Assembly (NCBI GenBank): GCA_905182585.1
Contig: CAJJCC010000020.1
Span: forward strand, 1 to 41,093
Source of the DNA: an uncultured Flavobacteriales bacterium
GTDB lineage: Bacteria > Bacteroidota > Bacteroidia > Flavobacteriales_C > GCA-002722245
Length of the DNA stretch: 41,093 nucleotides
Direction of reading: 5' to 3'
Shown: positions 1 through 41,093 of the stretch, in pieces
How the letters are laid out: each line of letters starts with the position of its first letter
Numbering within the stretch: position 1 is the first letter of the stretch
Made by a program: the position numbers and the translations under genes
The notes under the pieces: generated by a model
Told to the model about the DNA's origin: nothing
Databases searched by the model: none
Seen by the model: only the letters and a program-made list of their open reading frames with translations

Positions 1-2
1 AC

Positions 3-1247
3 AATGGATATTTAAAACTGAATCTACTAGTTAGTTTATTTGGTTTCTTGGTGTGTTGCTTAATATTTGTGTTTTTTCAAGATTTCTTGGTCAGCCAAAA
101 CCAGGAAAATTCACGTATATTTTCAGAGTATTTACACTACATATTACCCTTCACGTTAAGTGTCACTTTATTCAACATTTTAAACACTTATAATAGAGGT
201 TTATACAATGCTGTAGCTGGAACTTTTTTGAAAGAACTTGTTCAGAGAGTATTTATCCTTATGGGAATTCTATTAATCGTCTTTAATCTAATTTCTTTTC
301 AGTTTTTTATTCCCATTTATTATTTGGCAACTCTTGTTCCTATAATTGGTTTATTGTGGATTCTTAACCAGAATAAGGAGTTAAAATTAAAACCTTTTAA
401 GCACAAGGTAAAAGGTGAATTCAAAAAAGAATTGATAGCTGTGAGTCTATTTGGAATTTTAAATAACGCAGGAGCAACAATAGTGACTGCAATTGACACA
501 ATTATGGTTAACGAAGAGTTGGGTGAAAATCAGGCTGGAGTTTACGCAACTGTTGCGTTATTTAGTACTGTTATTATCGCTCCATCCAGACCCTTAATTA
601 GTATTGCAACAACATTTTTAGCAGATGCATGGAAAGCCAATGATTTGAATAAGATCAAAGAATTATATGCTAAAAGCAGTATCAATCAGCTTTTATTTGG
701 GTCTTTAATATTTATAGGGATTTGGGCCAACATTGACAATATTTTCAACTTAATTCCTGATGAATTTAGCATCGGGAAAGACGTTGTTTTCTTTTTAGGG
801 TTAGGTGCATTAGCAAATATGGTAATGGGACTTAACAGCTCTATCATTGCTGTTTCTAAGTTATTTAAATGGCAAGCGTACTTCCTACTAGCCTTTACTA
901 TTTTGATAATCTTCACCAACTACCTTCTTATTCCTGAATATGGAATTATTGGAGCTGGAATAGCGAGTTTAATTTCTATCACAATTCATAATTTATTAAA
1001 ATTCATCTTTATTCTTGTTAAGTTTAAAATGCAGCCTTTTACAAAGGAAACTGTTTTAATGATTTTTATTGGGATTGGGGTATTCTTTATTCAGCAACTA
1101 ATTCCTTCGGTAAATTGGATCATCGATTTACCAGTTCGAAGTGTATTAATTACATTGATTTTTACTTTAATTGTTTATCCTTTTAAAATATCAGAAGACT
1201 TCAACAGACAAGTTGACAAACTTTTAAATCTTATTCGCAGCAAATAA
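3..1247 (+). CDS. Polysaccharide/oligosaccharide flippase (MOP superfamily, Wzx-like), 5' truncated by window
   Basis: Multi-TM hydrophobic protein. The frame is open to base 3 (NGYLKLNLLVSLFGFLVCCL...), so the TTG 'start' at 48 is internal. 'TAIDTIMVNEELGENQAGVYATV' and repeated TM segments are typical of MOP flippases. Confidence 0.75.
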   Translation, partial: NGYLKLNLLVSLFGFLVCCLIFVFFQDFLVSQNQENSRIFSEYLHYILPFTLSVTLFNILNTYNRGLYNAVAGTFLKELVQRVFILMGILLIVFNLISFQFFIPIYYLATLVPIIGLLWILNQNKELKLKPFKHKVKGEFKKELIAVSLFGILNNAGATIVTAIDTIMVNEELGENQAGVYATVALFSTVIIAPSRPLISIATTFLADAWKANDLNKIKELYAKSSINQLLFGSLIFIGIWANIDNIFNLIPDEFSIGKDVVFFLGLGALANMVMGLNSSIIAVSKLFKWQAYFLLAFTILIIFTNYLLIPEYGIIGAGIASLISITIHNLLKFIFILVKFKMQPFTKETVLMIFIGIGVFFIQQLIPSVNWIIDLPVRSVLITLIFTLIVYPFKISEDFNRQVDKLLNLIRSK

Positions 1248-1620
1248 GATTTAGGCATTATATAGTTCATGCGTCTCACCTTTTTAACGAAGTATGAAGA
1301 CAATCTTTAAATTAGCCTTTATCCTAAATTCACTTCAACATGAGTTAGTTTTCGAAAGCGAAACCTTATTTCAATAATGTGACAGTTCAACACCCTTTTC
1401 GATTATTACATAAATATATTGATTACTTAAACTAAACCTAAGCAAAGAGGGCTTAATTCAACTAGGCAATTTTACGGCACCGCCTTACTTTCTAACCTAG
1501 ACGAAAACACCATTTTAAAAGTTCTAATTAAATTAACTGCTTTATTGCTTTTCTCATAGAAGAAGACGATTTCTTTTCAAGGGTATTGGAACCTTTTATA
1601 AGTGAAAAAAAGGCTGGTTT

Positions 1621-2661
1621 TTAATCACCATCTGCATCAGAAAATGTAATATTAAAACCCAGTGTTGGGCTTATATCAATAATAAAAAGTGATCGTATTT
1701 TTTTAAAGGATAACCTTAACGCTGTTAATTTTGTTTCGTTCAAAATCAACTGACCAAATAACGGTTTAGATATTTCACTTAAAATCAGTTCAGTCTCATT
1801 AAAATAATCATCTGCTTTTTGAACTAACTCAACCTCCCCTTTTTCAATCAAATATTCCTCTAAACCAATTCCATTTACGCCATAAAAGACATTTTTAAGC
1901 GTATTAATTGTTTTATTTATTGTTTCAAAAGAAGTTTTAGATCTCCATGCTTCAAGCATTCTATCATCCATTTCTACATAATCATAATAACCAATTGGTA
2001 TTCCAATTTTATAGCGTAAAGTACTTTCACATATTACTGGTACTTGATTTAAAACTTGTCCAATTGTAGAACTTAGGCTATATCCCTTAGAACTACGGAA
2101 ATCATCAATACTGTTATCCGATATTAATTTAAACCTCTCTATACTCTTTAATACATCCTTAGATACCAAAGATAATAAGTCGTAATAAGAACCGGACTTA
2201 TCTAAATGAATTGAAAACAATAGATACTCTAAACAATATAAACCTACATTATCACTTGGCTTCGTATTCAGGAGATCAGCGTTAAGCATTTCATCATTTA
2301 AAAGTGATTTCACATCGGCAGTATCAATTGGAAATGTTGTTAAACGATAAGAAATAAATGAATTTTTTAAATCACCAATTATAAAAGGTTCAATTCCTCG
2401 CCACAGCAAAGAAGCAACTTTCCATTCAGTTTTTATCTCTTGAAGTTTACTACTCTCTTTAAATAAAGCATATTCAGTAACTAAAACATCTATACTCTTT
2501 ACTGAGCGATAAAATTCATTTATTGCGGGAAGGTAAAGACTGTCTGCCCAATTATTTATCAATGCTGTTTGATTATAGCTATCATATTCCTTTTTTTGCT
2601 TTTTACAAGCAATTACTAATACAATTATTGTTAATATAAAAACTAAAATTCTACTCTTCAT
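1621..2661 (-). CDS. Imelysin-family (peptidase M75-like) lipoprotein, divergent metal motif
   Basis: Lipoprotein signal (MKSRILVFILTIIVLVIAC). 'SLLWRGIEPFIIGDLKNSF' and 'GLYCLEYLLF' match imelysin positions. It is in a tight operon with another imelysin. Confidence 0.75.
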   Translation of the reverse strand: MKSRILVFILTIIVLVIACKKQKKEYDSYNQTALINNWADSLYLPAINEFYRSVKSIDVLVTEYALFKESSKLQEIKTEWKVASLLWRGIEPFIIGDLKNSFISYRLTTFPIDTADVKSLLNDEMLNADLLNTKPSDNVGLYCLEYLLFSIHLDKSGSYYDLLSLVSKDVLKSIERFKLISDNSIDDFRSSKGYSLSSTIGQVLNQVPVICESTLRYKIGIPIGYYDYVEMDDRMLEAWRSKTSFETINKTINTLKNVFYGVNGIGLEEYLIEKGEVELVQKADDYFNETELILSEISKPLFGQLILNETKLTALRLSFKKIRSLFIIDISPTLGFNITFSDADGD

Positions 2662-2669
2662 AACCGGCG

Positions 2670-4079
2670 CTATATAGATTCTAAAAATGTAATTAATGCT
2701 GTTCTATCTGATTTCGATAATGATTTAAATACCAACTTTATTGATTCCGCTTCTCCACCATGCCACAATATTGCTTCGGTAAGATTTCTAGCTCTTCCAT
2801 CATGTAAATAATATGTATGATTGTTCACCGTCTCTATCAAACCAATTCCCCATAAAGGTGCAGTTCTCCATTCCGATCCTGTAGCTGCAAAAACGGGCAT
2901 ATTATCTGCCAATCCCTCTCCCATGTCATGCAATAGCAAATCTGAATAAGGTTGAATTGACTGATTATTAAAATGCGGAAATATCGGATGACTTGATGTT
3001 GTCATTGTCTTATCATGACAATTAATACAACCTATATTTTTAAATAAACCTTTACCTTTTTGCACAATTTCATCATCGGAATTTCTTTGAGCAGGCACAG
3101 CAAGATTAGATACATAAAGTATTACTTTATCAAAATCTGCTGAGTCAATTTCTGGAGTCCCTCCGTTTTCTGCATTACCACAATCAATTTGCTCATCTGG
3201 GCAATTATCAATTTTATACAATGGAGTGGTAATTCCTAAATCTCTTAAAAAAGCTTTAGATGATTGTTGAATAATACTCGGCTGATCGGCTTTCCATCCA
3301 AATCGCCCTAAACTATAACGCTGATTTAAATCATCCCAAACATAATTAGCCTTTCCTGATATGCCATTTTGATCAGCATCAAATTCGTCTTCATTTGCTA
3401 ATATCTCTTCTTCAGAGATAGCTTCTAGCAACCCCAATCCAATTAACTGCCTACTTATCCTTGGACTCATCTTAATATTACCTAATGAGCCAAATTTTGG
3501 GTTTTTAACGAAGTAACTTGGTTTCCTTAAAGAATAAACTTCACCATCAGGAAATCCTCCGGACTCTTCTAAATAAGTTATTCCTAATTGACCTTCTGCT
3601 TCAACACCTAAAATAGCATCGTCTTGTAATTGACTTCCGTAAACGGGATGATGAATAGGAGACCCATCACTCTCCTCTCCTAAACTAAAACGAAGTAATA
3701 AACCAGTACCAAGTTCTCCATCAAAACTAGCGGGACGACCTCTCCCATCTTTAAAATGACAACTTGAACAATTTTTAGCATTAAAAGTTGGACCTAGTCC
3801 GTCTCTAGCTGTTGCACTAGCAGGAGCTGACACCCAATTCTTATTAAAAAATGAATTCCCAACGAAAAAGTTCAATTCATCCATACCTGTTAAACCAGGA
3901 CTTGGAAAAGAAAACGCATTTTCGGAAGAATTAATAATGGAATTATTTCCGCCCAAAAACTGATCATAGTTTACTTTATTTAGGCTTATTTCCGTCACTT
4001 CATCTTTAGTGCAACTAATAACAGTAAATGCAACTAAGTAGATACTTAGTTGCATTTTAAAGTTTAATCGTAATTTCAT
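2670..4079 (-). CDS. Di-heme oxidoreductase (DHOR / DUF1111-like putative peroxidase)
   Basis: Two CxxCH heme motifs (NCSSCHFKDGRGRP; GCINCHDK). 'GLGPTFNAKNCSSCH' and 'RTAPLWGIGLIETVNNHTYYLHDGRARNLTEAILWHGGEAE' are typical of this family. Confidence 0.9.
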   Translation of the reverse strand: MKLRLNFKMQLSIYLVAFTVISCTKDEVTEISLNKVNYDQFLGGNNSIINSSENAFSFPSPGLTGMDELNFFVGNSFFNKNWVSAPASATARDGLGPTFNAKNCSSCHFKDGRGRPASFDGELGTGLLLRFSLGEESDGSPIHHPVYGSQLQDDAILGVEAEGQLGITYLEESGGFPDGEVYSLRKPSYFVKNPKFGSLGNIKMSPRISRQLIGLGLLEAISEEEILANEDEFDADQNGISGKANYVWDDLNQRYSLGRFGWKADQPSIIQQSSKAFLRDLGITTPLYKIDNCPDEQIDCGNAENGGTPEIDSADFDKVILYVSNLAVPAQRNSDDEIVQKGKGLFKNIGCINCHDKTMTTSSHPIFPHFNNQSIQPYSDLLLHDMGEGLADNMPVFAATGSEWRTAPLWGIGLIETVNNHTYYLHDGRARNLTEAILWHGGEAESIKLVFKSLSKSDRTALITFLESI

Positions 4080-4088
4080 TTTAAACCG

Positions 4089-5267
4089 TTATTCGGGTAA
4101 CTCAACAGAAATGGTATAACCTAATGCTGCGGCTATTTCTGCTATTTTATCACCTTGATCTTGAAGTGTTAATACCGACTGCATTATTGGGCCATTTCCT
4201 CCAACAACTTCTTGAGTTAAAGCAAAATCAAATGGGATTTCAATACCTTCTACATTTTCGATTGACTCTTTTGATAAAGCCGACATTTCCGAAGCTAAAT
4301 CACCGTTAACCTCTTTTATTACATCTTCTAAAGAAGTTCCTTTTGTAACAGTCCCATCAACGCCCTCATATTCACCTACGTAAATATTTCTAATTCCTTG
4401 GGCATTTAAAATAATATCGCGGTGCGTATTATCAGAAAAACATGAATGTTCATCTTCTTGATCTTGGTTATTTAGGGCGACAAAAATTCGTTCTCCTGCT
4501 AGCTCACCTTTGCTTAATATTCCAATTCCAGTTAAGATAATTTGAAGAGCAGCGTCATTATCCATTGCTAAGAATTCTTTTCTAAAGTTATTAGTTTCTG
4601 ATGGATTCCATTCTTCCTTTAACTCCAATAATTGATCAACTAATAAATTTGCACATACTTTTAAGTACTCTCCTCTTCGAGCAGCGTTTTCGTCAGTTGA
4701 GTAATCAGTATATGAACGAGAACCAGGTGTTTTTAAGGTAACATCCGCGTCATCTTGTCCCCAGAGTAAAAACTCAATTGCATGATAACCAATTGCAACA
4801 TTTGTTTCTCCACCTTCTTCATTTGCACCTTCTAAAATAGAAGCTGAAATACTTGGGAAACTTGCTGTTCTTTCAATTATACCAGAATCTGAGGAAGCTG
4901 TGTAATCGATATACCCCTCGTCTAATGGCCATGCATTTAATAATCCTTCTGGCCCATCGGAATCATCAATTGGTCCTTCAGAAAAACGAAAAGCTTCTGT
5001 TAATCCATAAGGCTCTCGTGCTTCTTTCCATGCTGTTTTAGCCGAATTTTGTGTACTTTCTGATGGGTTTGCTACAAATGCATCAATTGCAATTTTCAAC
5101 TCTTTTGCTTCTGAATGAGCATCTGAATAGTTGGCGAAAGCAATGTTCGCATACGTTACTTTAGTCGCCGACTTTAGAGCTCCTAAATCTGTTTTATCAT
5201 CTTCTTTTTCTTTACATGATGTAAAAATGACACTCGCAATTACTACTCCCTTAATTAAATTTTTCAT
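4089..5267 (-). CDS. Imelysin-family iron-regulated lipoprotein
   Basis: Lipoprotein signal. Canonical GxHxxE motif in 'IGYHAIEFLLWGQDD', plus 'WKEAREPYGLTEAFRFSEGPID' and 'GELAGERIFVALNNQDQEDEHSCFSDNTHRD'. Confidence 0.92.
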   Translation of the reverse strand: MKNLIKGVVIASVIFTSCKEKEDDKTDLGALKSATKVTYANIAFANYSDAHSEAKELKIAIDAFVANPSESTQNSAKTAWKEAREPYGLTEAFRFSEGPIDDSDGPEGLLNAWPLDEGYIDYTASSDSGIIERTASFPSISASILEGANEEGGETNVAIGYHAIEFLLWGQDDADVTLKTPGSRSYTDYSTDENAARRGEYLKVCANLLVDQLLELKEEWNPSETNNFRKEFLAMDNDAALQIILTGIGILSKGELAGERIFVALNNQDQEDEHSCFSDNTHRDIILNAQGIRNIYVGEYEGVDGTVTKGTSLEDVIKEVNGDLASEMSALSKESIENVEGIEIPFDFALTQEVVGGNGPIMQSVLTLQDQGDKIAEIAAALGYTISVELPE

Positions 5268-5271
5268 TTGT

Positions 5272-5395
5272 TTTAGTGTCCTTTAGTTTCGAATACAAAA
5301 CTACCAAGGACACTAAATTTACCCAATACCTCGAACAGGGTAAAACGCCTATACAGCCTACCCTTTTCGAGGTATTCACTACCTTTTTAAAGGTA
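5272..5395. promoter_or_regulatory. Three consecutive inverted repeats filling the spacer upstream of the imelysin operon
   Basis: IR1 5380-5386/5389-5395 (TACCTTT..AAAGGTA). IR2 5325-5334/5367-5376 (AATACCTCGA..TCGAGGTATT) with inner arms AGGGTA/TACCCT. IR3 5272-5283/5306-5317 (TTTAGTGTCCTT..AAGGACACTAAA) with inner arms TAGTTT/AAACTA. A minus-strand Bacteroidetes-like promoter (TTG-N20-TAGTTTTG) overlaps IR3. Confidence 0.8.
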
Positions 5396-5400
5396 CTGTC

Positions 5401-6123
5401 TTACGCTCCAAAAACCTTTTTCAAAAGATCAGAAACTCTTGCTGCAGGCTCCTCTCTAATTTTTTTCTCTTCCAATGCTAAAAGTTTGAAAAGACCTTCC
5501 ATTGCTTTTTCTGTTGTATAATCTTCCAAATCAAGATTAACCTTTTTTGTTAATGGAATTTTATTATACCCAGACGCTAATGGAGACCAATACTTTGTAA
5601 TGTTAACGGTTTGTAAAGCTTTCTCTACAATCGGTCTAAATGTAGTATATAAAGAATCTTTTGTGCTTTCCTCTAAATAACTTGTAGCCGCGTTATCTTC
5701 TCCTTTTAGAATTGATAAACCATCTTTTACAGACATTGATTTAATTGCCAATAAAAACAATGGAGCCGCCTCCTTAGCTGCTTCTTCAGCGGCTCTATTT
5801 AAAACAAGTTCAAATTCATCTACCTGCTTTCCCATTCCTACTTTACGCAAACTTTTTTGCATATTCTCAGCCTCTGCTGGAAAGGGAATTCGAATTAGAT
5901 CGTTTTTATTAAAACCATCCATTACACTAGCTGACTTACCTGCATTATCTACTCCAACACTTAAGGCTTCTTTTAAGCCACTAATCACTTCATCGTTTGT
6001 TAATTTAGATGCTGTTGGTGTTTCAACTTGAGTTTTAACACTGTTTTTTAGTTTATTTAAGTTCAATTGCGCATTCACACCAGTTGAGGCAAGAATTGCT
6101 ACTCCTATTAATATTTTTTTCAT
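5401..6123 (-). CDS. DUF4197 family protein
   Basis: Signal peptide, then 'DEVISGLKEALSVGVDNAGKSASVMDGFNKNDLIRIPFPAEAENMQKSLRKVGMG', the typical DUF4197 pattern. Confidence 0.88.
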   Translation of the reverse strand: MKKILIGVAILASTGVNAQLNLNKLKNSVKTQVETPTASKLTNDEVISGLKEALSVGVDNAGKSASVMDGFNKNDLIRIPFPAEAENMQKSLRKVGMGKQVDEFELVLNRAAEEAAKEAAPLFLLAIKSMSVKDGLSILKGEDNAATSYLEESTKDSLYTTFRPIVEKALQTVNITKYWSPLASGYNKIPLTKKVNLDLEDYTTEKAMEGLFKLLALEEKKIREEPAARVSDLLKKVFGA

Positions 6124-6520
6124 TTTATGATTTTTAAAGTTTCATTCAATTACTATTCCAAAAATATGCAACTATTTCATCTAATCGAAGTAAAAAACGG
6201 GAACAGTTTTACAAATTGAAAAAAAGCTGTTAATAATTCATGACGTTGGTTTTATCAAACAACGATAAACGTTTTGTTCGATCAATAATGAATAACATAT
6301 AATTAGTGAAGCTTTTAATGGAAAATAAGGTATAAAAAGGCTTTAGAGTTACAACCTGATGCTACAATCTTGTAAAAGCGAATATCTGATTTAGATGGCA
6401 TCTAAGTATCGATGTATTTGCAAAATCAAAACTTCACAAATAATATAATAAGTTAAAAAGCTTTTGTTAATTGTATTTGTAATAAGTCACCTGAAATATA
6501 TTAAACTTTTATTCAGTAAA

Positions 6521-7381
6521 CTAGAGGGTTAATTGCTTGATTATTTCTGATATGAAATCACTTTTTAATTCTTTATTAATAACACCTAAAATTGAATCAA
6601 TTTCAGTACCTCTTCCAGAATCCAAATCTGCCCACATACTATTTACGTTTTCACTTGTAGCCTTGGCTATTTTATTCAATAAATCTTCGTATTCCGAAAA
6701 TTCACTAAACAAACCTCGTGCTAAAAAGTATGGAAAGACCTCTTTCGCTATTTTAATTAAATACATTCCAGCTTCACCATTAACAACCTCTCCATTTTTG
6801 ACTTTAAAAATTGCGGCCGTTGGATTTATAGCAGCGTTGATTGCTAATTTCTTTAAAATACTCTTTCCTATTTTTTCTTCAAATTGAATTGTAGGAAGTG
6901 TATTCTCGAAAAAAGATTGTAAAAATTCATTAGACTCCAAAATTAGGTTTCCGTTCCCTGTATTTTCAACTTTTCCAGGACCTTTCAATTTAGCTCCTTG
7001 TGTAGTTGTTCCTAAATAAATATTTTGCTCAGCATTTAAAACCGACTTAAAAAGTTCTTTTTGTCCAGATCCGTTTTGAAGAATCAAAATTGGACTTTGC
7101 CAGTTCAATTTTAAATACTCTTTAAGTGCATTTGAGTTTTTATAGCCTTTTGTTAACCAAACCACCAAATCGGGTTTTTCAGAATCTAACCAATTAGTCG
7201 TTGCAAATATGTTTTCAGCGATAACCTCACTATCGCTTTCAACTAAAATAGCTTTCTTGTTAAGCGCATTTATACCTTCGTGCCAACTTCCTAACATTGT
7301 GACATTGAAGTAATCAGAAAACCTTATTGCATATAATGTTGCTAATGCACCTGAACCAACGACAACTATCTTTTTAACCAT
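6521..7381 (-). CDS. Ketopantoate reductase-like (ApbA/PanE family) oxidoreductase
   Basis: N-terminal Rossmann 'IVVVGSGALATLYAIRFS'. 'LILQNGSGQKELF', 'GTTTQGAKLKGPGKVENTGNG' and 'KKLAINAAINPTAAI' match ApbA/PanE motifs. Confidence 0.88.
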   Translation of the reverse strand: MVKKIVVVGSGALATLYAIRFSDYFNVTMLGSWHEGINALNKKAILVESDSEVIAENIFATTNWLDSEKPDLVVWLTKGYKNSNALKEYLKLNWQSPILILQNGSGQKELFKSVLNAEQNIYLGTTTQGAKLKGPGKVENTGNGNLILESNEFLQSFFENTLPTIQFEEKIGKSILKKLAINAAINPTAAIFKVKNGEVVNGEAGMYLIKIAKEVFPYFLARGLFSEFSEYEDLLNKIAKATSENVNSMWADLDSGRGTEIDSILGVINKELKSDFISEIIKQLTL

Positions 7382-7485
7382 TTGATCTTCAATAACTTTG
7401 ATTTAACATAAAGATAAGGCCTTTTCATGATGAATATTTACGCTTCAGTTTTATTTTCGCACATTTGAACAGTTAAATAAATCGT

Positions 7486-7501
7486 TTTAGCAATTGCTAA
7501 A
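7486..7501. promoter_or_regulatory. 16-bp perfect palindrome TTTAGCAATTGCTAAA upstream of the panE-like gene
   Basis: Exactly self-complementary, in the spacer about 105 bp from the minus-strand start codon. Confidence 0.5.
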
Positions 7502-7580
7502 GCAATGAAGACCTCAACTAATCTATCTTTATATTTGTTAGAACGGACTGATATACAATCTGATATAACAAAATGATTAT

Positions 7581-7613
7581 AAAGCCTCGAGAAATCGGGG
7601 CTTTGGTGTTTTT
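7581..7613 (+). terminator. Intrinsic terminator-like hairpin
   Basis: AAAGCCTCGA-GAAA-TCGGGGCTTT: 10-bp stem with one G-U, GAAA loop, followed by GGTGTTTTT. No annotated plus-strand gene lies upstream. Confidence 0.7.
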
Positions 7614-8309
7614 AACAATTTTTCTTAGCTATTGTCCATTCACTCCAAATAATCGTTAAAGCGTTGATTAAAATGAAAACCTTTTCACCAGCACTCCTTT
7701 TTATACCCAGTAATGATTTAGGTAAAAAGAGTAATAATCAAAAATCATTATTATTGATAGCAAAACAATAGTATTGCTAAAGGGAATCCAAGTATGAACA
7801 ATATTATCTCATTAATGATTAGGGTTATAAAGAATAACACCTGTGGTAAATGGAACTAAAAACGCGAATAGAAAAAAGGTTATTCAAAAAGAACTTACTG
7901 AACTAAGAAAAAGTGGCTAATAAAAAGCCATTACCAACGAACCGTATGGGGAAATTGATGAAAACTTTTAATAAGATTCTTTTTGAAACAACCTTTAAAA
8001 AAATAGGATGAAATACGATTTTTACTCAAAACGTTAATGACAATGACAAAATTCTAATTAATAAACCTCATTGGATAAGACGGATTTTGTATTCGATTTA
8101 CTTTATAATTCACTAACATTTAATCTTATTTGAGAAGTTCTAATTAAACATATTTGGCGCTTTCACGAAATACGTAATAGATTTAACTAATAATAGAACT
8201 TAAATAATACAACCGTTTCCTATTGTTTGTATTACTAAGTCGTTATATCTTTATAGAAGAGTTCTTGAACACTCAAACTTTAGGATAGAAAAGTAAAACC
8301 CTAATAACG

Positions 8310-9092
8310 ATGCTAAAAATGATTATCAACCAAGAGGAAGCTAAATTAATCCCTAAATTTAGTTCCTATCATATTAGTGAATCAGGACGTGTTTACAGAA
8401 CAAGTTCGCCAAAGAAAAAAATCAAGTCCGAAAAAAACGAGAATTACTTAAAAGAAATAAAATTACATTTTAAAAAAAATAATATTTCATCTCACGGAAG
8501 GGTAAGCTTAGTTGATGATAAAGGGAAACTTCAAAATTTATGTGCAGGTCTATTAGTTGCCATAACTTTTAAACTAAAAGATACTAATTCAAAAATCACC
8601 AATAAAGATATTAGTTATAAAGACGGTAATAGACATAACCTTCATTTATCTAATTTGATATTTGTTGATAAAACGTATCCCAACAGTAAGTTAAAAACTG
8701 ACCAAATTAAATTAATAAAAAATCTCATAAAAAAAGGAGATTCATTAAGAAAAATAAGTTCGCTTTTTACTGTTTCTGAAATGCAAATAAACAGAATAAA
8801 AACTGGAGAAAATTGGGGTAATGGCAAAAGAAAAATCAAAGCGCCTTTAGCACCGTTTATAATTGAAGACGGTCCTATGAGGAAGTATATTGCTACTTTT
8901 GAAAGTCAGAAATTAAACTTAAAAATAAAGAAGCCGTTCATCATTAAAAGAAACCCTGAAAATCCCACAGAAAATATAATTCAGGGAATAGTAAAAGGGT
9001 TTAAACTTTCACGAACACACACTAATATAACTAGAGCAAAAAAAAGTGTAGAAAGATTAAATGACTTTTTTTTTCAAAACATAACTAAATAG
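8310..9092 (+). CDS. NUMOD4/HNH homing-endonuclease-like protein with degenerate HNH motif and an HTH-like segment
   Basis: 'IPKFSSYHISESGRVYRTSS' resembles NUMOD4. 'ISYKDGNRHNLHLSNLIFVDKTYPNS' aligns by eye with 'vNHIDGnk.NN..~NLewvt..eN'. 'KLKTDQIKLIKNLIKKGDSLRKISSLFTVSEMQINRIKTGENW' resembles the HTH repeat of such proteins. Confidence 0.65.
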   Translation: MLKMIINQEEAKLIPKFSSYHISESGRVYRTSSPKKKIKSEKNENYLKEIKLHFKKNNISSHGRVSLVDDKGKLQNLCAGLLVAITFKLKDTNSKITNKDISYKDGNRHNLHLSNLIFVDKTYPNSKLKTDQIKLIKNLIKKGDSLRKISSLFTVSEMQINRIKTGENWGNGKRKIKAPLAPFIIEDGPMRKYIATFESQKLNLKIKKPFIIKRNPENPTENIIQGIVKGFKLSRTHTNITRAKKSVERLNDFFFQNITK

Positions 9093-9093
9093 A

Positions 9094-10098
9094 ATGAAAA
9101 ACATTTTTGTAACTGGAGCTACTGGCTTTGTAGGGAAATATTTAGTATCTAAATTGTTAGAAAACCCAAACAATAGGGTTTTCTTACTAATTCGCAGCAA
9201 AAAAAACTTATCAGCAGTTGATAGGTGTAAGAAACTTTTTGCCGCAAACTCTGATTTAATACTGAATCGTATTATTCCGATAGAGGGAGAATTAACGGAG
9301 CCGATGTTCAACTTGAATCAAGATGCATTTGAAGAGTTAGCGAGTAAAATAAATACGATTTACCATACTGCTGCTACCATAAAATTTAATCTCCCCTATA
9401 AAACAGCACATTCCATTAATGTTGAAGGAACCAAAACATGTATGCTTTTGGCGAAAAAAGCAGGTGAACATTTTGAGCGTTTTCATCATATTAGCACAGC
9501 TTATGTTAGTAGGGTTATGGAGGGTAAGGAAAGAGATTTCAATAATACGTATGAACAAACTAAATTTGAAGCTGAGTTACTGTTTAAGGATATTAAATAC
9601 ACAATTTACAGACCTTCTATAATATCAGGAAGCTCTGAAACTGGTGAAATTTCGTCTAGTAGTGTTATTTACAAGTTCATTATTTTACTTTCAAGACAAA
9701 TTTTAAGTGCTTTACCCGTTGACAATTCCTTTTCTATTAACATTATACCTGTAAATAATTTCGTAGATAAAATGTTAGCAATTGGAGAGGATTCAATTTC
9801 TATTGGTAAAACATACCAAATAACGCATCAAGAAAACACCAATTTCAAGGATTTACTTATTCATGCATCTAACCTTTTAAAGGTCCCGCCTCCAAAATTC
9901 ATTCCTGCAGATCAAACAAGTGCCATTCCATTAAAAGTGATGAAACATATTGATGTTTTTATGCCCTATATAATCCAATCACAACAATTTAAACTAGATC
10001 AGCACGAATTAAACTCTGCCGCCAAAATACCAAGCGACAATGTAATAACTACTTTTAATAATGTCATTGAAAATTATTTAGCTTTTCAACGAAATTAA
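9094..10098 (+). CDS. Extended SDR / NAD(P)-dependent epimerase-dehydratase (NAD_binding_4 / thioester-reductase-like)
   Basis: 'IFVTGATGFVGKYLVSKLL', 'YHTAATIKFNLPYKTAHSINVEGTKTCMLLAKKAG', 'FHHISTAYV'. Starts 1 nt after the upstream stop codon. Confidence 0.88.
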   Translation: MKNIFVTGATGFVGKYLVSKLLENPNNRVFLLIRSKKNLSAVDRCKKLFAANSDLILNRIIPIEGELTEPMFNLNQDAFEELASKINTIYHTAATIKFNLPYKTAHSINVEGTKTCMLLAKKAGEHFERFHHISTAYVSRVMEGKERDFNNTYEQTKFEAELLFKDIKYTIYRPSIISGSSETGEISSSSVIYKFIILLSRQILSALPVDNSFSINIIPVNNFVDKMLAIGEDSISIGKTYQITHQENTNFKDLLIHASNLLKVPPPKFIPADQTSAIPLKVMKHIDVFMPYIIQSQQFKLDQHELNSAAKIPSDNVITTFNNVIENYLAFQRN

Positions 10099-10710
10099 TC
10101 ATGTTACCAAATATGTAGTTCAACAAATAGGGCCGCTTTATTTAATTACTATTAAGTCAATAAAATCATACAGTGCCTTGTTTAAATTCATAGCACAATC
10201 AATAAAAAAAAGATGTTTCTTTATTTTATCGCAGTCCCTACTTCGCTAGCATTTTTCGTAAATGGTTTTAAACTAAGTTAGAAAGTTCGAATCATTGGAT
10301 GACTTAAGTGTACTTAATTATTTAAATAGCAAAGTCTACTTTAGGAGGAAATCATAATCACTAGTTGAAACTTAATAATTCCAGACGGGGTTAGAAAGAT
10401 TCTATGCTTAGAATTAATTTTAATCTGCTATTAAAATATATATTAATCTTTGGTAAAGAATCTCAATAAAAGAATGTGAAGATTGCTGAAGTTATTTTAA
10501 AAACAGAACTATTCGATACCTAATATAATGATAAGTTGAAAAAATAAACATTGAGATTGTTAAGTATCTAACTCCAGTTATTAAAGAATTATACCAACAT
10601 CATTGCTATGTATATTTTGAAAACTTAACTAGATGATTTGAAGTCGTAACCATAGTAAGTATTTAACGTAAGCTGTTCAAGTAGTTTTTAATAAAGTTAG
10701 TATTAGGTTA

Positions 10711-10740
10711 ATTGTCTCACTTAGGTGAGACAATTTTTTT
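10711..10740 (+). terminator. Intrinsic terminator (plus-strand transcript)
   Basis: ATTGTCTCAC-TTAG-GTGAGACAAT: perfect 10-bp stem followed by TTTTTT. No T-tract on the minus-strand side. Confidence 0.85.
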
Positions 10741-10745
10741 ATGAT

Positions 10746-11366
10746 CTAAATTAAATCACGTGGATTAATGGCTTCAACCTCTAACTTCACTTTCTGATAA
10801 GTGCTTAAATGGCAAATGTAATTTGGTATTAATACTTTTTGAATAGCAACTTTATTCTTAAAAGCTTTTACGCAATCTTCAAGCGTAGAAAACGTTGTTA
10901 GCCCCATAGAAATTCCACCGCCAAAGAGTTTAACAACTGATTCTTTCCTTGTCCATAATTGAGTGAATTGGGTTGCTTTATCATATGAATCTTCAATAGA
11001 TTGAATTTCATTCTCAGAAAATACTCTTTGATAGATGATTTCGCGAGGTTCGCGCAACTTCTCAACGTCCACGCCTACTCTTTCACTACCGATAGCCAAT
11101 GTAACAATGTTTTTTGTATTTGAAATATTAAAGTACAAATCTGAATTTTGAAAAAAGGGCTTTCCTTTTTCTTCAAAATCTACAGTTTTTAAAAAGTTGA
11201 ATGAAGTAACATTTTTAAGTAAGTGCCAACCAATTAAGCTCAGCATTCTTTTAATTGAATTGTTATCGCTTAACCTTGAGGTAATATTTTCAGGTAAACC
11301 ATCCAATAGTCCGTCTTGACTAAAAAAGTCAAAACCATCAGGTAATATGCAATAATACACTTTCAT
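10746..11366 (-). CDS. 4'-phosphopantetheinyl transferase superfamily protein
   Basis: 'FNISNTKNIVTLAIGSERVGVDVEKLRE' and 'FTQLWTRKESVVKLFGGG' (Sfp/AcpS-type motifs). TAATG overlap with the upstream ABC-F gene. Confidence 0.87.
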   Translation of the reverse strand: MKVYYCILPDGFDFFSQDGLLDGLPENITSRLSDNNSIKRMLSLIGWHLLKNVTSFNFLKTVDFEEKGKPFFQNSDLYFNISNTKNIVTLAIGSERVGVDVEKLREPREIIYQRVFSENEIQSIEDSYDKATQFTQLWTRKESVVKLFGGGISMGLTTFSTLEDCVKAFKNKVAIQKVLIPNYICHLSTYQKVKLEVEAINPRDLI

Positions 11367-13237
11367 TATGCTTCGTCTTTCTCAGCAAGTTCCATCCAAA
11401 TCATAGTAACCTCCTCGATCTTCTCCATCAATTTCCCCAAGTCAATCGAAACATCGTTTATCTCTTGTCCTGATAAATCACCAGATGACAATTTAAATTC
11501 CAATTTAGATTTATCGGTTTCTAGTTTTTCTAATTCTTTGGCGGACTTTTCCATCTCAATCTTCTCCTTATAAGTCAACTTACTTACTTTAGTCTTCACT
11601 TCTTGAGAAATAGCCTTCTGTACCTTTTTAACCTTAGTAGTTTCAGTAACAGGATTTAATCTCTCATGCTCTCTATACTCCGTATAATTCCCTGGGAAAT
11701 CTCTTACTTTACCTTCTCCTTCAAAAACAAATAAGTGTTCACATATACGATCTAAGAAGTATCTATCATGTGATACGATTACTACACATCCGTTAAAATC
11801 TAATAAATAGTTTTCTAATGCTGTTAACGTGCCTAAATCAAGATCATTGGTAGGTTCATCCAAAATTAAAAAGTTTGGATTTTCCATCAACACGGTAACC
11901 AAATACAATCTTTTCTTTTCTCCTCCAGATAATAATTCAACATGCGTATGTTGTTTTTTAGGCTCAAATTGAAAATGCGTTAACATTTGACTAGCCGTAA
12001 TTTTCGACCCATCTTTTGTTTGAACAATTTCAGCAATATCCTTAACAACATCAATTACTTTCATGTCGTTTCGAAACTTCAATCCTTTTTGATTGTAGTA
12101 ACCAAACTTTACTGTGCTTCCAACTTCAATGGAACCTTTGTATGCATCGTCCTTCCCTGTAATAAGATTTAAGAATGTTGATTTCCCAGTTCCATTTTTC
12201 CCAATGATTCCAACCTTCTCCCCTCTTTTAAAGAAGTAAGTGAAATCTTTTAATATTTTTAAATCTCCGTATTCTTTATTCAGTTCCTCAATTTCAATAA
12301 TTTTACTTCCCATTCGGGTCATTACTGAAGAAATCTCAAGGTTAGAGTTAACCCTAACATTTTTAGATTTTTTCTCTAACTCATAAGCTGCGTCAACCCT
12401 ACTCTTACTTTTTGTCCCTCTAGCCTTTGGTTGCTTTCTTAACCAATCCAACTCTGTTTTAAATAAGTTCTTAGCCTTATTCGCAACGACAGATTCATTG
12501 TTTTCTCGTTCAGCCTTTTTGGTTAAATAGTATTCATAATCACCTTTGTAATTATAAATCCCTTCAGGGCTTAACTCGATTATCTCACTACATACATTAT
12601 CTAAAAAGTATCTATCATGCGTAATCAGTAATAATGTTAAGTTACTATCTGCAATATATTTTTCAAGCCACTCCACCATATCAAAATCAAGGTGGTTGGT
12701 TGGCTCATCCAAAAACAAAACATCCGGCTCATCAATTAAAGCTTTAGCCAATGCTAATCTCCTAGCTTGCCCTCCACTTAATTTAACAACAGACATCTTT
12801 TTATCTGGAAATTTTAAACTTGTTAAAACTTCGTTTATTATAACATCTACTCCCCAAGCGTTTTGCTCGTCTATTTTTTCAATTACTTCTGTAAACTCAT
12901 TACTTTCAGTATCTCCACTTTCTAATAATTGCTCGTATCTATGGATTAATCGAATAGCGGGATTTTGTGAATCATTAATATAATCTTCGATTGTTTTTGC
13001 ATCTCCAAAAGAAGGTTCTTGCTCCAATAAACAAACACTTAATTCGTCTTTAAAAACAACTTGACCTTCATCTTGAATATCTTTACCCAATAAAATATTT
13101 AAAAGAGTTGATTTTCCAGCACCATTTTTGGCTACAAGTCCAACCTTTTGCCCCTTTTCTAATCCAAAAGAAACACCTTTAAAAAGCTTTAACTCTCCAA
13201 ATGATTTTGATAAATCTGATACTGATAAATAATTCAT
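11366..13237 (-). CDS. ABC-F family ATP-binding protein (Uup-like)
   Basis: Two ABC domains (GKNGTGKSTFLN, GAKNGAGKSTLLN-type Walker A; LSGGQARRLALAKAL, LSGGEKKRLYLVTVL; LDEPTNHLD / LDEPTNDLD) and a C-terminal coiled coil. Confidence 0.95.
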   Translation of the reverse strand: MNYLSVSDLSKSFGELKLFKGVSFGLEKGQKVGLVAKNGAGKSTLLNILLGKDIQDEGQVVFKDELSVCLLEQEPSFGDAKTIEDYINDSQNPAIRLIHRYEQLLESGDTESNEFTEVIEKIDEQNAWGVDVIINEVLTSLKFPDKKMSVVKLSGGQARRLALAKALIDEPDVLFLDEPTNHLDFDMVEWLEKYIADSNLTLLLITHDRYFLDNVCSEIIELSPEGIYNYKGDYEYYLTKKAERENNESVVANKAKNLFKTELDWLRKQPKARGTKSKSRVDAAYELEKKSKNVRVNSNLEISSVMTRMGSKIIEIEELNKEYGDLKILKDFTYFFKRGEKVGIIGKNGTGKSTFLNLITGKDDAYKGSIEVGSTVKFGYYNQKGLKFRNDMKVIDVVKDIAEIVQTKDGSKITASQMLTHFQFEPKKQHTHVELLSGGEKKRLYLVTVLMENPNFLILDEPTNDLDLGTLTALENYLLDFNGCVVIVSHDRYFLDRICEHLFVFEGEGKVRDFPGNYTEYREHERLNPVTETTKVKKVQKAISQEVKTKVSKLTYKEKIEMEKSAKELEKLETDKSKLEFKLSSGDLSGQEINDVSIDLGKLMEKIEEVTMIWMELAEKDEA

Positions 13238-13400
13238 ACTTCAAAGTTACGTTAAACTAAATACACAAAGGCTTTTTGAGACTTATTAATCTTTTTCAAA
13301 ATCACTTAAAAAGTAGTTTCTAAATCCTATATTTTCTTTTATTTTCAATTCATTTTTGAAAATTTAAGCTTTACATTTGACCTTCTAAAAGTCAAAAATA

Positions 13401-15011
13401 ATGTTCAAAAAACGATTTTCTATTCTAAGTGTAGTTTGCTCGATGATCTTTCTTGCATCATGCTCTAATACTCCAGCCCACCTTAAAGCAATTCCTAAAG
13501 AAAGTGGTTTAGTTCTACAACTAAACCCATTTAATTTAGGCATCAAAGCAAGGATTGATCAATTAGGTGAATATCAATTTATTAAAGACTTAAAAAACAA
13601 CAAGAACGATAACGATTCGCTTTCTAAATATTGGGAAGAAGTCGCTTCGAACCCATTTGCAACAGGAATTAGCTTGACAGATGACCTTTACATGTTTACG
13701 ACTACCGAAGATTTAACATCTGGTATTTCGGGTGGGTGCATTAAATTATCGAATGCTAATTTATTTGAAATTTTTATCACTAAAATATCAGGAAACGAAA
13801 AATACGAAGAGAGTGGTTTGAATTTCATTGATGGTACTGAAGGTTTTATTTTAGCTTGGAATAACGAATTTGTAATTGGATTAAAATCAGGAAACTTCAA
13901 CAAACAAAATGAAGTAAAGGAGAAGTTGGTTGAGTTATTTAATTTATCTCCTGAAAATCAATTGGCCAATACAGAACATTTTAAAGTGTTTAATCAAAGT
14001 AGTGAAGATATTAGCTTCATGCTTTCACAGAACGCTATTTTAGCTAGTAATTCAATATCTGCTCTTCCTACAAATAAATTAGCGGATCAATTAGAAGGGC
14101 TTTATTCAATCGGTCATGTTGCTTTTAATGATGACAAAATTAGGGTTAAGATTGAGAACTTTAAAAATGAAGCTTTTAATGATTACAAAAAACGATACAA
14201 AAACATCATTCAAAAATACAACACAGAAATAAATAAGGTCGTTCCTGGTAAACATTTAGGGTTAACTACATTTTCATTCAACATTGATCATGTATTAGAC
14301 TCATTAAAAGATCTGCCTATTCAGGCGCAAATGATACTTGCTTCTACAAGACCGGTTTTGGCCTGTTTTGGAGGAAGTTTTTGCTTCAATTTTTCGGATT
14401 TAGGAAGTGTAACTGAATATAAAATGGTTAACTCGGATTCAGGATTTGTTTCTGTTCCTAAATCAAAAATAGTTCCCAAAATGACTTTGGGATTTGATTT
14501 AAAAGACCCTGAAGCATTAAAAGCTACTCTATCTCAATTTTCGGGATCTCCGTTTTTACAAAAAGAAAACGAATATTTTGTAATCCAAAGTCAAAGAGCA
14601 ATTGGTATTCCAATGTACTTATACTTCAATGATAAGGTTGGAGTAATTACATCTGAAAAATCCCTAGCGGCAAACCTTTCTCAAGGGATAAACCCGATCG
14701 AATCTTTAGCTAACACCTCAAAAAACGCAAAGACAGTAGCCTCTAATAACTACTTTTTCATTGATGCAAACCTGAGGAACTATCCTTCTATACTTGAGGA
14801 AAAGGCACTTGAAGATGATCGTTTAGGAAGAAAGGCTAAAAGGTTTGCAATTCTTAAAAAAGTTATGGAAAATATTGAGATACAAACTCAAAATACTTTT
14901 GATGTTACTTTAGACTTTAATTTTCAAGCCAAAAAAGGTAATGTTTTGCGAAACATACTAAACACAATTGACCAATTATATTTGATTGATCATGAAAAAA
15001 AAGTGCTTTAG
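13401..15011 (+). CDS. DUF4836 family lipoprotein
   Basis: Lipoprotein signal 'MIFLASCSNTPAHLKAIPKESGLVLQLNPFNLGIKA', characteristic of the family; roughly 500 aa. Confidence 0.8.
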   Translation: MFKKRFSILSVVCSMIFLASCSNTPAHLKAIPKESGLVLQLNPFNLGIKARIDQLGEYQFIKDLKNNKNDNDSLSKYWEEVASNPFATGISLTDDLYMFTTTEDLTSGISGGCIKLSNANLFEIFITKISGNEKYEESGLNFIDGTEGFILAWNNEFVIGLKSGNFNKQNEVKEKLVELFNLSPENQLANTEHFKVFNQSSEDISFMLSQNAILASNSISALPTNKLADQLEGLYSIGHVAFNDDKIRVKIENFKNEAFNDYKKRYKNIIQKYNTEINKVVPGKHLGLTTFSFNIDHVLDSLKDLPIQAQMILASTRPVLACFGGSFCFNFSDLGSVTEYKMVNSDSGFVSVPKSKIVPKMTLGFDLKDPEALKATLSQFSGSPFLQKENEYFVIQSQRAIGIPMYLYFNDKVGVITSEKSLAANLSQGINPIESLANTSKNAKTVASNNYFFIDANLRNYPSILEEKALEDDRLGRKAKRFAILKKVMENIEIQTQNTFDVTLDFNFQAKKGNVLRNILNTIDQLYLIDHEKKVL

Positions 15012-15070
15012 CTTTTCATTTTAACTTTTGAGCGGAAATAATAAAAAAATTACTTTCGCACAACTGTTAA

Positions 15071-15090
15071 TAAGTATTATACAATACTAA
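15071..15090. promoter_or_regulatory. Candidate operator dyad upstream of the Fur-family gene
   Basis: AGTATT-ATAC-AATACT dyad within TAAGTATTATACAATACTAA, about 65 bp before the start codon. Confidence 0.35.
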
Positions 15091-15154
15091 TTGATATTAT
15101 TGGTTCTACTTTTCTTTTTTGCTATTTTCGTAGCCTAATAACATCTGGTAAAAA

Positions 15155-15607
15155 GTGAGTGTTGAGATTCAAGGCAAGGTAACTGAAATATTTACCGAGT
15201 TTCTAGAAAAAAATAGTCACAGGAAAACTCCTGAACGCTTCGCCATACTTGATGAAATCTACTCCTACAAAAATCATTTCGACATTGAAACCCTTTATGA
15301 AAACATGAAGGCAAAAAACTATCGTGTTAGTAGAGCTACGCTTTACAACACTCTAGACCTGTTGATGGATTGTAATTTGGTAGTCAAACACCAGTTCGGA
15401 TCGAATCACGCTCAGTTTGAAAAAGCGTTTGGCTACGCCAATCACGATCATTTAATTTGTCAGAATTGTGGGAAAGTTATTGAATTTTGTGATCCCCGAT
15501 TAGGACAAGTAATGGAAAATTTAAAAAACTTTACCGAGTTTGAAATTAAAAGCCACTCCTTAACTGTTTACGGAGTGTGTAATAACGGAAAATGTATTAA
15601 ATCATAA
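15155..15607 (+). CDS. Fur family transcriptional regulator (GTG start)
   Basis: 'RKTPERFAILDEIYSYKNHFDIETLYENMKAKNYRVSRATLYNTLDLLMDCNLVVKH', 'NHDHLICQNCGKVIEF', and a C-terminal CxxxxC pair. Confidence 0.93.
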   Translation: MSVEIQGKVTEIFTEFLEKNSHRKTPERFAILDEIYSYKNHFDIETLYENMKAKNYRVSRATLYNTLDLLMDCNLVVKHQFGSNHAQFEKAFGYANHDHLICQNCGKVIEFCDPRLGQVMENLKNFTEFEIKSHSLTVYGVCNNGKCIKS

Positions 15608-15639
15608 TTGCTTTATAATAAAGCTATACAACACATAAA

Positions 15640-16923
15640 ATGAAAGTAGACGTATTATTAGGATTACAATGGGGAGACGAAGGAAAAGGTAAAATTGTTG
15701 ACGTTTTCACCCCTAAGTATGATATCATCGCACGTTTCCAAGGTGGACCAAATGCTGGTCATACTTTAGAATTTGATGGTATTAAACATGTTTTACATAC
15801 TATTCCTTCTGGAATTTTTCATGAAGACACGATAAACATTATTGGAAATGGTGTTGTAATGGATCCTATTATTTTCGAAAGGGAAATAAACGAACTTAAA
15901 ACATTAAATGTAGACGTTAGTAATAAATTAGTTATATCAAGAAAAGCACACTTAATTCTTCCTACTCACCGAGTTTTAGATGCTGCATCTGAAGCTGCTA
16001 AAGGAAAAAATAAGATTGGATCAACTCTTAAAGGAATTGGACCAACTTATATGGATAAAACGGGTAGAAACGGATTAAGAGTTGGTGATTTAGAATTGGC
16101 TGACTTCCAACAACGTTATGATGCTTTGGTTGCTAAACATGTTGAAATGTTAAAGCAATTTGATTTCGAATATGATTTCAAAGAAGAAGAAGAAAAATGG
16201 ATGGCTTCTTTAAACACACTTAAGGAATTAACTTTCATCGATAGCGAGCATTATATTAGTGAAGCAATGAAAGCTGGAAAAACAATTCTAGCTGAGGGAG
16301 CTCAAGGTTCACTTTTAGATATCGACTTTGGTTCTTATCCATTTGTTACTTCATCAAATACTGTTTGTGCAGGTGCTTGTACTGGCTTAGGAGTTGCTCC
16401 AAACAAAATTGGTAAAGTTTATGGAATTTTCAAAGCTTACTGTACTCGTGTTGGTAGTGGACCGTTCCCTACTGAATTACATGATCAATCTGGTGAAGAT
16501 TTAAGAAAAGCTGGTCACGAATTTGGAGCTACTACCGGTAGACCAAGAAGATGTGGTTGGTTAGATTTACCTGCTCTTAAATATTCTATCATGTTAAACG
16601 GAGTTACTGATTTGATCATGACTAAAGCTGATGTTTTATCTGCTTTTGGAGAATTAAAAGTTTGTACATCTTACCAATACAAAGGTGAAAAGGTTGAACA
16701 TTTCCCTTATAACATTGATGAAGAAAATCTTTCTGCCAACTACAAATCATTACCGGGCTGGGATAAAGATTTAACAGAGCTATCTGACATAGCTGAATTA
16801 CCTCATGAATTAAATGATTACATCACATACTTAGAAGGAGAACTAGAAGTCCCTATAACTGTTGTTTCTGTAGGTCCAGATAGAACTCAAACTTTAATGC
16901 GTGGTTTAAAAATAAATGCGTAA
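15640..16923 (+). CDS. purA: Adenylosuccinate synthetase
   Basis: 'LLGLQWGDEGKGKIVDVFTPKYDIIARFQGGPNAGHT', 'EGAQGSLLDIDFGSYPFVTSSNT', 'TTGRPRRCGWLDLPALKYS'. Confidence 0.98.
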   Translation: MKVDVLLGLQWGDEGKGKIVDVFTPKYDIIARFQGGPNAGHTLEFDGIKHVLHTIPSGIFHEDTINIIGNGVVMDPIIFEREINELKTLNVDVSNKLVISRKAHLILPTHRVLDAASEAAKGKNKIGSTLKGIGPTYMDKTGRNGLRVGDLELADFQQRYDALVAKHVEMLKQFDFEYDFKEEEEKWMASLNTLKELTFIDSEHYISEAMKAGKTILAEGAQGSLLDIDFGSYPFVTSSNTVCAGACTGLGVAPNKIGKVYGIFKAYCTRVGSGPFPTELHDQSGEDLRKAGHEFGATTGRPRRCGWLDLPALKYSIMLNGVTDLIMTKADVLSAFGELKVCTSYQYKGEKVEHFPYNIDEENLSANYKSLPGWDKDLTELSDIAELPHELNDYITYLEGELEVPITVVSVGPDRTQTLMRGLKINA

Positions 16924-18409
16924 CAAACTTTTATTTATTATAATATTACTTAACAACCTCCTTTTGGCTCAAAAGGAGGTTGTTGAGATTTTAAGCGCAA
17001 ATGAATTAAAACCAGGACGTACTGATGATCATCAAAAACTTGTAGGTAACGTAATTTTAAAATTTGACGACACTAAACTATTCTGTGATAGTGCTGAAGT
17101 AAATGGAAAAACACATGACTTTAATGCTTGGGGTGAAGTTTATATCAATCAAAATAATACAACTAAAGCTTGGGGAGATTCGTTGATTTATGACGGTTCT
17201 CGAAAAGTTGGAAAATTATCAGGTGACGTTAAAATGAAAAGTGAAAAATCACTTTTGAAAACAAATACATTATTTTTTGACAAAGAAAACAACATCGTCT
17301 ATTACCTTAATGGAGCACATACAACACAAGATGATTCTCAAATTTTCTCGAAAAAGGGTTTTTACAATACTAAAACTAAATACTTAAAGCTTAAAGATTC
17401 AGTTCGTATTCAAAACCCTGAATACAATATTGAGTCGGACACTTTAGATTATTCAACAAACTCTAAAACATCTTACTTTTTTGGCCCCACATACATTAAG
17501 CTAAAAGAGGAAAAAGTATACTGCGAAGCTGGATTTTATAATCAAACATTAGAAATTGGCCAATTTGAACAAAATGCCATTCTTCAAAAAGATCAGCAAG
17601 CCTTAAGTGCGGATAGTATCTACTTTAACAAATCGAATAGCCTTTCTGAGGCTTTTTATAATGTTATTTTTGAGGATCATAAAGAGCATTTAAAAGTTAG
17701 TGGAGAAAGAGGTTATTTCGATCGTGAAAATAACTTCTCATACATTACTGAAGATGTCTTATTTGCCCAAGGTTCCGAAGATGATACTCTTTATTTAGTT
17801 TGTGATACTTTAATACTAAAAGAGGACGATCAAAACAACAAAAGCTTTTATGCTTATCGAAATGTTAAATTATTTCAAGCAGAAATGCAGGCCAAGTGTG
17901 ATTCCCTAGCTTATAATTTTTCTGATTCATTGATTAAACTATTTTATGAACCTATAATTTGGAATGGAGAAAGTCAATTAACTGGAGACTCGATTGAGAT
18001 CCTTAATTATGATAATAAAATTCACAAACTATACATAAAAAACAATGGGTTTATTGTTTCTATTACAGATTCTACTCCTAACCGATTTGATCAAATTAAA
18101 GGAAGAGATTTAATCGGTCATTTTAAGAAAGGAAAATTAAGTACGATTGATGTTTTGGGTAATGGACAAACAATTTATTACGCAAAAGAAGATGACGGGA
18201 AATTCACAGGTGTAAATAAGGCTATTTGCAGTAACATTAAAATAAAATTTAACGCTGGTAAAATTGACAGAATAAAGTTCCTCACAATGCCTGAGGCGAC
18301 CTTCTACCCTCTTTTAGACTTCCCAGAAACTGAATCTATTTTAAAAGGATTCAATTGGCGACCTGAAGAACGTCCATCTTCGCTAAAGAACATTCTGAAC
18401 AAAGACTAA
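16916..18409 (+). CDS. OstA/LptA-like periplasmic protein
   Basis: Signal peptide. Repetitive OstA-like pattern 'KLVGNVILKFDDTKLFCDSAEVNGKTHDFNAWGEVYINQNNTTKAWGDSLIYDG'. Overlaps purA by 8 nt. Confidence 0.85.
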   Translation: MRNKLLFIIILLNNLLLAQKEVVEILSANELKPGRTDDHQKLVGNVILKFDDTKLFCDSAEVNGKTHDFNAWGEVYINQNNTTKAWGDSLIYDGSRKVGKLSGDVKMKSEKSLLKTNTLFFDKENNIVYYLNGAHTTQDDSQIFSKKGFYNTKTKYLKLKDSVRIQNPEYNIESDTLDYSTNSKTSYFFGPTYIKLKEEKVYCEAGFYNQTLEIGQFEQNAILQKDQQALSADSIYFNKSNSLSEAFYNVIFEDHKEHLKVSGERGYFDRENNFSYITEDVLFAQGSEDDTLYLVCDTLILKEDDQNNKSFYAYRNVKLFQAEMQAKCDSLAYNFSDSLIKLFYEPIIWNGESQLTGDSIEILNYDNKIHKLYIKNNGFIVSITDSTPNRFDQIKGRDLIGHFKKGKLSTIDVLGNGQTIYYAKEDDGKFTGVNKAICSNIKIKFNAGKIDRIKFLTMPEATFYPLLDFPETESILKGFNWRPEERPSSLKNILNKD

Positions 18410-18879
18410 TTTGTAATCTGAAAAAGTCCTGCGGATAAGGCATTCGTGACATTCATTGAACTATTATTCCCAAACATTTTAATATGGAAACTAGGGTATT
18501 TTGCTAACCAAGTTTCGCTAACACCTGTATTCTCATTTCCTATTATCACTCCTACTTTTGACGAACTAAGTTTTAAATCGGACAATGGATGACTATTGTT
18601 GGCTAGTTCAATACAAATCCAATCTCTATCTTCAAAGTCAAAATCTTCTAACTCAGATTTAAATTCATGGCTTACATATTTCTGTGTTCCTCTTGCTACA
18701 GATTTAGCTCTAGGAGTAATACTTTCCTCTCCTCCTAAGAAAATCACCTTAGAAACACCATAAGCATCAGCTAGTCTTAAAACACCACCTATATTGGCTG
18801 GAGAGGATAATCCATCACATAAAACAACAATATCTAATGCATGTTTTTCACATATAAATTCGGAATGATCGCTTTGCAT
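18406..18879 (-). CDS. SpoU/TrmH-family RNA methyltransferase
   Basis: 'VVLCDGLSSPANIGGVLRLADAYGVSKVIFLGG', 'VGVIIGNENTGVSETWL', 'SMNVTNALSAGLF' (SPOUT motifs). Confidence 0.92.
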   Translation of the reverse strand: MQSDHSEFICEKHALDIVVLCDGLSSPANIGGVLRLADAYGVSKVIFLGGEESITPRAKSVARGTQKYVSHEFKSELEDFDFEDRDWICIELANNSHPLSDLKLSSSKVGVIIGNENTGVSETWLAKYPSFHIKMFGNNSSMNVTNALSAGLFQITN

Positions 18880-18928
18880 AGGATGAAATTAATATAATGG
18901 CTTAATTAAGAATATTTTTAAACACAAA

Positions 18929-18954
18929 AAAAGGCTACCTATTGGTAGCCTTTT
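18929..18954 (-). terminator. Intrinsic terminator after the E2 gene
   Basis: AAAAGGCTACC-TATT-GGTAGCCTTTT. The minus strand reads hairpin then TTTTTTT. Confidence 0.88.
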
Positions 18955-18971
18955 ATATAAAAAAATCATTT

Positions 18972-20225
18972 TTACAATTCATACATCAAAACAGGATTCT
19001 CAAGAATCTGCTTAAATGTTAAAAGGAATGCAGCTCCTACAGCTCCATCAACAGCTCTATGATCACATGATAAAGTTACCTTCATTACGTTTCCAGGAAC
19101 AATTTCGTTGTTTTTAACAACAGGAACTTGCTTAATACCACCTATTGCCATAATAGCAGCATCTGGTGAATTGATAATTGAAGTAAATGATTCAATTCCA
19201 AACATCCCTAAATTAGATACGGTAAAAGTTGAACCAGCCCAATCATCTGGTGTTAATTTATTATCTTTTGCTCTAACTGAATAGTCTTTAACTTCTGCAG
19301 AAATATCTTGTAAAGACTTCTGATCAGCAAAACGAACTACAGGAACCAATAAGCCATTTTCAACAGCCATAGCAACTCCAATATGAACATGATCATTATA
19401 CCTTACTCTATCTCCTAAAAATGAACAGTTAACTCCAGGATGTTTCTTTAATGCTTTAGCTGTTGCCTTGAGCACCATATCGTTAAAGGAAACCTTAGTT
19501 CCTTTAGCTTCTATAATAGCCTTACGAGCAGCCATTGCGTTATCCATATCGATAGACTGAGTCAAGTAAAAATGTGGTGCGCTAAATTTAGATTCTGATA
19601 AACGCTGTCCGATTACCTTTCTCATAGAATTTAACCCTTCTTCATAGAAACTCTCAGTTGTGTTAACAACTCCTCCAGGAATAAAGTTCTCTATATCTCT
19701 TTTTACTATTCTTCCTCCATCTCCTGATCCAGGAACTTGAGATAATGGAATGTTTTTTTCTTCTGCTAATTTTCTAGCTAATGGCGAGGCCACTATTTTA
19801 CCATCGTTCAAAACAACAGGAGCTGATGAAGCAGCCTTTGGAGCTGAGCTTGCAACTGGTGCAGAAACAGCTTTTGGAGAAGGTGCTTTTGGAGCAACAG
19901 GTGCATCAGCTTTTGGAGCCTCTTCTACCTTTTCGCTTTCAGCAGCTTTCTTCTTAGCCTCTTCTAAAATGGCAGCAACGTCTTCACCCTCTTCACCTAA
20001 AATGGCAAGAATTGAGTCAACTGGAGCAGTCGCTCCTGCTTCTATTCCAATATGAAGTAAAACTCCTTCTTGAAAAGATTCAAACTCCATAGTAGCTTTA
20101 TCAGACTCTATTTCAGCCAATAAATCTCCATTTTCAACCTTATCTCCAACTTTCTTATGCCATTCAGCTACGACTCCATCAGTCATCGTATCACTTAATT
20201 TAGGCATTAAAACTATTTCAGCCAT
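18972..20225 (-). CDS. pdhC: Pyruvate dehydrogenase complex E2 (dihydrolipoamide acetyltransferase)
   Basis: Lipoyl domain '..GDLLAEIESDKATMEFESF', Ala/Pro linker, peripheral-subunit-binding domain 'ASPLARKLAEEKNIPLSQVPGSGDGGRIVKRDIE', catalytic 'SCDHRAVDGAVGAAFL'. Confidence 0.95.
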   Translation of the reverse strand: MAEIVLMPKLSDTMTDGVVAEWHKKVGDKVENGDLLAEIESDKATMEFESFQEGVLLHIGIEAGATAPVDSILAILGEEGEDVAAILEEAKKKAAESEKVEEAPKADAPVAPKAPSPKAVSAPVASSAPKAASSAPVVLNDGKIVASPLARKLAEEKNIPLSQVPGSGDGGRIVKRDIENFIPGGVVNTTESFYEEGLNSMRKVIGQRLSESKFSAPHFYLTQSIDMDNAMAARKAIIEAKGTKVSFNDMVLKATAKALKKHPGVNCSFLGDRVRYNDHVHIGVAMAVENGLLVPVVRFADQKSLQDISAEVKDYSVRAKDNKLTPDDWAGSTFTVSNLGMFGIESFTSIINSPDAAIMAIGGIKQVPVVKNNEIVPGNVMKVTLSCDHRAVDGAVGAAFLLTFKQILENPVLMYEL

Positions 20226-20251
20226 AATTGCTAATTCTTTTATTTAGTTTT

Positions 20252-21262
20252 CTAAATTTCTTTAATGAATGGGTAATCTTCTTGAGCGTAGATACCGTCG
20301 TAAATATCGTCTGCTGTAGGGAACTCTCCAGCTTCAGCAAATTCAACACACTCTTCAATAGTTTGTTTTATTTTTGCCTCAATTGCTTTCAATTCATCTT
20401 CAGAAGCGTAATTATTCTCATGGATTGTAGAAAGCACCGATGCAATCGGATCTCTATCCTTATAAGAATTTAATTCTTCTTTAGTTCTATATTTTGCAGG
20501 ATCAGACATAGAATGCCCCTTATATCTATAAGTTCTAATTTCCAACAAAGTCGGTCCGTCACCATTTCTTGCTCTTTCAACAGCTTCTTCAAATGCATCA
20601 GCACAATCTTCAACACTCATTCCGTTTACTGCGAAAGAAGGCATTTCGTAAGCATGACCTAATTTAAATAATTCAGTAACGTTAGAAGTTCTTTCGACAG
20701 AGGTACCCATAGCGTACATGTTGTTTTCTATCACGAAAATTGAAGGTAACTTCCAAGTCATTGCCATATTTAATGCTTCATGGAATGCTCCCTGACGAAC
20801 AGCGCCATCACCCATTAAACAAATATTGACATTCTTTGTTCCTTTATATTTTTCGGCAAAGGCAATACCGGCACCTAAAGGAATGTGTCCTCCAACAATT
20901 CCATGCCCTCCAAAGAAACCTTTTTCTTTATCAAACATGTGCATAGACCCACCTCTCCCTTTTGAAATACCAGACGTTTTACCAAAAAGCTCAGCCATAA
21001 TAATCTTAGGGTCAGTTCCTCTTCCGATTGGTTGACAATGATCACGATAAGTCGTAATAACACTATCTCCTTTACCTAAAACAGTTTCGTACCCAGCAAC
21101 AATTGCTTCTTGACCAATGTATAAATGACAGAAGCCACGAATCTTTTGTTGAATATAAGAAGCAGAGGCTTTTTCCTCAAACTTGCGGTATAAAAGCATT
21201 TCTTCATACCATTTTAAGTACTGCTCTTTCGAGTACTTTTTAGACTTAAGATCTTTTGACAT
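20252..21262 (-). CDS. pdhA: Pyruvate dehydrogenase E1 component, alpha subunit
   Basis: 'MLLYRKFEEKASASYIQQKIRGFCHLYIGQEA', 'GRGGSMHMF', ThDP motif 'LMGDGAVRQGAFHEALNMA', 'YRYKGHSMSDPAKYRTKEE'. Confidence 0.96.
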   Translation of the reverse strand: MSKDLKSKKYSKEQYLKWYEEMLLYRKFEEKASASYIQQKIRGFCHLYIGQEAIVAGYETVLGKGDSVITTYRDHCQPIGRGTDPKIIMAELFGKTSGISKGRGGSMHMFDKEKGFFGGHGIVGGHIPLGAGIAFAEKYKGTKNVNICLMGDGAVRQGAFHEALNMAMTWKLPSIFVIENNMYAMGTSVERTSNVTELFKLGHAYEMPSFAVNGMSVEDCADAFEEAVERARNGDGPTLLEIRTYRYKGHSMSDPAKYRTKEELNSYKDRDPIASVLSTIHENNYASEDELKAIEAKIKQTIEECVEFAEAGEFPTADDIYDGIYAQEDYPFIKEI

Positions 21263-21536
21263 AAAATGAATTATTTTATTCTATTTACAAAAGTAATAAA
21301 GTCCGCTTTAATATACGATACATAAATAGTTTTTTCGTCGAATTAAAAATTAACAATTCACCGTACAAAAGAAGATAAAAGTAATTAACAGCGACAACAG
21401 AAACACTAAACAACTAACATACAACAACATACAAATAAAGCGGGAATTATAGAGAGTTCTTTAATCCGACGAGAAAATATACACTATTCAAAGGATTTTT
21501 CAGGAAATTTATTTATCCGCTTATTTCAACCAAAAC

Positions 21537-22802
21537 TTACAAGAAATCAACTACTTTTTCAAGTTCAATACTTCGAGAACCTTTGATTAAAATTTGAGTT
21601 TTTGAAATGCTTTTTAAAAATCCATCTTTAATTAAATCATTAACAGACTCAAAAACAATTACCTTTTCACTCTTTATTGACATGAACTCATCGCCAACAA
21701 AAACAGAATTTTCGTCACTTAATTTTGCTAAAATAAGCTCATGTTCTTTTTTCGAAATATCCCCAAGTTCTTTCATACTACCAATGATAAAAAGTTTACC
21801 GCCGGACATAGACAATAATTCATCAATTGCTAAATTTAAACTTGAAGGATTAGCATTGTAAGCATCTAATATTAAATGATTACCTCTTTCGGTAATTTTT
21901 AATTGACTCCTATTATTCCTTGGTTTATAGTTTTCTATTGATTTCTTAGAATCCTCATATGGAACTTGAAATTTTTGTCCTACAGCAAGAGCAGTTAAAA
22001 CATTCCTCCCATTGTATTTGCCAAAAAGGTTCGTTTTAAGGGACCCATTATTTATTATCATCTCTAATTGATATGATTTATCAATTACATCAAAGTCAAG
22101 ACCAGTCCCCTTTCCATATTCTATTACATGAGAGTAGTTACGAGTTAGAGCGATCAGATATTCCTCACTCTTATTAACAAATAAAATGCCTTCTTTATCA
22201 ATTATATAGTCATATAATTCAGTCTTTGTTTTAATAATTCCTTGAGCACTGCCAAACCCCTCAATATGTGCAGTACCAATATTTGTAATTAATCCGTAAT
22301 TAGGATCAGCAATTTCACAAAGCTCTAATATATCTCCAGGCTTATTTGCTCCCATCTCTATTATTGCAAAATCATGTTCTTTCCTTAACCTCAATAATGT
22401 TAAAGGCACACCTATATGATTATTTAAATTACCGAGAGTATAAAGCAAATTAAATTTCATTGATAGAGAACAGGCTAGCAATTCTTTTGTCGTTGTCTTC
22501 CCGTTTGTACCTGTTATAGCTAAAACAGGAATCTTAAATTGACTCCTATGATAATTTGCTAATTCTTGCAGAGCAATTAAAGTATTCTCAACATAAATAA
22601 CATTCTCTTTCTCTTTATTCTTTGGATTGTCTGAAACAGCCATTTTACAACCATTTTCAATTGCTAGGTAAATAAATTTGTTGCCGTCAAAATTACCTCC
22701 ACTTAAGGCAAAAAATAAAGAATTATTTTCTATCGATCTTGTATCTGTACAAATATTTTGACCACATTTATTAAAAGCCGAATAGAGTTGCTGAATATCC
22801 AT
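21537..22802 (-). CDS. murF: UDP-N-acetylmuramoyl-tripeptide--D-alanyl-D-alanine ligase
   Basis: 'VLAITGTNGKTTTKELLA', 'GNLNNHIGVPLTLLRLRKEHDFAIIEMGAN', 'ILDAYNANPSSLNLAI'. Confidence 0.95.
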   Translation of the reverse strand: MDIQQLYSAFNKCGQNICTDTRSIENNSLFFALSGGNFDGNKFIYLAIENGCKMAVSDNPKNKEKENVIYVENTLIALQELANYHRSQFKIPVLAITGTNGKTTTKELLACSLSMKFNLLYTLGNLNNHIGVPLTLLRLRKEHDFAIIEMGANKPGDILELCEIADPNYGLITNIGTAHIEGFGSAQGIIKTKTELYDYIIDKEGILFVNKSEEYLIALTRNYSHVIEYGKGTGLDFDVIDKSYQLEMIINNGSLKTNLFGKYNGRNVLTALAVGQKFQVPYEDSKKSIENYKPRNNRSQLKITERGNHLILDAYNANPSSLNLAIDELLSMSGGKLFIIGSMKELGDISKKEHELILAKLSDENSVFVGDEFMSIKSEKVIVFESVNDLIKDGFLKSISKTQILIKGSRSIELEKVVDFL

Positions 22803-22815
22803 ATCATAAAAATAA

Positions 22816-22845
22816 AAAAGCCCTCTGATAAATCAGAAGGCTTTT
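22816..22845 (-). terminator. Terminator-like hairpin between gldJ and murF
   Basis: AAAAAGCCCTCTGA-TAAA-TCAGAAGGCTTTT: stem with one mismatch, T-tract on the minus strand. Confidence 0.75.
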
Positions 22846-22864
22846 AAAATAAGTTTTCACTATT

Positions 22865-24352
22865 TTATTCCCAGGCAGTTGGACTACCAACTCTATGCAT
22901 TGCACAACGGAAACCTAAATTATCTTGATCTTGATCCTCATCAAGAAATCTTCTTGATCCTGGAGCCATCCAGTAAACTCTATCTTTCCAATTTCCACCT
23001 TTGTAGACTCTAGTTCTATTTGATTGTAAAGAATGTGTTGCTGTTTCATACATCAATTTCCCTACTGATGCAGTAGCTTTCGCTCCGTCGTTATAGAAAA
23101 CAGAGGAAGAAAATTCACCATCTAAGAAATCGATATTTTGAGATTTCTTATAATTTCTCCTTTTCTCTAATTCATCCTCAGGATTCTTAATATCAACACC
23201 TCTCATAACCATTTTCCCTAAGGAATCTTTCTCTAAGTAATAACCATCTACATCTTTCTCATAGGTTTCAAAAACATTACCTCTAAAAGATCTAAATTCG
23301 TTGTTATCCTCAAGTGAAAGTGGTCTATAAACATCCATTACCCATTCAGAAACATTACCTGCCATTTGGTATAAACCATAATCATTTGGCCAATAAGATC
23401 TAACTGGAGCAGTGATATCAGCGGCATCATTCAAACGAGACGCAACACCCATATAATCTCCCTTAGCTCTTGTAATGTTGGCCATCATTTCTCCTTGCCA
23501 AGTATCATCTTTATTACGAACCCAATGTCCATTCCAAGGATAAATCCTTCTATCTAAGATTCTTTCGTCAATTGTATTCCCAATTAAACCTAAAGCAGCA
23601 AACTCCCACTCTGACTCAGTTGGTAAACGGTAACGAGGTAAAAGAATACCATCTTCAACTCTAACTTTTCTAAATTCATTGTTAGGATTAAGGTCAATCA
23701 TTTCATCCTTAACCAAACCTTCATACTGTCCTTTCAAATAAGTATCAAGGTTAAAGTTATCTTCATTTGCCTGATTAGGATTTATTTTAAGAATTCCTTC
23801 TCTAATTAAAATCCACTCATTAACTCTATCCGTACGCCAAACTGCATAATCAGTAGCTTGTAACCAAGTTACTCCAACTACTGGATATTCAGAATAAGCA
23901 GGATGTCTATAATATAGTTCAACATAAGGTTTAGTGAAGGATAATTCATCTCTCCAAGCTAATGTATCTGGTAAAGCATTTACAAACACTTGTGGATAAT
24001 CAGCTCCATATACTCTTCTCAACCAATGAACATATTCTCTCCAATCAACGTTTCTAATTTCTGTTTCATCAAGATAAAAGGAAGAAACTGATTGAGTTCT
24101 GGGAACATTGTTCCATTGGTGAACAACATCTTGTTCTATAGCACCCATGGTAAAACGACCACCTTCAACTAAAATTAAGCCAGGCCCAGTTTCTTGCTCG
24201 TAGAAAGGAACAACTTCAAATCCACCGTTTTTAGGAGTATTCACACCCCATCCAGTTGTACCTGAAACTTCTTTTCGACATGAACTTAATAATACAGTCC
24301 CAATCAACATTAATACACCAACTTTGAAGCACTTTGCAATCAACTTTTTCAT
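22865..24352 (-). CDS. gldJ: Gliding motility lipoprotein GldJ (SUMF1/FGE-type fold)
   Basis: Lipoprotein signal 'LLSSCRKEVSGTTGWGVNTPKNGGFEV'. 'GGRFTMGAIEQDVVHQWNNVPRTQSVSSFYLDETEIRNVDWREYVHWL', 'MAGNVSEWVMDVYRP', 'VYKGGNWKDRVYWMAPGSRRFLDEDQDQDNLGFRCAM'. Adjacent to murF and a porP-like gene. Confidence 0.93.
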   Translation of the reverse strand: MKKLIAKCFKVGVLMLIGTVLLSSCRKEVSGTTGWGVNTPKNGGFEVVPFYEQETGPGLILVEGGRFTMGAIEQDVVHQWNNVPRTQSVSSFYLDETEIRNVDWREYVHWLRRVYGADYPQVFVNALPDTLAWRDELSFTKPYVELYYRHPAYSEYPVVGVTWLQATDYAVWRTDRVNEWILIREGILKINPNQANEDNFNLDTYLKGQYEGLVKDEMIDLNPNNEFRKVRVEDGILLPRYRLPTESEWEFAALGLIGNTIDERILDRRIYPWNGHWVRNKDDTWQGEMMANITRAKGDYMGVASRLNDAADITAPVRSYWPNDYGLYQMAGNVSEWVMDVYRPLSLEDNNEFRSFRGNVFETYEKDVDGYYLEKDSLGKMVMRGVDIKNPEDELEKRRNYKKSQNIDFLDGEFSSSVFYNDGAKATASVGKLMYETATHSLQSNRTRVYKGGNWKDRVYWMAPGSRRFLDEDQDQDNLGFRCAMHRVGSPTAWE

Positions 24353-24432
24353 AATAGTAATAAGTTTACTTACAATTAATAACGCTTTTTTTCAAAAACG
24401 TAACAAATTAAACACAGCTTTTATTTCACACA

Positions 24433-25443
24433 TTAAAAGGAAGGACAACTCACAGGAGTAAATTTCTTCTTTTTCGGTCTACAGTTAAACTGAAAAGTCA
24501 TCGACAACTCATGAGAACCTGCACTAGCATTACTTAGTTTGGATATTGTCACATCATAACTATAACCAAATCTAAAATTAGTAGTTTGTAATCCTACTAA
24601 CACAATGAATGCATCTTCGTTTCTATACCAAAGACCTCCTACTATTGGACCCTTTGTAACGTATACTCCAAGGTTTAACTGTTGAAAATCTTGTTGTTTT
24701 TGATATAAAATATTTGGAGAAATTGAACTTTCTGGCAAAGTATTTGGATTTCTTCTTCTTCTTCTTTTATGCCTAGTACTTGCTGAACCAATTGGAATTA
24801 TTGCTCCAGTATGTGCAGTTATTTTCATCGGTAAAGGACTTGATCCTTGAGAAATGAAAGCTTCATCTGGTTCAAGTAAGTGATGAACAGCACCACCAAT
24901 AAAGAATGATGAACTATATCCTAAAATACCTGCTGAAAAATCAACATTCGTAACTGTTCTATTTGGGTTCTGTTCGTTTGTTTGACTAATAAACCCAAGT
25001 TTATTATCAATCATATCGCCAAAAGTTAGTTTAGTCCAATCAACACTTTTTTGAGCAAATGCCGCTTGAACACCTGCTTTAACAGAGAAACTATTTGTTA
25101 CAGGTAAATAATAGGAATACATCACAGATGCGTTTGTTGTATTTATAGTCCCATCACCTGCTTGGTCATTAGTAACCAAAATACCTAAACCACCTGACAT
25201 TGCGTCTACATGCTGATCGTACGAAGCGCTGTAGGTAATGTATGTTCTGGTAATACCAGGCCACTGATTCCTATAATTCATTACCATCCTTGGACACCTA
25301 GAACTACCAGCAAAAGCGGGATTTAAATACAAAGGGTTAGCGTAAAACTGCGTAAATTCAGGATCCTGAGCTTGAGCTCCACCGTTTAAAAAAACGGTTC
25401 CAAATACTGCTACACATGTTAAAAGCAAGATTCTCTTAGCCAT
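24433..25443 (-). CDS. PorP/SprF family type IX secretion system membrane protein
   Basis: 'QDPEFTQFYANPLYLNPAFAGSSRCPRMVMNYRNQWPG...TYSASYDQHVDAMSGGLGILVTNDQAG' and C-terminal 'HELSMTFQFNCRPKKKK'. Confidence 0.95.
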   Translation of the reverse strand: MAKRILLLTCVAVFGTVFLNGGAQAQDPEFTQFYANPLYLNPAFAGSSRCPRMVMNYRNQWPGITRTYITYSASYDQHVDAMSGGLGILVTNDQAGDGTINTTNASVMYSYYLPVTNSFSVKAGVQAAFAQKSVDWTKLTFGDMIDNKLGFISQTNEQNPNRTVTNVDFSAGILGYSSSFFIGGAVHHLLEPDEAFISQGSSPLPMKITAHTGAIIPIGSASTRHKRRRRRNPNTLPESSISPNILYQKQQDFQQLNLGVYVTKGPIVGGLWYRNEDAFIVLVGLQTTNFRFGYSYDVTISKLSNASAGSHELSMTFQFNCRPKKKKFTPVSCPSF

Positions 25444-25610
25444 ACTTAAAACTTTTCAATTTACAATATTAATGAATATTTGCTTAAATATACAATTCAC
25501 TGCTATCATACATCATATTTCTTAAAACTATTTAATGTTAAAAAAGTAACATCGAATACAATTAGTTCAATTAAATCCCTTAAATTTAATAGGACTAATT
25601 TATTTTTTTA

Positions 25611-28600
25611 ATGCGTCGTTTCCTAACATACACCCTGATTTTATTTGAATTTACTTTATTTGCGGGTAATGCAACCGTCTCATTTGATTTTAAAAATTAC
25701 AGCATATCTGAATTGAACCCTGACAAAATGGTGTTACACTTCAGTCAAGCTCAATATACTGAAGACTATATCCCGTTTCTTCAAAAAGTTCTGTATCAAA
25801 ATTTAACCAAAACCTACTCTATTACATCTTTGATAACGAAAAACTGCTCGTATTTCGAGAGGGAATTATTAAAAGAATTACAAGACACAGCTCCAAAAGT
25901 TACAATTACTAGTGGTGTCGCTAACGGGAAATTCAATAGCCACATCAGTGTTTCTCCGTTTTTTATAGAATCAGGTAACTATAAAAAAATAACATCGATT
26001 TCTATTAGCGTGCCAATCGCTGAAACTTCCAATATAACTTTTCGGGAATTCACTACGGTAGCGAGTTCTATTTTGTCTTCTGGAAATTGGTATAAGTTTA
26101 AAATTCCTGAATCAGGAATTTACTCAATTTCATTTGCAGAGTTAAATAATTTAGGCATTCTTCAAAACGAAATTAACCGTTCAAAAATCAGTGTATGGAG
26201 TAACAAATCTGACATGCTTCCCCTCCAAGTTGGCGAAGATGCTATGGATGACCTCGTTCAACTACCACTCAAATTTGAAAACCTAAATGACAATTTATTT
26301 TCGGAAAACAGTAAATTTCATTTTTACGCGGAAGCTGGAGCAAAAAGGACATTTAACGAATCTAATCAAGGATTTCAAGATGAAACCAACCTTTATTCCG
26401 ATACAAATTTTGTTTTCCTTAATGTTAGCAGTTTAGCGTCAAAAGAAATAGTTAGCACTAACTTAACTCTACCTACAAACATTAGATATGATTATATTAA
26501 ATTTCAACACCATGAAAATGAATGGTTGAATTTTATAAAGAGTGGGAAAAATTGGGTTGGAGAGCAATTTTCAGAAAACACCTTATCCTTTCCTTTCGCA
26601 TATTATCGTCCGATTTCAACACCTGAAAAAGTAAGTATTCATTATTCTGTGTGCGCACGAAGTTTTAACTATGGCACGAATAAAATATCATTAATCCTCA
26701 ATAAGGACACTATTAAAACTTCTCAAATAAGTAAAGTAAGTAGTGTTTATTACAATGATTATGTGAAGTTTTCTAATAACAACGTGGCTTATGGATCTAC
26801 TATACAAAGTGACAGTATTACACTTGACTTCCATTATCATCAATTGAATAATCAACTTGCGTGGCTAGACTACTTCAACATTAACTCTACTGAAAGAATT
26901 GTAGCTAGGGAAAATCAATTCCAATTTAAGCTTACCGAACCGGTATTTAAAATAGAAAGTGTAAACGTTAAATGTAACCTTGACATCCAATCTATATGGG
27001 ATGTCACTTATATTGATAACGTTACAGAACTTGCTATTGAGCCAAATGATACTGGTTTTATTTTTAATTACTTTTCTGATACAATCAGAAGCTTCATTAA
27101 TTTCAATTCATCACATTCATTGACTCCTGTTTTTGAAAGTATAATTCCTAATCAAAACCTTCATGCTAAAAATTCATCAAATTATTTAATTGTAACAACA
27201 CCTGAGTTTGAATCTCAAGCGAGGAGATTGATAGACTTACATAAAAGAAAGGATAACCTAACTGGTCAACTTGCATTTACAAAGGACATATATAATGAAT
27301 TCTCTACAGGAAGACCTGAAGCTACAGCAATTAGAAACTTTATAAAGTTGATTTATCAAAAAGGCTTAAACACATCTGACTCTTTAAAATATGTTTTACT
27401 TCTAGGAGATGGTAGTTACGACTCAAAAAACAGAGTATCTAATCAGAAAAACTTTATCCCTACATTTCAATCAGACAACTCCACTAAGTTAACCAGTTCG
27501 TATGTTACTGATGACATCTATGGCTTAATGGATGCTGGTGAAGGTGAATACAAAAATGGAGATTTATTAGACTTATCTATTGGTCGGATTCCAGTTTCAT
27601 CAGGCTATGAGGCAAAAAATGTTGTGAATAAAATTTTTGAATACTATGATGAATACGACAAAAGCTCAGTTAATGAGTATGAAGCAAAACTGCTAACGTC
27701 AAAAGGTTCTTGGAAAAACAATATACTATTCATGGCGGACGATGAAGACTCTAATGAGCATATGAGACAATCTAATCATCTAACTAAATTAGTAGATACT
27801 TCTATCAAAAAACTAAATATTAAAAAGCTATTTATTGATTCCTATGAAGAAAAAAGGACGAGTAGTGGCTTCACTAATTTAGGCGCAAATACAGCAATAA
27901 AAGAAAAATTAGAAGACGGAGTATTATTAATTAATTACACTGGTCATGGCGGAGAGTTAGGTTGGACAGAAGAACAAGTTTTTACGGTTAATGATATAAA
28001 GAAAATGAAGAATCGAAATCGTCTTCCCTTATTTATGACTGCTACTTGTGAATTTAGCCGATTTGACAATCCTGAACATAAAAGTGCTGGAGAATATTTA
28101 CTAACACAAGCTCAAGGCGGAGCAATAGGTTTGTTCACTACGGTTCGTCTTGTATTTTCTATTCCTAACTTCAAACTTAACGAAACGTTTTATAAAGTAT
28201 TAGAGTCCTCTATAAACAATTCAGAAATCAGGCTTGGTGATGTCTTCAAACGAACAAAAGTAACCAACAATGGAGGTACAAACGACAGAAACTTCACGCT
28301 TTTAGGTGATCCTGCTTTGAAACTGGCATTCCCTTTAAACAATATTATTGTGGATGAAATAACTATTAACAATGAACAATCAGACACTATAAAATCGCTT
28401 AACGAAGGTGTTATTAGAGGGCATATTTCAAATGTTAACAATGATCTTCTAGAGAACTACAATGGTTGGGCCGAGGTTTTGATTTTTGACAAAGTAAAAG
28501 CCTTAGAAACATTAGATAATAACAATTCAGGATATCCATTTTCCTTTAGTACTCAAGAAGATGTTTTATTTAGAGGAAGAGCTGAAGTTATTAATGGATT

Positions 28601-29414
28601 ATTTAATGCTAAGTTTTATTTACCGAAGGACGTAAGGCAAGATTATGATTTTGGAAGGATTAGTATTTATGCTAACGACTCTATCTTAGGTGACGCTTCG
28701 GGTGTATTTGACGACATAATAATTGGGGGAACTTATTCACTTGCTCAAGAAGACAGCAAAGGACCTAGTATCGAAATATTCCTGGACGACTCTACATTTG
28801 TTTTTGGAGATAATACATCTAATACTCCACTTCTTTTTGCTGATTTAAAAGACTCTTCCGGTATTAATTTAATACCCACAGATATTGGTCGAGACATCAC
28901 ATTAATTATTGATGAAAATCCTGAATTAAACTACAACTTAAATGAATTTTATATACCCTCAAATAATACTTTTAAGGAAGGAAAAATAATTTTCCCGATA
29001 GACAAACTAAAAAATGGTAGACATTCTATGATTCTTAAGGCTTATGACAATCAAAATAATTCATCTCAGGCATATACAGAGTTTATTATAGTTGAATCGC
29101 CTGAACTTGCTTTAAATTACGTTTTAAACTACCCTAACCCCTTCTCTTCAAATACTGGGTTTTATTTTGAACATAATCAATCCGGAAATCAACTTAAAGT
29201 GATGATTCAAATTTATTCCGTTTCAGGGAAATTGGTAAAAACGATCAATACTGATGTGTCTGCTGAGAATAAAAGGATTGGTCCTATAAAATGGGATGGG
29301 AAAGATGATTTTGGAGACAATATTGGACGAGGTGTTTATATCTACAAAGTAAAAGTTCAACTTGGAAACGGAGAATCTGAAGAGGAACTTCAAAAACTTG
29401 TTTTGATTAAGTAA
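25611..29414 (+). CDS. porU: Type IX secretion system sortase PorU (gingipain C25-type)
   Basis: 1267 aa. C25 features 'LLLGDGSYDSKNR', 'VTDDIYGLMD', 'SIGRIPVSS', 'INYTGHGGELGWTEEQVF', 'PLFMTATCEFSRFDNPE', 'LLGDPALKLAFP'. C-terminal beta-domain 'YPNPFSSNTGFYFEHNQ...GRGVYIYKVKVQ'. Confidence 0.95.
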   Translation: MRRFLTYTLILFEFTLFAGNATVSFDFKNYSISELNPDKMVLHFSQAQYTEDYIPFLQKVLYQNLTKTYSITSLITKNCSYFERELLKELQDTAPKVTITSGVANGKFNSHISVSPFFIESGNYKKITSISISVPIAETSNITFREFTTVASSILSSGNWYKFKIPESGIYSISFAELNNLGILQNEINRSKISVWSNKSDMLPLQVGEDAMDDLVQLPLKFENLNDNLFSENSKFHFYAEAGAKRTFNESNQGFQDETNLYSDTNFVFLNVSSLASKEIVSTNLTLPTNIRYDYIKFQHHENEWLNFIKSGKNWVGEQFSENTLSFPFAYYRPISTPEKVSIHYSVCARSFNYGTNKISLILNKDTIKTSQISKVSSVYYNDYVKFSNNNVAYGSTIQSDSITLDFHYHQLNNQLAWLDYFNINSTERIVARENQFQFKLTEPVFKIESVNVKCNLDIQSIWDVTYIDNVTELAIEPNDTGFIFNYFSDTIRSFINFNSSHSLTPVFESIIPNQNLHAKNSSNYLIVTTPEFESQARRLIDLHKRKDNLTGQLAFTKDIYNEFSTGRPEATAIRNFIKLIYQKGLNTSDSLKYVLLLGDGSYDSKNRVSNQKNFIPTFQSDNSTKLTSSYVTDDIYGLMDAGEGEYKNGDLLDLSIGRIPVSSGYEAKNVVNKIFEYYDEYDKSSVNEYEAKLLTSKGSWKNNILFMADDEDSNEHMRQSNHLTKLVDTSIKKLNIKKLFIDSYEEKRTSSGFTNLGANTAIKEKLEDGVLLINYTGHGGELGWTEEQVFTVNDIKKMKNRNRLPLFMTATCEFSRFDNPEHKSAGEYLLTQAQGGAIGLFTTVRLVFSIPNFKLNETFYKVLESSINNSEIRLGDVFKRTKVTNNGGTNDRNFTLLGDPALKLAFPLNNIIVDEITINNEQSDTIKSLNEGVIRGHISNVNNDLLENYNGWAEVLIFDKVKALETLDNNNSGYPFSFSTQEDVLFRGRAEVINGLFNAKFYLPKDVRQDYDFGRISIYANDSILGDASGVFDDIIIGGTYSLAQEDSKGPSIEIFLDDSTFVFGDNTSNTPLLFADLKDSSGINLIPTDIGRDITLIIDENPELNYNLNEFYIPSNNTFKEGKIIFPIDKLKNGRHSMILKAYDNQNNSSQAYTEFIIVESPELALNYVLNYPNPFSSNTGFYFEHNQSGNQLKVMIQIYSVSGKLVKTINTDVSAENKRIGPIKWDGKDDFGDNIGRGVYIYKVKVQLGNGESEEELQKLVLIK

Positions 29415-30353
29415 TTAATACTGAATTAAAACACCATTTAGTTTCTTGTTGTATAATCTCAATGCAGGAAAAGGCATCTTAACAAATGATAAACCTTTAA
29501 TTACCGTATTCAAAAAATGCGACTTTGTTCTAATTGACTCCCAATTAATGTCTAGCGACAAGAAAAACTCGGGCTTCCTATCAAAATAAGGCAAGAAATC
29601 ACCTTCTTCATTTACTATTGGGTTAAACTTTCCTCCAAGCATACCATCTGCCCCATATCCCAAAGAAACACTTAACCATTTTGGAAAATAAGAACGCTCT
29701 AATCCTAATGCATAGGGGTTAATTGAAAGCCAATAAGTTTGTCCATTATAATCTTTCAACCATCTATTCCAATGGGTTGAACCTAACATATCAGGTCTAT
29801 ACTTAGCAAAATCTGTAGGCCAATAAGAGAACTTGGGAACTATGGCTTGTTTACCCAACCAAAACTCTTGCCCCATAAAAAGTAGACTTCCTAATCCATT
29901 TGCAACTAAATCCGACGGAGAAGCACCCCAACCAGAAGAGTAGCCGTCCATAATTTCAGTTGTAAGCAAAAAAGAGAATCCATAAACACCCCCTAGTAAT
30001 AAGGCCTTATTCTTTCGAACCCCTGTCCAACGTAAAGCCGTATAGCCATACAACCCACCATAATATGAGGTCAATCCATGTCCCAACTTATCCATATAAA
30101 GCCAATCACCTTCATCATTAAACCAATGAAAAGGAACCGGTTTATCCTTTGAATACCATTGTTTACTTAACAAATAAATGGTTAGGCTACTGCCTGAAAA
30201 AGCGGCAGATGCCATTCCCCACACCCTATTTTTTCTTAGTGAATCAGCAGGCTCAAACAACTTACTAGCCTGGAGTGGGAGACAAAAACAAAAGAGTCCG
30301 ATTATTAAAATAATCGGACTCTTAAATGTTTTATTTCTAAATATATTATTCAA
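29415..30353 (-). CDS. DUF2279 family (putative periplasmic/outer-membrane) protein; TTG start as called
   Basis: 'LFEPADSLRKNRVWGMASAAFSGSSLTIYLLSKQWY...FHWFNDEGDWLYMDKLGHGLTSYYGG' is the DUF2279 pattern. The N-terminus looks like a signal peptide. Confidence 0.82.
   Translation of the reverse strand: MNNIFRNKTFKSPIILIIGLFCFCLPLQASKLFEPADSLRKNRVWGMASAAFSGSSLTIYLLSKQWYSKDKPVPFHWFNDEGDWLYMDKLGHGLTSYYGGLYGYTALRWTGVRKNKALLLGGVYGFSFLLTTEIMDGYSSGWGASPSDLVANGLGSLLFMGQEFWLGKQAIVPKFSYWPTDFAKYRPDMLGSTHWNRWLKDYNGQTYWLSINPYALGLERSYFPKWLSVSLGYGADGMLGGKFNPIVNEEGDFLPYFDRKPEFFLSLDINWESIRTKSHFLNTVIKGLSFVKMPFPALRLYNKKLNGVLIQY
30292..30323 (-). terminator. Terminator hairpin of the phosphohexomutase gene, inside the DUF2279 signal-peptide codons
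   Basis: AAGAGTCCGATTA..TAATCGGACTCTT: 13-bp perfect stem, extendable by TT/AA. On the minus strand it is followed by TTGTTTTTG. Confidence 0.78.
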
Positions 30354-31757
30354 TTATTTTAACAATTGGTTATGAGTTGCTTTTAGTATTTTAATAGCTT
30401 CTTCACTAGAAGAAGACTCACAATACGTTCTTAAAACAGGCTCAGTTCCGGATGGTCTAATCATCAACCATTCGTCCTCATTAAAAAAGAATTTAAATCC
30501 ATCAGTTTCATCAACACGAACAACAGCTTTCCCTGCTAATTCTGAAATTGAACCAGAAGCACAATCTTTCAGCACAGCTTGTTTTTGCTCTTCTGTTAAA
30601 TGTAAATCGATTCGTTCAAAAGCGAATGGACCTACGATATCATAAACCTCAGCGATTAAGTCTTCTAAAGTCTTACCGCTTTTCACCATATATTCCCAAA
30701 TTGTTAATCCAATCCAAACTCCGTCTCTTTCAGGAATATGACCTTGGATTGCCATTCCTCCTGACTCCTCTCCTCCTAGTAAGAAGTTTCCTTCTAACAA
30801 AAATTCACAAACATATTTAAATCCAATCTTAGTTGTAATTTGATTCAAATCATAATGCTTACAAAGCTTACTCACTTTTTCTGAACAACTAAACGCAGTA
30901 ATTACATCACCTGAATAGTTTTTCTCTTCTTTTAAATATTTAATTAATAAAAGAATAATATGATGAGCATCTACAAAATTTCCTTTTGAATCAAATAAAC
31001 CAATTCTATCTGCATCTCCGTCTGTAGCTACAGAGCAATCTATATTCTCACTCAACTTAATAACTTCCGCCATTTCGCCAAGGTTTCTTAAAATTGGTTC
31101 TGGAGCAACTCCTTCAAAACCTGGGTTATCGTCGGTGTGCATGAATGTTAAATCAGGCAACAACTTTCGCATTACATCTCTTCCTGCTCCGTACATTGCA
31201 TCATATGCAAAGTTCATATTTGAATTACGAATCGCATCCAAATCGAAAGCCGATTCAGCATGCTTAATGTACATATCTTCTAAATCAATATATTCTATTA
31301 AACCACTTTCTAAATATTGCTCAAAGGATGAATTAACATCAAACCCCGAAAAATCTGGAATTATATTTTCTATTTCTTCTACATCGCTTGTCAGCATTGG
31401 CCCACCATAACTGCCTTTAAGCTTATATCCGTTATATTCTGGTGGATTATGAGAAGCTGTAATAACGACTCCTACCGAAGCCTCTTTCTTAACTACTCCC
31501 AACGAAACCATTGGAGTTGAAGCAAATGCAGGAGAGAAATAAACCTTAACCCCTTTTGAAGCAAGTACTTTCGCAGTAGTTTCGGCAAACATCTTGCCTC
31601 CAAATCTACAATCAAAACCAAGAACAACACTTGGATTTTCAAATTTTGCTTTTGTCCACTCAGCTGTAGCTAAAGCAACACGTGCAACATTCTCAACAGT
31701 ATATTCTTTAGCAATAATTGCTCTCCATCCATCTGTTCCAAATTTGATTTTTGTCAT
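30354..31757 (-). CDS. Phosphoglucomutase/phosphomannomutase family protein
   Basis: 'KFGTDGWRAIIAKEYT', 'ITASHNPPEYNGYKLKGSYGGPM', 'ATDGDADRIGLFDSKGNFVDAH', 'LGGEESGGMAIQGHIPERDGV', 'MIRPSGTEPVLRTYCE'. Confidence 0.96.
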   Translation of the reverse strand: MTKIKFGTDGWRAIIAKEYTVENVARVALATAEWTKAKFENPSVVLGFDCRFGGKMFAETTAKVLASKGVKVYFSPAFASTPMVSLGVVKKEASVGVVITASHNPPEYNGYKLKGSYGGPMLTSDVEEIENIIPDFSGFDVNSSFEQYLESGLIEYIDLEDMYIKHAESAFDLDAIRNSNMNFAYDAMYGAGRDVMRKLLPDLTFMHTDDNPGFEGVAPEPILRNLGEMAEVIKLSENIDCSVATDGDADRIGLFDSKGNFVDAHHIILLLIKYLKEEKNYSGDVITAFSCSEKVSKLCKHYDLNQITTKIGFKYVCEFLLEGNFLLGGEESGGMAIQGHIPERDGVWIGLTIWEYMVKSGKTLEDLIAEVYDIVGPFAFERIDLHLTEEQKQAVLKDCASGSISELAGKAVVRVDETDGFKFFFNEDEWLMIRPSGTEPVLRTYCESSSSEEAIKILKATHNQLLK

Positions 31758-32679
31758 CCTTATTCTTTTTTACGAAATTAAGAGTTTTAACTAGATAATA
31801 GAAATAAAATGTTGAATTGAATGGATAAATCTTATTAACGATTTACTGCAACGCCGCCCACTATAGTTTTTTGATCTACCATTGCATTAAAATTTATAAC
31901 CATCTTACTGAACCTCAGTCGAAAACTTCGTGTAATTTACATCCCAAAAGTCTCTTAAAGTAGCGTGCTTCCGTAATTAATTATCCACATCGATTAAAAA
32001 AAGAACACATAAAGTATAAATATTCATCCCTTTAATCACCCAAATCTCATTTAAACGATCTACACATCTTGTGTAAATAAATTAAGTAGCTGTACGTGTG
32101 AAGAAAAACATCACTAAACTATGACCCAATCTATGGTTGTATTAACGAGATCAGCACACTTCATAACAGTGTTAATTAGCTCAATTACATATAGTTGATA
32201 CACAAATACTCATTATATAACAAAGCTTAAATCGCAAGCCAATATGCGCTATTCACCAAAGCAAATCGAACCGGATGATAATTAAGGATATGGTATTCTA
32301 TTTACAACTAAATCAATTATTGCCTAAACAGCACTCACTTCTTTAATATTCCGCGCCAACTATACAGGAACTAAACTGGAACTAAACCATATCGATATCT
32401 AACCATGAATCACCTAGTAAAGGTTTAGTTGAAATTTCAACCCTTGAAATATAGCCTTAAAATGTATTGGATTAATTTGCATTTGTAAACGCTTTTAGCG
32501 TTTTGGAAAGTAAATAAAAACTGAGCAACAAATACGTTTGTAAAAAGAAAAAAAACAGTACCTATAAAAATCGGTATCGAAACCACACCATAACAAAGAT
32601 TTCTGTTAGAAATTAGAAAGACTTTCTTCTTTCACAAACTGAAAACCTCTTTTATCAACGCATGAAAATTTCACATGCT

Positions 32680-33300
32680 TCAAATCACTCCTTTTAAATC
32701 ACCTAACCCTTCTCTAATAACAACGGGATCACCTGAGGTACAATCAACAACAGTTGAAGGCGCATTATTTCCGTAACCTCCAGCTAAAACTAACTCTACC
32801 CTTCCTTCATAGCGCTCATAAATACTTACAGGATCGGTAGTATATTCAATAACTTCATCTTGATCTTTCAAAGAAGCACTCATAATAGGATTCCCTAATT
32901 GCTCAACTAAAGACTGAGCAATAGCATTATCAGGAACTCTAATACCTACAGATTTCTTTTTAGATTTGAATAATTTAGGCACCAATGCACTTGCATTTAA
33001 AATAAATGTAAACGGTCCAGGCAAAACGCTTTTCATAACCCTAAACGTAGGTGTACTTACCTGCTTTGCATATTCTGATAATTGGGAGAGATCATTACAA
33101 ATAAAAGAAAAATTGGCCTTATCAGGTTTAATACCTCTTAATTGACAAATTTTCTCAACTGCATTTTTAGAGTTGATATCACATCCGAAAGCATAAACAG
33201 TATCCGTAGGGTAAATAATTACACCTCCTTTCTTCAATACTTCAATTGCCTTTGCAATATTTCTTGGGTTTGGGTTATCTGGGTGAACGTCTAAAAGCAT
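32680..33300 (-). CDS. L-threonylcarbamoyladenylate synthase family (Sua5/YciO/YrdC)
   Basis: 'IAKAIEVLKKGGVIIYPTDTVYAFGCDINSKNAVEKICQLRGIKPDKANFSFICNDLSQLSEYA', 'LPGPFTFILNAS', 'SVGIRVPDNAIAQSLV'. Start moved from 33336 to the ATG at 33300 because the upstream codons are a terminator hairpin plus T-tract. Confidence 0.93.
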   Translation of the reverse strand: MLLDVHPDNPNPRNIAKAIEVLKKGGVIIYPTDTVYAFGCDINSKNAVEKICQLRGIKPDKANFSFICNDLSQLSEYAKQVSTPTFRVMKSVLPGPFTFILNASALVPKLFKSKKKSVGIRVPDNAIAQSLVEQLGNPIMSASLKDQDEVIEYTTDPVSIYERYEGRVELVLAGGYGNNAPSTVVDCTSGDPVVIREGLGDLKGVI

Positions 33301-33305
33301 GGTGT

Positions 33306-33340
33306 AAAAAAAAAGCCCATGAATCAAAATATTCATGGAC
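33306..33340 (-). terminator. Intrinsic terminator of transaldolase
   Basis: Minus strand: GTCCATGAAT-ATTTTG-ATTCATGGGC followed by nine T residues. Confidence 0.9.
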
Positions 33341-33358
33341 CAATTAAAATAATATTTA

Positions 33359-34015
33359 TCATGAGTTAACCTTAGCGTGATCTGCTAAGAATGTTGCTAA
33401 GCCACTATCCGTTAATGGGTGTTTTAATAAGCTTAAAATCACACTTAAAGGACCAGTCATAACGTCTGCTCCAATTTTTGCACAATCTAATAAATGAGAT
33501 GAATGACGAACAGATGCTGCTAAAATTTCAGTGTTGAAGTTGTAGTTGTCATAAATTAGTCTGATTTCATCAATCAAACCTACTCCACTATGTGAAATGT
33601 CATCTAATCTCCCTAAGAAAGGAGAAACGTATGAAGCGCCAGCTTTTGCTGCTAAAAGTGCTTGACCAGCTGAAAACACTAAAGTACAGTTTGTTCTAAT
33701 TCCATTATCAGTAAACCACTTAATTGCCTTAATTCCTTCTTTAATCATAGGAACTTTAACAACAATATTAGGATGTAGATCAGCTAATATTTTTCCTTCT
33801 TTTATCATTTCTTCGAAATTCGTAGAAATAACTTCAGCACTAACATCACCATCAACGATATTACAAATATCTAAATAATGTTGTTTTACTTTTTCATCAC
33901 CGCTAATACCTTCTTTAGCCATTAATGATGGATTCGTAGTTACTCCGTCTAAAACTCCTAAATCTTCCGCTTCTTTAATTTGCTCAAGATTTGCTGTATC
34001 GATAAAAAACTTCAT
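33359..34015 (-). CDS. Transaldolase (TalC/FSA-like short form)
   Basis: '[36 protein letters not shown]', '[17 protein letters not shown]', '[32 protein letters not shown]'. Confidence 0.96.
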
Positions 34016-34176
34016 AGTGGGTTGAATTGTGTTTCCCCAAAAATAGCCAACTCAGTTGAGTTATTTTATACTATTAGTAAGCACTTATGAACATTTTTAA
34101 ATTGAAGTATAAACAAGGTCCACTTACCCGAAACAAGTTAAAGATTTCATTCGTAATGAATAAAAACTAAACACCT

Positions 34177-36132
34177 ATGTCGTCACCTAAAATCCTTTGG
34201 AGCCCTTCTGATAAGCTAAAGAATGAATCCAACATGAATAATTTTATGGTTTGGGTGAACGAATCTTTAGATTACAACTTTAAAAACTATCAAGATTTAT
34301 GGAATTGGTCTGTAAATGAGGAAGAACAATTTTGGGAATCAATTTTAAAATTTTACAAAATTGAATATTCAGGAAGTTATAGTAAAGTTAAATCTAAAGT
34401 TGATCAAATGCTTGAGACTAGATGGTTTGAAGGAATACAATTAAACTACGCGGAACATATTTTCAGAAACTATTCCGATGAATTCCAAGCGATTACTTTT
34501 AAAAAAGAAAGTGATGAATTAATTAATATATCTTGGAATGAACTAAAACACAAAACAGCTAAAGTCGCTAAATACCTCAAGAACAATAACATTCAAAAAG
34601 GCGATAGAGTTTGCAGTATGCTTCCTAATTGCCCCGAAGCCGTCATTGCTTTTTTAGCTGTTAATTCAATAGGCGCAATTTGGTCGAGTTGCTCGCCCGA
34701 CTTTGGTACTAAGAGTATAATTGATCGATTTCAACAAATTAAACCTAAGGCTTTTATCGCTACTAATGGATATCAATACAACGGAAGAACTTTTAATAAA
34801 ATCGAAGAAATAACTAAAATTACGGAAACGATTTCATCAATCGAATCTACTCTTGTTTTAGAATACATTTCTGAAATTGACCCTCCATGTAAGACTGATA
34901 TCTGGTCGGATATAATGAAGCAACCCAAACAAGAATTAACATTTACAAGGGTTGATTTTTCAGACCCTATTTGGATTCTATACTCTAGTGGAACAACTGG
35001 AAAACCAAAAGCTATAACCCATTCAGTCGGTGGGATTACCATAGAGCACTTTAAGGCATTAAGTCTTCATCAAAACGTTAAACCAGGAGATAAATTCTTT
35101 TGGTATTCAACTACTGGTTGGATGATGTGGAACTATGCAACCTCAGCTTTATTAGCTGGAGGAACAATCGCTATGTACGATGGGTCGCCAGCATTTCCTA
35201 AAGCTGATATTTTATGGGAATTTGCAGAAAAAGCTAAAATCACACATTTTGGAGCCGGAGCAAGCTACTATATTTATTGTATGAAGGAAGGAATGAACTT
35301 TACCAATTCGAAAGCAATACAAAACATACAATCGTTTGGTTCAACAGGCTCACCTCTACCTCCCGAAACTTTCGATTGGTTTTATAAAAGTGTAAACAAA
35401 AACGCTTGGGTTATATCTTTAAGTGGAGGTACCGACATTTGCAGTGGTTTTGTCGGAGGAAATCCATTTGAATCGGTTTATGAAGGTGAAATTCAATGCA
35501 GAATGCTTGGTGTAAACCTTCAGGCTTATTCTGAAGAAGGTATTTCTGTAGAGGACAAATTAGGAGAGATGATTATTGAAAACGCCCTGCCATCAATGCC
35601 TATTTATTTCTGGAACGACCAAGGGAACAAACGATATAAATCAAGCTATTTCGAAATGTACCTGGGCAAATGGAGGCATGGAGATTGGATTAAAATAACC
35701 AATAGAAAAACGGTTATTATTTACGGCAGATCTGATGCGACCTTAAACCGTGGTGGTGTACGTATTGGGACAAGCGAAGTTTATAGCGCTACAGAGAGTG
35801 TTAAAGAAGTTAAGGATTCTTTAGTTGTTTGCTTAGATCATTCTGACGGAACGCAATCCATGCCAATGTTTATTAAACTGCACGATGACATTCAATTAGA
35901 CATGAAACTAAAAAGAGACATCAAAAAAGCGATTAAAACTCAATTTTCACCAAGGCATATTCCTGATCAAATTATTCAAGTATCAGATATTCCTTATACA
36001 ATGAGCGGCAAAAAGATGGAGGCTCCTGTTAAAAAAATCCTTTCTGGAGTTCCAATTGAAGAAGCAGTAAGCAAAGATGCTATGAAAAATCCAGAGGCAC
36101 TAGATTTCTTTATTAATTTCAATTTAAAATAA
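34177..36132 (+). CDS. Acetoacetate--CoA ligase (acetoacetyl-CoA synthetase)
   Basis: 'NYAEHIF', 'GAIWSSCSPDFGTKSIIDRF', 'ILYSSGTTGKPKAITHSVGG', 'FWYSTTGWMMWNYATSALLAGGTIAMYDGSPAFP', 'DATLNRGGVRIGTSEVYSA'. Confidence 0.94.
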   Translation: MSSPKILWSPSDKLKNESNMNNFMVWVNESLDYNFKNYQDLWNWSVNEEEQFWESILKFYKIEYSGSYSKVKSKVDQMLETRWFEGIQLNYAEHIFRNYSDEFQAITFKKESDELINISWNELKHKTAKVAKYLKNNNIQKGDRVCSMLPNCPEAVIAFLAVNSIGAIWSSCSPDFGTKSIIDRFQQIKPKAFIATNGYQYNGRTFNKIEEITKITETISSIESTLVLEYISEIDPPCKTDIWSDIMKQPKQELTFTRVDFSDPIWILYSSGTTGKPKAITHSVGGITIEHFKALSLHQNVKPGDKFFWYSTTGWMMWNYATSALLAGGTIAMYDGSPAFPKADILWEFAEKAKITHFGAGASYYIYCMKEGMNFTNSKAIQNIQSFGSTGSPLPPETFDWFYKSVNKNAWVISLSGGTDICSGFVGGNPFESVYEGEIQCRMLGVNLQAYSEEGISVEDKLGEMIIENALPSMPIYFWNDQGNKRYKSSYFEMYLGKWRHGDWIKITNRKTVIIYGRSDATLNRGGVRIGTSEVYSATESVKEVKDSLVVCLDHSDGTQSMPMFIKLHDDIQLDMKLKRDIKKAIKTQFSPRHIPDQIIQVSDIPYTMSGKKMEAPVKKILSGVPIEEAVSKDAMKNPEALDFFINFNLK

Positions 36133-36141
36133 GCACTAAAA

Positions 36142-36165
36142 AAGGGCGAACAAAAGTCAGCCCTT
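36142..36165. terminator. Shared convergent terminator hairpin
   Basis: AAGGGC..GCCCTT between convergent genes, with TTTTTT following on the minus strand. Confidence 0.65.
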
Positions 36166-36187
36166 CTTAATATTATAAAACACACTT

Positions 36188-37108
36188 TTAATAAGTTTCC
36201 AATTCGTTTAATACTAACGAAGCCGCTCCTATTAGTCCAGTATCAGCTTCACAACCTGCAGGTAATATTTCAAAATCAGCTTTATAATAAGATGAAAAGT
36301 ATGAATTTGCAGTTTCAACTGCAGCTCCTTTAAATAACTCATAAGCTTTACCTACTCCTCCGCCAATTACAAATTTGGTGATATCATAAGCATGCGCTAA
36401 TCCAACAACAGTTTCTCCAATTAAAGTTCCTACATAATCCCATACACCTTGTGCAAATAAATCTCCTGCCTTTGCCGCTAGGAAGACTTTTTCAACGGTT
36501 AACTCTGATTCAAACTTTAATGAACTGTTTGCGTTTTCAGGCTTTAATAATTCCTCTTTAACGTAATTAGCCAAATGTCTTTGCCCTAAATAATTTTCCA
36601 ACACCTGACGCTTAGGACCTACAACCAAGAAACCAACTTCTCCTGCATTCCCTTTTGATCCAATAAATAGCTTTCGATGAACAATGATACCACCCCCAAC
36701 TCCTGTACCTAGGGCAATCATAATAAAGTCATCTTTATCATGTCCACCAAAATACATTTCACCTAAAGCAGTGCAGTTAGCATCATTCTCCATTCTAACA
36801 ATTAAATATGGAAATGCCTTTTTTAATTGAGGAACAACATCTGTTCCGTTTAAAGATTCTAGATTATTTGCTTGAACTAAAGTTTGACGATCTAAAGATA
36901 ATTGACCAGGTATTCCAATCCCGATACCTTTTAATCCATCATGCTTATTTGTATACTTAGTACAAACTGAAATTAACAATTTAATGAAGTCTTCTGGTGA
37001 TTTTGAATGTTCCAGCGTATCATGACGCTCTGTCTCCAAAATCTCTCCTTTATCTGATACTATTCCAAATTTGACGGTAGTACCGCCAATGTCAATTCCT
37101 AAAATCAT
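36188..37108 (-). CDS. ROK family sugar kinase (glucokinase-like)
   Basis: 'ILGIDIGGTTVKFGIVSDKGEI', 'NDANCTALGEMYFGGHDKDDFIMIALGTGVGGGIIVHRKLFIGSKGNAGEVGF'. Confidence 0.94.
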   Translation of the reverse strand: MILGIDIGGTTVKFGIVSDKGEILETERHDTLEHSKSPEDFIKLLISVCTKYTNKHDGLKGIGIGIPGQLSLDRQTLVQANNLESLNGTDVVPQLKKAFPYLIVRMENDANCTALGEMYFGGHDKDDFIMIALGTGVGGGIIVHRKLFIGSKGNAGEVGFLVVGPKRQVLENYLGQRHLANYVKEELLKPENANSSLKFESELTVEKVFLAAKAGDLFAQGVWDYVGTLIGETVVGLAHAYDITKFVIGGGVGKAYELFKGAAVETANSYFSSYYKADFEILPAGCEADTGLIGAASLVLNELETY

Positions 37109-37129
37109 AGCACCAAATTTAGCATTTTT

Positions 37130-38317
37130 TTACATTTTTACTAGCCTATGGGTAAAACTAGTTTTCTCATCTTGAATTTCTAATAGGTAAAAGCCATTTT
37201 TAACAGAAGACATATCTATTAGGCCTTGCCTAAGATCCCCTGTTTTAATTAAGCTCCCTGCTAAGTTATAAATTCGAAACACCCCCTCCAACATACCTTC
37301 AACGTGAACTTGCTCTATTGCAGGATTGGGATAAACACTCAAATTAACGGCTAATTCATGTTGACTTAAATGAATTTGATTCGATTTTAATTTAGCATCA
37401 ATAACATCTAACAAAGAATTTTCGCCAAAACAATCTTGCCCTAATTCCCAAATCATCACTCCACCGGCTCCATTATCAATCGCGTATTGTACTTTATCTT
37501 CAATCGTTGAAATTCCGTTAAAATAAAGTACTCCTTCATCTGTCATGGTTTTATCTTGATATAAACTATCTGGGTATTCAGATACAATTTCACACCAAGT
37601 CCATGCAGGAACTTCAGCAGCTTGAAATTCATAACCGTAAAAAGGTAAACCAATAATAATATTCTTTTTATCAGCACCTCTACCACTCCAGTAATTAAAA
37701 TCACCTGTTGTTTGAGACATAGGAGAATGTTGTCCTGGATTTGACAATGTCCAGGGTCCTGTATTATCATAAGACATTAAATTCAATAGGTCATAATCTT
37801 CAACTGTTTCTCTTTCAATATAACTTCCCGTCCATTTCGCTAAGGCAGCACTAACTTCAATATTATAAACCTTTGCCGAATCCATTAAATCTTGAACAAA
37901 ATCGTCATAGGTTGACATTTGTACCATCGATCCTTCCAAATCAACATCTACTCCATCCAAATTATTCTCCAAAACAAAATTCATTAAGGAATGAATTAAC
38001 GCAGGACGATTTGCCTCATCAGTTTTATTACGGTAGGTATCTTCAGCAACAGTTGATAACCCACCACCACCTATTGAAATAAAAACTTTACAATTCGCTA
38101 AGTGTGCTTTTTCAACCAAAGGGTCTAGATTGTGAGAAAAAATAAATTCTCCATCTGAACCTGGATTGGCAAAAGAGGCACAAACATGTGTAAGTTTTGA
38201 GAAATCAATATTATTTAAAATTCCAAATCGATAAGTTGGTAAATATCCAACTACTTTAAAAGCCTGAGCTTGATTTAGCAAAATTGTAAAAATTAAAAGA
38301 GCTAAAATTCGTTTCAT
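37130..38317 (-). CDS. Glycoside hydrolase family 18 protein with T9SS C-terminal sorting domain
   Basis: GH18 motif 'LDGVDVDLEG' (DxxDxDxE). 'VFISIGGGG', 'LMSYD', 'GLPFYGYEF', 'GAGGVMIWELGQD'. C-terminus 'LSVYPNPAIEQVHVEG...NGFYLLEI...RLVKM'. The ATG at 38317 (MKRILALLIF) is preferred as start. Confidence 0.93.
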   Translation of the reverse strand: MKRILALLIFTILLNQAQAFKVVGYLPTYRFGILNNIDFSKLTHVCASFANPGSDGEFIFSHNLDPLVEKAHLANCKVFISIGGGGLSTVAEDTYRNKTDEANRPALIHSLMNFVLENNLDGVDVDLEGSMVQMSTYDDFVQDLMDSAKVYNIEVSAALAKWTGSYIERETVEDYDLLNLMSYDNTGPWTLSNPGQHSPMSQTTGDFNYWSGRGADKKNIIIGLPFYGYEFQAAEVPAWTWCEIVSEYPDSLYQDKTMTDEGVLYFNGISTIEDKVQYAIDNGAGGVMIWELGQDCFGENSLLDVIDAKLKSNQIHLSQHELAVNLSVYPNPAIEQVHVEGMLEGVFRIYNLAGSLIKTGDLRQGLIDMSSVKNGFYLLEIQDEKTSFTHRLVKM

Positions 38318-38506
38318 TTGTTTTGAGTTAAGCGTTGAAACAAACATAAGTTAATATAACAAAAACTATTAAATCCCAATGCAGACAGGAACAGGACAAA
38401 GCAGAAGACAAAATAAAGACTTCTTTAAAGTTAATTTTCCTTAAGATCCAATTAATAAATACGATTTAACAAAAGATGTAATAACTTTATATTTTAAATT
38501 AGTATC

Positions 38507-39127
38507 ATGAAACAGTTTTTAATCCTCCTCACTTTAATTCCATTTATTTCGTTTGGTCAAAAAGACGCAACTCGGAAAATTGTTAAAATAACGGGAATCA
38601 CAGTAAGTAGTGATAGCTTAAAACCGGTACCTTTTGCAAATATAATGGTGAAAGGAAATTACACAGGAACAATGGGAGACCACTCTGGTTTTTACAGTAT
38701 TGTAGCCACAACAGGTGATACATTAGTATTTTCAAGTATTGGTTTTAAAAATGAAGAATACATCATTCCTGATACTTTAGAAAACAAGCAGTACTCCTTA
38801 ATTCAAATTTTACAGCAGGATACAATAGAACTTCCTGAAACTCGCATAAGCGTTTGGCCTAGTTACGACCAGTTTAAACAAGCTTTCTTAAACACCGAAG
38901 TTAAAGATGATGAATTAGCAAGAGCTAAAAGGAATCTTAATAGCGATATTTTAAAAGAACAGGCCATTAATTTAACGCTTGGTGCTGGTGGGAATCAAAA
39001 ATATATGCAAGACACTTATAATGCTAGATTATACTACAGTGGTCAGCTACCTCCTAACAACTTACTCAATCCGGTTGCATGGACTAAGCTAATTAAAGCT
39101 TGGAAAGATGGTAAATTTGATGATTAA
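38507..39127 (+). CDS. Carboxypeptidase-regulatory-like (CarboxypepD_reg-like) domain protein, secreted
   Basis: Signal peptide. 'ITVSSDSLKPVPFANIMVKGNYTGTMGDHSGFYSIVATTGDTLVFSSIGFKNEEYII' is the standard beta-sandwich pattern. Confidence 0.88.
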   Translation: MKQFLILLTLIPFISFGQKDATRKIVKITGITVSSDSLKPVPFANIMVKGNYTGTMGDHSGFYSIVATTGDTLVFSSIGFKNEEYIIPDTLENKQYSLIQILQQDTIELPETRISVWPSYDQFKQAFLNTEVKDDELARAKRNLNSDILKEQAINLTLGAGGNQKYMQDTYNARLYYSGQLPPNNLLNPVAWTKLIKAWKDGKFDD

Positions 39128-39148
39128 AAAAATACGATAACTCTACAT

Positions 39149-39199
39149 TAATCATAAATCGTCCCACTTTGCTGAGTAAGGTGGGACGATTTATGATTA
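39149..39199. terminator. 19-bp perfect inverted repeat between convergent genes
   Basis: TAATCATAAATCGTCCCAC (39149-39167) / GTGGGACGATTTATGATTA (39181-39199), 13-nt loop. Includes the stop codon of the minus-strand ORF. Confidence 0.75.
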
Positions 39200-39502
39200 T
39201 CCAACTTTTTTGATTAAAATTTGTTTTGGAAATTGCGGGAGTAACAACTCGACATGAGCTTTAAAAACGGACTCTTTCCACTTTAATTGAAAAAGGTATT
39301 TCTCTTGCTTTAAAAAATAAACATAGTGAAAGTCACTATCGATTTGAGTAACTAGCCTTGTTATATCAGATAAATACGAAGCTTTTGACTTATCAAATTG
39401 AGTAATAAAAAACGATGGTGAAATATCCTCTAGTAAACTAAAAAATTCGTTTATTGATTTAACATTAATATAATTCTTGAGTTTACTGTTTGAATAAGTC
39501 AT
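39197..39502 (-). CDS. Hypothetical protein, 101 aa
   Basis: ORF with ATG start and plausible codon use, placed between terminator and upstream gene. Family not recognised. Confidence 0.55.
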   Translation of the reverse strand: MTYSNSKLKNYINVKSINEFFSLLEDISPSFFITQFDKSKASYLSDITRLVTQIDSDFHYVYFLKQEKYLFQLKWKESVFKAHVELLLPQFPKQILIKKVG

Positions 39503-39585
39503 AGCTTTTTTATTTGATTATTTTCAAATATAGCAGACCAAACCGTAACTAGTTTATGGTGCTTTAATTTCACACCAAAACCTAA

Positions 39586-40266
39586 TTATTTAAACAAAGA
39601 CTGAAGAGCTCTTTTCTTCAAATCGTTTGAAATAATTTCTTTTTGATGACTCTTACTCATTGCAAATACTACATCATAAATAAAGCTTGCAGTTTCTACT
39701 TTAGTATCAATGATATAAAATCTTCGAGGATAGTAAAAAGACGTTTCCTTGGGTAATTCATTAAATGCATTAATCTCACCAGACTCAATATCGTAAAAAG
39801 CATACTTTCCTTTTTTAACATCAAACTCTTGTCCGGAAACCGTTTTTAAAACATTTTTCTTACGATACTTTAAAGAATCATAAATTGGAACATTTACGTA
39901 TTCGTGTGTTTTAAACAATTCATCTAATAAATACTCAAAATGAACATACTTATAATCTGAAGTCCGAGAACATCGATCAATTGAAAATCCATGATACCAA
40001 AGTAGTAAGTACGTTTTACCAGAATCTAATCTAAAGTATTTTGAGGTAACCGATTCTTGTAATAAAGAAAACTGGTTAGAGATTGAATCTCCCTTCCACT
40101 TTTTTAACACTTGTAACTGTACAGAGTCTCCAATAACGCCTATACTTTGAACAAGTGCAATATTTTCACTCATATAAACCTCTTGTTCCAAGGTTAAATC
40201 TTCACACTTTTGAGATCTGGAAACACTTGCCCAGATAACAATAAAAAACAATAAATTTAATTTCAT
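39586..40266 (-). CDS. Secreted protein, possibly TIMP/NTR-like OB fold
   Basis: Signal peptide. '[27 protein letters not shown]' and '[28 protein letters not shown]' resemble the 'G.YLly....l.~..CsRt' pattern. ATGA overlap with the pyrD stop. Confidence 0.6.
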
Positions 40267-41093
40267 TTTAATAATGCTTTATTAATACGTTTCACCAACC
40301 CGGGTCCTTCATAAATAAACCCAGTATAAACCTGTACCAATTTCGCGCCAGCTTTTATTTTATCTAGAGCGTCCTGTTCTGAATGAATGCCACCTACTCC
40401 AATAATTGGATATTTATCCCCTAAATTTTTATATAAATAAGAGATAACATTCGTTGATCTTTTGTCTACCGGCTTACCGCTTAAACCTCCAGGCCAACCA
40501 ATTTCCTCCAATTTACTTTCATCTGTTTTTAATCCTTCTCTATTCACCGATGTATTAGCAGCTACAACACCGTCTAGTTCTAATGTTTTGATAATATCAA
40601 TAACATCATCTAATTCTGGCGTGCTTAAATCTGGTGCTATTTTTAACAATAATGGCTTCGAAGAAGCTTTTGACTTATTAATATCAGAAATTTTCTGCAT
40701 CAAAGCCATCAAGGGTTTCTTCTCTTGTAATTTTGTTAAATTCCCAACATTAGGACAACTTACATTTACAACAAAATAATCTACGTAATCAAACAACTGG
40801 TTAAACACCTTAATATAGTCTTCATCTGTTTTATCAGCTTCTGTACCCGTGTTTTTCCCAATATTTCCACCAATTACAATATTGGTTTTTCTTTTCTTTA
40901 AACGCTCCACAGCTGCATCAACTCCTTCGTTGTTAAAGCCCATTCTGTTAATTAAAGCCTGATCTTCTGGAAGTCTAAATAATCTAGGTTTTGCATTACC
41001 AGGTTGTCCTTTCGGAGTTAATGTTCCAATTTCTATAAACCCAAACCCAAAATCAGCCAATTCATTATAGAGTTTAGCATCCTTATCAAACCC
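40263..41093 (-). CDS. pyrD: Dihydroorotate dehydrogenase (quinone, class 2), partial at window edge
   Basis: '[46 protein letters not shown]', '[12 protein letters not shown]', '[10 protein letters not shown]', 'GGLSGKPV', '[38 protein letters not shown]'. The frame stays open to 41093 ([16 protein letters not shown]). Confidence 0.96.

Follow-up and report, generated by a model that had tools for sequence, protein, structure and literature searches.

A candidate NarL/LuxR-type operator array upstream of an imelysin and di-haem oxidoreductase operon in an uncultured Flavobacteriales bacterium

The spacer in front of an imelysin operon in the 41,093-nt stretch of DNA analysed here (the window) was found to contain a Bacteroidota-type promoter preceded by three copies of the unit TACC-N8-GGTA, and judging from their sequence and surroundings these sites are likely to be operators for a NarL/LuxR-family (GerE) regulator controlling iron acquisition. 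All genes considered here lie on the minus strand, and their Pfam assignments agreed with the gene calls of the first-pass annotation: a DUF4197 gene (5401-6123) is followed by the 133-nt spacer and then by the operon, which consists of a lipoprotein-like imelysin as its first gene (PF09375; 4089..5267), a di-haem oxidoreductase (DHOR, PF06537; 2670..4079), and a second imelysin (PF09375; 1621..2661). Elsewhere in the window, the ORF at 8310-9092 resembled, by eye, a NUMOD/HNH homing-endonuclease-type protein.

The three dyads that the first-pass annotation had described in the DUF4197-imelysin spacer were all present. IR1 spans approximately 5377-5398 and starts a few nt past the DUF4197 stop codon. 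IR2 proved to be longer than described, its arms (5325-5342 and 5359-5376) being 18 nt each and complementary at 17 of 18 positions, instead of the 10-bp and 6-bp arms reported earlier. IR3 (5272..5317, minus strand) surrounds the -7 box with perfect 12-nt arms (5272-5283 and 5306-5317) and additional inner arms, and 4 nt separate its end from the ATG, in agreement with the earlier description. What had been missed was the TACC-N8-GGTA unit, which occurs three times within IR1 and IR2 and is assigned here to the minus strand. Site 1, recognized from the sequence and by pattern match, lies in IR1 (TACCTTTAAAAAGGTA, 5380..5395); site 2 occupies one arm of IR2 (TACCTCGAAAAGGGTA, 5359..5374) and starts 21 bp after site 1; and site 3 occupies the other arm (TACCCTGTTCGAGGTA, 5327..5342), has its start 32 bp beyond that of site 2, and is immediately followed by the TTG of the -33 element. 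These intervals correspond to approximately two and three helical turns. The long IR2 hairpin arises because the site is palindromic and site 3 repeats site 2 almost exactly in inverted orientation (17/18 across the arms), which makes the two complementary. Their likeness extends beyond the shared motif, which the operator model does not require.

In the source genome assembly (1.52 Mb), 14 TACC-N8-GGTA sites were counted, and the occurrence of three of them in a 133-nt spacer corresponded to p ~3e-10. Among the remaining 11 sites, nine were located inside ORFs and two were intergenic. One of the latter lies in front of a DUF4856 gene with an imelysin-like gene behind it, the other in front of a sufA-like/sufB-like pair; these names in the source genome (G000) were given from reading the sequences, without a family search. 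The promoter of the DUF4856 operon carries the element both in the source genome (L266, G000 C27) and in the congeneric G003 (L255, G003 C76), and at L266, just as in the imelysin spacer, AAACTAAA was observed 6 nt past the TTTG in the -7 box. In front of the sufA-like/sufB-like pair (L267, G000 C14), a TACC-N8-GGTA site is accompanied by the Fur-type box TTTAGATTTAGTCTAAATAA.

Site 3 leads directly into the promoter. The -33 element TTG (5324..5326, minus strand) follows the dyad also in orthologous promoters, and the -7 element TAGTTTTG (TAnnTTTG; 5296..5303, minus strand) follows site 3 after a gap of 23 nt, the full element of dyad plus promoter being matched at 5296-5342. The promoter call TTG-N20-TAGTTTTG made earlier was correct, with the TTG located 20 nt upstream of the -7 box, and the arrangement is that of the Bacteroidota -33/-7 promoter (TTG, a gap of ~19-21 nt, TAnnTTTG), with the same spacing in relatives. 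At loci fetched regardless of spacing, the gap between the dyad and the -7 element was 22-24 nt in all 14 pairs and exactly 23 nt in 11 of them. By the promoter consensus, the start of transcription would fall a few nt past the -7 box, which should leave IR1, IR2, and one half of IR3 outside the imelysin mRNA.

The exact dyad was detected within 200 nt upstream of 11 of 19 orthologous imelysins from the same and other families, versus 4 of 326 control windows, and upstream of these 19 genes no match was obtained with other gap lengths from 2 to 16. Three more imelysin loci (L029, L030, and L034) carried, in the promoter region, a copy of the dyad with a single mismatch. Within the Crocinitomicaceae, the dyad was exact in L064, L067, and L068 (Crocinitomix catalasitica, one site) and had one mismatch in L065. 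Among distant imelysins the dyad was rare (4 of 80 loci), and the claim concerning imelysins is therefore limited to close relatives. Meanwhile, the pattern TACC-N8-GGTATT-N17..23-TAnnTTTG was present in 167 of 395 Bacteroidia genomes, versus approximately 15 for the reversed-pattern control. G003 lacks the operon, and what remains beside an intact DUF4197 gene is a relic made up of the spacer and the initial few nt of the imelysin frame (L006 1480-1660, G003 C89). Decay in this relic affects each of the three TACC-N8-GGTA sites as well as IR3, the -7 box, and the start codon, which now reads ACG instead of ATG, while DUF4197 is identical at 669 of 723 positions; the elements are therefore tied to the operon and not to DUF4197.

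The genes located 3' of the full element at 30 loci included those for TonB-dependent receptors, FeoA (twice), DUF4856, a LuxR-type response regulator, a CbiX-like protein, and a weakly porin-like protein; some matches preceded genes without an evident iron link, such as those for TPR proteins. In the family of the source genome, the element precedes DUF4856-like genes, assigned by similarity to the Pfam-verified L151, in most genomes.

With regard to the candidate regulator, motif and response-regulator matches lay side by side on shared contigs in about a dozen genomes. Among the best 30 matches to one regulator, picked by protein similarity only, the dyad occurred within 200 nt at 13 loci, versus 1 of 343 control windows (p ~7e-18); the query regulator itself came from a motif match, and without it the count was 12 of 29. 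Other gaps and permuted motifs gave no match at these 30 loci. The sites were located upstream of the regulator gene or just downstream of it, before the next gene, and those upstream make the regulator genes of relatives candidates for self-control. In G062 the regulator gene lies directly upstream of imelysin, and in three genomes of the same genus (G001, G002, and G004) the upstream site of the regulator gene is followed by a degenerate second one approximately 31 bp further on. The proteins tested combine a receiver with a GerE domain, some of the receiver matches falling below the Pfam cut-off. The aspartate of the receiver is not invariant among them (L199 has Asn), which makes phosphorylation uncertain. 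A regulator of this family gave no match in the source assembly, which is 74% complete, and is present in G001, G002, and G004. At L176, L199, L217, L222, and L208, the gene after the regulator encodes a T9SS-sorted secreted protein, in some cases with a TACC-N8-GGTA site between the two genes. The secreted neighbours at the first four of these loci had been taken by eye for HmuY, an assignment that was abandoned after Pfam, NCBIfam, and PDB searches returned only the T9SS sorting tail.

The geometry of the dyad matches that of the sites of Escherichia coli NarL and NarP, in which heptamers (TACYYMT) starting with TAC are inverted 2 bp apart in a 7-2-7 arrangement of 16 bp (PMC4549865, PMC4886647). 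An engineered NarL 7-2-7 site, TACCCCTAAAGGGGTA, itself reads TACC-N8-GGTA, and NarL activates from positions -38 to -49 (PMC4549865). The three copies in the spacer share this 7-2-7 geometry, and the candidate regulators are likewise receiver-GerE proteins; linkage to a gene for such a regulator was found in relatives and not within the window. Unlike the NarL/NarP system, the sites described here belong to a Bacteroidota -33/-7 promoter and to iron-related instead of nitrate genes, have a fixed GGTATT edge, and occur in three phased copies.

In the model that we propose, the spacer would comprise a promoter and an upstream operator array, each dyad of which would be bound by a dimer of a NarL/LuxR-family response regulator. 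With 21 and 32 bp between their starts, the sites would align the dimers along approximately one face of the helix, and we infer that the three act jointly. The promoter-proximal dyad, centred near -43 and reaching into the -33 TTG, occupies the place expected of an activator in contact with RNA polymerase; the regulator is probably an activator at approximately -43, and we infer activation over repression. It would turn on expression of the imelysin-DHOR-imelysin operon under iron or haem shortage. In the source organism, the DUF4856-imelysin genes and probably suf would be co-regulated, whereas in relatives the targets would include FeoA and TonB receptors, and the regulator would also control its own gene.

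It is unlikely, yet worth weighing, that these operators serve another regulator, for example the MerR-like MliR, or that a NarL-type regulator acts as a repressor by covering the -33 region. MerR-family proteins usually occupy the stretch separating the -35 and -10 elements, not DNA upstream of -33. On the other hand, the dyad touches the -33 box, and MliR of Bizionia argentinensis, a MerR-like protein unlike the NarL/LuxR-type candidates, is described as an iron-related Bacteroidota activator on which an imelysin-like gene depends, with imelysin-like, TonB receptor, and FeoB-associated genes falling in the mliR mutant (PMC9478572). Nevertheless, the genes found beside the motif, in a search that was for response regulators, encode response regulators and not MerR proteins, and the fixed spacing to the -7 box across many promoters fits an activator better.

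The first-pass annotation had also raised a structured, iron- or haem-responsive 5' leader controlling imelysin translation, which would be transcribed from upstream or by read-through from DUF4197. The spacer does fold strongly (-59.4 kcal/mol versus -28.0 +/- 3.5 in shuffles, z = -9.07), and the 4-nt distance of IR3 from the ATG would suit such a leader. However, IR1 and IR2 precede a promoter that is itself part of the spacer; in orthologues, the 16-bp site and the promoter are conserved but the hairpins are not; no relative examined shares the IR2/IR3 structure; and Rfam gave nothing above its cut-offs, only sub-threshold mir-3116 matches. These observations make a leader very improbable, and IR1 and IR2 are best read as DNA operators instead. 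Slimmer still is the chance that the dyads are transcription terminators of DUF4197: the position of IR1 just past its stop codon would fit, but a terminator search of the spacer found neither a T-run nor a terminator-like site, no TACC-N8-GGTA site follows the DUF4197 gene in G001, G002, and G004, and the dyads of G003 decayed despite the conservation of its DUF4197. The extragenic palindromic (REP/MITE-like) insertion considered earlier, which the compact palindromes within an intergenic spacer might suggest, can practically be dismissed, since the spacer retrieved only itself and its inverted self from the source genome, followed by matches at E > 1, and the G003 relic as the sole full-length match in 60 relatives.

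The 12-bp arm of IR3 was equalled in none of 1000 dinucleotide shuffles, and it was not seen in 11 orthologous promoters, where the best arm was 4-7 bp. Imelysin is among the iron genes to which the Riemerella Fur box ATTTAGAATTATTCTAAAT has been linked (PMC5609570), and a box of the TCTAAATAA type resembling it was observed in front of many flavobacterial imelysins, a short way past the -7 element (L070-L142). Such a flavobacterial Fur box also precedes the sufA-like gene of the source genome and is absent from the imelysin spacer: the spacer, including IR3, scored -10.0 on a weight matrix built from 23 imelysin promoters, versus 19.5-32 for the collected boxes, and contained no ATTTAGA..TCTAAAT-like box of the flavobacterial type. 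The simplest guess is perhaps that IR3 is a second, species-specific operator. The idea of an iron-responsive operator, which the first-pass annotation had placed around the -7 box, is well supported for IR1 and IR2; for IR3 itself, which no relative examined carries, it is merely possible.

In function, the closest described counterpart of the candidate regulator is CdhR of Porphyromonas gingivalis (PG1236-37 operon). This response regulator controls the haem-uptake genes hmuYR through a mechanism called unclear, its operon is iron-induced and includes a hemerythrin-domain gene, and BT_0519-0520 is the counterpart in B. thetaiotaomicron (PMC10434189). Similarly, a hemerythrin gene lies upstream of imelysin in the relative L027. 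The literature searched gave no CdhR binding sequence, and no description of a TACC-N8-GGTA element in Bacteroidota was found in it, subscription papers being mostly outside the search.

More tentatively, TACC-N8-GGTATTG-N20-TAnnTTTG might represent the operator-promoter of a class-wide iron/haem regulon of Bacteroidia apart from Fur, run by a self-controlled NarL/LuxR-type family that possibly includes CdhR; in the organism studied here, this unit would have been built up to three phased operators, together with IR3 at a position where a Fur-type box, or no box at all, is seen in relatives. The control of iron and haem acquisition in Bacteroidota is poorly known, such knowledge being called scarce in PMC10434189, and the exact candidate motif, its promoter position, the list of targets, and the candidate regulator family make the question testable. 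The case also illustrates how an apparent series of three RNA hairpins in a spacer can instead be an array of DNA operators.
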